From: Streptomyces sp. 846.5
GTDB taxonomy: Bacteria; Actinomycetota; Actinomycetes; Streptomycetales; Streptomycetaceae
DNA: 64,000 nt
Direction of reading: 5' to 3'
NCBI RefSeq assembly: GCF_004365705.1
Contig: NZ_SOBN01000001.1
Coordinates: forward strand, 1,426,001 to 1,490,000
Part shown: in pieces, positions 1 through 64,000 of the stretch
Layout of the letters: each line of letters opens with the position of its first letter
Position numbering within the stretch: the first letter of the stretch is position 1
Translations under genes and position numbers: made by a program
The notes under the pieces: model-generated
The model's database searches: none
What the model was told of the DNA's origin: nothing
Seen by the model: the letters and a program-made list of their open reading frames with translations, nothing else

Positions 1-254
1 TACGGGTGAACGCGGTCGCACCCGGCCTGGTGCGCACCGCGATGACCGGACGGCACTACCTGCGGCCCGACGGCAGCGTGGACGAGGCCGCCCGCGCCGC
101 CGCCGAGAAACCGTTGCGCCGACTCTCCCCGCTGGGGATGATCGGCGAACCCGAGGACATCGCCTACGCCGTCCGCTACCTGGTCAGCGATGCCGCCCGG
201 TTCGTCACCGGACAGATCCTGCGTCCCAACGGCGGCGTGGCGATGCCCTGGTGA
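1..254 (+). CDS. SDR family oxidoreductase, C-terminal fragment
   Basis: The gene enters from the left edge and only about 84 C-terminal codons are visible. The fragment opens with RVNAVAPGLVRT, the strand and loop after the SDR catalytic Tyr-Lys helix. It ends with GEPEDIAYAVRYLVSD and TGQILRPNGG, the usual tail of classical short-chain dehydrogenases. The Rossmann GxxxGxG and YxxxK motifs lie outside the window, so substrate and cofactor preference cannot be judged. It converges on pgi with only 13 bp between the two stop codons. Confidence 0.85.
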   Translation, partial: RVNAVAPGLVRTAMTGRHYLRPDGSVDEAARAAAEKPLRRLSPLGMIGEPEDIAYAVRYLVSDAARFVTGQILRPNGGVAMPW

Positions 255-267
255 GGACGGGCGGGGG

Positions 268-1929
268 CTAGCGTCCGCGCAGGGTGCGGTAGCGGGTGGC
301 CAGGGTGGCGGTGGACGAGTCCAGGGCGTCGAAGCCCTGGCCGTCGACCAGCACCGGCTCGATCTTCTTGGCCAGCACCTTGCCGAGCTCCACGCCCCAC
401 TGGTCGAAGGAGTCGATGTTCCACACCGCGCCCTGGACGAAGACCTTGTGCTCGTAGAGGGCGATCAACTGCCCCAGCACACTCGGCGTCAGCTCCTGGG
501 CCAGGATGGTGGTGGTGGGGTGGTTGCCCTTGAAGGTCTTGTGCGGCACCAGCTCCTCGGCCACGCCCTCGGCGCGCACCTCGTCCGGGGTCTTGCCGAA
601 GGCCAGCGCCTGGCCCTGCGCGAACAGGTTCGCCATCAGCAGGTCGTGCTGCGCCACCAGCCCGGGGGCGAGATCGGCGACCGGCCTGGCGAAGCCCAGC
701 AGGTCCGCCGGGATCACCTTGGTGCCCTGGTGGATCAGCTGGTAGTAGGCGTGCTGCCCGTTGGTGCCCGGCGTGCCCCACACCACCGGACCGGTCTGCC
801 AGCGCACCGGCTGCCCGTCGCGGTCCACCGACTTGCCGTTGGACTCCATGTCCAGCTGCTGCAGGTACGCGGTGAACTTGGACAGGTAGTGCGAGTACGG
901 CAGCACCGCATGCGACTGCGCGTCGAAGAACGCCCCGTACCAGACCCCGAGCAGGCCCAGCAGCAGCGGCACGTTCTGCTCCGGCGGCGCGGTCCGGAAG
1001 TGCTCGTCGACCAGGTGGAACCCGGCCAGCATCTCCCGGAACGCGTCCGGGCCGATCGCGATCATCAGCGACAGGCCGATCGCCGAGTCGTAGGAGTAGC
1101 GGCCGCCCACCCAGTCCCAGAACTCGAACATGTTGGCCACGTCGATGCCGAAGTCGGAGACCCCGGCGCCGTTGGTCGACAGCGCGACGAAGTGCTTGGC
1201 GACCGCGTCCTTGCCGGCGCCCAGCTCGGTCAGCAGCCAGTTGCGGGCCGAGGTGGCGTTGGTGATGGTCTCGATGGTGGTGAAGGTCTTGGACGCGACA
1301 ATGAACAGCGTCTCGGCCGCGTCCAGGTCCCGCACCGCCTCGTGCAGGTCGGCGCCGTCCACGTTGGACACGAAGCGGACCGTCAGGTCCCGGTCGGTGA
1401 ACGAGCGCAGGGCCTCGTAGGCCATGGCCGGGCCCAGGTCCGAGCCGCCGATGCCGATGTTGACGACGTTGCGGATGCGCTTGCCGGTGTGGCCGGTCCA
1501 CTCCCCCGAGCGGATCCGGTCGGCGAAGGACGCCATCTTGTCCAGCACCGCGTGCACGGCGGGCACCACGTTCTCGCCGTCGACCTCGACCACCGCGTCG
1601 CGCGGGGCCCGCAGCGCGGTGTGCAGCACCGCCCGGTCCTCGGTGATGTTGATCTTCTCGCCGCGGAACATCGCGTCCCGCAGCTCGAACACCCCGCGGG
1701 AGGCGGCCAACTGCCGCAGCAGCCCCAGGGTCTCGTCGGTCACCAGGTGCTTGGAGTAGTCCAGGTACAGGTCCCCCACCCGTAGCGCATAGCGCTCCCC
1801 GCGCTCCGCGTCACCGGCGAACAACTCCCGCAGATGCACCTCACCCAACTCGGCCCGGTGCTTTCCCAGCTCCGCCCACTCCGGCGACCGATCCAGCGGC
1901 AGCCGGTCGGAACGGGTTCCCTCGGACAT
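268..1929 (-). CDS. pgi: glucose-6-phosphate isomerase
   Basis: Interconverts glucose-6-phosphate and fructose-6-phosphate in cytosolic glycolysis and gluconeogenesis. The 553-residue length is standard for the long bacterial and eukaryotic PGI type. Visible signatures are [21 protein letters not shown] in the first SIS sugar-phosphate domain, [13 protein letters not shown], and [16 protein letters not shown] near the active-site base. The C-terminal [20 protein letters not shown] region is also typical. The ATG start gives the conserved [19 protein letters not shown]-terminus. It lies 43 bp downstream of the histidine kinase on the same strand, so read-through is possible, but no functional link is evident. 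Confidence 0.97.
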
Positions 1930-1972
1930 CGCGTTGACTCCATTCCTGCTGAGGTTCGGTACGCGCCCGAGC

Positions 1973-3193
1973 CTATCCCGCGCGCCCCTCGTCGGACGGA
2001 ACGGCGATCGGCAGGCTGAGCCGTACGGCGAAGCCTCCGTCAGCCGTGGCGCCGCTGGTGAAGCTGCCGCCGAGCAGGGTGGCCCGCTCCCGAAGGCCGA
2101 TCAGACCGTGTCCGCCGCGCGGCAGGTCGGACAGGTCGGTGCCGTCCCGGACCAGCGCGGGCGGGCCGTTGACGACCGAGACCAGCAGCCGTTCCGCGAC
2201 CGGCGGGTCATCGGTCGGGCAGACGCAGTCCAGCTGGACCTCGGTGCGCGCGCCGGGAGCGTGCTTGCGGACATTGGTCAGCGCCTCCTGGACCGTCCGG
2301 TAGGCCGCGCGCTCCACCGGTTCGGGCAGCGCAGGCGGCGACGGGACCGGCATCCGCAGCTCCGCGTCCACCTCCGACTCGGCCACCAGCCGGGCCAGAT
2401 CGGCCAGCCGGGGCTGCGGCGCCAGCTCGGTGGGCCCGGCGCCGGCGGCCCGCAGCACCAGGATCATGCTGCGCAGTTCTTCCAGCGTGGCCACCGCCAG
2501 GCCGCGCAGGGTGCCCGCGGTGGCGCGGACCTCCGGGTCCCTCGCGGTGACCTGGAGCGCGCCGGCCTGCACCGCGATCAGCCCGGCCTGGTGCGAGACC
2601 ACGTCGTGCATCTCCCTGGCGATCCTGGCCCGCTCCCGGGCCAGCACCGTCTCGGCGTGCAGCTCGCGCTCGTGGTCCCGCAGCGTCGCCAGCTCGGCGA
2701 CCCGCTCGGACAGCGCCTCGCGGGTCCGCGCCAGCAGGCCCAGCGCCGCCGGTCCGGCCGCCAGCATCACCGCGTAGATCAAGTCCTGGGTGTGGTCGCT
2801 CAGCGTCTCCACCGTGAACTGGTGCAGCGGCCAGGGGACGAACAGGCCCAGACCGACCAGTCCCCCGCCGAGGTGGACCTCCCAGCGCGAGCGGTCGGTC
2901 CGGGCCAGGCTGTAGAGGGCGGCCATGGCCGCCAGCACGGCCGTGCCCGCGTAGAGGCCGGGCAGGACCACCAGCAGCACCAGCCGCGGGAACCGGCGCC
3001 AGAACAGCAGCGAGACGGCCGACACGATGGAGACGGTGAAGGTCCAGTCGCGCGGCGGCGGGAAGTTCAGCAGGGCGTCGACGGTGGACGCGGCGACCAG
3101 GCCGAGGGTCACCACGGCGTGGCGCACCCGCTGCGGCAGCCGGCGCCAGAGCGAGGGCAGGCCGCTGAGCTGCGGACGTCTGCGGCCGCTCAT
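1973..3193 (-). CDS. sensor histidine kinase, NarX/DesK type
   Basis: Membrane histidine kinase of 406 residues. The N-terminal half has about five hydrophobic segments (roughly residues 25-145) and no recognisable extracellular sensor domain. The HisKA_3 motif [11 protein letters not shown] places the phosphorylated His at residue 196. The HATPase part shows [18 protein letters not shown] (N box) and [16 protein letters not shown] (G box). The reading frame stays open far upstream, but the ATG at 3193 starts a proper kinase N-terminus and overlaps the regulator stop in an ATGA, so the two genes are translationally coupled. The stimulus is unknown. Confidence 0.9.
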
Positions 3194-3849
3194 TCGAGCA
3201 TCCCGGCCCGCTCGGCCAGGACCGCCGCCTGGATCCGGTTCGCCACGCCGAGCTTGGTGAGCACCGCGCTGACGTAGTCCTTCACCGTCGCCGCACCCAG
3301 ATGCATACGCGCGCCTATCTCGATGTTGGACAGTCCCTGTCCCAGGAAACCGAGCACCTGCAGCTCCCGCTCGCTCAGACTGCCGACGATCTCGGCGCCC
3401 CGCGCGGCACCGCGCCGTTCGGCCGCGCGCAGCCGCCGCAGCAGCGGCGCCGACAGGCATCCCGCGCCGGTGGCCACCGCCCGGACCGAGCGGGCCAGCA
3501 CGTCCGGCTCGGTGTCCTTGAGCAGGAAGCCGCTCGCGCCGAGGCGCAGCGCCTGGTCGAGGTGCTCGTCGGTGTCGAAGGTGGTGAGCATGGCGACCTC
3601 CGGCGGCTCGGGCAGCGCCCGCAGCCGGCGCAGCAGGGTCAGCCCGTCCACGTCGGGCATCCGGATGTCCAGCAGGACCACGTCCGGGCGCAGCTCCCGG
3701 ACCGCGTTCAGGGCGTCCGTCCCCGGGCAGGTCGCCACCACCTCGATGTCCGGGGCGGAGCCCAGGATCATGGCGAGGCCGGACCGGATCAGCGCCTCGT
3801 CGTCGACGATGGCGATCCGGAGGGGGCTGCTGGCTGGCTGTAGGGGCAA
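3190..3849 (-). CDS. NarL/LuxR-type response regulator
   Basis: DNA-binding partner of the kinase encoded just downstream (ATGA overlap). The receiver has IVDDEALIRSG, phospho-acceptor Asp61 in VVLLDIRMPD, TTFDTDEH and the Lys in GFLLKDTEPD. The C-terminus is a GerE-type HTH: LSERELQVLGFLGQGLSNIE and GAATVKDYVSAVLTKLGV. The start is uncertain. The TTG at 3849 follows an AGG-containing purine stretch and gives a typical 219-residue protein. An in-frame GTG at 3936 would add 29 residues with no receiver homology. The frame is open to about 4185, but that extension reads like antisense sequence. Confidence 0.88.
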   Translation of the reverse strand: MPLQPASSPLRIAIVDDEALIRSGLAMILGSAPDIEVVATCPGTDALNAVRELRPDVVLLDIRMPDVDGLTLLRRLRALPEPPEVAMLTTFDTDEHLDQALRLGASGFLLKDTEPDVLARSVRAVATGAGCLSAPLLRRLRAAERRGAARGAEIVGSLSERELQVLGFLGQGLSNIEIGARMHLGAATVKDYVSAVLTKLGVANRIQAAVLAERAGMLE

Positions 3850-4109
3850 GGGGACCTGTCCTGGACGTCGCTCTGGCTGGTTCCCCGGGGCGCACCGGTC
3901 CGGTGTCGCTTCAACAGTGCGTTGACCAGGGAACACCGCGTGACCGTACCCCAGGCTCCAGCGCGGGGCGAATCCGCGGCGCCCGGAGCCGGTCCCCCGG
4001 CCGACTCCGGGCCCGACCCCCGTTCGGAGGGCGGACAACCCCTGGTCGGGGGTGGTCCGGAGGTTCGAGTACGACCAGGATGGGCCCCTGGCGCCGGAAA
4101 CGGCGCGTC

Positions 4110-4140
4110 GGCGGGCACCACGGGGGGGTGCCCGCCTTTT
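4110..4140 (+). terminator. intrinsic terminator with no upstream gene
   Basis: A perfect 10-bp stem (4110-4119 with 4127-4136), a 7-nt loop and an immediate TTTT run (4137-4140). This is a textbook rho-independent terminator on the plus strand. Nothing coding on the plus strand lies between 3850 and it. It could end a small RNA, or act as an attenuator if the sigma-factor transcript starts upstream of it. Confidence 0.7.
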
Positions 4141-4168
4141 GCGTGGGTCCGGGCCCGGACCGTGCCAT

Positions 4169-4194
4169 GCTTGGGCGGGAAGCAACCCGGGTAA
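4169..4194 (+). promoter_or_regulatory. SigB/SigF-like promoter upstream of sigma gene
   Basis: GCTT, 16 nt, then GGGTAA fits the GNNT-N14-16-GGGTA pattern of actinomycete SigB-family promoters except at the last base. It lies about 80 bp before the sigma gene start. This suggests autoregulation by a SigB-type factor. It is a motif match only. Confidence 0.4.
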
Positions 4195-4272
4195 GGCACG
4201 AAGGACAGCTCATCACACGGCCGGAGCATGGCAGCCAGTCATGCGGACCGAATCCCGACGAAGGAGCTCGGC

Positions 4273-5112
4273 ATGCGGCAGACGACACGCACGGTGGCGC
4301 CGAGGATGCCCGTCCCTGCGGAACTGCCCCAGATCCCCGCAGCGGCGACGGTCTCGCCCGAGAACGCGAAGGCCCTGTCGAAGCTGCTCTTCCACCGGCT
4401 GGAACAGCTGGAGGAGGGCACCCCGCAGTACGCCTACGTCCGGAACACCCTGGTCGAGCTGAACATGGCACTGGTGAAGTACGCCGCGTCGCGGTTCCGC
4501 ACCCGCAGCGAGCCGATGGCGGACATCGTCCAGGTCGGCACGATCGGACTGATCAAGGCCATCAACCGGTTCGAGCCCGGCCGGGGCCTGGAGTTCCCCA
4601 CCTTCGCGCTGCCCACCATCACCGGCGAGATCAAGCGCTTCTTCCGCGACACCAGCTGGGCCGTACGGGTCCCGCGGCGGCTCCAGGAGCTGCGGCTGGC
4701 CCTGGCCAGGGCCACCGACGCGCTGCAGCAGGAGCTGGACCGGACGCCGACCGCCGCCGAACTGGCGGTGCGCCTGAGTCTGACCGAGGCCGAGGTGGAG
4801 GAGGGGCTGCGGGCGGGCATGGCCTACACGGCCGGTTCGCTGGACGCCCCGGCGGAGGACGGCGCCGAGTCCCGCGCGGAGCGGATCGGCTACGAGGACG
4901 CCGCCATCGCCCTGGTCGACGACCGCGAATCGCTCCGGCCGCTGATCGCGGAGCTGTCGCCGCGCGACCGGGAGATCCTGTCGCTGCGGTTCGGCTCCGA
5001 GCTGACCCAGTCGGAGATCGGCGCCGAGCTGGGGCTTTCGCAGATGCATGTCTCCCGGCTGCTCACCCGGGTGCTGGGCAGGCTGCGGGCGGGGCTGCTG
5101 GCCGAGGACTGA
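4273..5112 (+). CDS. RNA polymerase sigma factor, SigB/SigF/SigG subfamily
   Basis: Alternative sigma-70 (group 3) of about 279 residues. Region 2 is visible as ALVKYAASRFRTRSEPMADI, VQVGTIGLIKAINRFEP and FPTFALPTITGEIKRFFRD. Region 3 follows from about residue 150. Region 4 is LSPRDREILSLRFGSELTQ plus the HTH SEIGAELGLSQMHVSRLLTR. In Streptomyces such factors control osmotic, oxidative and sporulation responses. The ATG at 4273 follows AAGGAG at ideal spacing. An in-frame ATG at 4228 is the alternative and has a poorly placed GGAG. No anti-sigma or anti-anti-sigma gene is adjacent, though a SpoIIE-type phosphatase lies 36 kb away. A strong terminator follows. Confidence 0.93.
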   Translation: MRQTTRTVAPRMPVPAELPQIPAAATVSPENAKALSKLLFHRLEQLEEGTPQYAYVRNTLVELNMALVKYAASRFRTRSEPMADIVQVGTIGLIKAINRFEPGRGLEFPTFALPTITGEIKRFFRDTSWAVRVPRRLQELRLALARATDALQQELDRTPTAAELAVRLSLTEAEVEEGLRAGMAYTAGSLDAPAEDGAESRAERIGYEDAAIALVDDRESLRPLIAELSPRDREILSLRFGSELTQSEIGAELGLSQMHVSRLLTRVLGRLRAGLLAED

Positions 5113-5132
5113 CGCCGGGCTGTACGACAGGA

Positions 5133-5171
5133 CGAGGGCCCCGAACCGCATCAAGCGGTTCGGGGCCCTCG
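5133..5171. terminator. bidirectional hairpin terminator
   Basis: A perfect 17-bp inverted repeat (5133-5149 with 5155-5171) and a 5-nt loop, ATCAA. It lies between the convergent sigma-factor and helicase genes and ends 10 bp before the helicase stop. There is no long T-run on either side, which is common for actinomycete terminators. Confidence 0.85.
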
Positions 5172-5181
5172 CTGTTCTGTC

Positions 5182-6708
5182 CTAGGCCGCGCGGCTGGGG
5201 CGCTGGCCCTGGCCGGAGGGACGGCGCGGGCGGCGACCGCCGTTGCCGCCGTTGCCACCGCCGCCGCTGCGGCCGGAGCCGCCGCGGGGACCGCGCTGGC
5301 CCTGGGACGGCACGGCGGGGGCGGGCGCGGCGATGACCACCGGCACGCCGCTGGGCTTGCGGGCACCGGTGATCCGGGCCAGCTCGGCGTCACCGGCCCG
5401 GACCCGGTCGTTGTTGGGGGTGATCCCGGCGTCGGCCATCAGCCGCGCCATCTCCCGGCGCTGGTTGGACAGCACCAGGGTGACCACGGTGCCGGACTCC
5501 CCCGCGCGGGCGGTGCGGCCGCCGCGGTGCAGGTAGTCCTTGTGGTCGGTCGGCGGGTCGACGTTGACGACCAGGTCGAGGTTGTCCACGTGGATGCCGC
5601 GGGCGGCGACGTTGGTGGCGACCAGGGCGGTGATGTGGCCGTCCTTGAACTGCTCCAGCACCCGGTTGCGCTGCGGCTGGGACTTGCCGCCGTGCAGCGA
5701 GGCCGCGCGCACGCCGTTGGCGAGCAGCTCCTTGGCCAGCTTGTCGGTGGCGTGCTTGGTGTCCATGAACATGATCACCCGGCCCTCGCGGGCGGCGATC
5801 TCCACGGTCACGGCGCGCTTGTCGGTGTCCGCGACATAGAGCACGTGGTGCTCCATGGTGGTGACGGCGCCGGCCGAGGGGTCCACCGAGTGGGTGACCG
5901 GGTCGCTGAGGAAGCGGCGGACCAAGCGGTCCACATTGCGGTCCAGGGTGGCCGAGAACAGCATCGTCTGGCCGTCCGGACGGACCTGCTCCAGCAGGTT
6001 GGTGACCTGCGGCAGGAAGCCCATGTCGGCCATCTGGTCGGCCTCGTCCAGGACGCTGATCGCGACCCGGTCGAGCCGGGCGTCGCCGCGGTCGATGAGG
6101 TCCTTGAGCCGGCCCGGGGTGGCGATCAGCACCTCGACGCCCCGGCGCAGCGAACCGGCCTGGCGGCCGATGGACATGCCGCCGACGACCGTGGTGAGCC
6201 GCAGGTTCACGGCGGTGGCGTACGGGGTGAGCGCGTCGGCGACCTGCTGGGCCAGCTCACGGGTCGGCACCAGCACCAGGGCCAGCGGGGCCTTGGGCTC
6301 GGCGCGGCGGCCCGCGGTGCGGGCCAGCAGGGCCAGGCCGAAGGCCAGGGTCTTGCCGGATCCGGTTCGGCCCCGGCCGAGGACGTCCCGTCCGGCCAGG
6401 GCGTTCGGCAGGGTCGCGGCCTGGATCGGGAACGGCTCGGTGACGCCCTCGCGGGTCAGCGTCGCCAGCAGGCCGCTGGGCATGTCCAGCTCGCTGAAGG
6501 CGGCGACCGGCGGAAGCGAAGGAGTGGTGCTGACGGGCATCTCGAACTCGCCCTGCGGGGCGGTGCTCTGACGGCGGCGCGGGGCACCCTGCTGCGGGCG
6601 GCCACGGAACTGCCCGCCGCCGCCACCGCTGCGGGCGCTCGTCCCGGTGGGACGGCCGAAGCGGGTGGCGGGACGCTGGTCATTGGTACGGCTGGTGCGA
6701 TGGTTCAC
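5182..6708 (-). CDS. DEAD-box ATP-dependent RNA helicase
   Basis: RNA-unwinding ATPase, probably in cold adaptation, ribosome assembly or mRNA turnover. At 508 residues it has a low-complexity Gly/Arg-rich N-terminus, then a helicase core from about residue 70. The core shows the Q motif (FPIQAATLP), Walker A GRGRTGSGKT (111-120), LVPTRELAQQ, the DEAD box in VLDEADQMADMGF (221-224), SAT, and motif VI HRGGRTARAGESG. The C-terminal tail is again Gly/Arg-rich, typical of RNA-binding extensions. The GTG start at 6708 has a very strong GAGGAAGG ribosome-binding site 6 nt upstream. A later ATG (residue 57) is a weaker alternative. Confidence 0.93.
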   Translation of the reverse strand: MNHRTSRTNDQRPATRFGRPTGTSARSGGGGGQFRGRPQQGAPRRRQSTAPQGEFEMPVSTTPSLPPVAAFSELDMPSGLLATLTREGVTEPFPIQAATLPNALAGRDVLGRGRTGSGKTLAFGLALLARTAGRRAEPKAPLALVLVPTRELAQQVADALTPYATAVNLRLTTVVGGMSIGRQAGSLRRGVEVLIATPGRLKDLIDRGDARLDRVAISVLDEADQMADMGFLPQVTNLLEQVRPDGQTMLFSATLDRNVDRLVRRFLSDPVTHSVDPSAGAVTTMEHHVLYVADTDKRAVTVEIAAREGRVIMFMDTKHATDKLAKELLANGVRAASLHGGKSQPQRNRVLEQFKDGHITALVATNVAARGIHVDNLDLVVNVDPPTDHKDYLHRGGRTARAGESGTVVTLVLSNQRREMARLMADAGITPNNDRVRAGDAELARITGARKPSGVPVVIAAPAPAVPSQGQRGPRGGSGRSGGGGNGGNGGRRPRRPSGQGQRPSRAA

Positions 6709-6832
6709 AGAGAACCTTCCTCGTAGCGGCACGCTTCGAGGAGAGCTCCGCAGCGCTGGGCGCGGAGGATCGCAAGAACGAGCCAGGGGGCGGCGGAGAA
6801 GTCTCCGCAGGGGCGTGATCTGAGTCACACGC

Positions 6833-6874
6833 AAAACTCTGCAGGCCCAGCGAGAACGCCGGGCCTACAGAGTT
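6833..6874 (-). terminator. intrinsic terminator of the tRNA-fMet gene
   Basis: On the minus strand a 14-bp stem (6861-6874 with 6835-6848, one G-T wobble) and a 12-nt loop are followed by a TTTT run. It begins 5 nt past the tRNA discriminator base, so it clearly ends that transcript before the helicase leader. Confidence 0.85.
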
Positions 6875-6878
6875 CAAG

Positions 6879-6952
6879 TAGCGGGGACAGGATTTGAACC
6901 TGCGACCTCTGGGTTATGAGCCCAGCGAGCTACCGAGCTGCTCCACCCCGCG
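6879..6952 (-). tRNA. initiator tRNA-fMet (CAT)
   Basis: A full cloverleaf can be folded with anticodon CAT. Initiator hallmarks are present: C1 faces U72 with no Watson-Crick pair at the end of the acceptor stem, and three consecutive G-C pairs (GGG/CCC) flank the anticodon loop. The T loop is TTCAAAT. The 3' CCA is not encoded. A terminator follows directly, so the gene is transcribed alone. Confidence 0.96.
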
Positions 6953-6999
6953 TCGGTGACTCAACTGTACCAGAGTGGGACGATCAGCTCGGAGCAGGC

Positions 7000-7857
7000 T
7001 CAGTTCGAGCCGGCCCCGGGTGCGGGCAACGGCGGCAGCGCCGCGATCACGTCGCTGACCGGTGTGTCCGGCGCCACACCCCGGGGGTCGGCGAAGAAGA
7101 CCTGCCGCAACGGGCCGCGCGGAGTCGTCACGTCGGCCTGGGCGCTCATCCAGGCCTCCAGGGTCTCCCCGGCCCGCATCCCGTCGGCGGGCGACAGCTC
7201 CCCGCGGGTGAGCCGGACATAGGCCTCCCGGTGCGCCGGGTCCTGGCGGATCGTCAGGTCGGGGAAGCGGGCGGCCATCGCCTCGGCCGCCTCGTCCGGG
7301 ATGGGACGGCACCACTCGACCGGGCCGTCCGAGTCCTCGTCCACCTCCCCGTGGTAGATGAAGAAGGGCGCGCCCTCCATTCCGGTGAGCGAGGGGACGG
7401 TGCCGTCGCCGAGGCGGACCACCATCCCGACGGTGAACTCGTTGATCTCGGCCGAGGTGACATGGCGCAGCGCGCAGAGCATGGTGCGCGCCGGCATCTC
7501 GCGTACCGCGACAGGCAGCATGGTGGATCCTTCCGACAGTGTGTCGACGAGGAAACGGACGATGTCGCGGCGCTCCTGCTGTTCCGCTTCGACGTCGTCC
7601 CAGTAGGCGGCCACGGCCTTGGCCGCCTCGCCGCGCGGCAGGTCGCAGACCTGGCGGATGCGGGCCAGCGGCATGCCGATCCGGCGCAGCCTGGCCACCA
7701 GCCGGGCCCGGGCCAACTGGTCCTGGCTGTAGCGGCGGTAGCCGGACACCGGGTCGGTGTGCGCGGGGACGAGCAGCTCCAGCTCGTCGTACAGCCGCAG
7801 CGCCTTCGGTGACAGGCGGGCCGCCTTGGCGAAGGCGCCGATGGTCCAGAGCTCCAT
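7000..7857 (-). CDS. MerR-family regulator with GyrI-like ligand domain
   Basis: One-component regulator of 285 residues. The N-terminal MerR winged helix starts WTIGAFAKAARLSPKALRLY and includes the conserved GYRRYS wing. A helical dimerisation region covers about residues 80-110. From about residue 115 there is a GyrI/BmrR-like effector domain (PARTMLCALRHV, GAPFFIYHGEV, VEWCRPIP). This layout is typical of BmrR or TipA-like sensors of cationic drugs. Upstream is a MerR-style promoter with a 19-bp spacer holding a dyad (7902-7932), which implies autoregulation. The gene lies 80 bp downstream of efeB on the same strand, but nothing links it to iron. Confidence 0.9.
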   Translation of the reverse strand: MELWTIGAFAKAARLSPKALRLYDELELLVPAHTDPVSGYRRYSQDQLARARLVARLRRIGMPLARIRQVCDLPRGEAAKAVAAYWDDVEAEQQERRDIVRFLVDTLSEGSTMLPVAVREMPARTMLCALRHVTSAEINEFTVGMVVRLGDGTVPSLTGMEGAPFFIYHGEVDEDSDGPVEWCRPIPDEAAEAMAARFPDLTIRQDPAHREAYVRLTRGELSPADGMRAGETLEAWMSAQADVTTPRGPLRQVFFADPRGVAPDTPVSDVIAALPPLPAPGAGSN

Positions 7858-7901
7858 GGCTGTCCACTTCCTCGTCCCGGGCGTTCTGCCCGGTCACCAC
7901 G

Positions 7902-7932
7902 ATGCTGGGCCTTCCCCCTGGGACAAGGTCAA
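7902..7932 (-). promoter_or_regulatory. MerR-type promoter/operator of the merR gene
   Basis: On the minus strand TTGACC (7932-7927) is followed by a 19-nt spacer and CAGCAT (7907-7902). The spacer carries an imperfect dyad CCTTGTCCC-A-GGGGGAAGG (7928-7910). Long spacers with a central dyad are how MerR proteins activate by twisting DNA. It lies 45-75 bp before the merR start. Confidence 0.6.
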
Positions 7933-7937
7933 GGCCG

Positions 7938-9182
7938 TCAGGACAGCATGCCCGCACCGAGGAAGTCGGACGGGCCCTGGACTCCGGGCAGGGCGAAGAA
8001 GTAGCCGCCGCCGGTGGGGCGGATGTAGTCCACCAGCGGCTCGTCGGCCAGACTGGCCTGGACCGCCTCGAACTGGCGGACCACGTCCTGCTGGTAGCTG
8101 CAGAAGAGCAGGCCGACGTCCAGGTTGCCGTTGACGTCCACGCCGCGGTCGTAGTTGTAGCCGCGGCGCAGGATCTGCTGGGCGGCGGTGGCCCTGGTCC
8201 GGGGGTTGGCCAGCCGGATGTGCGCGGTCATCGGGACGGCGATGCCGTGAGGGTCGGCGGCGTAGTCGGGGACGTCGGTCTCGCGGTTGCCGTCGAGCGG
8301 GGCGCCGGTGTCGCGGCGGCGGCCGATCATGGTCTCCTGCTCGTGCAGCGAGACCCGGTCCCAGAACTCCACCAGCATCCGGATGATCCTGACGACCTGG
8401 TAGCTGCCGCCCTCGGTCCAGGCGGGTTCGCCGCCGGCACCGCCCCTGGTCCAGAGCAGGGCGTCGGCCACGGCGGCCCTGGCCACGTCCGGGTTGGCGA
8501 TGCCGTCCTTGAAGCCGAGCTGGTTGCGCTGCGCGCCGGTGGGGCGCGGGGCGGCATGGAAACCGTCGGCCTTCCAGGTGAGCTGCATCCCGGAGCGGGT
8601 GTGCCGGGTGATGTCGCGCAGGGCGTGCATCACGGTGTCCCGGGAGTCGGCACAGAGCTGGATCGACAGATCGCCATGGAGCTCTGTCGACCCGGCCAGA
8701 TGGTCGTTGGGGAACACCGGCATCGGCTTGAGCCGGGCCGGCCGGCGGGCCGCGAGGCCGTAGCGGGCGTCGAACAGCGAGGCGCCGACACCGACGGTGA
8801 CGGTCAGTCCGTCGGCCGGGACGGCGGGGCCGAGGGTGGCGCTGTCCGGGGGCACCGAGGCGACGCCGACGTCGGGAGGGGTACCGCCGGCGGTGAGGAA
8901 GCGGATCCGGTCGGTGAGGGTCTGGAACAGCTCGCGCAGGGCGGTCCGGTCGGCGGCGGTGACGTCGAAGGAGGCGAAGGTGGCGGCGGCCTGCTGCGGG
9001 GTGGCGATGCCGGCCTGGTGCGGCCCCCCGAAGGGGATGCGGCGCCCGGCCGGATCCACGCCGCCGTCGGACCCGGCCGCGGCTGCCCGTTCCACGCCCA
9101 GCGCGCCGACCCCGACGGCGGTGCCGACCGCCGCACCGCGCAGGAACGACCGGCGGCGCAGCGGCTCGGCGGAGGGGCTCAT
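7938..9182 (-). CDS. efeB: EfeB-type Dyp peroxidase / deferrochelatase, Tat-exported
   Basis: Haem-containing Dyp-type peroxidase exported in folded form. The start has a twin-arginine signal, [18 protein letters not shown], and an alanine-rich cleavage region near residue 36. The Dyp haem motif GxxDG appears as GFKDGIANP, followed by [11 protein letters not shown] with the likely proximal His. The 414-residue length fits EfeB. In E. coli EfeB oxidises ferrous iron or frees iron from haem for the EfeUOB system. The ATG at 9182 overlaps the efeO stop (ATGA), so the two are coupled. Confidence 0.93.
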
Positions 9183-10360
9183 GCAGACGGCCTTCCCTGC
9201 AACAGGTCGGGGACGGTGGACAGTTGCTCCAGCAACCCGCCCAACGCGCTGTCGAGCTGCTGATGCCGGGTCAGGGGCAGTGCGTTGGGGGCGATCCAGC
9301 CGCTGGGGGTTCGGCAGGCGGCGAGGTCGGCGTCCAGCGTGGACAGGCCGGAGTCCAGGGCGGGCAGCAGGGCGGGGTCGCGCGGGGTGATCAGCGCGGC
9401 GAGGGTGCCGAGCACCGCCCTGGTCCCCTGCACATTGGCCTGGAGCGTCGCCAACGCGGTACCGCTGCCGTAGTCGGAGTCGCCGGTGAGCTGGAACTGC
9501 AGGGCGTTCTCCAGGATTTCGTGGCTGCGCAGCGGCAGGTCGGCCGGATCGGTGTCGGCGCTGGGGAAGTCCGCGATCATGTCCTGAACGTCCTTGACCA
9601 ACTCGCCGCCGAACGGGCGCAGTTCGGCGGCGCCCTGGCCGTGCCACAGGCCGTACTCGATCCGGTGGAAGCCGGTCCAGGAGGGGTCCGCGGTGCCGCC
9701 GGGCAGACCGTCGGCGGTGCCGTTGACGGCCGCGTCGAAGTCGCCGAAGGAGTTGTAGGCGGCGCCCAGCCGCTCGTAGTCCAGATGCGCGGGCAGCCAG
9801 TCGGCGCGGGCCCGGGCCAGGTCGCCGGCGGCGAGGTCGGCGTCGAGCCTGCGGCTGTCGGCGAGCAGTCCGGGCAACGCGCCGGTGACGTAGGCGCGGT
9901 AGGCGGCGACGGGGGCGGCGAGGTCCAGGTCCGGCAGCGGCAGGACGCCGGCCACTGCGCCGGCGGCGGTGCCGCCGAGCGTCCGCGTCGGGGAGGTCCG
10001 CACCTGGCCGTCGGTGAACACACAGCGCAGGGCATAGCTGCCGCCGTCCAGGGTGGTGGACAGCGTCCTGGGCACCCCGGGCAGCAGCGACAGCACCTCG
10101 GCGTAGACCTCGCCGCTGCCGGGGGCGATCAGATAGACCTCGGCCGGGTCCCGGGCGGTGTCGCTGAGGCGCAACACCACCTGCCCGGCATGCCTGATCA
10201 TGGACGCGGTCCACCCCGCGCCGCAGCCGTTCTCACTGACGGTGATCACGGGTGCGGCGGGGCGGCCGTCCGGGGCGTCGGAGACGGCGACGCCGAGCAG
10301 GGCGATCACCGTCGCCGCGGTCAGGGCGGCCGCTGCGGCGCGGAGTGGCGGTTGACGCAT
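9179..10360 (-). CDS. efeO: EfeO iron-uptake lipoprotein/periplasmic protein (cupredoxin + imelysin M75)
   Basis: Extracytoplasmic iron-binding component of an Efe-type system, 393 residues. An N-terminal signal or anchor segment ([15 protein letters not shown]) is followed by a short cupredoxin-like region (residues 35-125). The M75 imelysin domain then shows [12 protein letters not shown] and the metal-binding HxxE in [12 protein letters not shown]. No lipobox Cys is present. efeB follows with a 4-bp overlap. No efeU permease gene is adjacent: the next gene upstream is a phosphoesterase. Transport must therefore use a permease encoded elsewhere, or the pair works without one. Confidence 0.92.
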
Positions 10361-10404
10361 GGTCAGGTGCTGTCCCAGCTCTCGGGGTACGGGTGGGCCG
10401 GAGC

Positions 10405-11301
10405 TCAGTCCCAGATGTCGGTGATGGCGGTGGCGGAGGCGCTGTTGCCCACCGCCGTCAGCCCGTACATCTGCTCAAGGGTCGCCAGCAGGTTGTAGTG
10501 GTCGACGGTCTCGTCGTAGGTCCCGGGACTGACCGACTGGCCGACGATGATGGTGGGGATCTGGTTGCTCTCGGTGTAGTCGTCCTCGTCCCACGTGACG
10601 ATCAGCAGGCTGTTGTTGGCCTGGGCCCAGGTCGCGTAGGCGGACAGGTTGGTGTTCAGCCAGGTGTCGGCGGTGGCGATGGTGCCGTCGTGCATGTCGT
10701 TGTTGAGGTTGGGGATCACGAACGACAGCGTCGGCAGGTTCGCGTAGCCGGAGGTGGTGGTGGGGAAGGAGCTGAACGGCAGCGAGTCGGCGCTGGGGAC
10801 GTTGCTGAAGTTGACCCAGGGCGAGTGCTTCCGGGCGTACTTGCCGGAGGTGCAGGCGGTCGAGCCGGTGGAGGGCAGGCCCTCGGAGTAGCCCTTGAAG
10901 GTGTCGCCCGCGGCGAGCAGCTCGGAGCCCAGGTTGGCCGTGGTGCCCTCGCTCACCGGGCACTTGTCGCTGCTCAGACCGAAGGTGCTGCCGGCGAACA
11001 GCGCCAGGTAGTTGGGCTCGCTGGGGTGGGTCACCGCGTACGAGGAGGTGAGCAACGCACCCTGTCCGGCCAGGGAGTTGATGTAGGGAGCACTGCTGTT
11101 GCCGATGATGTCGGAGTAGGAGTGGTTCTCCTCCATCACCACCACGACATGGGCCGGTGTGGGCACGGTGCCGGCCACGGCCTTGGCGGCTATCGGGGTA
11201 GCGGCGGGCGTGGCGTGGGTCTGTACGGCGGCCACGCCGAAGGCGACGGCTGCGGCCGTCGCAACGGCGAGCGGGGCGAGCGTGCGGGACCTCAGACGCA
11301 T
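10405..11301 (-). CDS. secreted phosphoesterase (acid phosphatase, AcpA/phospholipase C-like)
   Basis: Alkaline-phosphatase-superfamily phosphoesterase of the AcpA/phospholipase C family, 298 residues with a Sec signal (TLAPLAVATAAAVAFGVAAV). Metal and catalytic motifs are HVVVVMEENHSYSDIIG (Glu-Asn pair), HPSEPNYLALFAG, NLNNDMHD and LLIVTWDEDD; the DHYNLLATLEQMYGL tail is also conserved. It probably releases phosphate outside the cell. The ATG at 11301 has a GGAG 6 nt upstream, better than the GTG at 11313. It sits 44 bp upstream of efeO on the same strand and may be co-transcribed. A palindrome lies about 100 bp upstream (11400-11425). Confidence 0.9.
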   Translation of the reverse strand: MRLRSRTLAPLAVATAAAVAFGVAAVQTHATPAATPIAAKAVAGTVPTPAHVVVVMEENHSYSDIIGNSSAPYINSLAGQGALLTSSYAVTHPSEPNYLALFAGSTFGLSSDKCPVSEGTTANLGSELLAAGDTFKGYSEGLPSTGSTACTSGKYARKHSPWVNFSNVPSADSLPFSSFPTTTSGYANLPTLSFVIPNLNNDMHDGTIATADTWLNTNLSAYATWAQANNSLLIVTWDEDDYTESNQIPTIIVGQSVSPGTYDETVDHYNLLATLEQMYGLTAVGNSASATAITDIWD

Positions 11302-11399
11302 GACGGACTCCACAGTGAGGGGCTGGGTGGCGGCAGAGCGCTGCTTCGCGGGTCAGCCTAGAAATGCGGGATGACCGGTAGCGGTACGAACAATCCGAA

Positions 11400-11425
11400 T
11401 AAGATGAACTGGACATGTCATCTTA
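11400..11425. promoter_or_regulatory. palindromic candidate operator
   Basis: TAAGATGA and TCATCTTA form perfect 8-bp arms around a 10-nt spacer. The site lies about 100 bp upstream of the phosphoesterase start. The spacing fits a dimeric regulator, but I do not recognise the motif as a known PhoP, Fur or DmdR box. Confidence 0.45.
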
Positions 11426-11494
11426 GGGATGGGAGCGCGCATACGGCAATGCTGCGGGAACGTCACCCGGGAACCGTCCTCCGGGCGCAGCGAT

Positions 11495-11525
11495 GCGGCC
11501 GGAGGCCGTGACTGCCTCCGGCCGC
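11495..11525. other. strong hairpin in divergent region
   Basis: A perfect 12-bp GC-rich stem (11495-11506 with 11514-11525) with a 7-nt loop. It is followed on the plus strand by a C/T-rich run. It may be a terminator for an unannotated transcript or a structure in the kinase 5' leader. Confidence 0.5.
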
Positions 11526-11834
11526 GTCGCTCCCCCGTGCCCCCTCGCCCTTCCCCCGCGCGAGGGACGATTCAGCCGGCTTGGCGGCTGGAGCGCCCCG
11601 TGACGCTCCAGGCGGTGCGGCGGCGCTCGCCGGGCCGGTCGCCGGCCGGTCCGGAACTCCCTGCCGCAGAAGCAAAGTTACGCGCGTCATGGCCCCGGCC
11701 GCGTCAGACCGGGGTAGGAACACCGGCTGCAACCGGAGGATGTGCTTCTCCCGGGCGTCTGCAACCAGCGTGGTAGGACGGCACCGGCCCAGGGGTGGAC
11801 GCCGCCGGGCGCGGCGGAGCCGTATGGTTCGCCC

Positions 11835-13079
11835 ATGTCGGCGCTCCTCCGCCTCCGCGTCCCGCGACGGTCCCTGCCGCGGATCCCGCCGCTCGCCGTG
11901 GACGGCGCCGTGGCGCTCGCGCAGATCGCCGTCGGACTCCAGCTCGGACTGCACCCGCAACTGCCGTGGCAGCCGCTGGACTTCCTCGGCACCGCGCTGA
12001 CCTGCCTGATCGGGCTGGTCACCGTGGCCCGCCGACGGGCGCCGCTGCTGGTCCTGCTGGCCTGCTGCGCCCTCTGGACGCTCTTTGTGGCGCTCGGCTT
12101 CTGGCCGGTGGTGAACAGCCTGGTGCCGATGGTCGCCCTCTACACCCTGGCCTCGCTGCGACCAGCGCGCCAGGCCGCCCTCGGCGCCGTGCTGATAGCC
12201 GCGGTCTGGATCTTCGCGGGGCTGCGCACACCGGGCTCGCAGATGGACGGCGTGGTCATCCAGGCCCTGGTCTTCCCCGCGGTGATCTGGCGCTTCGGCT
12301 CCTCGGCACGGCAGTTGAGTCTGAGCAATGAACAACTCGCCCGAGCTGCGGAACAGTTGCTCAACGACCAGGAGCAACGCTCCCTGCTGGCCCTGTCCGA
12401 CGAACGCACCCGGATCGCCAGGGAGCTGCACGACGTGGTCGCCCACCACATGGCGGTGGTGTCGGTGCAGGCGGGCCTGGCCCGCTACGTCCTGGACAGC
12501 GACCGGGACACGGCGGCGCTGGCCCTGGACACGGTGCTGGAGACGGCGAGCGAGGCGCTGGAGGAGCTGCGGCACGTCCTGGCACTGCTGCGCACCCAGC
12601 CCTCACCGGATCAGACGCAGGGGGAGAACGGGGACGACGGCACCGTGCCGTACGCCCCCGCCGCCGGACTGGCCCAACTCCCGGAGCTGACCGACCGGGT
12701 GAGCTCCGCCGGGATCCCGGTCCGACTGGACGTGACCGGTACCGTGCGGCTGCTGGCGCCCGGCCCCGACCTGTGCGCCTACCGGGTGGTCCAGGAGAGC
12801 CTGACCAACACCCTCAAGCACGCCCCTGGCGCAAAGGCGACGGTCGCGCTGCACTACGGCAGCTCCGAACTGACCCTGCGGATCAGCAATGACGTCTGCC
12901 CGCACGACTCGCCCGCGCCGCTCAGCTCCAGCGGCAGCAGCGCCGGACTGGTCGGGATGCGCGAGCGCGCCCGGCTGTACGGCGGTCAACTGGAGGCCGG
13001 AGAACGCGAATCGGGCGGATTTGAGGTGACCCTCACCCTCCCGCTCCCTGGTGCTCAGCCCGCCCGTCGCCAACAATGA
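11835..13079 (+). CDS. sensor histidine kinase, NarX/DesK type
   Basis: Membrane kinase of 414 residues with about five transmembrane segments in the first 150 residues and no extracytoplasmic domain. HisKA_3 is RIARELHDVVAHHMAVVSVQ, with His199 as the likely phosphorylation site. The ATPase domain has AYRVVQESLTNTLKHAPG and SAGLVGMRERARLYGGQ. The open frame begins at 11742, but the ATG at 11835 fits the family N-terminus. No clear Shine-Dalgarno precedes either start. The partner regulator starts 30 bp downstream. Confidence 0.9.
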   Translation: MSALLRLRVPRRSLPRIPPLAVDGAVALAQIAVGLQLGLHPQLPWQPLDFLGTALTCLIGLVTVARRRAPLLVLLACCALWTLFVALGFWPVVNSLVPMVALYTLASLRPARQAALGAVLIAAVWIFAGLRTPGSQMDGVVIQALVFPAVIWRFGSSARQLSLSNEQLARAAEQLLNDQEQRSLLALSDERTRIARELHDVVAHHMAVVSVQAGLARYVLDSDRDTAALALDTVLETASEALEELRHVLALLRTQPSPDQTQGENGDDGTVPYAPAAGLAQLPELTDRVSSAGIPVRLDVTGTVRLLAPGPDLCAYRVVQESLTNTLKHAPGAKATVALHYGSSELTLRISNDVCPHDSPAPLSSSGSSAGLVGMRERARLYGGQLEAGERESGGFEVTLTLPLPGAQPARRQQ

Positions 13080-13109
13080 CCACACGGGCCGAGCACAGGG
13101 AGACACTGC

Positions 13110-13829
13110 GTGACGAGCGTGCTGGTCGTCGACGACCAAGTGCTGATCCGCGCGGGCCTGTCCGCCCTGATCGCCGCCGCCCCGGGCCTGGACGTCGTCG
13201 GCCAGGCGGCCGACGGGCACGAGGCGCTGGCCCTGAACGAGCAGTGCCGCCCGGACGTCGTCCTCATGGACGTGCGGATGCCCGGACTCGACGGGGTCGC
13301 CGCGACCCGGCGTCTGCTCGCCCCGGAGTCGCCGCACCGGCCCAAGGTGCTCATCCTCACCACCTTCGACCTGGACGAGTACGTCTATGCCGCGCTCAGC
13401 GCCGGAGCCAGCGGCTTCCTGCTGAAGGACACCCCGCCGACCCGGCTGCTGGCCGCCATCGGCACCGCCGCCCACGGCGACACCCTGCTGGCCCCCAGCG
13501 TCACCCGCCGCCTGGTGGAGGCCTTCGCACCCCGGGCCGCAGCCGCGGCGCGGACCGCCGACCCCGCGCCGTCCACCGCGCTGCGCTCGCTGACGGGTCG
13601 TGAGAACGAGGTGCTGCGATTGGTGGCGCGCGGTCTCGGCAACCCGGAGATCGCCAGGACCCTGCGCGTCAGCGAGGCGACGGTGAAGACGCATCTCAAC
13701 CGCACCATGAGCAAGCTGAGCCTGGCGAGCAGGGCCCAGGCCGTGGTTCTGGCCTATGAGACCGGGCTGGTGACGCCAGGTCAGGACGAGCCCGACGACC
13801 CACCGGGGCCGGCGGTCGCCGCCAGGTAG
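13110..13829 (+). CDS. NarL/LuxR-type response regulator
   Basis: Partner of the preceding kinase, 239 residues. The receiver has LVVDDQVLIRAG, phospho-acceptor Asp54 in VVLMDVRMPG, TTFDLDEYV and GFLLKDTPP. The DNA-binding domain is LTGRENEVLRLVARGLGN plus the recognition helix around SEATVKTHLNRTMSKLSL. GTG start. The last 49 bp, coding a Pro/Asp-rich tail, overlap the end of the convergent allophanate hydrolase gene. Confidence 0.92.
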   Translation: MTSVLVVDDQVLIRAGLSALIAAAPGLDVVGQAADGHEALALNEQCRPDVVLMDVRMPGLDGVAATRRLLAPESPHRPKVLILTTFDLDEYVYAALSAGASGFLLKDTPPTRLLAAIGTAAHGDTLLAPSVTRRLVEAFAPRAAAAARTADPAPSTALRSLTGRENEVLRLVARGLGNPEIARTLRVSEATVKTHLNRTMSKLSLASRAQAVVLAYETGLVTPGQDEPDDPPGPAVAAR

Positions 13830-15484
13830 GCGCGCCAGCCGCCGTAGGCGGTGATGTCGGGGGCCTCTTCGGGCTGCCGGACGGCGGCGGGTTCGCAGAG
13901 GAAGCCGGCCACCGCGCTGCCGTCCGCGAGTCGCACGCTGCCGATGGCCATCGGCGCGGGCAGCCCCGCGACCAGCCGCCCCAGGCCCGCCGCGGGCAGC
14001 TCCCAGACCTCGGCCGCGACGGTGGCGCCGCCCTCGTCGACCCGGACCAGGCCCGGCTTGGGCGGGGTGGTGGCCAGGGCGTGCAGCCGGTACTCCGCCG
14101 CCGTGGTGGTGACGGACACCAGTCGTGCGCCCAGCTCCAGGAGTTGGCCGTTGAGCGGTTCACCGCTGAGGTGCGCGCCGACCACGGCGAGGCGGACCGG
14201 TGCGGCGGGGGCCGACTGCCGGGCGATGGCGCCGAGCCGGGCCTCGGTGTGCGGACGGCCGATCAGCATCACCCCGAACGGCAGCCCGGACGCACCTGGC
14301 ACCGACCCGGCCGGGACGGCCAGGGCGCACAGGCCGAACAGGTTGGTCGAGTTGGTGAAGCGTCCCATCCGGGAGTTGGTGCCGACGGGGTCGGCGGCGA
14401 CCTCGGCCAGGGTGGGGTGCCCGGGTGTGGTGGGCAGCAGCAGGGCGTCGGCGTCGCCCAGTTCGGCCAGCGCGGCGGCGCGCAGCCGGGCCAGCTCCTC
14501 CTGGTCGGCGAAGAGCCGGTGGGCCGGGATGTCCCGGGCGGCGCCGATGATGCCGGCGACGACAGGGTCGACGCCCGCGTCGGGGTCGCCGGCGTGCTTG
14601 TCGATGAAGGCGCCCACGGCGGTGTAGCGCTCGGCGACGAAGGCGCCCTGGTAGAGCAGTTCCGCCGCGCGGCTGAAGGGCTCCAGGTCGATCGGCAGCA
14701 GCTCGACCCCGGCGGCGGCGAGGCCGTCGACCGCGGCGGCCCAGGCGTCGTCCCAGCCCGGGTCGAGCTCGCCGAGCTGCGACGCGTCCGGCACCGCGAC
14801 CCGCCAGGGGCCGGGACGGCGCACCGACGGCTCGGGCGGGTTGTCCAGCAGCAGCGCATGGGCCTGCTCGGCCTCGGCGATGGTGCGGGCGAAGACGCTG
14901 ACGCAGTCCAGGCTGCGGCAGGCGGGCACGACCCCGGTGGTGGGGACGGTTCCGGAGGTCGGTTTGAGGCCCACGATGCCGTTGAGGGCGGCGGGGACGC
15001 GTCCGCTGCCCGCGGTGTCCGTGCCCAGGGCGAGGTCGGCGATGCCCAGGGCGACGGCGACGGCGGAGCCGGAGCTGGAGCCGCCGGAGATCCGGTCGGG
15101 GGCGAGGGCGTTGCGGACCGCGCCGTACGGGCTGCGGGTGCCGACCAGGCCGGTGGCGAACTGGTCCAGGTTGGTGCTGCCCAGCACGATCGCCCCGGCG
15201 GAGCGCAGCCGGGCGACCGCGGCGGCGTCCTGCTGGGGCTGGTAGGCGTAGCCGGGGCAGCCGGCCGTGGTGGGCAGGCCAGCGACGTCGATGTTGCCCT
15301 TGACCGCGAGCACGGTCCCGGCCAGCGGCAGCCGCTCCCCGGCGGCGGTACGGGCGTCCAGCGCGCGGGCCTCGGCCTCGGCCTCCGGCTGCGGACGCAG
15401 GTCGATCCAGATCTCCGGACGGTCCACCTCCGCATTGCGGCGGTAGGCGGCCCGGATCCGGGCGAGTGCGGGTCCCTCGGTCAT
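13781..15484 (-). CDS. atzF: allophanate hydrolase
   Basis: Amidase-signature enzyme that splits allophanate into ammonium and CO2, the last step after carboxylation of urea or deimination of carboxyguanidine. It has 567 residues. The N-terminal amidase domain shows VKGNIDVAGLPTTAGCPGYA (catalytic Lys) and GGSSSGSAVAVALGIADLAL (cis-Ser and nucleophile Ser). The C-terminal about 150 residues form the extra AtzF domain that turns over the N-carboxy product. The ATG overlaps the carboxylase stop (ATGA), so translation is coupled. Its 3' end overlaps the convergent response regulator by 49 bp. Confidence 0.94.
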   Translation of the reverse strand: MTEGPALARIRAAYRRNAEVDRPEIWIDLRPQPEAEAEARALDARTAAGERLPLAGTVLAVKGNIDVAGLPTTAGCPGYAYQPQQDAAAVARLRSAGAIVLGSTNLDQFATGLVGTRSPYGAVRNALAPDRISGGSSSGSAVAVALGIADLALGTDTAGSGRVPAALNGIVGLKPTSGTVPTTGVVPACRSLDCVSVFARTIAEAEQAHALLLDNPPEPSVRRPGPWRVAVPDASQLGELDPGWDDAWAAAVDGLAAAGVELLPIDLEPFSRAAELLYQGAFVAERYTAVGAFIDKHAGDPDAGVDPVVAGIIGAARDIPAHRLFADQEELARLRAAALAELGDADALLLPTTPGHPTLAEVAADPVGTNSRMGRFTNSTNLFGLCALAVPAGSVPGASGLPFGVMLIGRPHTEARLGAIARQSAPAAPVRLAVVGAHLSGEPLNGQLLELGARLVSVTTTAAEYRLHALATTPPKPGLVRVDEGGATVAAEVWELPAAGLGRLVAGLPAPMAIGSVRLADGSAVAGFLCEPAAVRQPEEAPDITAYGGWRAYLAATAGPGGSSGSS

Positions 15485-18400
15485 GCGGCGTCTCCGATCG
15501 TGGCCTCGACTGTCTCCCTGACCTCCGCCGGGACGAGCAGCAGCAGGGGCGCCCCGGCCTCCACCTGGTCGCCGGCGCGCACCAGCAGCCGTTCCACCAG
15601 TCCGTCCTGGGGTGCCGTCAGTACGGACTCCATCTTCATGGCCTCCACCGCCATCAGCCGCTGCCCCGCCGTGACCAGCTGCCCCGGCTCGACGTCCACC
15701 TTCCAGACGCAGGCCGTGAACTGGGCCTCGATCAGCCGTCCGCCCTCGGGGACGGTGATCTCCTCGGCGGGCGGAGCCGCGACCTGTTCCTGTTCGGCCC
15801 GGTCGAACTCCCCGGCCAGCTCCCAGGCCTGGCGCTCGGCGCCGAAGGCGGCGCCCTGCCGCTCCCGGAAGGCCGCGATGTCGGCCGCGTTCTCGTCCAG
15901 GAAGCGGAGATGGTCGGCGAGCGCGAACTCGCCCTCCTCCATGGTGACCGCGAGCCGGCCGGCCGCCATGTCGGCGCGCATCTCCAGCAGTTCGTCCGCC
16001 TCCACCGGGAACCATTTGATCCGGTCGAAGAAGCGCAGCAGCCAGGGCTTCCCCGGCTCGAACGGGCCGCGCTGCTGCCAGCCGGACCAGACCTGGACGG
16101 TGCGGCCGACGAACTGGTAGCCGCCCGGGCCCTCCATCCCGTAGACGCACAGATAGGCGCCGCCGATGCCGACCGAGTTCTCCGCGGTCCAGGTCCTGGC
16201 CGGGTTGTACTTGGTGGTGACCAGCCGGTGCCTGGGGTCCAGCGGGGTGGCCACCGGCGCGCCGAGGTAGACGTCGCCGAGGCCGAGGACCAGGTACTCG
16301 GCGTCGAACACGGTGCGGTAGACGTCCTCGACCGTGTCCAGTCCGTTGACCCGGCGGATGAACTCGATGTTCCACGGGCACCAGGGCGCGTCGTCGCGCA
16401 CCCCGGCCATGTAGCGGGCGATGGCCTCGCGGGTCGCCGGATCGTCCCAGGACAGCGGCAGATGCACGGTCCGGGAGGGGACCCGCAGCTCGCGGGTGGG
16501 CGGCAGGAGCCGCTCCGCCTCCTGCACCAGCGGCAGCAGGTCGGCGAGCGGCAGCACGGCCGGGTCGGTGTGGATCTGCAGCGAACGGATGCCCGGGGTG
16601 AGGTCGACCACGCCGGGCAGGTCCAGGGCGGCGAGTGCCTCGGCCAGGGCGTGCACGCGCATCCGCAGGGCCAGGTCGAGCTGCATCGGCCCGTACTCGA
16701 CCAGCAGGTTGTCGTCACCGCTGCGGCGGTAGCCGACGGCGGGGCGGTCGAGCTCCTCGGGCGTGCGGGCGAGGATGCCGCCGTCCACGATGGCCGGTCG
16801 GTCCCGGCCGTCCACGGTGACCGGGCGGAAGGAGACGGTGTCCCCCGGGCGCAGTTGCCCGAGCTTCCAGCGGTCGCCGGTGAGCACGGTGGCCGGGCAG
16901 ACGAAGCCGCCCAGTGACGGTCCGTCAGGTCCCAGCAGCACCGGCATGTCGCCGGTGTAGTCGACCGCGCCGACGGAGTAGGGGGTGTCATGGATGTTGG
17001 ACGGGTGCAGCCCCGCCTCCCCGCCGTCGCGGCGGGCCCAGGCCGGTTTGGGACCGACCAGCCGGACACCGGTTCGGGCGCTGTTGAAGTGCACGCTCCA
17101 CTTCGCGGCGTAGAACTCGGCGATGTCGTCCTCGGTGAAGAACTCCGGTGCGGCGTGCGGCCCTTCGGCGGCGTCCAGGGTCCACGCGTGGGTGAGGACC
17201 GGGCGCTCGGCGAGCGGCACCGGTTGGGTCCCGGTGACGGTCCGGCCGCCGTGCAGGACGTCGCCGGCGCGCAGGGTGCGGCCGCCGTGGCCGCCGAAGC
17301 GGCCCAGGGTGAAGGTGGCCGCGCTGCCGAGGAAGTCCGGCAGGTCCAGGCCCCCGGCGACCAGCAGATAGCTGCGCAGCCCGGCCTCCTCCGGTGCTCC
17401 GACGGCCAGTTCGGACCCGGCGGGAACCGTCAGCGGCTCCCACTGCGGCACCGGCGCCCCGTCCAGGGTGACCTCCGCCGGGGCCCCGGTGACGCAGACG
17501 GTGGTGGCGGCGCTGAAGCGGAGGACCGGTCCTTCCAGGGTGCACTCCAGGCCGGCCGCGCCCTCGGGATTGCCCAGCGCCCGGTTGCCGAGCCGGAACG
17601 ACAGGTCGTCCATCGGCCCGCACGGGGGGACGCCGACATGCCAGTAGCCGGTCCGCCCGGGCCAGTCCTGGACGGTGGTGAGGGTGCCGGCCCGGACCAC
17701 CTCGATCCTGGGCAGCGGGTCGGTGATGCCGGCCAGGGTGGCGGTGGTGTGCGCGGCCGCACGGACGGCGGGCGCGGCGGTGGCGGCGCGGAGCAGCCCC
17801 AGATTGGTCTCGATGCCGTCGACCCGGCTGTCGGCCAGGGCCGCGTCCAGGCGGTCCAGGGCGTCGGCACGGTCCTCGCCGTGCACGATGACCTTGGCGA
17901 GCATCGGGTCGTAGCTGGTGCCGACCTCGGTCCCGGTCTCCACCCAGGTGTCCACCCGGACGTCCGCGGGGAAGGCGACCCGGGTGAGCAGACCGGCGCT
18001 GGGCCGGTGGTCCCGGTTCGGGTCCTCGGCATAGACCCGGGCCTCGACGGCGTGGCCGCGCGGCGGGCCGACCGGCCGGACGATCTCGCGGTCGCCCTGC
18101 GCCAGCCGGAGCATCCACTCGACCAGGTCCACCCCGTAGACCGCCTCGGTGACCGGATGCTCCACCTGCAGCCGGGTGTTGACCTCCAGGAAGGACGCCT
18201 CCTGGCGGGCCGCGTCATAGACGTACTCGACGGTGCCGGCGGAGCGGTAGCCGATGGAGGCGCAGAGCGCGGCGGCCGATTCGGCGAGCCCGGCCCTGAC
18301 GGCGTCGGGGAGTCCGGGGGCCGGGGCCTCCTCGATCACCTTCTGGTTGCGCCGCTGCAGCGAGCAGTCGCGGTCGCCCAGGGTGACCACGCGCCCGGTC

Positions 18401-19050
18401 CCGTCACCGAAGACCTGCACCTCGACATGGCGGGCCTGTTCGACCAGTCGCTCCAGGAACATCCCGGCTCCGGAAAAGCTGGCCGCCGCGACCCGGCGGA
18501 CGCTCTCCCATGCCTCGGCCAGCTCGTCCGGCCCATGGCAGGCCCGCATCCCTATGCCGCCGCCACCGCCGGTGGCCTTGAGCATCACCGGGTAGCCGAG
18601 TCCCTCCGCGGCCGCCAGGGCTGACGCGAGGTCAGGAAGCAGGCCGGTCCCGGGAAGCAGCGGCACCCCGGCGGCCTCGGCGGCGGCGCGGGCGGTGTGC
18701 TTGGCGCCGAACACCTCCAGCTGCTCGGGCGTCGGGCCGACGAACACCAGCCCGGCGTCCTCGACGCTGCGGGCGAACTCCGCGTCCTCGGACAGGAATC
18801 CGTAGCCGGGGTGGATCGCCCCCGCGCCGCTGTCCAGCGCCGCCTTGAGGACCAGGTCGGCGCGGAGATAGCTGTCCTTGGCGGGCGCGGGCCCGAGGCG
18901 GACGGCGTGGTCGGCGAGCCGGACGTGCGGCGCGCCGCGGTCCGGGTCGGAGAAGACCGCGACGGTGCGCAGGCCGAGGCGGCGGGCGGTGCGGATGACG
19001 CGTACCGCGATCTCGCCGCGGTTGGCGACCAGCAGGGTGTCGAAGACCAT
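15481..19050 (-). CDS. urea/guanidine carboxylase (biotin-dependent)
   Basis: A 1189-residue single-chain biotin enzyme. Domains in order: biotin carboxylase (about 1-450; LLVANRGEIAVRVIRTARRL, GGGGGIGMRACHG, FLEVNTRLQVEHPVTEAVYG), KipI/KipA-like carboxyltransferase halves (about 460-1090) and a biotinyl domain with AMKM (biotin-accepting Lys1139). It carboxylates urea to allophanate or guanidine to carboxyguanidine with ATP and bicarbonate. Two DUF1989 genes sit immediately upstream, which favours guanidine: such neighbours have been shown to be carboxyguanidine deiminases. Sequence inspection alone cannot settle the substrate. Only 1 bp separates it from the upstream gene. Confidence 0.93.
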   Translation of the reverse strand: MVFDTLLVANRGEIAVRVIRTARRLGLRTVAVFSDPDRGAPHVRLADHAVRLGPAPAKDSYLRADLVLKAALDSGAGAIHPGYGFLSEDAEFARSVEDAGLVFVGPTPEQLEVFGAKHTARAAAEAAGVPLLPGTGLLPDLASALAAAEGLGYPVMLKATGGGGGIGMRACHGPDELAEAWESVRRVAAASFSGAGMFLERLVEQARHVEVQVFGDGTGRVVTLGDRDCSLQRRNQKVIEEAPAPGLPDAVRAGLAESAAALCASIGYRSAGTVEYVYDAARQEASFLEVNTRLQVEHPVTEAVYGVDLVEWMLRLAQGDREIVRPVGPPRGHAVEARVYAEDPNRDHRPSAGLLTRVAFPADVRVDTWVETGTEVGTSYDPMLAKVIVHGEDRADALDRLDAALADSRVDGIETNLGLLRAATAAPAVRAAAHTTATLAGITDPLPRIEVVRAGTLTTVQDWPGRTGYWHVGVPPCGPMDDLSFRLGNRALGNPEGAAGLECTLEGPVLRFSAATTVCVTGAPAEVTLDGAPVPQWEPLTVPAGSELAVGAPEEAGLRSYLLVAGGLDLPDFLGSAATFTLGRFGGHGGRTLRAGDVLHGGRTVTGTQPVPLAERPVLTHAWTLDAAEGPHAAPEFFTEDDIAEFYAAKWSVHFNSARTGVRLVGPKPAWARRDGGEAGLHPSNIHDTPYSVGAVDYTGDMPVLLGPDGPSLGGFVCPATVLTGDRWKLGQLRPGDTVSFRPVTVDGRDRPAIVDGGILARTPEELDRPAVGYRRSGDDNLLVEYGPMQLDLALRMRVHALAEALAALDLPGVVDLTPGIRSLQIHTDPAVLPLADLLPLVQEAERLLPPTRELRVPSRTVHLPLSWDDPATREAIARYMAGVRDDAPWCPWNIEFIRRVNGLDTVEDVYRTVFDAEYLVLGLGDVYLGAPVATPLDPRHRLVTTKYNPARTWTAENSVGIGGAYLCVYGMEGPGGYQFVGRTVQVWSGWQQRGPFEPGKPWLLRFFDRIKWFPVEADELLEMRADMAAGRLAVTMEEGEFALADHLRFLDENAADIAAFRERQGAAFGAERQAWELAGEFDRAEQEQVAAPPAEEITVPEGGRLIEAQFTACVWKVDVEPGQLVTAGQRLMAVEAMKMESVLTAPQDGLVERLLVRAGDQVEAGAPLLLLVPAEVRETVEATIGDAA

Positions 19051-19051
19051 C

Positions 19052-19681
19052 TCAGGGCGCTCCGTCGGTGATCGTCATCAGGACCGGGGTGGGGTCGAAG
19101 CCGTTGCAGGGGTTGTTCACCTGCGGGCAGTTGGAGACCAGCACCAGCACGTCGGTCTCGGCGCGCAGCGTCAGCGAGAGTCCGGGCGCGGACAGGCCGT
19201 CGACAATGCCGAGGGTGCCGTCGGGCTCCACCGGGACGTTCATGTACCAGTTGACATTGCCCACCAGGTCGCGCTTGCCCAGACCCCAACGGGAGCCCTC
19301 GGCGAGGAAGTTGTCCACGCAGGCGTGCTGGGTCCAGGTGTGGTGGCCGTAGCGCAGGGTGTTGGACTCCCGGCTGCAGGCGCCGCCGATGGTGTCGTGC
19401 CGGCCGACCTGGTCGGCGCTGACGGTCATCAGCGGGGTGTGCTCGTTGGAGAGCAGCACGCTACCGGTGGTGAGGAAGATGGAGCCCTGGGCCTGGATGG
19501 TGTCGGCGGCGCTGTAGCGGACCGAGAGGTCGTGCCGGTCGTACACCAGGAAGTCCACGGCCTGGTTGCCGGCCAGGTCGGTGACGGTCAGCGACTGTCC
19601 GGCGCGCAGCGCGGCGGACCAGGCGGCCCGGGCCGGGACGGTGGCGGTCGAAGTCGGGGTCGAAACGTCGGTGGTCGTCAT
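19052..19681 (-). CDS. DUF1989 protein, urea-carboxylase-associated (carboxyguanidine deiminase subunit candidate)
   Basis: A 209-residue UAAP2-like DUF1989 protein. Visible family motifs are AGNQAVDFLVYD, SNEHTPLMTVSADQVGRHDTIGG, HTWTQHACVDNFL and the metal-type cysteine region SNCPQVNNPCNGFDPTP near the C-terminus. DUF1989 pairs next to carboxylase genes have been shown in other bacteria to form carboxyguanidine deiminase (CgdAB), turning carboxyguanidine into allophanate and ammonium. It lies 1 bp before the carboxylase and just after its paralogue, clearly in one operon. Confidence 0.9.
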   Translation of the reverse strand: MTTTDVSTPTSTATVPARAAWSAALRAGQSLTVTDLAGNQAVDFLVYDRHDLSVRYSAADTIQAQGSIFLTTGSVLLSNEHTPLMTVSADQVGRHDTIGGACSRESNTLRYGHHTWTQHACVDNFLAEGSRWGLGKRDLVGNVNWYMNVPVEPDGTLGIVDGLSAPGLSLTLRAETDVLVLVSNCPQVNNPCNGFDPTPVLMTITDGAP

Positions 19682-19682
19682 G

Positions 19683-20486
19683 TCACAGCCCCCGTGCGGC
19701 GCAGAATTCGGCGGTGTTCAGAAAGGCGCGGTGTCCCTCGGGCGTCGCCTCCCACAGTGCATCGCCCGGTCCGGTGGGCCGGCCGCGCCAGGCGGTGACC
19801 TCCAGCGGGCCGCAGTGGTAGTCGGTGCGCGGGTCCAGCGGATGCGGGACGTTGGCGATCAGCACGGTCAGCGGCTGTTCCGCGCGCAGCGTCACCGCCG
19901 TGCCGGGACCGGCCGAGCCGGTGTACTCCAGCGCGCCGTCGTCGGTGACCCGGACGCCCTGGAACAGCGAGAGCGAGGGGGCCAGGTCGCGCCGGTCGAG
20001 ACCGTTCTTGGCTGCGGCGAGCAGCAGCAGTTCGCGTCCGGCCGGGGTGGCCGACTGGGGCGCGCCGTCGCCGTAGCGCGCGGTGTTGCGGGCCAGGGTG
20101 GAGGTGCCGCACAGGGCGTCGTGCCGGCCCGAGCCGTCCTCGGTGATGCTGGCCAGGACCCGGCCCTGGTCGGAGAGGAGCAGGCTGCCCGGGCCGAGGT
20201 AGGCGTTCCACTGGACCTTGGTGGTGTCTGCGACGTTCAGCCGCTCCCAGGGCCGGTCGGCGACATAGAGCAGCAGATGGGCACAGGCGTCGCCGAGCGG
20301 GTCGGCGAGCCGCAGCGAGGTGCCCCGGGCCAGCACCTTGTGGGTGTAGTTGCCGCCGGGGACGGTCTCGGCCCAGACCAAGTCCTCGGCGGGAACGCCC
20401 GGCGGTGCGGCGGGCCGGTCTACGGGGGCGGCCTGGGCGCGGGCGTGGTCCCGGGCGGCATAGGTGGTGTCGGTCGCCGAACGCAC
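19683..20486 (-). CDS. DUF1989 protein, urea-carboxylase-associated (second deiminase subunit candidate)
   Basis: First gene of the operon, 267 residues, UAAP1-like. Motifs parallel to its neighbour: PGGNYTHKVLARGTSLRLAD, DACAHLLLYVADRPWERLNVADT, GRHDALCGTS and IANVPHPLD-x6-CGPLEV with a metal-binding-type Cys. Paired with the downstream DUF1989 protein it probably forms a heteromeric carboxyguanidine deiminase. GTG start with AGGAGG 7 nt upstream. The promoter region has a TetR-type palindrome (20519-20542) and a GlnR-type box (20565-20591), so expression should respond to nitrogen supply. Confidence 0.9.
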   Translation of the reverse strand: MRSATDTTYAARDHARAQAAPVDRPAAPPGVPAEDLVWAETVPGGNYTHKVLARGTSLRLADPLGDACAHLLLYVADRPWERLNVADTTKVQWNAYLGPGSLLLSDQGRVLASITEDGSGRHDALCGTSTLARNTARYGDGAPQSATPAGRELLLLAAAKNGLDRRDLAPSLSLFQGVRVTDDGALEYTGSAGPGTAVTLRAEQPLTVLIANVPHPLDPRTDYHCGPLEVTAWRGRPTGPGDALWEATPEGHRAFLNTAEFCAARGL

Positions 20487-20518
20487 GGTCAGCCTCCTGG
20501 TGCGGGAGCGGATTCGCT

Positions 20519-20542
20519 AATTTCTGTCGCTTGACAGAAATT
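20519..20542. promoter_or_regulatory. AmtR/TetR-like operator of the carboxylase operon
   Basis: AATTTCTGTC, a 4-nt spacer, then GACAGAAATT: perfect 10-bp arms. It lies 33 bp before the first operon gene. The same core recurs at 23372-23399 before the permease. The form resembles AmtR boxes (TTTCTGTC-N4-GACAGAAA type) that control urea-carboxylase genes in mycobacteria. The TetR gene next door is the obvious binder. Confidence 0.75.
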
Positions 20543-20564
20543 AAGCGAGCCGCGCTTCCGGGCC

Positions 20565-20591
20565 GTTGCCCGGACGTTTCGAGGCGGTAAC
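20565..20591 (-). promoter_or_regulatory. GlnR-type box upstream of the carboxylase operon
   Basis: Read on the minus strand: GTTAC-N6-GAAAC-N6-GCAAC. The first two elements match the Streptomyces GlnR a-site (gTnAc) and b-site (GaAAc) exactly with the correct 6-bp spacing, and the third is one base from another a-site. It sits just upstream of the TetR-type operator, as expected for an activator of the minus-strand operon. Confidence 0.65.
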
Positions 20592-20702
20592 ACGCCTCGG
20601 CGGGTGCACCACCGCGGGGTTCCGCAGGGGCACGGGGAGTCGCTCCCCGGGAGGCTGCAGCGTGCCGGTAACACGCCTCTACCGGTGTGCGAGGATCGCT
20701 GC

Positions 20703-21449
20703 ATGTCCACCAGCGCCCGCACCTCCGGTTCCAGCGCCTCGAGTCAGAGCCGCGCCCCGGGCCCGAAGCGCGGACGGGTCGGCCGGCCCCGGGTCCAGGG
20801 TCCCGCCGCCGACGGCCTGGAGCCCCGGGACGGCGTCCTGGCCGCCGCCGCCGAGCTCTTCACCCGCCTGGGCTACGCCGCGACGACCACCCGGGCCATC
20901 GCCGAACGCGCCGGGCTGCGCCAGGCGTCGATGTACCACTACTTCGCCGGCAAGGAGGACATCCTCGCCGAGCTGCTGGAGGGCACCGTCCAGCCCTCGC
21001 TGGACCTGGCCCGGGTGCTGGTGGCCCGTGACGAGCCGAGCGCCGAGGCCCGGCTGTGGGCGCTGTGCCGGGCGGACGTCGCGCTGCTCTGCGGCGGGCC
21101 GCACAACCTGGGGGCGCTCTATCTGCTGCCCGAGGTGGGCGCGGAGCGGTTCGCCGCCTTCCACCAGGTACGCGCGGCGCTGAAGGCTTCGTACCGGGAG
21201 CTGCTGGCGGCCGGCACGGCGGGCGCCGCCCTCGGCGGTCCCGAGCTGGAACTCCGCGGCGACCTGCTGTTCGGGCTGATCGAGGGCGTCATCCTGATCC
21301 GGCGTCAGGCCCCCACCGAGCCCGCCGAGGCGCTGCCCTCGGCGGCGGCCGACGCCGCCCTGCGCCTGTCCGGAGCGCCGGAGGCCACCGTCGCCGAAGC
21401 GGCCGTGCAGGGCGCCCGGTTGCTGGGCGCCCTGCACGTCTCCGGTTGA
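20703..21449 (+). CDS. TetR-family regulator, AmtR-like candidate
   Basis: A 248-residue repressor divergent from the carboxylase operon. After a Ser/Arg-rich N-terminal extension, the HTH is AAAELFTRLGYAATTTRAIA followed by ERAGLRQASMYHYFAGKEDI, the typical TetR recognition helix. The ligand domain (about 110-248) contains GPHNLGALYLLPEVG. Position between the operon and the permease, both preceded by the same palindrome, suggests it represses both. In M. smegmatis AmtR is a TetR protein that controls urea-degradation genes through a similar site. ATG start at 20703; the frame is open from 20604. Confidence 0.88.
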   Translation: MSTSARTSGSSASSQSRAPGPKRGRVGRPRVQGPAADGLEPRDGVLAAAAELFTRLGYAATTTRAIAERAGLRQASMYHYFAGKEDILAELLEGTVQPSLDLARVLVARDEPSAEARLWALCRADVALLCGGPHNLGALYLLPEVGAERFAAFHQVRAALKASYRELLAAGTAGAALGGPELELRGDLLFGLIEGVILIRRQAPTEPAEALPSAAADAALRLSGAPEATVAEAAVQGARLLGALHVSG

Positions 21450-21500
21450 CCGGGGTTGCCAGGGCCTGAGCCCTCCGCCCCCGCTTACGCTCCGGGTCGC

Positions 21501-23117
21501 TCAGCCTTGCTCGGCGGTTCCGTCGACGCCGACCACCTGCGGGGTTCGTGGGGGCGCGGGGGGTCGCTCCCCGGAGGATCGCAGTGCCCGGTGCGCGAAC
21601 ACGCCGAGCAGTAGCGCCCCCGCCAGGAACAGCAGGGTGAAGTACTGCAGGTACCAGTGCCCGCCCTGCGGGTCGTAGACCGCCAGCCGCGGCCAGGCCA
21701 GGTTGACCGCCATCGCCAGCCCGTACACCACCGCCAGGACGTTGATCGGCAGCCCCCAGCGGCCCAGTGAGAACACCGGCCGCCCGGTCTCGTCCGCGCC
21801 GTCCCGCCCGCCCAGCGGCACACCGCGCAGCCGACGCAGCAGCATCGGTCCGGTGACCATGGCGTAGGCGATGTAGACCAGCACGATGCAGGTGGTGCCC
21901 AGGGCCAGGTACACCGACGGGGAGACCAGGCTCATCGCCATCGCCGCCGCTGCGAGCACGCCGACGACCACGGCGGGCGCCTTGGGGGTGCCGGTACGCG
22001 TCCCCACCGCCGCCAGCCGGCGGGAGGCCGGCAGCGCGCCGTCCCTGGCCATCGAGAAGACCATCCGCGCACCGGCGGTCTGGATCGCCAGCGTCGCCAC
22101 GCACACCGCGACTGCGACGTCGGCGAGCAGCGCCTTGCCCAGGCCGCTGCCGAGTCTGCTGGTCAGCACATAGGAGAGCCCCTCACCGGCCAGATGGCCG
22201 TCGGTCAGGCTGGGCGCCGCGAGCACCCCGCCGAGCAGGATCAGGCCGCCGCCGAGACCGGCCGCCGCCACCGCGCCCAGGATGGTGCGCGGAGCGGTGC
22301 GCCGGGGCGAGCGGGTCTCCTCGGACATCTCCCCGGCGCTGTCGAAGCCCACCAGGACGTAGGCGGCGCTGAACGAGGCGATCAGGAACACGCCCAGGTA
22401 GCCGCCGGCGACATGGCCGGTGTGCAGGGTGACCCCGGGTCCCCGCTCGGTGTGGGTGAACAGCAGCACCGCCATCAGCGCGATGCCGATCAGCTCGCAG
22501 GTCACCCCGACGCTGTTGATCACGGACATCACCCGGATGTCGACCACATTGACCACCGTGGTCAGCACCAGCAGCACCAGGCCCAGCAGCACCGCGTTCT
22601 GCGCGCCGGTGTGGGTGGTCGGCGAGGGGTCGCCGCCGACGATCTGGAAGCCGGACCAGATCGCCGGAAGCACCACCTGCAGCGCCAGGGCCGCCGCGGA
22701 GACCACGACGATCTGTCCGATGACCATCAGCCAGCCGGCGAACCAGCCGAAGGTGGGGGTGCTCAGCCGGGTCGCCCACTGGTAGACGGCCCCGGAGATG
22801 GGGTAGCGCGCCGCGAGTTCGGCGAAGCAGGCCGCGACGGCGAGCTGGCCGACCAGGACCAGCGGCCAGGTCCAGACGAACGCGGCCCCGCCGAAGGAGA
22901 AGCCGAACGCGAAGAACTGGAACACGGTGGTGAGTACCGAGATGAAGGAGAACCCCGCGGCGAAGGAGGCGTAACGGCCGAGTCTGCGGTGCAGTTCCTG
23001 CCGGTAGCCGAAGGCGGCGAGGGCGACCGCGTCGGTCGTGCCGTCGGCGCCGGGTGCGGGAGGCGCGTCGACGCCCAGAGTCGGGGTGGTGGTGCCGCTG
23101 AGAGCGGGATCGGGCAT
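21501..23117 (-). CDS. APC-superfamily amino acid/amine permease
   Basis: Cytoplasmic-membrane permease of 538 residues with about 12 hydrophobic helices. APC motifs are ARYPISGAVYQWATRLS (helix 2-3), FSAAYVLVGFDSAGEMSEET (helix 6) and ARMVFSMARDGALPASRRLA. It resembles the GabP/UctT-like branch that imports amines and amino acids. Its location beside the carboxylase operon and the shared TetR-type palindrome suggest it imports the operon's nitrogen substrate, possibly guanidine or urea. That substrate is inference. The leader is long, about 250 nt from the candidate operator to the start. Confidence 0.88.
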   Translation of the reverse strand: MPDPALSGTTTPTLGVDAPPAPGADGTTDAVALAAFGYRQELHRRLGRYASFAAGFSFISVLTTVFQFFAFGFSFGGAAFVWTWPLVLVGQLAVAACFAELAARYPISGAVYQWATRLSTPTFGWFAGWLMVIGQIVVVSAAALALQVVLPAIWSGFQIVGGDPSPTTHTGAQNAVLLGLVLLVLTTVVNVVDIRVMSVINSVGVTCELIGIALMAVLLFTHTERGPGVTLHTGHVAGGYLGVFLIASFSAAYVLVGFDSAGEMSEETRSPRRTAPRTILGAVAAAGLGGGLILLGGVLAAPSLTDGHLAGEGLSYVLTSRLGSGLGKALLADVAVAVCVATLAIQTAGARMVFSMARDGALPASRRLAAVGTRTGTPKAPAVVVGVLAAAAMAMSLVSPSVYLALGTTCIVLVYIAYAMVTGPMLLRRLRGVPLGGRDGADETGRPVFSLGRWGLPINVLAVVYGLAMAVNLAWPRLAVYDPQGGHWYLQYFTLLFLAGALLLGVFAHRALRSSGERPPAPPRTPQVVGVDGTAEQG

Positions 23118-23255
23118 GGCTGTCCCCTGTCGCTTCCGTGAGTGACTGGGACGCGGCGGCGGACGCCGGCGCGCCGCGACAGGCGGGTACGGCCCGATGG
23201 CGGCGGGCGGTTGACTGGGCGGGCTGTTGATTGCGAGCCAGGGAACCGGCCGGTT

Positions 23256-23282
23256 GTTGCGGGAGCGCTAACAGCGCGTTAC
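23256..23282 (-). promoter_or_regulatory. weaker GlnR-like box upstream of permease
   Basis: On the minus strand GTAAC-N6-TTAGC-N6-GCAAC. The first element is a perfect a-site and the spacing matches the stronger box at 20565-20591. The central b-site is poor. Confidence 0.4.
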
Positions 23283-23371
23283 GAGCGCAGAAATCCCCGC
23301 TTCGACCGGCGCGCGAAAGCGCCCCTTACGGCGCCGACACGGGCGCGATACGGGGCGGAAACCTGCCGTCC

Positions 23372-23399
23372 CTAATTTCTGTCACGCGACAGGTATTAG
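23372..23399. promoter_or_regulatory. second AmtR/TetR-like operator
   Basis: CTAATTTCTGTC, a 4-nt spacer, then GACAGGTATTAG: 10 of 12 arm positions are complementary. It shares AATTTCTGTC-N4-GACAG with the operator at 20519-20542. It lies about 255 bp before the permease start. Confidence 0.65.
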
Positions 23400-23473
23400 A
23401 GATGACCGTTGCGGTCGTGAGGGCCCCCGGTGGCGGCCGGGGGCTCGGCACGGGTCGACCGCAACGCAACGCG

Positions 23474-24772
<1,299 letters not shown>

Positions 24773-24859
24773 TCCCGCTCCTCGACTAGCCCCGCCCCGT
24801 GTTAGCGATCACAACCCTAGTCCCGGCCCGGAACGGCCTCGCGGGCGCTACCGGTCCGG

Positions 24860-25525
24860 TCAGGAACTCCCGGCCGCGGCCGCCACCGCTTCCTGGATCG
24901 GGACCTCTCCGCCGATGAGCTCCAGGGTGAGACCGCTGGTCGCCGGGGTGTCCAGCAGGGCGGCGAGGACGGCGGCGACGTCGGCGCGCGGGACGCTGCC
25001 TCGGCCGGTGCTCGGTGCGAGCCGGACCCTGCCGGTGGCCGGCCCGTCGGTGAGCGCGCCCGGACGGAGGATCGTCCAGTCCAGGCCCTTGCGGGCGGTG
25101 ATGTCGGCGTCGGCCGCGGCCTTGGCGCGCAGGTAGCCGGCGAACACCGGGTCGGTGCCGGGCGCGGGCTCGCGGTCGGCGCCCATCGAGGAGACCACCA
25201 CGAAGCGGCGCACCCCGGCCAGTTCTGCGGCGTCCGCGAACAGTACGGCGGCGGCGCGGTCCACCGTCTCCTTGCGGCCGGCCCCGCTGCCGGGGCCCGC
25301 CCCGGCGGCGAAGACCGCGGCGTCGGCCCCGGCCAGGGCCGCCGCCACCTCCTCGACCGTGGACGACTCCAGGTCGCGCACGACCGGCTCGGCCCCGGCG
25401 GCCCGCAGGTCGTCCGACTGGGCGGGATTGCGGATCAGGCCGACCGGTGTGTGGCCGCGGGCGGCGAGCAGGCGTTCCAGGTGCAGGGCGATCTGGCCGT
25501 GTCCTCCGGCGATGACAGTACGCAT
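24860..25525 (-). CDS. NAD(P)-binding protein, atypical SDR (NmrA/YwnB-like)
   Basis: A 221-residue Rossmann protein. The dinucleotide-binding loop is IAGGHGQIALHLERLLAARG, and VVVSSMGADRE and YLRAKAAADADI (YxxxK-like) mark the atypical SDR fold. The length fits the NAD(P)H-binding family often annotated as sugar epimerase or stress-related. Substrate unknown. It lies 22 bp downstream of the pentapeptide-repeat gene on the same strand and may be co-transcribed with it. Confidence 0.88.
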   Translation of the reverse strand: MRTVIAGGHGQIALHLERLLAARGHTPVGLIRNPAQSDDLRAAGAEPVVRDLESSTVEEVAAALAGADAAVFAAGAGPGSGAGRKETVDRAAAVLFADAAELAGVRRFVVVSSMGADREPAPGTDPVFAGYLRAKAAADADITARKGLDWTILRPGALTDGPATGRVRLAPSTGRGSVPRADVAAVLAALLDTPATSGLTLELIGGEVPIQEAVAAAAGSS

Positions 25526-25547
25526 GCCTTCGACCCTACGGCTGCCC

Positions 25548-26198
25548 TCAGCCGACCCGCAGCCCGAGCGCGGCGGCTATCACCGCGGCCTGCGGCAGGT
25601 CGATCATGGCCCCGCGCAGCTCCACGGTGAGCGGATCCAGCGCGGACAGGTCGCTGCCGCGCAGGTCGGCGCCGGTGAGCTTGGCGCCGTCCAGCATCGC
25701 GCCGGACAGATCCGTGCCGGTGAGCACTGCCTTCTCCAGTCGGGCGGCGCTGAGGTCGACCTCGCGCATCCGGACGTTCTCGATCGTCGCCTGCCGCAGG
25801 TCCGCGCCGGGCAGCCCGACATAGGACCAGTCGCCGCCGGAGACCTGGAAGAGGTTGAAGGTGCAGCGCTGGAACGCGCTGCCCACCAGCTTGCAGTCGG
25901 TGAAGCGGGTGTCGAAGAAGGTGCAGTTGCGGAAGGTGCAGTTGGTGAAGGCCGCACCGGTGTGCCGGGAGGCGTTGAAGCGCACCCCGGCGAAGGTGCA
26001 CTCGTCGAAGACCGTGCCGCTGCTGGCCACCTCGGTCCAGTCGGTGTCCAGGAAGCTGTATCGACTGAAGCGGTCCTCGGCGGTCAGCTCGCGGGCGTAC
26101 CAGTCCTCGTCCCGGACCATCAGCTCCGGATCGGGAACCGGGGGCCGGTGCGGGACGGGATCGTGGTTCGCGCGGGGACGGTTCGCCATGCGGCTCAT
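25548..26198 (-). CDS. pentapeptide-repeat protein
   Basis: A 216-residue protein dominated by A(D/N)LxX-type repeats from about residue 55 to 200, for example FDECTFAGVRF, FTNCTFRNCTFFDTRF, ADLRQATIENVRMREVDLSA, TDLSGAMLDGAKLTGADLRG. These fold as a right-handed quadrilateral beta-helix. Some members (Qnr, MfpA, McbG) mimic DNA and protect gyrase, but the repeat alone does not assign that role. Two in-frame ATGs (26198 and 26189) are possible; neither has a strong ribosome-binding site. Confidence 0.88.
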   Translation of the reverse strand: MSRMANRPRANHDPVPHRPPVPDPELMVRDEDWYARELTAEDRFSRYSFLDTDWTEVASSGTVFDECTFAGVRFNASRHTGAAFTNCTFRNCTFFDTRFTDCKLVGSAFQRCTFNLFQVSGGDWSYVGLPGADLRQATIENVRMREVDLSAARLEKAVLTGTDLSGAMLDGAKLTGADLRGSDLSALDPLTVELRGAMIDLPQAAVIAAALGLRVG

Positions 26199-26259
26199 TC
26201 AACACCGGGGGTCTGACAACGGCCCGGGAGAGCCGATCGGGCTGGCGCCGGGCGCCGGC

Positions 26260-27210
26260 TCAGCACTGGGTGAACGTCCGGCGGTAGTCCATCGGGGTCA
26301 CCCCCACCGCGCGGCGGAAGTGGTGCCGCAGCAGCGCCGCGCTGCCGAAGCCGCAGATCCTGGCGATCTCGTCGACGCCCCAGCCGGTGTCCTCCAGCAG
26401 CCGCCGGGCGTGCGACACCCGCTGCGAGGCCAGCCAGCGCTGCGGCGTGGTGCCGGTCTCGGCGGCGAAGCGGCGGGCCAGGGTGCGGGTGGACAGCTGC
26501 GCCCGGCGGGCCAGCGAGGCGACCGTGTGCTCGGTGTCCAGGGTCTCCAGCATCCAGCTGAGCAGCGGCTCCAGGCTGTCGGCCTCGCACTCGGGGATCG
26601 GGGCGGCGATGTACTGGCGCTGCCCGCCGTCCCGCTGCGGCGGGACCACCATCCGCCGGGCGATGGCGGTGGCCGCGGCGGTGCCCAGCTCCCGGCGGAC
26701 CAGGTGCAGGCAGGCGTCGATGCCGGCGGCGGTGCCGGCGCTGGTGATGATGTCGCCCTCGTCGACGAAGAGCACGTCCGGGTCGAGCTTGGCCTCCGGG
26801 AAGCGCTTGGCCAGCGCCTCCGCGTGCCGCCAGTGGGTGGTGCAGCGCAGGCCGTCCAGCAGCCCGGCCGCCCCCAGCACGAACGCGCCGCTGCAGACCG
26901 AGAGCAGCACCGCGCCCCGGGCGTGGGCCGCGACCACCGCGTCCAGCACGGCCTGCGGGTACTCGTCCCGGATCAGGGCGGCCGGGAGCGCGACCAGGTC
27001 CGCGTCCTCCAGCGCCTCCAGCCCGTACTCGGGCACGAGCTGCGCGCCGACGTTGAGCCGTACCGGCCGGCCGGCCTGCTCGCCGCAGACCCGGAAGTCG
27101 AACGGGGGAACGCCGTCGTCGGTGCGGTCGATCCCGAACACCTCACAGACCACGCCGAACTCGAACGGGGCGGAATCGTCGATCAGTATCACCGCGACGG
27201 TCTTCAGCAT
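26260..27210 (-). CDS. GlxA-family transcriptional regulator (DJ-1/PfpI + AraC HTH)
   Basis: A 316-residue AraC-type regulator. Residues 1-170 form a DJ-1/PfpI-like domain (TVAVILIDDSAPFEFGVVCE, SVCSGAFVLGAAGLLDG, with Cys at the nucleophile elbow, and FVDEGDIITSAGTAAGID). Residues 215-316 are a double-HTH AraC domain (VASLARRAQLSTRTLARRFA, GTTPQRWLASQRVSHARRLL, VDEIARICGFGSAALLRHHF). The ATG at 27210 matches the family start; the frame stays open to 27288. Upstream are two palindromes and a TGGCAGG repeat (27214-27270), so autoregulation is likely. Confidence 0.92.
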   Translation of the reverse strand: MLKTVAVILIDDSAPFEFGVVCEVFGIDRTDDGVPPFDFRVCGEQAGRPVRLNVGAQLVPEYGLEALEDADLVALPAALIRDEYPQAVLDAVVAAHARGAVLLSVCSGAFVLGAAGLLDGLRCTTHWRHAEALAKRFPEAKLDPDVLFVDEGDIITSAGTAAGIDACLHLVRRELGTAAATAIARRMVVPPQRDGGQRQYIAAPIPECEADSLEPLLSWMLETLDTEHTVASLARRAQLSTRTLARRFAAETGTTPQRWLASQRVSHARRLLEDTGWGVDEIARICGFGSAALLRHHFRRAVGVTPMDYRRTFTQC

Positions 27211-27213
27211 GCC

Positions 27214-27270
27214 GCCAGCATAGCTGGCAGGATTTTGCTGGTACAGGGCCCTCCTGCCACTTATGGCAGG
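27214..27270. promoter_or_regulatory. paired palindromes in the glxA-like/small-gene divergent promoter
   Basis: GCCAGC-ATA-GCTGGC (27214-27228) and CCTGCCA-CTTA-TGGCAGG (27253-27270), both perfect. TGGCAGG also appears at 27225-27231, giving direct copies 39 bp apart. This suits an AraC-type regulator binding two sites on one helix face. Confidence 0.55.
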
Positions 27271-27296
27271 AATCCGATGAGAGAACAATTACTGCC

Positions 27297-27485
27297 ATGA
27301 CCACAGCAGCCATCGCCCTCGTCCTGATCGCCCTCCTCGTCTACGCCCTGGAACGCAACCACCGCCGCCAGCAGGGCCCCTCCGCACCCCTCGCCGGAAG
27401 CCGCGTCGGCCCCCCGGACCGGGACCTGCAGCGGGTCACGGCCGAACTGGCACACCGGCGTTTCGACGCCGAAACCCACCGGTAA
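27297..27485 (+). CDS. small membrane-anchored protein
   Basis: 62 residues. An N-terminal helix (AAIALVLIALLVYAL, residues 4-18) is followed by a basic stretch (ERNHRRQQ) and a hydrophilic tail, so it is a single-pass protein with a cytoplasmic tail. The ATG follows GAGAA about 8 nt upstream. It is divergent from the GlxA-type regulator and probably shares its control region. No family recognised. Confidence 0.65.
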   Translation: MTTAAIALVLIALLVYALERNHRRQQGPSAPLAGSRVGPPDRDLQRVTAELAHRRFDAETHR

Positions 27486-27537
27486 TCCCCTGTGCTCCGA
27501 GCGCCTTACGCTCGAAGGAGCAGCAGGAGGTGGGCCC

Positions 27538-28542
27538 GTGTTCGACATCCCCAGGGAACTCCCGACCCGCACCGGGCGGCTCCGTCCGGTCGCCGACGCT
27601 GACGCGGAGCTCCACTACCACGTGGTGCACGGATACCGCCGGGCCTACCGGATCGCCGGTTCGGGTCCGGCCGTCCTGCTGATCCACGGGATCGGCGACT
27701 CCTCGGACACCTGGGCCGAGCTGATCCCCGGGCTCGCCAGGAAGCACACCGTCATCGCCCCCGACCTGCTCGGCCACGGCGCCTCCGACAAGCCGCGCGC
27801 CGACTACTCGGTGGCCGCCTACGCCAACGGCATGCGCGACCTGCTCGGGGTGCTCGGCATCGAGCGGGCCACCCTGGTCGGGCACTCGCTCGGCGGCGGA
27901 GTGGCCATGCAGTTCGCGTACCAGTTCCCGGAGCGCACCGAGCGGTTGGTGCTGGTCAGCACCGGCGGCGTGGGGCGCGAGGTCAATCCGGTACTGCGGG
28001 CCGTGTCGCTCCCAGGTGCCGATCTGATGCTCTCCGCACTGAAACTGCCCGGGATGCGGCTGCAGACCAACACGGTGATCCAGCTGATGCAACTGCTCGG
28101 CACCGACCTGGGCCTGGACGCCCCCGACCTGCTCAACCTGGTGGACGGGCTGCCCGACGCGACCGCGCGCAGCGCCTTCATCCGCACCCTGCGCGCGGTG
28201 GTGGACTGGCGCGGGCAGGTCGTCACCATGCTCGACCGCTGCTACCTGGTGCAGGGCATGCCCACGCTGCTGCTCTGGGGCGCCCGCGACAGCGTGGTCC
28301 CGGTCGAGCACGCCCACCGCGCCCACGCCGCCATGCCCGGCAGCCGGCTGGAGGTCTTCAACGGCGCCGGGCACTTCCCCTTCCACAGCGACCCGCGCCG
28401 CTTCCTGGAACTGGTCGAGGACTTCATCGAGACCACCCCGCCCGGCAGTTGGAGCGCCGACCAGTGGCGCGAGCTGCTCCGCAGCGGCCGCGACGGCGGG
28501 CTCCCCGACACCGCCGAGGCAAGCGAACGCAGCGCGACCTGA
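27538..28542 (+). CDS. alpha/beta hydrolase
   Basis: A 334-residue alpha/beta-hydrolase with oxyanion motif LLIHGIGDSSDTW, DLLGHGASDKP, nucleophile Ser in VGHSLGGGVAMQFAYQFPE, acid residue near LLLWGARDSVVPVEHA and catalytic His in NGAGHFPFHSDP. A lid insertion lies around residues 150-220. It resembles lipase/esterase or meta-cleavage hydrolases; substrate unknown. GTG start with AGGAGG about 8 nt upstream. It converges on the MBL gene with 7 bp between stops. Confidence 0.92.
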   Translation: MFDIPRELPTRTGRLRPVADADAELHYHVVHGYRRAYRIAGSGPAVLLIHGIGDSSDTWAELIPGLARKHTVIAPDLLGHGASDKPRADYSVAAYANGMRDLLGVLGIERATLVGHSLGGGVAMQFAYQFPERTERLVLVSTGGVGREVNPVLRAVSLPGADLMLSALKLPGMRLQTNTVIQLMQLLGTDLGLDAPDLLNLVDGLPDATARSAFIRTLRAVVDWRGQVVTMLDRCYLVQGMPTLLLWGARDSVVPVEHAHRAHAAMPGSRLEVFNGAGHFPFHSDPRRFLELVEDFIETTPPGSWSADQWRELLRSGRDGGLPDTAEASERSAT

Positions 28543-28549
28543 CGAGCCG

Positions 28550-29383
28550 TCAACCCGGCCGGACGTCCAGGACGTAGCCCTGACGGGCCAGCCCGACCTG
28601 GCTGTCACCGCACCGCACTGTGCTCAACTCGTCCTGTAACAGATCGAGTTGGCCATCCGTCCGGGTCGGCGCGTGATGGGTGAGCACCAGTCGGCGGGCG
28701 CCGCAGCGGGCTGCGAAGGCGACGGCGTCCGGGACCGTGGCGTGGCCGTAGCCGTCGGCCAGGGCCCGCTCCCCGGCGAGGAACTGGCCGTCGTGGAGCA
28801 GCAGGTCCGCGTCGGCCGCCAGCGCCTCCGCAGCCGCCGAGCCGCCCGCCGGGGCGTGGTCGGGCAGATAGGCGAGCACCGCGCCGCCGGACTCGATCCG
28901 CAGCCCGTGGGTGAGGCCGCCCTTGTGCCGGATCTCGGCCGTGGTCACGGTGAACTCCTCGACCTGGCGCGGCCCCTGGACGGACCTGAGGAAGCGCCAG
29001 CTGCCGAGCAGCCCCTCCGGGCCGATCGGGAAGTGCGGCGGCGACATGGACCGGGCCAGCAGTTCGGCCGGCCCCGGCCCGCCTACCGGGGCGGGCAGCA
29101 GCAGGTCGACCCTGGCCTGCTTGCGGTCGACGGCCGGGCAGAACGGCAGGCCCTGGACGTGGTCCCAGTGCAGATGGGTGAGCAGCACGGAGCCCTGGAA
29201 CGCCTCCGCCCCGCCGAGCCGGGCGCCGAGATCCCGCAGACCGGTCCCGGCGTCCAGCACCAGAGTCGGGGCCTCGGCGCCCTCCGCCAGCACCGCCACG
29301 CAACTGGTGTGGCCGCCGTAGCGGTGGAACGCGGGCCCCGGCGCCGGGGTGGAGCCGCGCACGCCCAGCAGGATCACCCGCAT
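28550..29383 (-). CDS. MBL-fold metallo-hydrolase, possible cyclic-nucleotide phosphodiesterase
   Basis: A 277-residue metallo-beta-lactamase fold with zinc motif THLHWDHVQGLPF (HxHxDH), LPDHAP and the distal LTHHAPTRTD. The N-terminus VILLGVRGSTPAPGPAFHRYGGHTSC is shared with PhnP- and phosphodiesterase-like MBL proteins acting on phosphodiester bonds. Its start overlaps the end of the cyclic-nucleotide-binding gene by 10 bp, so both are made together. That context makes hydrolysis of a cyclic nucleotide attractive but unproven; RNA or another phosphodiester is possible. Confidence 0.88.
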   Translation of the reverse strand: MRVILLGVRGSTPAPGPAFHRYGGHTSCVAVLAEGAEAPTLVLDAGTGLRDLGARLGGAEAFQGSVLLTHLHWDHVQGLPFCPAVDRKQARVDLLLPAPVGGPGPAELLARSMSPPHFPIGPEGLLGSWRFLRSVQGPRQVEEFTVTTAEIRHKGGLTHGLRIESGGAVLAYLPDHAPAGGSAAAEALAADADLLLHDGQFLAGERALADGYGHATVPDAVAFAARCGARRLVLTHHAPTRTDGQLDLLQDELSTVRCGDSQVGLARQGYVLDVRPG

Positions 29384-30384
29384 CCCGCCCCGCCCTCCTC
29401 GCGGCGGTGCCCCTCCGAGAGCGCCCGCAGGGCGGCGGTGTCCACGGTCTCCGCCGCAGCCTCGGCGACCCGGACCGGGGTGACCGCGGTCAGCGTGGAG
29501 GTGCGCAACCCGCCCTCCAGGACCGCCCGTTCGCCGACCACCGCACCCGGGCCCAGCTCGGCCAGGCCGCTGCCGTCGACGTCCACCGCGACGATGCCGT
29601 CCAGCAGCAGGAACAGCGAACGCCCCGGGTCCCCCTGACGGACCAGCACCTCACCGGCGGCCAGCTCGCGCACGGCCGGGCGGCGTCCGCCGCGCATGAT
29701 CAGCGTGGACAGCTCGCGCTCCAGGGCCGTCTCGGCGGCGGTGACCAGTACCGGGGAGTCCTCGTCACCCCACGGGGTGTGCCGCCAGGAGTCCTGCCCG
29801 CTCCAGGCCTGCCAGTCGGCGACGCCGGCCTTCAGGCAGAGCCGGTCCTCCCCGTCGTACACCCAGTGCCTCGGGAACGGGCTGGCGCCCGCCAGCATCG
29901 GCACGGCCCGGCCGTCGGCGTGAAGGGTCAGCGTCAGGGTGGACCAGACGAAGGGGGCCTGCAGCCGGACCAGCGGGCGGCCCGGGATGCGGCGCGGCAG
30001 CGGAACGCCGGTGCGGCCGCCCACGGTCTGACTGAAGCGGACCCAGCCCTCCCCGCGTTCCGGCTCGCCGCGCAGCTCGGGCATGACCACGGCGGCGAAG
30101 GTCGCGCCGACCGGGCCGAGCCGCACCGTGGTCGAGCCCATCAGCAGCCCGCCGCCGGCCCCGCAGTCCAGCAGGGCGCCGTCGGCGTCGAACTCGGCCC
30201 AGCCGGTGAGCTGGTTGGCGAAGCGGAAGCCGTCCGCGGCCCGCAGCTTGTCGAAGTCCCTGATGACGTCCGGCGGCGGGTCGTCGTAGTGGCTGACGCC
30301 GGCCGTGAAGGCACCGCGCATGACCCCCTTCACGGCCTCGGAGGGTATCCAGGACAGTGAGGTGGTCCGTGACTCGATCCGCAT
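29374..30384 (-). CDS. cyclic nucleotide-binding (CNB) domain protein
   Basis: 336 residues. The first about 230 residues are not a family I recognise (VKGVMRGAFTAGVSHYDDPP, CGAGGGLLMGSTTVRLGPVG, RRIPGRPLVRLQAPFVWSTL). The C-terminal 100 residues form a CNB fold: LAAGEVLVRQGDPGRSLFLLL, DGIVAVDVDGSGLAELGPGA, and the phosphate-binding-cassette region VVGERAVLEGGLRTSTLTAV (GER...R-T-T). No DNA-binding HTH follows, so this is not a Crp-type factor. It is divergent from the response regulator-cyclase gene and co-translated with the MBL hydrolase. The ATG has GGAG 6 nt upstream. Confidence 0.85.
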   Translation of the reverse strand: MRIESRTTSLSWIPSEAVKGVMRGAFTAGVSHYDDPPPDVIRDFDKLRAADGFRFANQLTGWAEFDADGALLDCGAGGGLLMGSTTVRLGPVGATFAAVVMPELRGEPERGEGWVRFSQTVGGRTGVPLPRRIPGRPLVRLQAPFVWSTLTLTLHADGRAVPMLAGASPFPRHWVYDGEDRLCLKAGVADWQAWSGQDSWRHTPWGDEDSPVLVTAAETALERELSTLIMRGGRRPAVRELAAGEVLVRQGDPGRSLFLLLDGIVAVDVDGSGLAELGPGAVVGERAVLEGGLRTSTLTAVTPVRVAEAAAETVDTAALRALSEGHRREEGGAGCG

Positions 30385-30483
30385 CCCAGGCTCCGATCCG
30401 ATCTGAGCTTCCGTCAGGGTCTTTTCACACCGAAGACGTTAGGAGTCCGAGCCGGAGACCCCCAGGAGTGCTGCCCGACCGGG

Positions 30484-30501
30484 CCAGGGGTGCCAGCACC
30501 C
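30484..30501. promoter_or_regulatory. palindromic motif, copy 1 (rr-cyclase promoter)
   Basis: CCAGGGGTGCCAGCACCC, containing the perfect palindrome GGGTGC-CA-GCACCC. It ends right before the predicted -35 of the response regulator-cyclase gene. A related half (CCAGGAGTGCTGCCC) precedes it. An exact 18-bp copy occurs at 37501-37518. Confidence 0.65.
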
Positions 30502-30530
30502 TGTGAAGCCAGGCCGCGACACTGTGTAAT
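30502..30530 (+). promoter_or_regulatory. predicted promoter of the rr-cyclase gene
   Basis: TGTGAA (30502-30507), 17 nt, TGTAAT (30525-30530). Transcription would start at or just before the ATG at 30539, so the mRNA would be leaderless. No Shine-Dalgarno is present, which agrees. The weak -35 next to a palindrome suggests activator dependence. Confidence 0.45.
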
Positions 30531-30538
30531 GGTCCGTC

Positions 30539-31906
30539 ATGGAGAGCATCACGGTGCTGCTCGCCGACGACAATCTGATCGTCCGCGAGGGTGTGCGCGC
30601 ACTGCTGTCCCGCGACCGCAGTCTGGAGGTGATCGGCCTCGCCGCCGACTACGACGAGCTGGTCGACCGGGCCGAACGGCTGCGCCCGCAGGTGCTGGTC
30701 ACCGACATCAGGATGCCGCCGGACTTCCAGGACGAGGGCATCAGGGCGGCGCAGCAGGTACGGAAACAGCTGCCCGGTACGGGTGTTGTCGTCCTCAGCC
30801 AGTACGACGACCCGGACTACGCGGTGCGGCTGCTGGCCGAGGGGCAGGCCGGGTACGCCTATCTGCTCAAGGACCGGATCGCGGACGCCGGGCTGCTCGG
30901 CCGGGCGATCCGCGCGGTGGCCGGCGGCGGCTCGATGATCGACCCGCAGATCGTCCGGGAGCTGATGGAGCCCGCCAGGCGCGAGGGCGAGCTGTCGGAC
31001 GCGCAGGAGGACCTGCTGCGGCAGGTGGCCGAGGGACGGCCGGTGAAGGCCATCGCCGCGGGCCTCGGCCAACCGCCGGCCGCCGTCAACGACGCGGTGG
31101 AGAGCCTGTTCCTACGCCTGGCCAAGGACGCGGGCGGGGACCCCGGCGGTGGCAGGGACGGCGCGCTGCGGCGGTTGCGGCTGCTGCACACCGCGATCCT
31201 GCGCCGCGAGGAGCAGGGCGAGACCCTGTCCCGGCTGCTGCCCGGCGGCCTGGCCGAGAAGCTGCGCGCCGACCGCGGCGCGGCCACCCGCACCGAACGG
31301 CTCACCGTGACCGTGCTGATGTCGGACGTCCGGGGCTACTGCGGGATCGCCGAGCGCACCGATCCGGCGGACCTGGCCGGGCAGTTGGGGGCGCACCGGC
31401 GGGCCATGAACGCGGCGATCCTGGGCGAGGGCGGCACCGTGATGCAGTACGTCGGCGACGCGGTGATGGCGGTCTTCGGGGCGCCCGAGCCGCAGCCGGA
31501 CCACGCCCGACGGGCCGTCAGGGCGGCCCGGGGGATGCACCGTCGCCAGCGCGAGCTGGACCAGGAGTGGGAGGCCCTCGGCCTGGTCCCGTTCGGACTG
31601 GGCATCGGGCTCAGCACCGGCGAGGTCGCGGCGGCGCTGCTGGGCAGCGCCGAGCGGCTGGAGTACACCCTGGTCGGCGACACCGTGAACCTGGCCCAGC
31701 GGATGCAGGACCTGGCCCGTCCGGCCGGGACCACGGTCGCCACCGGCAGCACCGTGGACGCGGTCGGGGCCGCCGACGAGACCTGGCCCTGGTCACCGCT
31801 GGGGCCGTGCCGCGTCAAGGGCCACACCGCACCGGTGGTGGCCTTCCGGCTACCGTCAACAGCCAATCGGGGGACAGAAGATGAGTACCGGTCAGACAGA
31901 GGCTGA
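30539..31906 (+). CDS. response regulator with class III nucleotidyl cyclase output
   Basis: A 455-residue fusion. Receiver (1-125): LLADDNLIVREG, Asp56 in VTDIRMPP, LSQY, Lys111 in YLLKDRI. A NarL-like linker with a degenerate helix region (150-200) follows, then a class III cyclase domain (about 255-430). Metal-binding aspartates lie in VLMSDVRGYCGIA and YVGDAVMAVFGAPEPQ; the transition-state Asn and Arg are in VGDTVNLAQRMQ. The usual base-recognition Lys before the second Asp is Gln (VMQYVGD), so ATP versus GTP use is uncertain. Phosphorylation probably gates cyclic-nucleotide synthesis. Its 3' end overlaps the ABC ATPase gene by 26 bp. Confidence 0.92.
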   Translation: MESITVLLADDNLIVREGVRALLSRDRSLEVIGLAADYDELVDRAERLRPQVLVTDIRMPPDFQDEGIRAAQQVRKQLPGTGVVVLSQYDDPDYAVRLLAEGQAGYAYLLKDRIADAGLLGRAIRAVAGGGSMIDPQIVRELMEPARREGELSDAQEDLLRQVAEGRPVKAIAAGLGQPPAAVNDAVESLFLRLAKDAGGDPGGGRDGALRRLRLLHTAILRREEQGETLSRLLPGGLAEKLRADRGAATRTERLTVTVLMSDVRGYCGIAERTDPADLAGQLGAHRRAMNAAILGEGGTVMQYVGDAVMAVFGAPEPQPDHARRAVRAARGMHRRQRELDQEWEALGLVPFGLGIGLSTGEVAAALLGSAERLEYTLVGDTVNLAQRMQDLARPAGTTVATGSTVDAVGAADETWPWSPLGPCRVKGHTAPVVAFRLPSTANRGTEDEYRSDRG

Positions 31907-32615
31907 GGAAGCTCCGGCACCCGCAGTGCGCACCCGGGGCGCGCGCCGGGTGTTCACCGCGGAGCTGGCCCCGGTACGGGCACTGCGCGGGGTGGACTTC
32001 GAGGTCGCGGAGGGCGAGTTCGTCGCGGTGATGGGCCCCTCCGGCTGCGGCAAGTCCACCCTGCTCAATGTGATCGCCGGGCTGGACACCGTGGACGAGG
32101 GCACCGTGGAGGTGGCCGGGGAGCGGGTGGACGGCCGGGACCAGGACTGGCTGGCCCGGTTCCGGCGGCACCGGATCGGCTTCGTCTTCCAGTTCTTCAA
32201 CCTCCTCGACGGGGTGTCGGCGCTGGACAACCTGGTGCTGCCCGGCGTCCTCGGCGGGATGGGCCGCAAGGCCGCCGAGTCGCGGGGCCGGGACCTGCTG
32301 GACATCCTCGGCCTGGGCGACCGCACCACCCAACTGCCGTCCATGCTCTCCGGCGGCCAGCGACAGCGGCTGGCCATCGCCCGCGCCCTGGTCAACAGAC
32401 CGGGACTGCTGCTCGCGGACGAGCCGACCGGGGCGCTGGACAGCGACGGCGGCGCGGAGGTGCTGGAGCTCTTCCGGCGGCTGCACGAGGACGGCCAGAC
32501 CATCGTCATGGTCACCCACTCCCCCGAGGTCGCGGCCGGCGCGGACCGCGCGGTGCGGATGCGGGACGGCCGGGTCGTGGACGCCGGCGTGACCGGGGAC
32601 GGCGGCGCGCCATGA
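31881..32615 (+). CDS. ABC transporter ATP-binding protein (MacB/LolD type)
   Basis: A 244-residue ATPase of the MacB/LolD/FtsE class. Walker A GPSGCGKST (52-60), Q-loop VFQFFNLLDGVSALDN (Gln104), signature LSGGQRQ (156-162), Walker B LLLADEPTGALD and H-loop VTHSPEV. The phrase SALDNLVLP after the Q-loop is typical of exporters that drive FtsX-like permeases. It overlaps the upstream cyclase gene by 26 bp and the permease start by 4 bp, so this is a tightly coupled operon. Confidence 0.95.
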   Translation: MSTGQTEAEEAPAPAVRTRGARRVFTAELAPVRALRGVDFEVAEGEFVAVMGPSGCGKSTLLNVIAGLDTVDEGTVEVAGERVDGRDQDWLARFRRHRIGFVFQFFNLLDGVSALDNLVLPGVLGGMGRKAAESRGRDLLDILGLGDRTTQLPSMLSGGQRQRLAIARALVNRPGLLLADEPTGALDSDGGAEVLELFRRLHEDGQTIVMVTHSPEVAAGADRAVRMRDGRVVDAGVTGDGGAP

Positions 32616-35017
32616 CCTTCACCGCCCTGTGGCTGCGCATGGAACTGCGGCGCAGGCTGCGCTCCCTGATCGTGCTGGCGCTGCTGGTGGCGCTGGCCAC
32701 CACCGCCGTGCTGGCCTCGGTGGCCGGGGCCCGGCGCGGGGACACCGCGGTGGCCCGGCTGGCGGCGCGGACCAGCCCGGCCGACATCACCGTGCTGCCC
32801 AACCAGCCCGGTTTCGACTGGGACAGGATCAGGGCGCTGCCCGAGGTCGCGGCCGTCACCACGTTCGTGATCTCCTCCTTCCAGATCGAAGGCATCCCGG
32901 ACCACTCCACCGGCTTCGCGGTCGGCGACGACGCGAGCATGCGCACCATCGAGCGTCCGATCGTGCTGCAGGGCCGACTCGCCGACCCGACCCGTGACGA
33001 CGAGGTGGTGGTCAGCGCGCACTTCCCGGGGGCGTTCCACGAGGGCGTCGGGGACTACCTGACGCTTCGCCTGTTCACCCCCGCGCAGATCGACGCCTAC
33101 GTCACCGGGGCCGACCCGGGAGCCGCCAAGGGGCCCTCGATCCGGGCCCGCATCGTCGGCGTCGTCCGCTCGCCGTGGTACCACGACACCATCGGCGACC
33201 AGGGCAGCGTCGCCGCGTCGGCCGCGCTCTACCTGGACCACAAGGCCAACTTCCTCGGAAACACCCAGCAGATCTACCTCAATGCCCTGGTCCGGCTGAA
33301 CGGCGACGAGAAGACGATCCCGGAGTTCCGCGCCGACCTGGCCCGGGTGTCCGGTCGCACCGACATCGACATCTGGGACAACACCGACATCCAACGCCAC
33401 GCGAGCCGGGTCGACGCCTTCGAGGGCGACTGCCTGTACGGCTTCGCGGGCGCGGCACTGATCGCCGCGCTGTTCCTGGTCGGCCAGTCGGTGGTGCGCT
33501 ACACCACGGCCACCGTCTCCGACCTGCAGACCCTGCGCGGGGTCGGCCTGGGGAACCGGCAGGCGCTCGCGGCGGCATCGGCCGGGCCCTTCCTCGCGGC
33601 CGTCTGCGGCGCCACGCTCGGGGCCGCCGCGGCGGTCGGGGTGTCCCGGTGGATGCCGATCGGCGCCGCCGCGCTCTACGAGCCGAGCCCGGGCTTCGAC
33701 GCCGACTGGACCGTACTGGTCGGCGGCTGGTTCGCGGTGCCGCTGCTGGTGCTCGCCGGGGCGGCGTCCGCCGCCGCGCTGGCCCTGGCCGCCGCCCGGT
33801 CGCGCACGCTGCCCCGGCGCTCCGCCGTGGCCGTGGCGACCGCCAGGGCGGGGCTCCCGGTGCCGGTCGTGGTCGGCACCCGGTTCGCGTTGGAGCCGGG
33901 ACGGGGACGCACGGCAGTGCCGGTGCGCCCCGCACTGCTGGGCGCGGTAATCGGGGTCCTGGGCGTGCTGGCGGCCTTCACCTTCGCCGCCGCCGTCACC
34001 GACGCCGCCGCGAACCCGGCCAGGTTCGGCCAGACCCACCAACTGGAGAGCTTCATCGGCCTCAACAGCGCGGACTTCGGCAAGGCCGACCCCGTGCTGG
34101 CGAGAATCGCCGCCGATCCCGCGGTGACTGCGGTGAACGACGCCAGGATCGCCGTCGCCGAGTCGGCGGACACCTCCGTCACCACCTACACCATCGACCC
34201 GGTCGGCGGAAAGCCGCTGTCGGTGGTCACCGTCGCGGGCCGACTGCCGCAGGCGGCGGACCAGATCCTGCTCGCGCCCACCAGCGCCCGGCTGTTGCAC
34301 GCCGGCGTCGGATCGCGGATCACCCTGACCGGCGCCGCTCGGGCCCGGCGGGAGTTCACCGTGACCGGCATCGGCTTCGTCCCCGAGGGCTCGCACAACG
34401 ACTACGACGCGGGGGCCTGGGCCACCACCGACGGCTACCGCGCGCTGTTCGGCACGACCTTCAAGTTCCATGTCGCCGAGATCGCCCTGCGTCCCGGTAG
34501 CAGCACCACCGGGATGATCAGGCAGTTGCAGCGCGACGTGGCGCCGCTGACCGGCGGCCATCCGGTGAGCCTGGACCCGGTGACCGCGCCGCAGCAGCTC
34601 GCCGAGATCCAGGACGTGCAGACCCTCCCGCTGTTCCTCGGCGGCTTCCTGCTGCTGCTCGCGGCCGGGGCCGTCGGCCATGCCCTGGCCACCGCGGTGC
34701 GACGGCGACGCCATGACGTCGCGGTGCTGCGAGCCCTGGGCATGACGAGGCGTCAGTCCCGGCTGGTGGTGGTCGTGCAGGCCACGGTGCTGGCCCTGGT
34801 CGGGCTGGGGTTCGGGATTCCGCTGGGCCTGGCGCTCGGGCGCACCCTGTGGCGCCAGGTCGCCGACAGCACCCCGCTGGCCTACCACCCGCCGCTAGCC
34901 CTGCTGGCGCTGGTGCTGGCCGGACCGGTCGCGCTGCTGCTGGCCAATCTGCTCGCCGCCTGGCCCGGACACCGCGCCGCGCGGCTCCATGTCGGACACA
35001 CCCTGAGAGCGGAGTGA
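32612..35017 (+). CDS. ABC transporter permease, FtsX/MacB family
   Basis: An 801-residue membrane protein with duplicated FtsX-type modules. There is one N-terminal helix (about 16-38), a large extracytoplasmic domain (about 40-270), helices near 275-295, 322-345 and 368-392, another near 440-462, a second extracytoplasmic domain (to about 670), and three final helices (about 676-785). The cytoplasmic coupling segments DLQTLRGVGLGNRQ and DVAVLRALGMTRRQSRL are characteristic. Such systems move lipids, lipoproteins or peptides, or act as mechanotransmitters. Substrate unknown. ATGA overlap with the ATPase gene. Confidence 0.94.
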   Translation: MTFTALWLRMELRRRLRSLIVLALLVALATTAVLASVAGARRGDTAVARLAARTSPADITVLPNQPGFDWDRIRALPEVAAVTTFVISSFQIEGIPDHSTGFAVGDDASMRTIERPIVLQGRLADPTRDDEVVVSAHFPGAFHEGVGDYLTLRLFTPAQIDAYVTGADPGAAKGPSIRARIVGVVRSPWYHDTIGDQGSVAASAALYLDHKANFLGNTQQIYLNALVRLNGDEKTIPEFRADLARVSGRTDIDIWDNTDIQRHASRVDAFEGDCLYGFAGAALIAALFLVGQSVVRYTTATVSDLQTLRGVGLGNRQALAAASAGPFLAAVCGATLGAAAAVGVSRWMPIGAAALYEPSPGFDADWTVLVGGWFAVPLLVLAGAASAAALALAAARSRTLPRRSAVAVATARAGLPVPVVVGTRFALEPGRGRTAVPVRPALLGAVIGVLGVLAAFTFAAAVTDAAANPARFGQTHQLESFIGLNSADFGKADPVLARIAADPAVTAVNDARIAVAESADTSVTTYTIDPVGGKPLSVVTVAGRLPQAADQILLAPTSARLLHAGVGSRITLTGAARARREFTVTGIGFVPEGSHNDYDAGAWATTDGYRALFGTTFKFHVAEIALRPGSSTTGMIRQLQRDVAPLTGGHPVSLDPVTAPQQLAEIQDVQTLPLFLGGFLLLLAAGAVGHALATAVRRRRHDVAVLRALGMTRRQSRLVVVVQATVLALVGLGFGIPLGLALGRTLWRQVADSTPLAYHPPLALLALVLAGPVALLLANLLAAWPGHRAARLHVGHTLRAE

Positions 35018-35021
35018 GCCG

Positions 35022-37172
35022 ATGGCCTCCAAGTCGTCGCGGCTGCTGGTCGTCCTGGCCGCCCTCGCCGTGCTGGCCACGGCGGTGGACGCGGTGCGCC
35101 GCCCGGACGGCCTGCGCACCGCCTCCACCGTGGTCGCCGTCGGCTGGCTGCTGGCGGCGGCCGGCTGCGGACGGGCCGGACTCGCGGCTCCCGCCCGGCT
35201 GGCCGTTGTGCTGACCATCAGTCAGGCAGCGGCCTCGGTATGGCCGTCCTGCGCGCCGCTCACCCTGGCGGCCTGGACCTGGGGCGGCCTGGCGCTGCCC
35301 GACGGACGGCTCGGTCACCCCCGGCGGCGCGTCGCGGTCGGTCTGGTCTACGCCGTCGCCACCGCCTGGACCGTCCTGGCCTGGCACTCCACCGCCGTCC
35401 ACGGGCCCGCCGCCGGTCCCACCGCGGCCGGCGTGCTCGCCGCCACCGCCGTCATCGTGGCCGGGGTCGCCCGCCGCTGCCGGCGCTCCGGGGCCGCGCG
35501 CCGACGCGTGCTGCAGTGGGTCGCCGCCGGCACGGTGACGGCGGGCGCGGCCGACGCGGTGCTGCTGGCGCTGCACGTCCTGGTCGGCATTCCGGCGGCG
35601 CTGGCCCCGTGGGCGCTGGCGGCGCTGGTGCTGATCCCGGTCGGCAGCCTGCTCGGCCAGCTGCCGGGCAGCGCCCGGCTCGCCGAGCGGGCGCTGCTGG
35701 AGGCCGTCACCACCTCCGGCCTGGCCTGCCTGGTGGTGGCCGTCTACCTGGTCACCGTCGTCGGCCTGGGCCGCGCCCCGGTCGGCCGGGAGCGCGACGT
35801 CCTCGCCTACAGCGTCACCGCCGCCCTGGTCTGCGCCGCGCTGGCACTGCCGGCGCGGGTACGGCTCAACGGCCTGGGCCGCTCAGTGCTGCGGCTGGGC
35901 GAGCTGGCCCCCGAGGAGGCGCTGTCCGGCTTCGGCGCGCGGATGACCCGCTCCGTGCCGTTCGACGAGTTGCTGCTCCAGCTGGCGGAGTCGCTGCGGG
36001 CCACCCTGGGCCCGGCCGGGGCCGAGATCTGGGTCGGCGGCGACGGTCTGCTCACCCGGACCGTGAGCGTCCCGGACCGGCCGCAGCGGCGGATCAGGCT
36101 GACCGAGCACGAGCGGGCCGTGGTCGGGCGGACCAGGATCGGCGGGGCCGGCTGGACCGGGATCTGGATGGCGGAACTGCTGGCCGACCCCGACCCCGAC
36201 CCGGACTCAGACCCGGACGCAGACCCCGACACGGGGCCGGGACGGGACGGCGAGCCGCTGGTCCGGGTCGCCCCGGCTGCCCACGGCGGAGAGCTGCTGG
36301 GCCTGCTGCTGGTGCGCCGGCCACCCGACGGCGCGCCCTACTCGGAGGCCGACGACCGGGTCCTGGTCGAGCTGGCCCGCCAGGTCGGCCTGGCCCTGCA
36401 CAACGTCCGGCTGGACTCCGCGCTGCAGGCGTCGCTCCAGGAACTGCGCTCCCGCAACCAGGAGCTGCGGGACTCCCGGCTGCGCCTGGTGACCGCGGCC
36501 GACGCCTCCCGCCGGGAGATCGAGCGCAATCTGCACGACGGCGCGCAGCAGCACCTGGTCGCCCTGTCGGTGAAGCTCGGGCTGGTACGGGAGCTCGTCG
36601 ACAGCGGAGACACCGGCGACGGCGGCGCCGAGGACCGGGCCACCGTCGCCGCGCTGCTGGAGGAGCTGCGCACCGACGTCCAGGGCACGGTCGCCGCCGT
36701 GCGGGAGCTGGCGCACGGCATCTACCCGCCGCTGCTGCGCAACCACGGCCTGGGGCAGGCGCTGCGCTCGGCGACCCGGCGCTCGGTGCTGCCCTGCACC
36801 GTCTCGGTCGACCTGCCCGGACGCTACCCGGAGGCCGCCGAGGCGGCGGTCTACTTCTGCTGCCTGGAGGCGCTGCAGAACGCGGGCAAGCACGCGGGCC
36901 CGGACGCCTCGGTGTCGGTGCTGGTGGAGGCGGGCGACGGGGTGCTGCGGTTCCGCGTCAGCGACGACGGCCGGGGCTTCGCCTCGGACGGCGCGGCGAC
37001 CGGCAGCGGCTTCGTCAACATGGCGGACCGGCTCGGCGCGATCGGCGGCCGGCTCACGGTGGAGTCGCACCCCGGTCAGGGCACCTCCGTCGGCGGCGAG
37101 ATCCCGGTCTCCGCCCCGCCGCAGACCAGCTCGCGCAGCAGCGAGGGGGTCAGGTCGTCCTTGTGGACGTAG
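35022..37172 (+). CDS. GAF-domain sensor histidine kinase (HisKA_3)
   Basis: 716 residues. About eight hydrophobic helices fill residues 1-265, then a GAF-like domain (about 300-465), a coiled segment, HisKA_3 with His505 in REIERNLHDGAQQHLVALSV, and HATPase (FCCLEALQNAGKHAG, SDDGRGFASDG, GSGFVNMADRLGAIGG). An Asp-Pro repeat (about residues 388-403) interrupts the GAF domain. It starts 4 bp after the permease stop, so the exporter and kinase are co-expressed. The last 97 bp overlap the convergent receiver gene, giving a non-conserved Ser-rich tail. Likely partners are the three receivers in this island. Confidence 0.92.
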   Translation: MASKSSRLLVVLAALAVLATAVDAVRRPDGLRTASTVVAVGWLLAAAGCGRAGLAAPARLAVVLTISQAAASVWPSCAPLTLAAWTWGGLALPDGRLGHPRRRVAVGLVYAVATAWTVLAWHSTAVHGPAAGPTAAGVLAATAVIVAGVARRCRRSGAARRRVLQWVAAGTVTAGAADAVLLALHVLVGIPAALAPWALAALVLIPVGSLLGQLPGSARLAERALLEAVTTSGLACLVVAVYLVTVVGLGRAPVGRERDVLAYSVTAALVCAALALPARVRLNGLGRSVLRLGELAPEEALSGFGARMTRSVPFDELLLQLAESLRATLGPAGAEIWVGGDGLLTRTVSVPDRPQRRIRLTEHERAVVGRTRIGGAGWTGIWMAELLADPDPDPDSDPDADPDTGPGRDGEPLVRVAPAAHGGELLGLLLVRRPPDGAPYSEADDRVLVELARQVGLALHNVRLDSALQASLQELRSRNQELRDSRLRLVTAADASRREIERNLHDGAQQHLVALSVKLGLVRELVDSGDTGDGGAEDRATVAALLEELRTDVQGTVAAVRELAHGIYPPLLRNHGLGQALRSATRRSVLPCTVSVDLPGRYPEAAEAAVYFCCLEALQNAGKHAGPDASVSVLVEAGDGVLRFRVSDDGRGFASDGAATGSGFVNMADRLGAIGGRLTVESHPGQGTSVGGEIPVSAPPQTSSRSSEGVRSSLWT

Positions 37173-37468
37173 CCGACCGCACCGCAGTGCGCCGCCTCGG
37201 CCGGCAGGTCCCCGGCGGCGTAGGTGGACAGCAGCACCACCGCGGTGCCCGGCTGCCGCTCCAGGATCCGGCGGGTGGCCGCGATCCCGTCCATGCCGGG
37301 CAGGTTGATGTCCATCAGCACCACCCCGGCCCCCGCCGCCCGGGCCACCGCCTCCTCGCCGGAGGCCGCCTCGGCCAGGATCCGCCAGCCCGGGATCCTG
37401 GCCACGATCATCCGGGCCACCGACCGGAACAGCGGCTGGTCGTCAACGATCAGCACGGTACGCTCCAT
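37076..37468 (-). CDS. stand-alone receiver-domain protein
   Basis: 130 residues, only a receiver: LIVDDQPLFRS (Asp9, Asp10), Asp53 in VVLMDINLPGMDG, LLSTYAAGD, and the conserved Lys in GYVHKDDLTP. No DNA-binding or enzymatic output, so it probably acts as a phosphate sink or protein-protein switch. The frame is open to 37516, but the ATG at 37468 gives the receiver N-terminus. It starts 10 bp after the NarL-type regulator gene and overlaps the kinase gene end by 97 bp on the opposite strand. Confidence 0.88.
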   Translation of the reverse strand: MERTVLIVDDQPLFRSVARMIVARIPGWRILAEAASGEEAVARAAGAGVVLMDINLPGMDGIAATRRILERQPGTAVVLLSTYAAGDLPAEAAHCGAVGYVHKDDLTPSLLRELVCGGAETGISPPTEVP

Positions 37469-37478
37469 GCCGCCAGGA

Positions 37479-38180
37479 TCATCCCTGCGCCGCACCCGTA
37501 CCAGGGGTGCCAGCACCCGGGTGTGCGGCGAGATACAGCAGCACCGCCTTCACCCTCCGGTTGACGTCCGGCTCGGAGGTCAGCCCGAGCTTGGCGAAGA
37601 GCACATTGATGTGCTTCTCGACGGCGCGCTCGGACAGGTAGAGCGCGGCGCCGACCGCGGCGTTGCTCTTGCCCTGGGCGATCTGCGCCAGCACCTCGCC
37701 CTCCCGGCGGGACAGCCCGGCCAGCGGCGAGCTGCGCTCCTGCACGGCGTCGGCGACCAGCGCCTCCACCACCACCGGGTCGATGAAGGAGCCCCCCACG
37801 GCCACGCTGCGCACCGCCCCGGCCAGCTGGCCCGGCTCGCCGACCCGCTCCTTCAGCAGATAGGCGCGGCCGGCGCTGCCCTCGGCCAGCAGTGGCGTGG
37901 CGTAGGCGGGTTCGGCGTACTGGGAGAGCACCACCACGCCGATCGCCGGGTGGCTGCGGCGCAGCCGGACGGCCGCCCTGATGCCCTCGTCGGTCGAGGT
38001 GGGAGGCATCCGGACGTCGGTGACCACCACATCGGGACATTCGGCGTCGACCGCGGCCAGCAGACCGGGAAGATCACCGCAGACCCCGACCACCTCCAGG
38101 TCGTGCTGGCGGTCGAGCACTTGGCGCACACCCTCGCGGACCAGGAACGAGTCCTCCGCGATGACGATCCGCAGCGTCAC
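37479..38180 (-). CDS. NarL/LuxR-type response regulator
   Basis: 233 residues. Receiver: VIAEDSFLVREG, Asp55 in VVTDVRMPPTSTDEGIRAA, VVLSQYAEPAYA, Lys in AYLLKERV. HTH: LSRREGEVLAQIAQGKSNAA and LYLSERAVEKHINVLFAKLG. The receiver is strikingly like that of the response regulator-cyclase (TDxRMPPxxxDEGIRAA and VVLSQYxxPxYA), so the two are paralogues probably served by one kinase. GTG start. A good candidate for binding the palindromes at 30484 and 37501; the latter lies inside its own 3' end. Confidence 0.92.
   Translation of the reverse strand: MTLRIVIAEDSFLVREGVRQVLDRQHDLEVVGVCGDLPGLLAAVDAECPDVVVTDVRMPPTSTDEGIRAAVRLRRSHPAIGVVVLSQYAEPAYATPLLAEGSAGRAYLLKERVGEPGQLAGAVRSVAVGGSFIDPVVVEALVADAVQERSSPLAGLSRREGEVLAQIAQGKSNAAVGAALYLSERAVEKHINVLFAKLGLTSEPDVNRRVKAVLLYLAAHPGAGTPGTGAAQG
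37501..37518. promoter_or_regulatory. palindromic motif, copy 2 (upstream of stand-alone receiver)
   Basis: Exact 18-bp copy of the element at 30484-30501. It lies 32 bp before the stand-alone receiver start and inside the coding end of the NarL-type regulator gene (the codons for GAGTPGT). Confidence 0.55.
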
Positions 38181-38342
38181 GGCCGGAGTCTAACGGCGGA
38201 AACCGGCCGGAAGCAGTCGATCAGCCGCACAATCCGGCGAAGATCACGGGCAGTTGTCCGATTTGCCGCCTGCGCACCGTAGCCAGGCGAACGCGCATCC
38301 GATACCTTTCCTGGCAGCAGTCGTGGTTCCGAAGTCTCATGT

Positions 38343-38366
38343 GCCCACGGTCAAAGCACCGTGGGC
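38343..38366. other. hairpin in the cspA upstream region
   Basis: A perfect 9-bp stem (38343-38351 with 38358-38366) and a 6-nt loop, about 95 bp before cspA. It may be part of a structured cold-shock 5' leader. No T-run follows. Confidence 0.5.
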
Positions 38367-38460
38367 GCTGTGCTGTGCACCAGTCGGAGGACCAGGGCGA
38401 TCACCTCAACCCTGAGGGCGGGCACCAGGCACGCCCCTTACTCCTGACAGAGGGAGCAGC

Positions 38461-38664
38461 ATGGCCACCGGCACCGTCAAGTGGTTCAACTCGGAAAAGG
38501 GCTTCGGCTTCATCGCCCAGGACGGCGGCGGCGCCGACGTCTTCGCCCACTACTCCAACATCAACGCGACCGGCTACCGGGAGCTCCTCGAGGGCCAGGC
38601 CGTGGAGTTCGAGATCGCGCAGGGCCAGAAGGGCCCGCAGGCGGAGAACATCCGGGTGATCTGA
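38461..38664 (+). CDS. cold-shock protein (CspA family)
   Basis: 67-residue OB-fold nucleic-acid chaperone. RNP1 is [11 protein letters not shown] and RNP2 is DVFAHYSNI; the N-terminus [17 protein letters not shown] is the family signature. It melts RNA structure at low temperature or acts constitutively in actinomycetes. Ribosome-binding site GAGGGAG lies 5 nt before the ATG. A hairpin precedes it in the leader and a strong terminator follows. Confidence 0.96.
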
Positions 38665-38679
38665 CGCCACCCGGCGCCG

Positions 38680-38718
38680 CTGTGCCCCGTACCGGATCCG
38701 TTCCGGCACGGGGCACAG
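38680..38718 (+). terminator. terminator of the cold-shock gene
   Basis: A 16-nt arm on each side (38680-38695 with 38703-38718), perfect apart from one A/C mismatch, with a 7-nt loop, 16 bp after the stop codon. No T-run. Confidence 0.8.
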
Positions 38719-38780
38719 TCATGATCAAGACCCTCCTCCAACTGGGTGAACCCGCAGCCACAGCTATTGAAGCTTTTACA

Positions 38781-38852
38781 AACTGACGCGCCGTCGATAT
38801 CACCGGATGACTCCACCGGGCTTTACCATCCGGCCATGACGGCGCGTCAGTT
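38781..38852. repeat. nested inverted repeat before the APC permease
   Basis: Outer arms of 15 bp are perfect (38781-38795 with 38838-38852). Inner 7-bp arms CCGGATG/CATCCGG (38803-38809 with 38827-38833) are also perfect. The 72-nt element can fold into a long bulged hairpin ending about 57 bp before the permease start, and is followed on the plus strand by a pyrimidine-rich run. It may be a leader attenuator, a terminator or a small mobile palindromic element. Confidence 0.65.
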
Positions 38853-38909
38853 CCTTTCCCGCCGTTTCGCAGCCAGTCACCACGACCGCGAGAGGCAGGG
38901 AACCCGCAG

Positions 38910-40481
38910 ATGACCACACCACCCACCGCCGGCACCTTCCAAGCCACCGGCTCCGGAGCCGGGGAGAAAGGGCTCAAGGGCAACGCCCTCGGCCTGTTCT
39001 CCTCCGTCGCCATCGGCCTGGCCTCCACCGCCCCCGCCTACAGCCTGGCCGCCACCCTCGGCATCATCGTGGCCGGGGTCGGACTCCAGGCGCCGATCAT
39101 CACCATCCTCGCCTTCATCCCCATGCTCCTGATCGCCTACGCGTACAAGGAGCTCAACGAGGTCGACCCGGACTGCGGCACCACCTTCGTCTGGGCCGCC
39201 CGCGCCTTCGGGCCGCGCACCGGCTGGATGGGCGGCTGGGGCATCGTCATCGCCGACGTCATCGTGATGGCGAACCTGGCGCAGATCGCCGGCTCCTACG
39301 GCTTCCAGCTCTTCGGCTTCGGCGGGCTGGCCGGAAGCACCCTGTGGACCACGGTCGCGGGGGTGGTCTGGATCATCGTGATGACGGCGATCTGCTACGT
39401 CGGCATCGAGGTCTCGGCGACCCTGCAGCGCTGGCTGCTGTGCGTCGAGGTGGCGATGCTGGCGCTGTTCTCGGTGACCGCGCTGGTCAAGGTCTACTCC
39501 AACAGCGCGCCCAGCGGCTCGCTGCACATCTCCGCCTCCTGGTTCAACCCCTTCAACGTCCCCTCGGCGAGCGCCCTCACCGCCGGCATCCTCTCCGCCG
39601 TCTTCATCTACTGGGGCTGGGACACCGCCGTCTCCGTGAACGAGGAGACCGCCGACAAGGAGCGCACCCCGGGCCGGGCCGCGGTGCTCTCGACCGTGCT
39701 GCTGCTGATCATCTACGCCCTGGTGACCACCTCGGCGCAGGCCTTCGCCGGGGTCGGCGACAAGGGCATCGGCCTGGGCAACCCGGACAACTCCGGCGAC
39801 GTGCTGTCCGGGCTCGGCAACGCCGTCTTCGGCGGCAAGGGGCTGGGCTGGTTCCTGGCCAAGCTGCTGATCTTCATGGTGCTGACCTCCTCGGCGGCCT
39901 CCACCCAGACCACCATCCTGCCGACCGCCAGGACCACCTTCTCGATGGCGGCGCACAAGGCGATCCCGGCGAAGTTCGGCCGGGTGCACCGCCGCTTCCT
40001 CACCCCGACCTGGTCCACCGTCGCGATGGGCCTGGCGTCCATCGCCTTCTACGTGCTGCTGGTGAAGATCAGCACCAATGTGCTCACCGACTCGATCGCC
40101 TCGGTCGGCCTGGGCATCGCCTTCTACTACGGCCTCACCGGCTTCGCCTGTGTCTGGTACTTCCGCAGGGTGCTCACCCGCAGCGCCAGGGACCTCTGGT
40201 TCAAGGGCATCCTGCCGGGGCTGGGCGGGCTGATGCTGCTGTTCTTCTTCTGCTACGCCGCCTTCGACGTCTATGCCGCGCCGGACTACGGCTTCACCTC
40301 GGTCAACCTGCCGTGGGTCGGACGGGTCGGCGGGGTGACCGTGATCGGGCTCGGCGCACTCGTCCTGGGACTGGTGCTGATGCTGGTGCAGTGGGCAGCC
40401 CAGGGCAGCTGGTTCCGCGACCCCGACGTACCGGTGAGCGCGGCGTCCCGCGAGCCACTCCCGGCAGCACCGGCGGAGTGA
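38910..40481 (+). CDS. APC-superfamily amino acid permease
   Basis: A 523-residue inner-membrane transporter with about 12-14 helices. Motifs are FSSVAIGLASTAPAYSLAAT, AYKELNEVDPDCGTTFVWAA, FIYWGWDTAVSVNEETAD and SSAASTQTTILPTARTTFSM, typical of the amino-acid transporter (AAT/ACT-like) branch. Substrate not evident; no catabolic genes are adjacent. The ATG follows GGCAGGGA at good spacing. The leader carries a large nested inverted repeat. Confidence 0.92.
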   Translation: MTTPPTAGTFQATGSGAGEKGLKGNALGLFSSVAIGLASTAPAYSLAATLGIIVAGVGLQAPIITILAFIPMLLIAYAYKELNEVDPDCGTTFVWAARAFGPRTGWMGGWGIVIADVIVMANLAQIAGSYGFQLFGFGGLAGSTLWTTVAGVVWIIVMTAICYVGIEVSATLQRWLLCVEVAMLALFSVTALVKVYSNSAPSGSLHISASWFNPFNVPSASALTAGILSAVFIYWGWDTAVSVNEETADKERTPGRAAVLSTVLLLIIYALVTTSAQAFAGVGDKGIGLGNPDNSGDVLSGLGNAVFGGKGLGWFLAKLLIFMVLTSSAASTQTTILPTARTTFSMAAHKAIPAKFGRVHRRFLTPTWSTVAMGLASIAFYVLLVKISTNVLTDSIASVGLGIAFYYGLTGFACVWYFRRVLTRSARDLWFKGILPGLGGLMLLFFFCYAAFDVYAAPDYGFTSVNLPWVGRVGGVTVIGLGALVLGLVLMLVQWAAQGSWFRDPDVPVSAASREPLPAAPAE

Positions 40482-40606
40482 GGCGCGCCACAACAGGCCC
40501 TACCGTCCGAACATCCTACGTATGATTCACAGAAGGCACACAAAATGGTGCATACCGGCAGAAGCCCCTGATCGAGCCCTCGACCCCAGCGGAGAGTCAC
40601 CCCGGC

Positions 40607-42334
40607 ATGGAGTCCCAGCCCCAGCAGGAGCCCCAGCAGTGGGCAACCGTCGACCCGACCGAACCCCGTCTCGCCGTTGCCGCCCGCGCTGCCCGCGCCG
40701 GCGCCTACGAGTGGGACCTGGCCACCGGTGACATCCTCTGGGACGACGCCGCCTGCCGGATGGTCGGCACGGCCCCCGACGCGTTCGCGGGCCGTGCCGA
40801 GGCGTTCTTCTCCGCCCTGCACCCCGACGACGCCACCCGGATATCCGCCGCCACCGCCGCGGTCATCGAACGCGGCGGCACCTACCGCAACCGCTACGAG
40901 GTCATCCACCCCGACGGCAGCGTCCGGCAGCTGGAGGAGCGCGGCGAGGTGCTGATCGGGCCGGACGGACGTCCGGACCGGGTCACCGGGCTGCTGCTGG
41001 ACCGCACCGACGAGGCCGGCGACCCCGGCCGACCGCTCGCGCCCACCCCGGTGGTCCGACCGCGCACCCCCTGGTTCCGCAGCGCGCTGCCCTGGCGCGG
41101 CGGCAGCACCCCCGCGAGCTCCGCCGACTCCTTCCTGCTCACCCTCTCCCGGGCGCTGTCCAGGGCGGCCAGCGTCGCCGAGGTGACCCGGGTCATGACC
41201 GACATCGCCCGCCCCGCGCTGAACGCGGACCACCTGCTCATCGAGGCCGACGCGAACAACCCGGAGCACCCCTGCGTCGTCGTCGGCGCCGCGGCGACCG
41301 AGGCGATGCGCCGCGCGGTCCAGGACGAGGAGCCGCTCTTCCTGGAGGGCGCCGCCGTACCCCCCGACGACGGCGGGCCCGCCGTCGTCCGCTCCTGGGC
41401 AGTGCTCCCGCTCACCGGCGCCGACGACGGCCGCGGCGCCTGCCTGTTCGACTTCGCCGGCGCCAGGACCTTCGATGACGGGCAACGGACCCTGTTCACC
41501 GCCGTCGCCGGCATCCTCGCCCACGCGCTGGCCCGGGCCCGGCTCTTCGACCGCGAGCACCAGTGGGCGGCCGAGCTCCAGCGCGCCATGCTGCCCCGCG
41601 GAGTCCCGACCGTCCCCGGCCACGCCACCGCCGTGCGCTACCTGCCCGGCACCACCGGGATGGCCGTGGGCGGCGACTGGTACGACGTGCTGACGCTGCC
41701 GGACGGCCGGGTGGGCCTGGTCATCGGCGACGTCCAGGGCCACAGCGTGGAGGCCTCCGCCGTGATGGGCCAGCTGCGGATCGCGCTGCGCGCCTACGCC
41801 GCCGAGGGCCACTCCCCCGGCACGGTCCTGGCCCGCACCGGACGGCTCCTCGCCGACCTGGACACCGACCTCTTCGCCACCTGCTGCTACCTCTCGCTGG
41901 ACCCGGCCACCGGCGCGATCGAGGCGGCCAGGGCCGGCCACCCGCTCCCGGTCCGGATAGCCGGCAGCCCCGGCGCCGCCCTCGACACCGACGACCTCCG
42001 CACGGCCGTCGAGCTGGACCTGCCCGGCGGCCCGCCGCTCGGCGTGGACCCGCAGGCGCACTACCCCGCGACGGCCACCGCCCTGGCCCCCGGCGAGACC
42101 CTGCTGCTCTACACCGACGGCCTGATCGAGTGCCGGGGCGAGTCCATCGACACCTCGCTGGACCGCCTGCTGGCCACCGTCACCGACTGGACCCGCGACG
42201 CCGACGCCGATCCGGACCTGGACCTGGACCTGAACCGGCTGGAGCGCCTCGCCGACCACCTGGTCCGGCCTTGCCAGGCACAGAGCCCGCGCGCGGACGA
42301 CGTCGCCGTCTTCCTGCTGCAGCGACGTTCATAA
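40607..42334 (+). CDS. PAS-GAF-SpoIIE (PP2C-type) phosphatase
   Basis: 575 residues. A PAS domain (about 25-125; AARAGAYEWDLATGDILWDD, ending in ERGEVLIGPDGRPDRVTGLL), a GAF-like domain (about 175-310), then a SpoIIE/PP2C domain (about 320-575). Metal motifs are VGGDWYDVLTLPDG, VIGDVQGHSVEASAVMGQLR, LLLYTDGLIE and the terminal RADDVAVFLLQ. Such proteins dephosphorylate anti-anti-sigma factors and so free SigB/SigF-type sigma factors. A group-3 sigma of that type is in this window, but a direct link is inference. No HATPase_c kinase domain is attached. Confidence 0.92.
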   Translation: MESQPQQEPQQWATVDPTEPRLAVAARAARAGAYEWDLATGDILWDDAACRMVGTAPDAFAGRAEAFFSALHPDDATRISAATAAVIERGGTYRNRYEVIHPDGSVRQLEERGEVLIGPDGRPDRVTGLLLDRTDEAGDPGRPLAPTPVVRPRTPWFRSALPWRGGSTPASSADSFLLTLSRALSRAASVAEVTRVMTDIARPALNADHLLIEADANNPEHPCVVVGAAATEAMRRAVQDEEPLFLEGAAVPPDDGGPAVVRSWAVLPLTGADDGRGACLFDFAGARTFDDGQRTLFTAVAGILAHALARARLFDREHQWAAELQRAMLPRGVPTVPGHATAVRYLPGTTGMAVGGDWYDVLTLPDGRVGLVIGDVQGHSVEASAVMGQLRIALRAYAAEGHSPGTVLARTGRLLADLDTDLFATCCYLSLDPATGAIEAARAGHPLPVRIAGSPGAALDTDDLRTAVELDLPGGPPLGVDPQAHYPATATALAPGETLLLYTDGLIECRGESIDTSLDRLLATVTDWTRDADADPDLDLDLNRLERLADHLVRPCQAQSPRADDVAVFLLQRRS

Positions 42335-42469
42335 CACGCGGATCCGGGAAGACACAGTCGGCGAGCAGCTGACGACGGCGCCGCGGCCCGGAACCACCCG
42401 CGCCCGGCCCGTCGTCGTCAACACTGCCGGGAAACCGACGATCTGACGATACGTGAGCGGAGCTGGCGC

Positions 42470-43459
42470 GTGAGTCGAACCAGGAACGGCATAGGCATAA
42501 CCCTGCTGGCGGGCGTGGTACTCGCCGGGGCAGTGGCCTGCAGCGGCAAGTCTTCCCAGGCGCAGTCCTCCAACTCATCTGGAGCCGCCAAGAGCGGTGG
42601 CCCAAGCGGCAGTTCATCGCCAAGCGCCAGCCCGTCCCCCACCGGCCCACCCATGCAGGTGGACTCGATCGCCCCGGCCGCCGGCGCCACCGTCGGGGTG
42701 GCCATGCCGATCTCGATCGTCTTCACCAAGCCCGTCGCCGTCACCGCCCGCAAAGCGATCGAGCAGCACCTCAGCGTCTCAACGTCCACCCCGGTCAGCG
42801 GCGCCTGGCACTGGTTCAGCGACCGCCGGGTCGACTGGCGGCCGCAGAGCTTCTGGAAGACCGGCACCGCCGTCACCGTGAAGGCCGACTTCACAGGAGT
42901 ACCCGACGGCAACGGCGACTTCGGCACCCATGCCTACACCCACAGCTTCACCATCGGCGCCGACGTCGAGACCACCATCTCCGTGACCGGCCACTCCATG
43001 CAGGTCACCAACGCCGGTGCGGTCGTCCGGAAGATGTCCATCGACGCCGGCAGCGCCGGCTTCCCGTCCTGGGACGGCACCATGGCGGTCATCGACAAGT
43101 CCAAGAACGTCCACATGACCTCCTGCAGCGCCGGAATCACCTGCAACAAGAGCAGCCCCGACTTCTACGACGAGAACCTCCCCTGGGACGTCCACCTCAC
43201 CTTCTCCGGCACCTACGTCCACTACTCCGGCGCCGACCCCAACCCCGGCCACAGCTTCGGCTCCCACGGCTGCGTCCACCTCTCCCTGGCGGACGCCACC
43301 TGGTTCTACGACTACTCCAAGCAGGGCGACCCCATCACCATCACCGGCTCCCCCCGCGGCAAGGCCGACGGCGACAACGGCTACGCCGACTACGACCTCA
43401 CCTGGCCCCAATGGCTCGCCACGAGCGCAACAGGCGCCACAACCACCAAGACGGCCTGA
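42470..43459 (+). CDS. L,D-transpeptidase lipoprotein (Ig-like + YkuD)
   Basis: Cell-wall enzyme of 329 residues that forms 3-3 crosslinks in peptidoglycan. It has a lipoprotein signal with lipobox LAGAVAC (Cys24), a Ser/Gly/Pro-rich linker, an Ig-like domain (about 60-160; VDSIAPAAGATVGVAMPISI) and a YkuD domain (about 165-300) with catalytic Cys268 in SFGSHGCVHLSLADA. The layout matches mycobacterial LdtMt2-like proteins. GTG start with GGAG 8 nt upstream. Independent of the phosphatase gene (135-bp gap). Confidence 0.94.
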   Translation: MSRTRNGIGITLLAGVVLAGAVACSGKSSQAQSSNSSGAAKSGGPSGSSSPSASPSPTGPPMQVDSIAPAAGATVGVAMPISIVFTKPVAVTARKAIEQHLSVSTSTPVSGAWHWFSDRRVDWRPQSFWKTGTAVTVKADFTGVPDGNGDFGTHAYTHSFTIGADVETTISVTGHSMQVTNAGAVVRKMSIDAGSAGFPSWDGTMAVIDKSKNVHMTSCSAGITCNKSSPDFYDENLPWDVHLTFSGTYVHYSGADPNPGHSFGSHGCVHLSLADATWFYDYSKQGDPITITGSPRGKADGDNGYADYDLTWPQWLATSATGATTTKTA

Positions 43460-43887
43460 CGGGGGCGACGCCCCACGCCTGCAACGGCAGCGTGTACTGG
43501 AGCGAGTTTGTCCGCCGTCTCCCGGGCTCCGCCCGGACAGAAGCGGCTCCGCAGCGCGACAAGGGCCGGGGGCGGCCCCGGTCCGGCGCGGAGCGCTCGC
43601 CGGGGGCACGGGGCGGGGGCTGACACGCCCTCGTGGGCGGAGCCGCATCTGTCCGGGCGGAGCCCGGGACCGACCGGCGTGCCCCACGGAGGCAACGGGC
43701 GGTCACCGGGAGCGAACGCGCACGTCAGACCCGGCGACGGGACGGGGGCTCGGCCGCGAGACGGACTCCGCCGTCGCAACGGCAACGGTCCGCCTCCCCC
43801 GCCCTGTGAGCACGCCCAGCCACGCGGTGTAGCCTCACGCGCGAACCGGGGCGGGGGTGCCCGAGGTCTGCCGAGGAGGAGGATGTG
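43460..43887. other. non-coding region with large inverted repeat
   Basis: A 428-bp stretch without a convincing gene. It starts with a small GGGGC-GAC-GCCCC hairpin right after the transpeptidase stop, then holds a 32-bp inverted repeat (43520-43669). The remainder is GC-rich sequence with no recognisable motif until the AGGAGG of the next gene. Confidence 0.5.
43520..43669. repeat. 32-bp near-perfect inverted repeat, 86-bp spacer
   Basis: Arms 43520-43551 and 43638-43669 match at 31 of 32 positions. Their core, GGGCTCCGCCCGGACAG, resembles dispersed palindromic elements common between Streptomyces genes. It lies between two plus-strand genes and could be a transcript-stabilising structure, a terminator or a non-autonomous repeat element. 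Confidence 0.75.
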
Positions 43888-44742
43888 ATGGGGGAACAAC
43901 AGTTGCTGCCCGACGGGGTGCAGCGCACCGCCGTCGGAGTGGCCAGGGTACGGGCGGCCGAGAGTCGGCGGGAGGACCGGCTGTTCACGGATCCGTACGC
44001 GAAGGCGTTCGTCCGCGCCGCGACCGGGTCGCGGTCGAATGCGGAGTACGTGGCGCCGAGGGATCGCAGCGCGGGCGGGGCCGCGCTGGCCGCGCGGATC
44101 GTGCTGCGGACCAGGTTCTTCGACGACTACCTGCTGCAAGCCACCGCGGCGGGCTGCCGTCAGGTGGTGCTGCTGGCAGCGGGGCTGGACAGCCGGGCGT
44201 TCCGGCTGGCCTGGCCCGAGGGGACCCGGGTGTTCGAGCTGGACCTGCCGCCCGTGATCGCCTTCAAGGAGCGGGTGCTGCGCGAGGAGGGCGCCGTACC
44301 GGCCTGCGAACGCTCGGTGCTGGCCGCCGACCTGCGCGGAGACTGGCCCCAGGCGCTCAAGAGCGCCGAGTTCGACCCGGCGGCGCCGACCGCCTGGCTG
44401 CTCGAGGGGCTGCTGGTCTATCTGGAGGCCGAGCAGGCCGACACCGTGCTCTCCACCGTGACCGAACTCTCCGCCGCAGGCAGCCGGCTCTCGCTGACCG
44501 AGGGCCGCACCCCGGCGCGGCCGATCCCCGGCATCGGCTCCGACGAGCGCCTCCGGGCCCTGGCCGACCTCTGGAAGGGCGGCCTCGGCGAACCCGCGGC
44601 CGACTGGCTCGCCCGCCATGGCTGGCAGGTGACCCTCCACGGCAAGGACGAACTGGAGTCGGCCTACGACCGTCCCGTACCGGACGCCTACAGCGAGGGA
44701 TTCCTGGTCGCCGAGCGCGGCCGTCCCGGGACACCGGGCTGA
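43888..44742 (+). CDS. SAM-dependent methyltransferase, TIGR00027/leucine carboxyl-methyltransferase-like
   Basis: A 284-residue class I methyltransferase of the family abundant in mycobacteria and Streptomyces. Motifs: GVARVRAAESRREDRLFTDPYA near the start, VVLLAAGLDSRAFRLAWP (SAM-binding motif I), FELDLPPVIAFKERVL, and WLLEGLLVYLEAEQADTVLS. Targets of these enzymes are mostly unknown. The ATG at 43888 is 5 nt after AGGAGG; the overlapping GTG at 43885 is too close. Confidence 0.9.
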   Translation: MGEQQLLPDGVQRTAVGVARVRAAESRREDRLFTDPYAKAFVRAATGSRSNAEYVAPRDRSAGGAALAARIVLRTRFFDDYLLQATAAGCRQVVLLAAGLDSRAFRLAWPEGTRVFELDLPPVIAFKERVLREEGAVPACERSVLAADLRGDWPQALKSAEFDPAAPTAWLLEGLLVYLEAEQADTVLSTVTELSAAGSRLSLTEGRTPARPIPGIGSDERLRALADLWKGGLGEPAADWLARHGWQVTLHGKDELESAYDRPVPDAYSEGFLVAERGRPGTPG

Positions 44743-44789
44743 CGGACTGACGGACTGACAGGCGATGCCGACTGCCTCACCATGAGTAC

Positions 44790-45173
44790 ATGCTCGATCA
44801 CGTCTCGATCCAATGTGCCGACATCAAGGCCGGCACCGCGTTCTACGACACCGTGCTGGCGACGCTGGGCGGCTCCCGGTTGATGGACTTCGGGGAGGTC
44901 GTCGGCTACGGCTGCGGCACCGGCAGCAGTGCGATCCCGGACTTCTGGGTGGGGGCCCAGGCCACCGGCGACGGCTTCCGCGAGTCGCACATCGCCTTCA
45001 GCGCCCCCGACCGCACGTCGGTCACGGCATTCTTCGACGCCGCCGTCGCGGCCGGCGCCGAGGTGCTGCACGAGCCCAGGCTGTGGCCGGAGTACCACGA
45101 GAACTACTTCGGGGCCTTCGTCCGCGACCCTGACGGGAACAACGTGGAGGCCGTCTGTCATCGCCCGGAATGA
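44790..45173 (+). CDS. VOC-family (glyoxalase-fold) protein
   Basis: 127 residues with the paired beta-alpha-beta-beta-beta modules of the vicinal oxygen chelate fold. Metal-type positions are MLDHVSIQCADIKAG (His4), SHIAFSAPD and FVRDPDGNNVEAVCH (Glu). Small single-unit members of this type are lyase- or dioxygenase-like, or antibiotic-binding; this one cannot be assigned. No obvious partner gene. Confidence 0.88.
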   Translation: MLDHVSIQCADIKAGTAFYDTVLATLGGSRLMDFGEVVGYGCGTGSSAIPDFWVGAQATGDGFRESHIAFSAPDRTSVTAFFDAAVAAGAEVLHEPRLWPEYHENYFGAFVRDPDGNNVEAVCHRPE

Positions 45174-45195
45174 CCTGCCGACACATGTACCTGTC

Positions 45196-45213
45196 TTGAC
45201 AAGAATATTTGTC
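45196..45213. promoter_or_regulatory. promoter/operator of the arsR-srpbcc-hydrolase operon
   Basis: TTGACA (45196-45201) overlaps an inverted repeat GACAA-N6-TTGTC (45198-45213) in an AT-rich patch 18 bp before the regulator start. A repressor bound here would cover the -35 box. No good -10 follows at 17 bp, so the promoter call is tentative. Confidence 0.4.
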
Positions 45214-45230
45214 GGTGTGACCCTGGAGGC

Positions 45231-45830
45231 ATGCTTGATATAGCCGTGATCGAGGACGCCGCGGCAGCAGCGTCCTCGCTCGATCCGATCAGAAGCCGTC
45301 TGCTGGCTGAGCTCGCCGAGCCGGCCTCGGCGACGATGCTGGCCGCCCGGGTCGGACTGGCCCGGCAGAAGGTCAACTACCATCTGCGCGAGCTGGAGTT
45401 GCACGGGCTGGTGGAGCTGGTCGAGGAACGCCGCAAGGGGAACGTCACCGAGCGGATGCTGCAGGCGACGGCCGCCTCGTATGTCATCTCGCCCCAGGCG
45501 CTGACCGTGATGCGCCCTGATCCCGACCGCTCCCCCGACCACCTCTCCGGACGATGGCTGCTGGCGCTGGCCGCACGGATGGTGCGCGAGGTGGGCGAGT
45601 TGCTCACCGGTGCCTCCCGGGCCGGGAGGCCGCTGGCGACCTTCGCCATCGACACCGAGGTGCGCTTCGCCAACGCCGCCGACCGGGCCGCCTTCGCCGA
45701 GGAGCTCTCCGGCGCGGTCACCGCACTGGTCGGCAAGTACCACGACGAGAGCGCTCCGGGCGGACGCAGCCACCGGTTCGTGGTCGCCGTCCATCCGAGC
45801 GCCGACAACCCGTCCACGAAAGAGGCCTGA
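45231..45830 (+). CDS. ArsR-type winged-helix regulator
   Basis: 199 residues. The N-terminal winged helix is IRSRLLAELAEPASATMLAA followed by RVGLARQKVNYHLRELELHG and VELVEERRKGNVTERMLQAT. The C-terminal half (about 105-199) has no recognised ligand domain. It heads a three-gene operon with an SRPBCC protein (2 bp gap) and an alpha/beta hydrolase. In many actinomycetes such regulators control an adjacent SRPBCC gene. An inverted repeat overlaps the presumed promoter, so autorepression is likely. Confidence 0.9.
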   Translation: MLDIAVIEDAAAAASSLDPIRSRLLAELAEPASATMLAARVGLARQKVNYHLRELELHGLVELVEERRKGNVTERMLQATAASYVISPQALTVMRPDPDRSPDHLSGRWLLALAARMVREVGELLTGASRAGRPLATFAIDTEVRFANAADRAAFAEELSGAVTALVGKYHDESAPGGRSHRFVVAVHPSADNPSTKEA

Positions 45831-45832
45831 CC

Positions 45833-46606
45833 ATGGGTCATGACTATGTGATCCGGCATCAGGCCGAGGCCCCGGCCGAACCGGAGCAGGTCTGGGAGGC
45901 AATCGCCTCGGGCCCCGGCATGGACTCCTGGTTCATGGGGAACAACGAGGTCGAACCCGGACCCGGCGGGCTGATCCGCACCCACACCAGGCGAGGCCCG
46001 CTCGACTCGACGGTGACCCGCTGGAACCCGCCGCGGCTGCTGGAGCACCGCACCGCGACCGCGCCCGACGGCCGTTTCCTCGCCTATGAGTTCCTGGTCG
46101 AGGGGCGGGACGGCGGCAGCACCGTACTGCGACTGGCGACCAGCGGATTCCTCCCCGGCGACGACTGGGAGGGTGAGTTCGAGGCGATGGGCGATGGCAT
46201 CAGACTGTTCTTCCGCACCCTGGTCGAGTACCTCACCCACTTCGCGGGCCGCACCGCCCGCCCGCTCACCCTCTTCGGCGGCCCGGACCTGCAGTGGTCC
46301 GGGACCCGGGCGCGGCTCCTCCAGGAGTTCGGCCTTCGTGCCCCGGTTCGCCCGGGTGCTCTGACATCTGCGGCTTCCCCGAACTTCCCGGCCCACACCG
46401 GAACCCTCTACCACGCCGAGCCCGCCGCGCTGGCGGTGCGCACCGACGAGGGCCTGTTCCGCTTCCTGTGCCTGTTCCCCGAGAACGGCGTCATGCTGGC
46501 GCACCACCTGTTCAACCCCGCCGTCGACCTGGACCGGACCACCGCCGAGTGGCGCTCCTGGCTCGACACCGTCAACGATCGAACCATCTCCAGGGAGTCG
46601 TCATGA
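45833..46606 (+). CDS. SRPBCC-fold protein (AHSA1-like)
   Basis: 257 residues. The N-terminal 150 residues fit the START/AHSA1 (SRPBCC) ligand-binding fold: VIRHQAEAPAEPEQVWEAIA, PGMDSWFMGNNEVEPGPGG, WNPPRLLEHRTATAPDG and LRLATSGFLPGDDWEGEFEA. A shorter C-terminal section (about 185-257) resembles a second half-domain. The frame is open far upstream, but the ATG at 45833, 2 bp after the regulator stop, gives the normal N-terminus. Ligand unknown. Confidence 0.88.
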   Translation: MGHDYVIRHQAEAPAEPEQVWEAIASGPGMDSWFMGNNEVEPGPGGLIRTHTRRGPLDSTVTRWNPPRLLEHRTATAPDGRFLAYEFLVEGRDGGSTVLRLATSGFLPGDDWEGEFEAMGDGIRLFFRTLVEYLTHFAGRTARPLTLFGGPDLQWSGTRARLLQEFGLRAPVRPGALTSAASPNFPAHTGTLYHAEPAALAVRTDEGLFRFLCLFPENGVMLAHHLFNPAVDLDRTTAEWRSWLDTVNDRTISRESS

Positions 46607-47445
46607 CCTCCACCGACAAGACCACCACCACCGCCATCACCGCCGCCGCCACCACCTCCAAGGACGGCACCGTCATCGCCTACGAGCGGACCGGCATCGG
46701 CCCGGCCGTGATCCTGTTCGACGGCGCTCTCTGCTACCGCGAGTCGGGACCGGCCCGTCCGCTGGCCGCCGCGCTCGCCGGGCAGTTCACCGTCTACACC
46801 TACGACCGGCGCGGCCGGGGCGAGAGCGGCAACACCCTCCCCTACGCGGTCGACCGCGAGGTCGAGGATCTCGCCGCCGTGCTGGAGGCGGCCGGGGGCA
46901 CTGCCCATCTCTACGGGATCTCCTCCGGCGCGGCCCTGGCACTGGAGGCGGCGAACGTCCTGTCCGGCTTCGTCTCGCTGTCGCTCTACGAGTTCCCGAC
47001 GGCCGTGGACAGCAACGGACCGGTGCGTCCGGCCGACTACATCCCGACCATGGACGCCCTGATCGCGGCGGACGAGCGCGGTGCCACCCTGAAGATGTTC
47101 ATGCGCACCGTCGGCGTACCGGCGCCCGTCCTGCTGGTGATGCAACTGCTGCCGGTGTGGTCGAAGTTGAAGCGGGTCGCGCACACCCTGCCGTACGACA
47201 TGAGGGTGCTCGGCGACACCGGCTCGGGCCGTCCGCTGCCGACCGACCGCTGGACCTCGGCGACGCTGCCGACGCTGGTCATGGACGGCGGCAGGAGCCC
47301 GCAGTCGATGCGCGACGGGATGCGCCAACTGGCCGGCGTCCTACCGGACTCCGACTACCGCACGCTGCCGGGGCAGACACACATGCTCAAGCCGGACGCG
47401 GTCGCGCCGGTGCTGACGGAGTTCTTCCAATCGCACCAGCGCTGA
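46603..47445 (+). CDS. alpha/beta hydrolase
   Basis: 280 residues. DGTVIAYERTGIGPAVILFD, TYDRRGRGESGNTLPY, nucleophile Ser in LYGISSGAALALEAA, and the late GQTHMLKPDAVAPVL with the catalytic His. A Thr-rich N-terminus lacks a signal. It overlaps the SRPBCC stop (ATGA) with GGGAG 6 nt upstream, so it is the third gene of the operon. It may act on the ligand bound by the SRPBCC protein, but this is speculation. Confidence 0.9.
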   Translation: MTSTDKTTTTAITAAATTSKDGTVIAYERTGIGPAVILFDGALCYRESGPARPLAAALAGQFTVYTYDRRGRGESGNTLPYAVDREVEDLAAVLEAAGGTAHLYGISSGAALALEAANVLSGFVSLSLYEFPTAVDSNGPVRPADYIPTMDALIAADERGATLKMFMRTVGVPAPVLLVMQLLPVWSKLKRVAHTLPYDMRVLGDTGSGRPLPTDRWTSATLPTLVMDGGRSPQSMRDGMRQLAGVLPDSDYRTLPGQTHMLKPDAVAPVLTEFFQSHQR

Positions 47446-47464
47446 AGCATTTCCGGACGGTGCG

Positions 47465-49264
47465 TCAGCTGTCGCCGCCCGTACCCGCACTGGTACCTCC
47501 GACGGTACCGCCGCCGGTGCCGGTGCTCAGCGAGTCGACCACATCGTCCGCGGAGACCGGCTCGTCGCCGACCGGGGAGGGCAGTTCGTGCTCGGCCGGC
47601 GCGCCGGCCCTGACCGGCTTGACGCCGCCGGTGACCGCCGACGCCACGGCCGCGATCAGACAGGCGGCCAGGGCGAACCAGAACGCGACGCTGAGCCCGT
47701 CCTGGAACGGCCCGGTGACCAGGTGCGGGAAGAAGCTGCGGCCGGTGAGGTAGCTCGCCTTGTCCGCCGGGATCTGGTGCAGCACCGGGCCGAGCAGCTG
47801 CTGCATCGGGTTGTAGCCCAGGAACGCCGCGAACAACACGGCCAGCGGCGGCAGTTGCGAGATCGACTGCGCCGAGGCGCTCGGGACCCCCTGCGCGGTC
47901 AGCCCGCTGTACATCGCGGAGGGCAGGTTCTGCGACAGGCCGATCACGATCAGGCTGAAGAAGATGCCGATCGACAGCACCATCGCCGCGTTCTGGAAGG
48001 TCGCCGTCATGCCCGCGCCCACGCCGCGCTGACGGCCCGGGATCGCGTTCATGATCTGCGCGCGGTTCGGGGACGCGAACAGCCCGGCCCCGAGCCCGTT
48101 CAGCACCAGGATCGCGGCGAAGGCCCAGTACGGGAAGTTCACCGGGAGCACCATCAGCAGCCCGAAGCTGAGCGCGTTGAGCAGCGCCCCGGCGACGGTG
48201 AAGATCCGCGAGCCGAAGCGGTCGGAGAGGATGCCGGAGATGGGCGCGGCGACCAGCAGACCCACCGTCATGGGGATCATGTAGATACCGGCCCACAGCG
48301 GGGTGTCCTGGAAGCTGTAGCCGTGCAGCGGGAGCCAGATGCCCTGGAGCCAGATGATCAGGATGAACTGCAGCCCGCCCCGTCCCAGCGCGGTCAGCAG
48401 GCTGGCCAGGTTGCCGGCGGTGAACGCGCGGATCCTGAACAGCGAGAGCCGGAACAGCGGGTCCTCGACCCGGGTCTCGATCCAGGCGAACAGCAGCATC
48501 ACGATCACGCCGCCGACCAGCGCGCTGATCACCCAGGGGTTGCCCCATCCGGTGGTGCTGCCGCCGTAGGGCTGGATGCCGTAGGTGATGCCGACCAGGA
48601 TGGAGATCAGGCCGACGGCGAAGGTGAGGTTGCCCCACCAGTCGATGGTGGCCGGCTGCCTGGTGCCGGTGTCCTTGAGCTTGAGGTAGGCCCAGACGGT
48701 GCCGAAGATCCCGACCGGGACCGAGACCAGGAAGATCCAGCGCCAGCCGACCGGTCCCAGCACGCCGCCGAGGATCAGGCCGATGAAGCCGCCGGCGATA
48801 CCGGCGATGACATTGATGCCGAGCGCCGTGCCGCGCTGGTTGACCGGGAACGCGTCGGTGATGATCGCGGTGGAGTTGGCGAAGATCAGCGCGCCGCCGA
48901 TGCCCTGGACGATGCGCCAGCCGATCAGCCACAGCGCCGCCTGGCTCCCACTGCCCCAGGTGAGGGAGAGCAGGATGGAGCAGACGGTGAACAGCAGGAA
49001 GCCCATGTTGTACATGCGGACCCGGCCGAACATGTCGCCGAGGCGGCCGAAGGAGACCACCAGCACCGCGGTGACCACCATGAAGCCCATCATCATCCAG
49101 AGCAGGTAACTGGTGTTGTGGGGGTCCAGGGGGTTCAGCTTGATGCCGTCGAAGATGTTGGGCAGGGCGATCAGCACGATCGACTGGTTGATCATCACCA
49201 TCAGCATGCCGAGGGTGGTGTTGGAGAGTGCGATCCACTTGTAGTGCGGGGCATCGCCGACCAT
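47465..49264 (-). CDS. MFS transporter, DHA2 (14-TMS) family
   Basis: 599-residue drug/proton antiporter-like exporter with about 14 helices. Motif A appears as FGRLGDMFGRVRMYNMGFLL, motif C-like glycine-rich sequence as GIAGGFIGLILGGVLGPVGW, and IDWWGNLTFAVGLISILVGI follows the central loop. The C-terminal tail (about 545-599) is Gly/Thr-rich and disordered. The ATG at 49264 is preferred (GGAG 8 nt upstream); the frame opens at a GTG at 49327. An inverted repeat upstream (49285-49301) hints at a local repressor, but none is adjacent. Confidence 0.92.
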   Translation of the reverse strand: MVGDAPHYKWIALSNTTLGMLMVMINQSIVLIALPNIFDGIKLNPLDPHNTSYLLWMMMGFMVVTAVLVVSFGRLGDMFGRVRMYNMGFLLFTVCSILLSLTWGSGSQAALWLIGWRIVQGIGGALIFANSTAIITDAFPVNQRGTALGINVIAGIAGGFIGLILGGVLGPVGWRWIFLVSVPVGIFGTVWAYLKLKDTGTRQPATIDWWGNLTFAVGLISILVGITYGIQPYGGSTTGWGNPWVISALVGGVIVMLLFAWIETRVEDPLFRLSLFRIRAFTAGNLASLLTALGRGGLQFILIIWLQGIWLPLHGYSFQDTPLWAGIYMIPMTVGLLVAAPISGILSDRFGSRIFTVAGALLNALSFGLLMVLPVNFPYWAFAAILVLNGLGAGLFASPNRAQIMNAIPGRQRGVGAGMTATFQNAAMVLSIGIFFSLIVIGLSQNLPSAMYSGLTAQGVPSASAQSISQLPPLAVLFAAFLGYNPMQQLLGPVLHQIPADKASYLTGRSFFPHLVTGPFQDGLSVAFWFALAACLIAAVASAVTGGVKPVRAGAPAEHELPSPVGDEPVSADDVVDSLSTGTGGGTVGGTSAGTGGDS

Positions 49265-49284
49265 GCGGAGAACTCCATTTCGGT

Positions 49285-49301
49285 GGTTGCTACCTACAAC
49301 C
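49285..49301. promoter_or_regulatory. inverted repeat upstream of the MFS gene
   Basis: GGTTG-N7-CAACC, perfect 5-bp arms, 21 bp before the preferred start on the minus strand. Short; it could be an operator or chance. Confidence 0.3.
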
Positions 49302-49496
49302 TTCCCAGGCAGGGTATCGATTGTCACCTGATCGGATCAGCGCACCCCCAGGAGTTGCAGCGTGCGCGGGCACCCGCCGCTCCGGCGCACGCCGGAATCT
49401 TTCTCGGATTTCTTCCCGGGTGATGTAGAGAACCCCGGCCCGGCTCCGACTGGGGAGCAGGAGAGTGAGAACAATCGATCCGTCAGGGAGAACACC

Positions 49497-49904
49497 ATGA
49501 AGTACATGCTGTTGATGCAGTTCAGCCAGGTCTCCGCCGGCTTCCCGTCCATGGACCAGTGGACGCAGGACGAGATCGCCGCGCACATCGCGTTCATGCG
49601 GGACGCGGACCAGGAGATCGCCGCCCGGGGCAAGCTGATCGACGCTCAGGGCCTCGGCTCCCCCGACCAGGCCAGGATCGTCCGGGCCGGAGCGAACGGC
49701 GGCGCGGCGGTGATCACCGACGGCCCCTACCCGGAGACCAAGGAGTTCCTGGCCGGGTACTGGATCGTCGACTGCCCCACCGCCGACGCCGCCTACGACC
49801 TCGCCGCCTACCTCTCCACCGCCCCCGGCCCGGGCGGACGCCCGCTGAACATGCCGATCCACGTCCAGCCGGTGCTGGATTCGGCGCCTCTCAATGAGGG
49901 CTGA
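49497..49904 (+). CDS. YCII/DGPF-domain protein
   Basis: 135-residue ferredoxin-like YCII-related protein with the diagnostic DGPYPETKEFLAGYWIVD segment and the start MKYMLLMQF. Many of these genes sit beside an ECF sigma factor; none is present here. Function unknown; possibly a small-molecule-binding or atypical enzymatic fold. The ATG has GGGAG 8 nt upstream. Confidence 0.9.
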   Translation: MKYMLLMQFSQVSAGFPSMDQWTQDEIAAHIAFMRDADQEIAARGKLIDAQGLGSPDQARIVRAGANGGAAVITDGPYPETKEFLAGYWIVDCPTADAAYDLAAYLSTAPGPGGRPLNMPIHVQPVLDSAPLNEG

Positions 49905-49948
49905 CGAGGGCTGAGGCGCACGGATCGGCAGGCCGCCGGCCCCCGCCG

Positions 49949-51040
49949 TCAGCGCGTCGCCGGCTGCCGGTCCTTCGGCGTCGTCGGGGTGAGGATGACC
50001 GAGGGGGTGCGGCGGGGGCCGGACCAGGCGGCGGGGACGGCGTCGATGTCGTAGGCGAGACGGTAGGCGAGGTTCTCGTAGTTGACCCGCCAGCCGCGGA
50101 AATGCAGCCACGCCTCCTCGGGGCTGCGCTCCATCGGGAAGCCCTGGTCGCGCATCCGGTCCACGCCCTGCAGGAAGGACGCGTAGTCGAGGTCGATCGG
50201 GTCCTCCGGCGTCGGGTCCGCGCTGTACGGGATGCCCCGGACGTCGGCGAGGTCGCGCAGGCAGACGTAGCCGGCCCGCAATGCCATCCGGGCCGGGGTC
50301 TGCGGCCGCCGCGAGGGGTTGAAGGCCAGCTGGAGAGCGGCCGCGTCCAGGACGGACAGCATCGAGACCATCCAGTTGCGGGTGGCGCGGGCCGAGCGGA
50401 ACTGGATCAGCACCGCATAGGTGGTGTGGCTCTCGTTGACCTGCGCGGCCCAGCGCTCCCAGTTGCTGAACAGCTCGTCGAGCGAGTCCAGCAGTTCGGC
50501 CTGGGCGTAGCGGGCCAGGATCTCCGGCCCCCAGGGCGGGCTGCCGGAGCGTGACTGGAGCAGGGTCACCTCCGCCTCCCGGGCGGCGTAGGCGCTGTAG
50601 AGGGCCGGGAGGTAGCCGATCTGCAGGGCGATGACGATGGGGCCGGTGGCCGCCGCACAGAAGTCGACGGCGGTGAGCGCGCTGCGGTTGCTGCTGGCGA
50701 AGCCCAGGGTGAACAGCGAGGACCCGGCCTCGTCGATGGCCGCCTTGGCGCCGAGGTCGCTGACCGCGGCCTCCAGCAGGGCGTAGCCGATCAGGAAGGA
50801 GAACAGCCACAGCACCAGCGTGACCAGCAGCGACAGCGGTGCGACGGGGGCCAGCACCCTGTCCTTGCGCTCCACGCTGGAACAGCGGTCGGCCACCAGC
50901 TGGAACGGCACGAACAGTGCGGAGAGCACCACCCGGGTGAAGCCCGAGCTGGAGGGCCGGGGCATCACCAGGGTCCGCACCACTGACGAGAACACACCGA
51001 GGACGACGAGGACGCCGATCACTCCGAGCAGGGGCCGCAC
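49949..51040 (-). CDS. membrane protein with ion-channel-like pore segment
   Basis: 363 residues. Hydrophobic helices near residues 3-20, 70-95 and 128-150. Between the last two, a re-entrant-like stretch (SSLFTLGFASSNRSALTAVD) resembles the pore loop of two-helix potassium channels, with TLGF in place of TVGYG. The remaining about 200 residues are cytoplasmic and unlike a RCK domain. The family is a conserved actinomycete membrane protein; channel activity is only an idea. Confidence 0.75.
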   Translation of the reverse strand: MRPLLGVIGVLVVLGVFSSVVRTLVMPRPSSSGFTRVVLSALFVPFQLVADRCSSVERKDRVLAPVAPLSLLVTLVLWLFSFLIGYALLEAAVSDLGAKAAIDEAGSSLFTLGFASSNRSALTAVDFCAAATGPIVIALQIGYLPALYSAYAAREAEVTLLQSRSGSPPWGPEILARYAQAELLDSLDELFSNWERWAAQVNESHTTYAVLIQFRSARATRNWMVSMLSVLDAAALQLAFNPSRRPQTPARMALRAGYVCLRDLADVRGIPYSADPTPEDPIDLDYASFLQGVDRMRDQGFPMERSPEEAWLHFRGWRVNYENLAYRLAYDIDAVPAAWSGPRRTPSVILTPTTPKDRQPATR

Positions 51041-51124
51041 GTGGTTTCCTTCCGTCCGCGCCGCAACACGGCGGCACCGGTGGTCACCCTACGCGGCCCC
51101 TGCGGCGGACGCCGCTCCGTCGCC

Positions 51125-52300
<1,176 letters not shown>

Positions 52301-55300
52301 TCAGTGGGACCGGGGGCCGGGTCTGCGACGGCGCGTGGGCCGCAGCCGCCGCCCGGTGATCGAGCTGAAGAGTTCGAGCGTCTCGGGTTCGTAGTCGAGG
52401 CATCCCAGGGCGTCGTTGACCTGGGCGAGCCGGGTGATGGTGGCCGCGACGCGGTCGCCCATCCCGGAGGTGGCGTACAGGCGGATCAGGCCGCGGTGCA
52501 GGATCTCGGCCTCGGGGACGGCCGCCAGCCCGCTGTGGAGCGCGGTCTCGCAGCCGATGGAATCGCCGGCGGCGAAGCGGCGTTTGGCCAGTTCGTGGGA
52601 GGCGTCGATGATCGCCGAGACCATGTCCTGGCGGTACGGTTCGGCCCAGGGGTAGAGGTGGTGCGATCCGGCGAAGGGGCCGCCGCGCACCAGGTCCAGC
52701 GCGCGGCGCAGCGCCGCGTCCTCGGCCGGGCCGCGGGCGTTCATGCCGTGCCGGTAGAGGTCCTGGAAGTCGGTCCAGTCGCAGGTCACGGCAGGGTGCA
52801 GGCGTCTGGCCGCGGGGTCGAGGTAGGGGGCTCCGCCGGGGGCGACGCCCAGCCAGTCACGCAGCCGCGACAGCGCGGCGGTGCGGATCTGCTGGGCTCT
52901 GCGGCCGACCGCGGCCGGTCGCTGGGCAGCGTAGGGGACGGGGTGGATCACCGCGTCCACCAGTCTGGGGTCGGGGTCCGGATGGGCCGCCAGCAGGGCG
53001 GCGAGGGCGGTCAGTTGGCTGGTGAGCGCGGGCTCGGCGAAGCCGGTGGCGCCGATCAGCCGCACCGGCCCGAGCAGCAGGATGCGCGGAGCCGGAGCCA
53101 GCGGCCAGCCGTCCTCGCCCAGGGGCGGGGAGCTCGTGTGCTGCTGCTCCTGCCCCGGCGGCTCCTGTGCGTTCTGCGCGTCCGCGGCCCGATGCGCCCT
53201 CAGGCCGGTGCTCAGCGCCGGGATCAGCCCGCCCCGGTGGCGCGCACCGGGCAGGTCCGGGTCGAGCAGGGGGACAGAGGTCGCCGAGGCGGGGGCACCG
53301 CCACCGGTGGCCCGGGAGCGGGTGGCCAGCACCGGGATGAGGAACGGGTCGTCCCGGTCGGGTTCGGCCTCCGGGTCGTGGCCGGTCCAGTCCGGCGCCG
53401 GCTCGTCGGCGGGGCGACGGCTGGTGGCGAGCAGGCTCAGCGCCGCCGCGTACTCGTCCTCTGTCAGCCGTTGCAGCTCGACGGCGTAGGGCAGCCCGTC
53501 GGGCGACCAGTGGTGGCCGGGACGGGCGTCGACATGCAGCCCGGGGCCGGGCGTCGCCGGGGTGACCGCAGCGACGCAGCGGTGTTCCGCTCCGGCCAGG
53601 GCCCGGCCCAGCTCTGCCAGTTGACCCTCAGTCAACCGACGGTCGGTGCAGAACAGGGCCGGCACCCAGAGCTCGGTGGCCACGCCCTGGGAGCGGGCCG
53701 CACTAGGATGAGCTACCTGACACTCCGTCAACGAGGCTTCCAGCGCTGTTCGGTGTTCGGCGAGGCCGGACAGGGCCTGGTCGACGCTGTCGCAGACGGC
53801 CATCCGGTCGCTGCCGAAGGCCTCGTCGGCCCCGGTGGGCCCGGACCGCCCCGGACTGCCGAGGGCGAACAGCCGCATCCGGTCCGCGAGCGGACTCGCC
53901 GCGAGCTCCGCCGCCAGGGCACGGCTGACGGCGGCGACCTCCTCCGGACTGCCGTCCAGATGAAGCTGCCGCACGCTCTCCAGGTCCACCAGGACGTGCA
54001 CCCCGTCGAGGGTCCGGCCGAGGGTGACCAGGGCGGGGTAGGGGGCCGGGACGTCGCGGGCCCGCTCAGGGGCGATCAGTTCGGCCTCGTCCGCGCGGCA
54101 GCGCCAGACCCGTCCGTCCGCAGCGGCCGCGAAGGGCGCGAGCGGCAGGGCCGGAGCCGCCAAGTGCAGATCGACGGTGCCGCCCGGGCGCAGGGTGACG
54201 GCGGTCAGCCGGGGCAGCTCGGCCCCGGTCTCCAGGCAGGTCATCCCGAGGGTGCGCAGCGTGCGGTCGAGCAGGTCCAGACTGGTCGGGTCGGCCACGG
54301 CCCGGAGGAACGCCTCGTACTGCTGCTCCTCGACGCCCGGCATGGGGATGCGTCGGCGCGGGGGTCTGCGGCGCTGCTGGCGCACGCGGTTGCGGACGAG
54401 CAGCCCGACCAGACCGGCGGCGAGGAGCGCGGCGGCGCCGAAGGCGGGCAGCCTGACCGGATCGCCGGTGTGCGGGGCGGCCGACGCGGGGGCCGCGGAG
54501 GTCTGTGCCGGTGACGCTGTCTCCTCGGGGACGGATCGGTGCGCGGCGGGGGTGCGGGCAGGGGTCGTCGAAGTCGGCGGCGCGGCAGGGTGCGCAGGGG
54601 CGGTCGCCCCCGGGAGTCTGAGCTGCTCCCCGGGCTGGATCACATCCGGGTCGGCGCCGATGACCTGCCGGTTGGCGGCATAGACGGACTCCCAGCCCCC
54701 GCTGACATGGTGCTCTGCAGCGATTCCGGTGAGCGTGTCGCCCTGCTGCACCGTCACCTTCGCCGAAGCGGCAGGCATGGCCAGCTGCCAGCCCGGCGAG
54801 AGCGGCGCGTCCGCCTGGAAGACCGCTCCGGTCGCGTCCATCACCCGCCCCTGGTTGAGCCGGGCTATCTCCTGCCAGCGGTCGCCACTGCCGAGCCGGG
54901 CCTCGGCGATGGACCACAGCGTCTCGGCCGGGCGGACGGCCCGGACGGTGTGGACCGTGTAGGCGGCAGCCGCAACGTTTCTTCCGGCGGCTCCGTTCGG
55001 CGCGACAACCGGCGGCGCCGTCGCCGAAACCGCCGCGACCGGCGTCGGGAGCGCCGCCGCGAGGGCACCTCCGGCCGGCAGCAGCGCGAACACCGCGCCG
55101 AGCAGCGCGGCGGCGGACCGCTGCGACCAGCCCAGCGCCGGGATACGGCGCGGGGCCCGCCCAGTGATCCGCGCCGCGAGCTCGACCAGCACGCCCAGCG
55201 CGAACGCCGCCCAGGCCAGCCAACCGATCGCGGCCAGCACCCAGACCAGCAGCTGTCCCTGATCGGGGGCTCTCAGCAGCGCGTCCAGCCCTCGCCCGGC

Positions 55301-55507
55301 GAACGGTCCACCGTCCCGGGCCAGCGCCAGCGTCCCGTACAGCAGCGCCAGCGGCAGCCCTGCCAGCAGCGCCGGCAGCAGAACCAGCCCGGCGCAGCCA
55401 CGCACCAGCGCCGATCGCCATCCGGGCAGCGCGCCGTGCCGCCGCCGCATCGTCCGCCTGGCGGCGGAGGCGGAGGCGGGAGCGGCGTCGCGCGACTGCG
55501 GGCCCAT
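52301..55507 (-). CDS. LysM-BTAD membrane protein (SARP-like C-terminal domain)
   Basis: 1068 residues. Helices near 30-55, 80-105 and 122-145 bring the chain outside. Two LysM-like modules follow (about 185-240, TVRAVRPAETLWSIAEARLG; and 245-295, VTVQQGDTLTGIAAEHHVSG). After a Pro/Ala linker there is another helix (about 375-395), then a long cytoplasmic region. That region ends in a bacterial transcriptional activator domain (about 890-1060: HPAVTCDWTDFQDLYRHG and TPR-like helices to FSSITGRR). This could link cell-wall contact to signalling. The ATG at 55507 follows GGGGGAGGG. It is the upstream gene of the Rpf hydrolase operon. Confidence 0.9.
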   Translation of the reverse strand: MGPQSRDAAPASASAARRTMRRRHGALPGWRSALVRGCAGLVLLPALLAGLPLALLYGTLALARDGGPFAGRGLDALLRAPDQGQLLVWVLAAIGWLAWAAFALGVLVELAARITGRAPRRIPALGWSQRSAAALLGAVFALLPAGGALAAALPTPVAAVSATAPPVVAPNGAAGRNVAAAAYTVHTVRAVRPAETLWSIAEARLGSGDRWQEIARLNQGRVMDATGAVFQADAPLSPGWQLAMPAASAKVTVQQGDTLTGIAAEHHVSGGWESVYAANRQVIGADPDVIQPGEQLRLPGATAPAHPAAPPTSTTPARTPAAHRSVPEETASPAQTSAAPASAAPHTGDPVRLPAFGAAALLAAGLVGLLVRNRVRQQRRRPPRRRIPMPGVEEQQYEAFLRAVADPTSLDLLDRTLRTLGMTCLETGAELPRLTAVTLRPGGTVDLHLAAPALPLAPFAAAADGRVWRCRADEAELIAPERARDVPAPYPALVTLGRTLDGVHVLVDLESVRQLHLDGSPEEVAAVSRALAAELAASPLADRMRLFALGSPGRSGPTGADEAFGSDRMAVCDSVDQALSGLAEHRTALEASLTECQVAHPSAARSQGVATELWVPALFCTDRRLTEGQLAELGRALAGAEHRCVAAVTPATPGPGLHVDARPGHHWSPDGLPYAVELQRLTEDEYAAALSLLATSRRPADEPAPDWTGHDPEAEPDRDDPFLIPVLATRSRATGGGAPASATSVPLLDPDLPGARHRGGLIPALSTGLRAHRAADAQNAQEPPGQEQQHTSSPPLGEDGWPLAPAPRILLLGPVRLIGATGFAEPALTSQLTALAALLAAHPDPDPRLVDAVIHPVPYAAQRPAAVGRRAQQIRTAALSRLRDWLGVAPGGAPYLDPAARRLHPAVTCDWTDFQDLYRHGMNARGPAEDAALRRALDLVRGGPFAGSHHLYPWAEPYRQDMVSAIIDASHELAKRRFAAGDSIGCETALHSGLAAVPEAEILHRGLIRLYATSGMGDRVAATITRLAQVNDALGCLDYEPETLELFSSITGRRLRPTRRRRPGPRSH

Positions 55508-55672
55508 GGCCCTCCCCCTCGGGCGCACCGACGCGGCACGCCTGCACCTAGAGTGACGCCTCGTCACTGTGATCGGTAGGGGACATGGCAGATCCATAGG
55601 TCACATCCGACCGTCGAACGGTGTTCTAGGATCAGGAGAGCGATCAACCGGAGCTTCGGAAGGGGCCTGCAC

Positions 55673-56305
55673 ATGGCGGACGGCACCGGTCCGACGGAGG
55701 TCACCTCGGCCGAGGAGCTGCGGGAACTGCTCGGCCCGCCCAGCGACCGCGACGCCGGAAAGGTCCGCACCCGCCTGCACGAGCACGACCGCGCCTGGCT
55801 CGCGGCCTCCCCGTTCTGTCTGCTCTCGACCTCGGGCGCGGACGGGAGTTGCGACACCTCGCCGAAGGGCGACCCGCCCGGCTTCACCCTGGTCCTGGAC
55901 GACACCACCATCGCCGTCCCCGAGCGCAAGGGCAATCGCAGGGCCGACAGCTTCCACAACGTCCTGCAGAATCCGCACGTCGGACTGCTCTTCCTGATCC
56001 CGGGCCGCGGCGACACCCTGCGCATCAACGGCCGGGCCCGGCTGGTACGCGAGGCGCCGTTCTTCGACCGGATGGCGGTGAAGGGCCAACGGCCGGTGCT
56101 GGCCCTGGTGGTGGACATCGACGAGGTCTTCTACCACTGCTCGAAGTCGTTTCTGCGCTCCGCGCTGTGGCGACCGGAGACCTGGGATCCGGAGTCCGCC
56201 CCGTCCCGGGCCAGGATCGCCAAGTCGATGGAGCGCCAGGACGAGCCGCTGGAGGAGCTGGAGCGCTACTACGGGCCGCAGTACGGCGGCGACCTCTACA
56301 GCTGA
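55673..56305 (+). CDS. pyridoxamine 5'-phosphate oxidase-family (FMN-binding split barrel) protein
   Basis: 210 residues with the FMN split-barrel fold: FCLLSTSGADGSCDTSPKGD, IAVPERKGNRRADSFHNVLQ, NPHVGLLFLIPGRGDTLRIN and the C-terminal CSKSFLRSALWRPETW. It matches the MSMEG_1061-type PPOX subfamily of actinobacteria, which bind FMN or F420; true pyridoxamine-phosphate oxidase activity is unlikely. ATG start. It converges on the Fsr-like transporter with a 10-bp overlap of the coding ends. Confidence 0.9.
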   Translation: MADGTGPTEVTSAEELRELLGPPSDRDAGKVRTRLHEHDRAWLAASPFCLLSTSGADGSCDTSPKGDPPGFTLVLDDTTIAVPERKGNRRADSFHNVLQNPHVGLLFLIPGRGDTLRINGRARLVREAPFFDRMAVKGQRPVLALVVDIDEVFYHCSKSFLRSALWRPETWDPESAPSRARIAKSMERQDEPLEELERYYGPQYGGDLYS

Positions 56306-57513
56306 GCCGGCCCATCACCGGCGGCCTCGGGTTGGCGCAGGAAGACCCCGAGCCCCAGGGCCACCAGCGGCACGGCGCAGATGACGGCCAACACCGCCTG
56401 CGGGCCGTGCGCGTCCGCGAGCACGCCGAAGGCCGGGGAGATCAGTCCGCCGATGCTGACGCTCAGGCCGAGGGTGACCCCGGCGGCGGTCCCGGGGCGT
56501 GCGGGCAGGTAGTCCTGCCCCAGCTTGACCAGCACCGCGAAGGGGATGTTCAGCGCGACCCCGGACAGCAGCGCGAACGGCAGCGGCAGCATCCCGCCCG
56601 GGGTCAGCCGCAGGCCGACCAGCAGCGGGACGGCCAGCACGGCGCCGAGCTGGACGGTGCGGACCATGCCGATCCGGTCGGCGATCCGCCCGCCGAGCAG
56701 GGTGCCCAGCACTCCCCCGCCCAGGAAGCAGGCCAACGCGGTCCCGGCCAGGGCACGGCCGGTGTGCAGCTCGCGCAGCCAGTACAGCTCGATGAAGGTG
56801 TTGACGCCGAAGAACGCGACCGAGCGGACCACTTCGATCGCGGTCAGCACCAGGAACGGGCTCCACTGGTCGCGGCCGGACCTCGCCGGGGCGCCCGCGG
56901 TGAGTTCGCCGTGCCTGCGGCGGTTCCGCAGCAGGGCGAAGGCCATCAGCACGGCCGGCGGGATGAACAGCGCGGTGGCGCCGACACCCCAGGCCACCAG
57001 CGCCGGGGTGGCCAGCACCGGGGCGAGGAAGAAGCCGACGCTGCCGCCTGCCGCGAAGATGCTCATCGCACCGGCGCTGTCGCCGGCCGCCTCCCGCGCC
57101 GAGCGCCCGGCGGCGGGGTGGAACATGGCCACGCCGAGCCCGGAGAGCAGGATAAGCGTCCACACCGCCGGATACGTCGGAGCCAGGCCGGACAGCCCGA
57201 GCCCGACCCCGGCCAGGGCGACCCCGGCGGCCGCCAGCCAGCCGGGGCGCAGCCGGTCGACCAGGACCCCGATGAACGGCTGCGGCACCGAACTGCCCAG
57301 CGTGGCGGCCATGGTGAGCCCGGCGGCGGCGACGTAGCCGTAGTGCCGGTCCAGGACGAAGTAGGGCAGGCTCGCGGGCACCAGGCCCTGGTAGAGGTCG
57401 TCGACGGCATGGGCGGCGCCCCACAGGCGCATCCGCTGCCAGTTGGTCGCCCCTGCGCGGGGGTGCTGCTCAGCGGGCCGGGAGGAACGGGTTGAGCTGG
57501 GAGAACTCTGCAT
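56296..57513 (-). CDS. MFS transporter, Fsr (fosmidomycin resistance)-like
   Basis: 405 residues, about 12 helices. Typical Fsr-type stretches: AAHAVDDLYQGLVPASLPYF, FIGVLVDRLRPGWLAAAGVA, GVAMFHPAAGRSAREAAGD, and GGRIADRIGMVRTVQLGAVL. Probable drug or metabolite exporter. The ATG at 57513 faces an AraC-type regulator gene across 54 bp, so that regulator probably controls it. Confidence 0.92.
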   Translation of the reverse strand: MQSSPSSTRSSRPAEQHPRAGATNWQRMRLWGAAHAVDDLYQGLVPASLPYFVLDRHYGYVAAAGLTMAATLGSSVPQPFIGVLVDRLRPGWLAAAGVALAGVGLGLSGLAPTYPAVWTLILLSGLGVAMFHPAAGRSAREAAGDSAGAMSIFAAGGSVGFFLAPVLATPALVAWGVGATALFIPPAVLMAFALLRNRRRHGELTAGAPARSGRDQWSPFLVLTAIEVVRSVAFFGVNTFIELYWLRELHTGRALAGTALACFLGGGVLGTLLGGRIADRIGMVRTVQLGAVLAVPLLVGLRLTPGGMLPLPFALLSGVALNIPFAVLVKLGQDYLPARPGTAAGVTLGLSVSIGGLISPAFGVLADAHGPQAVLAVICAVPLVALGLGVFLRQPEAAGDGPAQL

Positions 57514-57567
57514 GGAGCCAGGATTTCGCCGACACCCGAGTGCGGGCTACCGGTATCCTGCCTACAT

Positions 57568-58320
57568 ATGTCGGTAACCCGCCTTCATCTGCCCGGCCCG
57601 GACCGGAGGTCGCTCACCCACCGCGAACGGGTCGAGTGGCACGACCATGACGTCCACCAGCTGATCTACCCGAGGTCCGGGGTGCTCCAGGTGTCGACCG
57701 GTCTCGGTTCCTGGGTGGTGCCGCCGCACCGCGCGGTGTGGGTCCCGGCCGGAGTGCCGCATGCACACCAGGCGCACGGCCCCACCCAGATGTACAACCT
57801 GATCTTCGACGCCTCGGTCAACCCGCTACGGGTGGACCAGCCGACCGTGGTCGCGGTCGGCCCGCTGCTGCGCGAGGTCATCACCGCGCTGATCGAGGAC
57901 CAGGGCGCATCCGAGCAGGCACGGGCCAACCTGGAACAGGTCGCCCTGGACCAGCTGCGCCAGGTGCCGGCGCTTCCGCTGCACCTGCCCTCCCCGGCCG
58001 ACCCCCGGCTGCGGGACATCACCGAACTGCTGCTCGCCGACCCCGCCGACCCGCGCACCCTGGCCCAGTTCGGCGCCGCGATCGGGGCCGGCGAGCGCAC
58101 TCTCAGCCGACTGTTCCGCGAGCACACCGCGATGACCTTCCCGCAGTGGCGCACCCAACTGCGGCTGCACCACTCCCTCAAACTGCTGGCCGCCGGCGCC
58201 TCGGTCACCGCCACCGCCACGGCCTGCGGCTACAGCAGCACCAGCGCCTTCGTGGAGTCGTTCCGGCATGCCTTCGGCAGTACACCCGGACGCTACCGGC
58301 GCGCCGCCGAACGCTCCTGA
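57568..58320 (+). CDS. AraC-family regulator with cupin sensor domain
   Basis: 250 residues. An N-terminal cupin (HDHDVHQLIYPRSGVLQVST, PAGVPHAHQAHG) is followed by a double-HTH domain (about 150-250; AQFGAAIGAGERTLSRLFRE, TFPQWRTQLRLHHSLKLLAA and CGYSSTSAFVESFRHAFGST). It resembles regulators of neighbouring MFS exporters. Upstream of the ATG there is no Shine-Dalgarno; TATCCT lies about 10 bp before the start, so the mRNA may be leaderless. Confidence 0.92.
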   Translation: MSVTRLHLPGPDRRSLTHRERVEWHDHDVHQLIYPRSGVLQVSTGLGSWVVPPHRAVWVPAGVPHAHQAHGPTQMYNLIFDASVNPLRVDQPTVVAVGPLLREVITALIEDQGASEQARANLEQVALDQLRQVPALPLHLPSPADPRLRDITELLLADPADPRTLAQFGAAIGAGERTLSRLFREHTAMTFPQWRTQLRLHHSLKLLAAGASVTATATACGYSSTSAFVESFRHAFGSTPGRYRRAAERS

Positions 58321-58376
58321 AGCGTTCCGGCCCGTACGGACCCCCTGGAGCGCGGGGCGGCCTCCCGTCTGCTAAA

Positions 58377-58392
58377 ATTGGTCTATACCATA
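58377..58392. promoter_or_regulatory. DasR-responsive element (dre) before nagB
   Basis: The core TGGTCTATACCA (58379-58390) differs by one base from the palindromic dre core TGGTCTAGACCA bound by the Streptomyces aminosugar regulator DasR. It lies about 52 bp before nagB, matching the known DasR control of this gene. Confidence 0.8.
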
Positions 58393-58443
58393 ACTCTCTG
58401 GTGACTTCTCTTGTGACTATGCCTCGACTGTGATGGGACCAGC

Positions 58444-59226
58444 ATGGAAATTGTGATCGTTCCCGACGCCGCCGCCGGCGGCGAGCTCATCGCGGCGGCG
58501 ATCGCCGACCTGCTGACCCGCAAGCCCGACGCCCTGCTCGGCGTGGCCACCGGCTCCACCCCGCTGCCGATCTACCAGGCACTGGCGGGCAAGGTCCGCA
58601 GCACCGACCTGGACGTCAGCCGGGCCCGGATCTGCCAGCTGGACGAGTACGTCGGCCTGCCCAAGGGCCACCCCGAGTCCTACCGCTCGGTGGTGCTGCG
58701 CGAGGTCGTCGAGCCGCTGGGCCTGACCGAGTCCTCCTTCATGGGCCCGGACGGCAGCGCCGAGGACATCGCCGCCGCCTGCCTCGCCTACGACCAGGCA
58801 CTGGCCGCGGCCGGCGGCGTCGACCTGCAGCTGCTCGGCATCGGCACCGACGGTCACATCGGCTTCAACGAGCCCTGCTCCTCACTGGCCTCGCGCACCC
58901 GGATCAAGACGCTGACCGAGCAGACCCGGGTCGACAACGCGCGCTTCTTCAACAACCTGGACGAGGTCCCGCACCACGTCATCACCCAGGGCATCGGCAC
59001 CATCCTGGAGGCCCGCCACCTGGTGCTGCTGGCCACCGGCGAGGCCAAGGCCGACGCCGTCGCCCTCACCGTCGAGGGACCGGTCTCCGCTCTAGTGCCC
59101 GCCTCAGCACTGCAGCTGCACCCGCACGCGACCGTGGTCGTCGACGAGGCCGCCGCGTCCGGCCTCAAGCTGGCCGACTACTTCCGGGCGACCTGGGCGG
59201 CCAAGCCCAGCTGGCAGTCGATCTGA
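58444..59226 (+). CDS. nagB: glucosamine-6-phosphate deaminase
   Basis: Converts glucosamine-6-phosphate to fructose-6-phosphate and ammonium, feeding chitin-derived sugars into glycolysis. 260 residues. Motifs: GVATGSTPLPIYQAL (phosphate loop), ICQLDEYVGLPKGHPESYRS (catalytic Asp region), GIGTDGHIGFNEPCSS (Asp and His of the active site) and the lid region near 160-180. ATG start. A dre site upstream implies DasR repression, relieved by GlcN-6-P or GlcNAc-6-P. Confidence 0.97.
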   Translation: MEIVIVPDAAAGGELIAAAIADLLTRKPDALLGVATGSTPLPIYQALAGKVRSTDLDVSRARICQLDEYVGLPKGHPESYRSVVLREVVEPLGLTESSFMGPDGSAEDIAAACLAYDQALAAAGGVDLQLLGIGTDGHIGFNEPCSSLASRTRIKTLTEQTRVDNARFFNNLDEVPHHVITQGIGTILEARHLVLLATGEAKADAVALTVEGPVSALVPASALQLHPHATVVVDEAAASGLKLADYFRATWAAKPSWQSI

Positions 59227-59297
59227 CGGTTCCTCAACCGGCCGCCGCCACAGCACCACACCGCCACGCCGGCCCACACGGCCCTGCCCCGGACACC

Positions 59298-59317
59298 CCG
59301 GGCGGGGCACCGCCCGG
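59298..59317. terminator. hairpin terminator between nagB and the S41 peptidase
   Basis: Perfect 8-bp arms CCGGGCGG/CCGCCCGG with a GGCA loop, just before the stop of the convergent peptidase gene. Probably works in both directions; no T-run. Confidence 0.65.
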
Positions 59318-59318
59318 T

Positions 59319-60245
59319 TCAGGAGGCGGAGCTCGGTGCCGCCAGCGCCGTCAGCGCCTCGCGGTGGGCCCGGTCCAGGGCCTCGGCCGCCGGGACCTCG
59401 ATGTCGGGCTGCACCCCGACGCCCTCCCAGTCCGTCCCGGACACCGGGTTGACGGAGCGTCCGGTGGGGACGGTCGCCTCCAGGTGCGGGTGGACGGTGT
59501 AGCCCTCACGGGGATGGGCACCGCCCCGGCTGCGCTCGCCGACGACAACGGCACGGCCGAGCTGCTGCAGGTCGTAGGCCAGCTCCTCGGCGCCGGAGAA
59601 GCTGCTGCCGCTGGTCAGCACGTACAGGGGCTTGCTGCCGCCGAAGCGGGGCCCGGGAACGTAGGCCGGCGACCAGGACTGGGCGTAGCTGTCGCCGTCG
59701 CGCCAGTAGGTGGTGTTGACGTGGGTGGACTCGTCCAGCAGGTAGCCGCAGATGAAGGCGACGGTGTCCGGGCTGCCGCCGCGGGTACGGCGCAGGTCGA
59801 TGATCAGTGCCTCGGCGCAGGCGACCAGATTGAGCGCGGCACGCAGGGTCTCCCCGGTCGCACCGTCCTTCAGCGTCATCGGGAAGATGATCGGCGCCAG
59901 CTCCAACAGCGCCACCCCGCCGTCCAGCCGACGCACCAGCGGCACGCCGTTCATGGAACCGTCGGCCTCCCGGGTGATCTCGGCCAGCACCGCACCGCCC
60001 GGCTCCGCCGGGACCTCCTCCGCGTGGTACTGCAGCCGCAGGTGGCGGTCGCCGTTGACGGACTGCAGGTCCTCGGTGACCAGCGCGCCCAGCTCCTCGG
60101 CGATGCCGGCGGCACCGTAGTGGCCTGCGGCGAGCCGGTCGGCGAGCAGCGCGGACAGCTGCTCGGCGATGTCGGGGAAGACGTAGTGATCGGCTATCAG
60201 TTTGGCGGTTTCGGTGACGATCCGATCGGTGTCGAGCGCTGTCAT
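59319..60245 (-). CDS. S41-family peptidase (IRBP/CtpA-like)
   Basis: 308 residues. The N-terminal helical bundle (about 1-85; VTETAKLIADHYVFPDIAEQ) is followed by the S41 core: ALIIDLRRTRGGSPDTVAFI and the catalytic Ser in YVLTSGSSFSGAEELAYDLQ, with GERSRGGAHPREGYTVH after it. No PDZ domain and no signal, so it is probably cytosolic. Divergent from an ArsR-type gene across 102 bp that contains two palindromes. Confidence 0.9.
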   Translation of the reverse strand: MTALDTDRIVTETAKLIADHYVFPDIAEQLSALLADRLAAGHYGAAGIAEELGALVTEDLQSVNGDRHLRLQYHAEEVPAEPGGAVLAEITREADGSMNGVPLVRRLDGGVALLELAPIIFPMTLKDGATGETLRAALNLVACAEALIIDLRRTRGGSPDTVAFICGYLLDESTHVNTTYWRDGDSYAQSWSPAYVPGPRFGGSKPLYVLTSGSSFSGAEELAYDLQQLGRAVVVGERSRGGAHPREGYTVHPHLEATVPTGRSVNPVSGTDWEGVGVQPDIEVPAAEALDRAHREALTALAAPSSAS

Positions 60246-60277
60246 GGAGACTCCCCCGGGTGTGTTCCCGCTGCATT

Positions 60278-60295
60278 CCTGCTGTTGTCAGCAGG
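60278..60295. promoter_or_regulatory. palindrome 1 in the S41/arsR divergent region
   Basis: CCTGCTG-TTGT-CAGCAGG: perfect 7-bp arms with a 4-nt spacer, 33 bp upstream of the S41 peptidase start. It may be an operator for the neighbouring ArsR-type regulator. Confidence 0.5.
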
Positions 60296-60307
60296 AGTAG
60301 AGCACGC

Positions 60308-60328
60308 CTCTTGAAAAAGCGTCAAGAG
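60308..60328. promoter_or_regulatory. palindrome 2 in the S41/arsR divergent region
   Basis: CTCTTGA-N7-TCAAGAG: perfect 7-bp arms in the most AT-rich part of the intergenic region, 20 bp before the arsR-type start. Confidence 0.55.
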
Positions 60329-60347
60329 ACATAGACACTTAGGATCC

Positions 60348-60899
60348 ATGGAGCCCTTGCAGTCACGCGATCTGCCGCCCCCCGAGGAACTGCTCGAGGT
60401 CGACAGCGCGGTCCAGTTCAAAGCCCTCTCCCATCCGCTGCGGCAGCGACTGCTCTTCGCCCTCGCCCGCCGCGCCACCATGAGCCAACTCGCCACCGCA
60501 CTCGGCGCCCAGAAGGGCAACGTCGCCCACCACCTCCGCGTCCTGCGCGACGCCGGAATGGTCCGCGTCGTGGAGACCCGCCAGGTCCGGGGCGGAACCG
60601 AGCAGTACTACCAGCGCACCGCCCGCCGCATGACCTTCGCCGGCCACCAGGCCGCCGCGACCACCGCGATGTTCGGCGCGGTCGCCGAGGAACTCGACGA
60701 AGCCACCGGCGAACCACTGCTGATCCTCCGACACGTCCGCCTGACGGCAGCTCAGGCCAAGTACCTGAGCGCCGAGTTGGAGCACCTGGTGGAGAACGCC
60801 GAGGAAGCCGGAACCGACGAGGCCGTACACGGAGTGCTGGTCGCCCTGTACGCACAGGGACCGGCAGCGGACAGTCGGCGAGGTGGCCCGACCAGTTGA
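60348..60899 (+). CDS. ArsR-type winged-helix regulator
   Basis: 183 residues. HTH: FKALSHPLRQRLLFALARRA and SQLATALGAQKGNVAHHLRV, with the wing VETRQVRGGTEQYYQRTARR. The C-terminal half (about 95-183) is helical. It probably controls the divergent S41 peptidase and its own gene through the two palindromes between them. The next gene overlaps its stop (TTGA), so the two are co-translated. Confidence 0.9.
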   Translation: MEPLQSRDLPPPEELLEVDSAVQFKALSHPLRQRLLFALARRATMSQLATALGAQKGNVAHHLRVLRDAGMVRVVETRQVRGGTEQYYQRTARRMTFAGHQAAATTAMFGAVAEELDEATGEPLLILRHVRLTAAQAKYLSAELEHLVENAEEAGTDEAVHGVLVALYAQGPAADSRRGGPTS

Positions 60900-61333
60900 C
60901 CGAGCCCGCCTCTGCCTGGAACCCGGCCACCCCCGGCGTGCTCCGCCTGCCCTCGGGTCGGCTCGTCCGCGGTCGGGCCCTGCGCCGACCCCTCCCGACC
61001 GGACCCGTGCCCGACTTCGCGCTCTACCTGTTGGGCCGCCGGCCACCCCAGGTCGACTGGGAGGCGCGGTGGCTGCAGTGGCCCGACTTCCGACTACCCA
61101 CCGACCGTGAGGCAACCGCCGAGGCGCTGCGCGAGGCCTGGCGCCGAGCCGAGACGGAACGCGTCGAGATCGCCTGCGCCGGCGGCCAAGGCCGCACCGG
61201 CACCGCCCTGGCCTGCCTCGCCGTCCTCGACGGAGTCCCGGGGAGTGAAGCGGTCGACTACATCCGCACCCACTACGCCGCCGGCGCGGTGGAGACACCC
61301 TGGCAACGCGCCTTCGTCCGCCGCTTCGGCTAG
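60896..61333 (+). CDS. protein-tyrosine phosphatase-like protein
   Basis: 145 residues with the Cx5R signature IACAGGQGRTGTALACLAVL, the catalytic P-loop of Cys-based phosphatases, in a dual-specificity-like fold. A general-acid Asp is plausibly in QWPDFRLPTD. Many actinomycete genomes carry this short form; the substrate may be phosphoprotein or phosphoinositide. TTG start, overlapping the stop of the preceding regulator by 4 bp. Confidence 0.87.
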   Translation: MTEPASAWNPATPGVLRLPSGRLVRGRALRRPLPTGPVPDFALYLLGRRPPQVDWEARWLQWPDFRLPTDREATAEALREAWRRAETERVEIACAGGQGRTGTALACLAVLDGVPGSEAVDYIRTHYAAGAVETPWQRAFVRRFG

Positions 61334-61340
61334 GCAACCG

Positions 61341-62201
61341 TCAGCGCTGGTCGGGCTCGGCTATCAGTGCCGTGCCCACCCGGCGAAAGCCGAGTCGCGC
61401 GTAGACGCGGGCAACGTCCTCGTCACCCGCCGACAGGAACACGGTCCGTACGCTCCGGGATCGCGCGTCCGCGACCAGGGTCGCGGTGAGCGCCTGCCCG
61501 AGCCCGCGGCGGCGTGCGGACGGGAGGGTACCTACCCCGACGATCTCGCTGACCTCACCGACCGGCTGATGCCGCCCCGAGCACAGCGCCCGCCCCGACT
61601 CGACGGCTGCTGCGACGACGGTCAGTCCACGTCGGATCCGATCCGCCGTCAGCTCCACCGCCCGGTCACCGCTCCGGCTGCGCACCGCCTCGTCGAGCTC
61701 CGCCACCCCCGCCGCACCGACTCCCGTCCCGGGCTCGCCGAACGCCACGTGAAGCAGGGCCAGAGCGCTCGGCAGCACGGGATCGTCCGCTCCGACGATC
61801 CGCAGCACCACCCCGTCCGCACGCTCCGGCACGACCGGCGTCGGCGTCTCCGAGTCCAGCACCATCAACGGGCACTCGTGCACCACGAGCCCGGTTTCCT
61901 CAACGGCCTCCCGTAGCCCCGGCGTGGTCTCGGCCACCCACTCGAAGCTCTCGGGCACCCCCAACTCCCGCTGCCGGTCGCGCACCCGGCGCACATCGTC
62001 AGCGGTCACGTCTGTGACCGTTGACGCGGCGCGGGAAGGCCGCGCGTAGTAGGCGAAACCCTCCCCCTCCCGTACGAACAGAGTCAGTGGTCCGTACTCC
62101 TCAATCCGCGCGGCCGTCCGGGGCACGGCGTCGTAGTAGTGCTCAAGCCGCTCCAACAGGTCGGACCGCGCTTCAAGATCCACATGAGTCACGCCGCACA
62201 T
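61341..62201 (-). CDS. GNAT-family N-acetyltransferase
   Basis: 286 residues. The C-terminal half is a GNAT domain: EIVGVGTLPSARRRGLGQAL (acetyl-CoA pyrophosphate loop R/QxxGxG/A) and VFLSAGDEDVARVYARLGFRRVG. The N-terminal half (about 1-130) may be a degenerate second GNAT lobe, as in tandem forms. The acceptor is unknown. The ATG at 62201 has no clear ribosome-binding site; an in-frame GTG at 62192 is the alternative. Confidence 0.88.
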   Translation of the reverse strand: MCGVTHVDLEARSDLLERLEHYYDAVPRTAARIEEYGPLTLFVREGEGFAYYARPSRAASTVTDVTADDVRRVRDRQRELGVPESFEWVAETTPGLREAVEETGLVVHECPLMVLDSETPTPVVPERADGVVLRIVGADDPVLPSALALLHVAFGEPGTGVGAAGVAELDEAVRSRSGDRAVELTADRIRRGLTVVAAAVESGRALCSGRHQPVGEVSEIVGVGTLPSARRRGLGQALTATLVADARSRSVRTVFLSAGDEDVARVYARLGFRRVGTALIAEPDQR

Positions 62202-62268
62202 CCAACCGCATGCCTCAGCGGTCCAATGAAGCGGGGTCCCTCTCGCGACCGAACTCCCCCGCCGCGCG

Positions 62269-64000
62269 CTAGCGCCGCCGCCCCGGCAATGCTGCGGCAG
62301 CAGACTGCAGGGCTCCGGCCAGGACTGCGCTGCCGGTCATGTCGAGGGCCTGTTCGCTGGACTGCCAGGAGCGGACGTCGTCCACGTACTCGCCGCCGTG
62401 GCCGGTGAAGGCGGTGAAGGCGTCGTGCTCGCACTTCTTCATGCCGGTCTGCAGGCTGCCGAGGCCTCCGCTGAAATTGGAGGTGCCGTTGGGGCCGTTG
62501 ACGACCGAACCGGTGTCGATCGGGGCGGAGCCGTTGGTGGAGCCGGAGAGGTTGGGGATCTGCGAGCCGGTGCAGTCGGGGAAGGTGGTGCCGACGCCGA
62601 CCATGAAGCTGGTGCCCCAGGCGTTGCCGCCGAGCAGCCAGTCGCGTTGCGCACCGGCGAAGGCCGCGTACTGGGTGTCGCCGCTGGCCTTGCGGTAGAG
62701 GGCCTCGGTGGAGATGAAGCCGAAGGTGTGCGCGTCGACGTCGAAGTTGGTGTAGTCGCCGCCCGCACGGAAGATGTCGGCCGCGGAGGTCCTGGCCGCC
62801 GAGGCGACCTGGGCCTTGAGATTGGCGACCAGGTCGTACCTGCCGACGGCCAGGCCGCTCGGTCTGCCTGCTGCCGCTGTCGCGCTGATCAGGTCGGCGT
62901 GCGCGAGAGCGCTGACGTCGTAGAGGTTGAGGGTGTCCTTGCCCGAGTCGCTCGCGATGTAGTCCTTGGCCCAGGTCGCGGCCTTGGTGAGGTAGGGCAG
63001 GTAGGTCGCGCGGGGCCTGCCGAGGGCCTGCTGGGCGAGGGCGATCTCGGTCGCGCCCAGTTCCATGGCGTCGTGCCAGATGGACTCCGGGTAGTAGGCG
63101 TTGGGGGCGGCCGTCTCCAGAGTGCTGCCCGGGCTGGTGTTGGCCTGCGCGTAGAGGGAGGTCGCGTCGGCGAGCTGGGTGGTGGCGCCCGCGGTGTCGC
63201 CGGAGGCGGCGTCGGCCTGGGCGGCGAGTGCGAAGGCGGCGGCGACCCGGCCGACGATGTCCGGGTCGATCCTGGCGCCGGGGGCCGCAGCCTCGAAGAC
63301 CGGACGGTGCTTGGCCGCGTACCGGTCGGCGCTCGCGTTGTCGGAGTCGTCCGCCTGCGGCAGCCGCCAGAGATCGTGGTCGCCGAGGAAGGAGCCCGAA
63401 GCGTTGCCGCTGCCGATGCCGACCTGGAGGTAGAGCGTCTTGGTGGAGGGGTTCCACATCTTGTTCAACCAGGCGGTGCCGTACTTCGCCTCGGCCGGAA
63501 GGGCGGCCGGGGCGCTGCTGCCCAGCGCGCGGGCCGAGGCGTAGAGCAGGTCGTCGGCGTAGGCGGTGGTGAAGGTGAACTTGAGGTAGTCGCCGGCGTC
63601 GAACCAACCGCCGGAGACGTCGACCGGGCCGCCGATCCTCGTCAGCGCGGTGTCCTTGATGATGTCGCCGTTGTCGCTGCTGGTGTCGAAGTTCGGCAGC
63701 TTGTAGACGGTCGCGGACTTGTCGTTGAGGTGCGACGGCTTCCGGTTGAGCGCCCCGGGGATGACGTCGGAGCCGTCCCGCTGGTTCCGGTAGAAGTTGA
63801 CGCCGTCCGCGACCAGGGTGCCGTACAGCGCGGAGGCACTCTCGACCTTGAAGGTCGGTGAGGTCGCGGCCGCCGAGCCGCTGGTGACGATGTGGTAGCT
63901 GCCGGCGGTGTGCACCGCGGAGAAGTCGATGGGGTAGACGTCGGGATAGGCGGAGTTCCACGTGCCGCGGCTGGCGCTGCCGACGGTTCCACTGGCGACG
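62269..64000 (-). CDS. glycoside hydrolase family 9 (cellulase-like), 5' end outside the window
   Basis: The reading frame runs from the right edge (…VASGTVGSASRGTWNSAY) to a stop at 62269; about 576 codons are visible. The visible N-terminus ends a CelD-like Ig domain, then the (alpha/alpha)6 barrel begins (VDVSGGWFDAGDYLKFTFTT, with the DAGD acid/base region). The late catalytic Glu probably lies in SSEQALDMTGSAVLAGAL. The segment GNAWGTSFMVGVGTTFPDC replaces the more usual NPxGxSYVTGFG-x-PxHPHHR, so the His and Arg of that motif are missing. Secretion signal not visible. Substrate could be cellulose, mixed glucan or xyloglucan. Confidence 0.9.
   Translation of the reverse strand, partial: VASGTVGSASRGTWNSAYPDVYPIDFSAVHTAGSYHIVTSGSAAATSPTFKVESASALYGTLVADGVNFYRNQRDGSDVIPGALNRKPSHLNDKSATVYKLPNFDTSSDNGDIIKDTALTRIGGPVDVSGGWFDAGDYLKFTFTTAYADDLLYASARALGSSAPAALPAEAKYGTAWLNKMWNPSTKTLYLQVGIGSGNASGSFLGDHDLWRLPQADDSDNASADRYAAKHRPVFEAAAPGARIDPDIVGRVAAAFALAAQADAASGDTAGATTQLADATSLYAQANTSPGSTLETAAPNAYYPESIWHDAMELGATEIALAQQALGRPRATYLPYLTKAATWAKDYIASDSGKDTLNLYDVSALAHADLISATAAAGRPSGLAVGRYDLVANLKAQVASAARTSAADIFRAGGDYTNFDVDAHTFGFISTEALYRKASGDTQYAAFAGAQRDWLLGGNAWGTSFMVGVGTTFPDCTGSQIPNLSGSTNGSAPIDTGSVVNGPNGTSNFSGGLGSLQTGMKKCEHDAFTAFTGHGGEYVDDVRSWQSSEQALDMTGSAVLAGALQSAAAALPGRRR

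What the first reader, a model, noticed from the sequence alone, without database searches (positions are those of the whole stretch)
28550..38180. Self-contained cyclic-nucleotide signalling island under two-component control
Within 10 kb there are a possible writer (response regulator fused to a class III cyclase), a reader (CNB protein with an unfamiliar 230-residue N-terminal domain and no HTH) and a possible eraser (MBL hydrolase co-translated with the reader). They sit with a MacB-like exporter, a GAF histidine kinase and two further receivers. The writer, exporter and kinase overlap or nearly abut on one strand; reader and eraser are divergent. I know of no described module with this exact content. 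The MBL role is inference.
Basis: partly seen in the sequence, partly recalled or inferred. Interest (0 to 1): 0.75.

Follow-up and report, generated by a model that had tools for sequence, protein, structure and literature searches.

The report
Self-regulated cyclic-nucleotide relay cassette
A soil actinomycete carries a compact gene cassette that appears to turn an outside signal into a small cyclic-nucleotide messenger and read it with a protein whose output domain belongs to no described family; the messenger-making and messenger-reading genes stay together in distantly related bacteria and share a matching DNA switch.

Summary
At 28550-38180 eight genes encode a receiver-cyclase fusion (CYC), a CNB reader with a 231-residue N-terminal domain (NTD) that has no consistent Pfam match and no PDB sequence match, an MBL-fold hydrolase, an ABC/FtsX pair, a HisKA_3 kinase, a lone receiver (REC) and a NarL-type regulator. 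Linkage is not chance: of 37 reader genes in 30 sampled genomes, 21 have a listed PF00211 cyclase within 5 kb against 0.96 expected; over 77 distinct loci the count is 51 with my own cyclase profile. The MBL resembles Rv1339/CpdA-type phosphodiesterases, but RNase Z models score as high. Exporter and MBL are optional; cyclase plus reader is the core. Best reading: kinase, receiver-cyclase, cNMP, NTD effector, with transcriptional feedback on the cassette. The messenger is unknown: all 34 fully readable receiver-cyclases carry Gln where adenylyl cyclases carry Lys. No biochemistry was possible.

The parts
28550..29383 (-). MBL-fold hydrolase (277 aa), candidate cyclic-nucleotide phosphodiesterase (eraser); motif THLHWDH
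   Evidence: Pfam Lactamase_B_2 71.5 bits; 32.5% identity over 246 aa to the genome's own NF041851-type protein versus 54 aa to its RNase Z; but NCBIfam RNase_Z 51.5 bits and NF041851 50.2 bits are equal, and RNase Z structures outscore YhfI
29374..30384 (-). CNB reader/effector (336 aa)
   Evidence: cNMP_binding 60.4 bits at residues 239-314; 46 loci in genome contigs, one of them by the CNB domain alone; NTD in 30 of 396 sampled genomes of the phylum
29692..30384 (-). N-terminal domain (NTD, residues 1-231), undescribed beta-rich domain, putative output
   Evidence: no consistent Pfam match, no PDB sequence match but one antibody at E 0.22, model pLDDT 81.7, Foldseek best 3c5p E 2.7e-4, TM 0.47/0.54
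29443..29670 (-). CNB domain (residues 239-314) with G284-E285 and R294-T295
30484..30502 (.). operator 1: 19-mer holding the palindrome GGGTGCTGGCACCC (30488-30501), between CNB and cyclase genes
30539..31906 (+). response regulator-class III cyclase fusion (writer): receiver 6-106, HTH-like linker about 152-196 (by eye), cyclase 256-429
   Evidence: Pfam, alignment A3, catalytic residues
31881..32615 (+). ABC ATPase, MacB/LolD-like (start could be 31926)
   Evidence: ABC_tran 118 bits; MacB is the best NCBIfam hit, far below its cut-off
32612..35017 (+). FtsX-type permease, 801 aa
   Evidence: FtsX 57.9 bits; 8 hydrophobic segments by a simple hydropathy scan
35022..37172 (+). membrane histidine kinase, HisKA_3/HATPase_c
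   Evidence: 6 hydrophobic segments by the same scan
37076..37468 (-). stand-alone receiver (REC); ORF can be read from GTG 37516; its 3' end overlaps that of the kinase gene
   Evidence: Response_reg 71.3 bits; ATG at 37468
37501..37519 (.). operator 2, same palindrome (37505-37518), 36 nt before the REC ATG, inside the 3' end of the LuxR-type RR gene
37479..38180 (-). NarL/LuxR-type response regulator, candidate operator-binding protein
   Evidence: Response_reg plus GerE

Best explanation
The locus is a dedicated two-component-to-cyclic-mononucleotide relay. The membrane kinase, possibly with the FtsX transporter as part of the sensor or as its target, phosphorylates the receiver of CYC, which switches its class III cyclase domain. 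The NarL-type RR (or another factor) binds the GGGTGCTGGCACCC operator and sets expression of the divergent cyclase and reader genes and of REC, a possible phosphate sink; the circuit regulates itself. Shown here: gene content, conserved linkage, conserved catalytic and binding residues, the operator and its placement. Inferred: all activities, direction of control, nucleotide identity, operator-binding protein.
For: Linkage: 37 reader genes in 30 genomes, 21 with a listed PF00211 match within 5 kb, 0.96 expected from each genome's own PF00211 density (the list is cut, contig ends not removed). With a profile built from the neighbouring cyclases: 51 of 77 loci, 27 of 37 with 5 kb on both sides. 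Partner design varies, at least 5 changes on a quick tree (labels mine). Reader and receiver-cyclase distances correlate (n=36, r 0.83, 0 of 2000 permutations). Metal Asp pair, Asn and Arg kept in all 34 receiver-cyclases readable at six positions; D56 invariant in 24. E285, R294, T295 each in at least 90% of 42 readers. Operator, 9 of 10 arm bases or better within 130 bp upstream: CYC 24/38 (2.8 expected by shuffles), CNB 26/75 (4.4), REC 15/24 (1.8), against HK 0/31 (1.6), MBL 1/26 (1.05); only two genomic places within 2 mismatches, both here.
Against: Ten of 37 loci with 5 kb on both sides have no class III cyclase within 5 kb (L017, L020, L027, L028, L034, L047, L101, L102, L107; L104 has one at 6.6 kb). 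Gln replaces the substrate Lys in every readable receiver-cyclase, so activity and product are uncertain. MBL and exporter are each missing from about half of the well-flanked receiver-cyclase loci. For the MBL, NCBIfam RNase_Z (51.5 bits) equals NF041851 (50.2), in L083 it is 44.9 versus 30.6, and RNase Z structures outscore YhfI in the profile search (63.1 versus 32.7 bits). The operator did not beat shuffles at 0.05 in 14 of 31 intergenic regions, L008 among them. Correlated distances also arise from shared species history. Near-identical loci count separately. No experiment.
Confidence: 0.64

Rival explanations
1. Antiviral signalling: a Pycsar-like system in which a cyclase makes a cyclic nucleotide that triggers a CNB effector (the NTD as toxin-like domain).
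For: Cyclase plus CNB effector is the Pycsar plan; PADLOC models match (CNB: TIR effector 36.5 and PycTIR 34 bits; CYC: PycC 66.3 bits), and the PycTIR CNB 8jsk is among the Foldseek hits of the full reader.
Against: Pycsar signals are reported to stay intact in lysates of E. coli or B. subtilis (PMC9117128, passage), whereas here a possible phosphodiesterase belongs to many cassettes.
Confidence: 0.08
2. A transporter-centred stress module (FtsX transporter plus kinase plus RRs) next to which the cyclase and reader only fine-tune exporter expression.
For: In the window cyclase, exporter and kinase are one strand-unit; receiver-cyclase cassettes with FtsX show at most one kinase, while eight without it (L013, L016, L035, L039, L087, L088, L100, L103) show two or three.
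Against: FtsX and ATPase are each missing in 11 of 23 well-flanked receiver-cyclase loci while cyclase and reader stay; the operator is barely enriched before FtsX (3/22, 1.4 expected) or ATPase (2/18, 1.3 expected).
Confidence: 0.15
3. The CYC domain no longer makes a nucleotide (Gln for Lys) and works as a binding or scaffold module; the CNB reader answers the cell's general cAMP pool.
For: Gln at the substrate position in all readable receiver-cyclases; 10 of 37 well-flanked readers have no cyclase within 5 kb.
Against: Both metal Asp and the transition-state Asn and Arg are kept, which a dead enzyme would not need; Rv0386 of M. tuberculosis with Gln/Asn at these positions is an active adenylyl cyclase (recalled; the one paper found, gives it as an adenylyl cyclase without the residues).
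Confidence: 0.08
4. The MBL is not an eraser but an RNase-Z-like nuclease acting on RNA, and the relay has no dedicated off-switch.
For: RNase_Z model 51.5 bits, at par with the PDE model; RNase Z structures are the best profile hits.
Confidence: 0.3

Closest known systems
Xanthomonas XC_0249/XC_0250 cGMP pathway
   Same: a cGMP-binding CNB protein (XC_0249, PMC11224242 passage; 5h5o is among the hits) working with a class III cyclase (XC_0250, recalled)
   Different: 5h5o is deposited as diguanylate cyclase; here the partner domain is undescribed and the cyclase carries a phospho-receiver
Pycsar (PycC with PycTIR or PycTM)
   Same: class III cyclase plus CNB effector as a gene pair
Rv1339 / CpdA / YhfI atypical class-II phosphodiesterases
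   Same: MBL fold, [T/S]HXHXDH motif (PMC9293780 passage), BLAST match over 246 aa to the genome's own NF041851-type protein
   Different: separate paralogue in a cyclase-reader cassette; 50 bits on NF041851 against 234 for the genome's own member
Synechocystis Cya2 (2w01; a guanylyl cyclase, recalled) and Spirulina CyaC (1wc0)
   Same: class III cyclase domain; among the best PDB sequence matches
   Different: Gln where 2w01 has Glu and 1wc0 and 3r5g have Lys; NarL-type receiver with HTH-like linker in front
NarL/FixJ response regulators (MadR, MctR)
   Same: layout of the LuxR-type RR; CYC residues 4-175 align with MadR positions 1-172
   Different: CYC has no GerE match and a cyclase follows

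Membership tests
class III nucleotide cyclase | two metal-binding Asp | tested here: met
   D263, D307 invariant in 24 and in the 36 receiver-cyclases read there (34 full, 2 partial)
class III nucleotide cyclase | transition-state Asn and Arg | tested here: met
   N384, R388 invariant in 24 and in 34 of 34 readable
adenylyl cyclase (canonical Lys substrate residue) | Lys at the purine-selecting position | tested here: not met
   Gln303 in 36 of 36 receiver-cyclases read there; compared with 1wc0 and 3r5g
adenylyl cyclase (canonical Lys substrate residue) | makes cAMP | not testable with these tools
   needs assay
phospho-receiver (NarL type) | phospho-acceptor Asp, conserved Lys | tested here: met
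   D10, D11, D56, K111 invariant in 24
NarL/FixJ transcription factor (CYC) | recognisable LuxR HTH | tested here: not met
   no GerE match in CYC at E 0.01
CNB domain | PF00027 match and GE...R phosphate-binding cassette | tested here: met
   60.4 bits, cut-off 27.5; E285 and R294 in at least 90% of 42, not in all
CRP/FNR regulator | C-terminal HTH | tested here: not met
   no HTH family in residues 1-336 at E 0.01
atypical class-II PDE (Rv1339/CpdA/YhfI) | [T/S]HXHXDH | tested here: met
   THLHWDH; 15 of 17 sequences, window included, two have G first
atypical class-II PDE (Rv1339/CpdA/YhfI) | closer to PDE than to RNase Z by profile | tested here: inconclusive
   NF041851 50.2 versus RNase_Z 51.5 bits; A2 profile 60.3 versus 53.2 bits on the genome's own two proteins; PDB profile search favours RNase Z
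atypical class-II PDE (Rv1339/CpdA/YhfI) | NCBIfam NF041851 cut-off (400 bits) | tested here: not met
   50 bits; the genome's own full-length member also falls short, 234 bits, and weak matches ring in 13 of 14 control genomes
atypical class-II PDE (Rv1339/CpdA/YhfI) | hydrolyses cNMP | not testable with these tools
   needs assay
RNase Z | full-length match above the RNase_Z cut-off (293 bits) | tested here: not met
   51.5 bits, best stretch residues 167-248; the genome's separate RNase Z matches 1-300 of 302 at 277 bits, itself just under the cut-off
Pycsar | TIR or transmembrane effector | tested here: not met
Pycsar | pyrimidine cyclase product | not testable with these tools
   needs assay
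Pycsar | uracil-reading Asn in CNB (PsPycTIR N143, PMC11224242 passage) | not tested
   C-helix equivalence not mapped

The most novel reading that the evidence does not exclude
A widespread, unrecognised signalling class: phosphorylation-gated class III cyclases with a Gln-type substrate pocket, wired through a dedicated operator to a CNB-gated effector whose N-terminal domain is a new enzyme or ligand-binding fold; the cassette spreads and is kept as a unit among deep-branching Actinomycetota, Dormibacterota and Chloroflexota, and its messenger may not be cAMP.
Probability: 0.4. Interest if true: 0.85.

Novelty: new variant of a known kind. Interest (0 to 1): 0.68.

Why it matters
Most bacterial cyclic-mononucleotide work concerns CRP-type readers and cAMP (general knowledge). 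This is a compact conserved circuit in which writer, reader, kinase and the DNA switch sit together, so messenger, receptor and output can be tested in one system. The operator also gives a handle on the regulon: in this genome its two close matches both lie in the cassette.

Tried and rejected
Cyclase-reader fusion: stop-to-stop ORFs in L111-L113 seemed to hold both; the frames differ and the genes are adjacent. Rejected.

NTD function: Pfam, PDB sequence and viral fold searches gave nothing usable. Foldseek on PDB gave one structure at E up to 0.001, 3c5p, of unknown function (both chains); the next, 9fei (E 1.6e-3), has TM 0.25/0.29. The full-length model hit proteins with CNB domains in the 50 rows shown. 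A CrtI/CrtO-like flavoprotein lies in 15 of 38 receiver-cyclase loci; the window cassette has none, so I did not build on it.

Island borders: in 14 genomes of the genus the flanking APC gene is found in 14, the alpha/beta hydrolase gene in 6. Besides the two that carry the cassette, the genes are far apart in G030, G046 and G054 and on different contigs in G042, on 16 loci of 1.5-kb flanks, found no cassette gene beside the APC gene in relatives but a weak ATPase match in one. Borders remain open.

Literature: the listings (narrow word combinations, openly licensed PMC papers only) show no paper on this gene set; of four papers I saw passages.

Rows and choices: duplicates L082, L084, L086, the S. 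jeojiense repeat L005 and the CNB-only L051 were left out of the counts; L047, L048, L049 and L114 (split or partial readers) also of the tree. In one search the cyclase-STAND-TPR label rests on Pfam for L032, L091, L093, L095, L105, L106, L112 and on my profile or likeness for L040, L043, L097, L111, L113; L109 was labelled none although one search finds a weak cyclase there. One search's profile was built from cyclases beside readers, so with PF00211 is the fairer comparison.
Full report
Observation. The window lies in a 9.0-Mb genome; the nearest named relative by the reader protein is Streptacidiphilus jeojiense (95%). ORFs and Pfam confirm eight genes at 28550-38180. Of 37 N-terminal domains (NTD) scanned with E up to 10, stray families touch 1-2 members each; the NTD profile finds one PDB sequence, an antibody at E 0.22. 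AlphaFold models: full protein pLDDT 85.4, NTD 81.7. The NTD is beta-rich; the best Foldseek match, 3c5p (unknown function), has E 2.7e-4 and TM 0.47/0.54. Residues invariant in 37 (H32, Y33, D34, D35, D39, R54, N57, Q119, R172, H173, K185, E218, E222, R223) suggest catalysis or ligand binding; this is inference.

Distribution. Its NTD is in 30 of 396 sampled genomes of the phylum. In genome contigs 46 loci match, one (L051) by the CNB domain alone; record titles name Streptosporangiaceae, Acidimicrobiaceae, Ilumatobacteraceae, Nitriliruptoraceae, Candidatus Dormiibacterota and Chloroflexi MAGs among others.

Linkage. The fair comparison uses PF00211 alone: 37 reader genes in the 30 genomes, 21 with a listed match within 5 kb, 0.96 expected from each genome's own density; the match list is cut at weak E-values and contig ends are not removed, both of which lower the 21. 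The 30 genomes hold 214 matches in about 106.6 Mb. With a profile built from the neighbouring cyclases, 51 of 77 distinct loci have one within 5 kb, and 27 of 37 with at least 5 kb on both sides; nine of the other ten show none in the held DNA, L104 has one at 6.6 kb.

Partners. Other loci have a GAF-cyclase (L094 by Pfam, L096 by likeness) or cyclase-STAND-TPR proteins (seven by Pfam). On a quick reader tree the partner type changed at least five times, counting only loci labelled with a cyclase. Reader and receiver-cyclase distances correlate (n=36, r 0.83), which shared species history would also give.

Cassette content. Of 38 receiver-cyclase loci, 23 have at least 8 kb upstream: kinase 22, REC 18, LuxR-type RR 17, MBL 13, ATPase 12, FtsX 12, flavoprotein 9; five of 38 (L006, L009, L010, L090, window) hold the complete set. 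Genes beyond the held flank are not seen. Eight cassettes without FtsX show two or three kinases.

Writer. D10, D11, D56 and K111 are invariant in 24 orthologues. Residues 4-175 align with the MadR model, and about 152-196 read by eye like a LuxR HTH, without a GerE match. In 34 receiver-cyclases readable at six positions the two metal Asp, Asn and Arg are kept, the purine-selecting Lys is Gln, and the second position is Thr (16) or Ser (18); two truncated ones (L033, L092) also have Gln, as do both GAF-cyclases and two STAND types (L095, L105). Lys is found in L043, L091, L093, L106, L109, L111-L114; L032, L040 and L097 have neither and look degenerate. In PDB matches the position is Glu in 2w01 and Lys in 1wc0 and 3r5g. 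I favour cAMP, then cGMP; this is open.

Reader ligand. E285, R294 and T295 are each in at least 90% of 42 sequences. Thr after the Arg occurs in cGMP-binding kinases and similar residues in cAMP binders (recalled), so it does not decide.

Eraser. The MBL has THLHWDH; 15 of 17 sequences fit [T/S]HXHXDH, the signature given for atypical class-II PDEs, a group described as closely related to RNase Z (PMC9293780, passages). BLAST aligns it over 246 aa (32.5%, 67.4 bits) with the genome's own NF041851-type protein and over 54 aa (33.9 bits) with its RNase Z; both exist separately. Against: RNase_Z scores 51.5 and NF041851 50.2 bits, 44.9 and 30.6 in L083, and the profile hits RNase Z structures (E 2.2e-16) before YhfI (E 4.1e-7) and Apyc1 (E 0.099). 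YhfI is reported to prefer cAMP/cGMP (PMC9117128, passage). The role is likely but not settled.

Operator. GGGTGCTGGCACCC lies between reader and cyclase genes (30488-30501) and at 37505-37518, 36 nt before the REC ATG. In the window alone the 14-mer at two or fewer mismatches gives 7 matches against 2.87 in shuffles, 3 of 100 shuffles reaching 7, so weak matches mean little. In the genome the 19-mer has two matches at two or fewer mismatches, both here; up to three mismatches 13 sites, against 8 for the reversed control. Across loci, 9 of 10 arm bases or better within 130 bp upstream: CYC 24 of 38 (2.8 expected), CNB 26 of 75 (4.4), REC 15 of 24 (1.8), RR 5 of 23 (1.0), HK 0 of 31 (1.6), FtsX 3 of 22 (1.4), ATPase 2 of 18 (1.3), MBL 1 of 26 (1.05). 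CYC and CNB share one region and the motif was first seen there, so the REC and genome results are the cleaner tests; closely related loci are not independent. Per region, 17 of 31 beat shuffles at 0.05. The likely binder is the LuxR-type RR, the only cassette protein with a GerE match; inference.

Conclusion. The core is narrower (cyclase and reader) and the control richer (a dedicated operator) than described. Function rests on inference until assayed.

Noticed in passing
   Followed up: partly
L018, L029, L046, L087, L088: A plastocyanin/azurin-like copper-binding protein, probably secreted, is encoded between cyclase and kinase: a possible redox or copper input (Pfam checked in L029 only).
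   Followed up: partly
L013, L016, L035, L039, L087, L088, L100, L103: Cassettes without FtsX carry two or three histidine kinases in a row, suggesting several sensors feeding one receiver-cyclase.
   Followed up: no
L044:4282-4458: An exact GGGTGCTGGCACCC lies between reader and FtsX genes in an Ilumatobacteraceae MAG, where no cyclase was found in the held DNA.
   Followed up: no
   Followed up: no
window 40607-42334: A 575-aa protein downstream reads like a PAS/GAF and SpoIIE-type phosphatase (by eye, no family search made).
   Followed up: no
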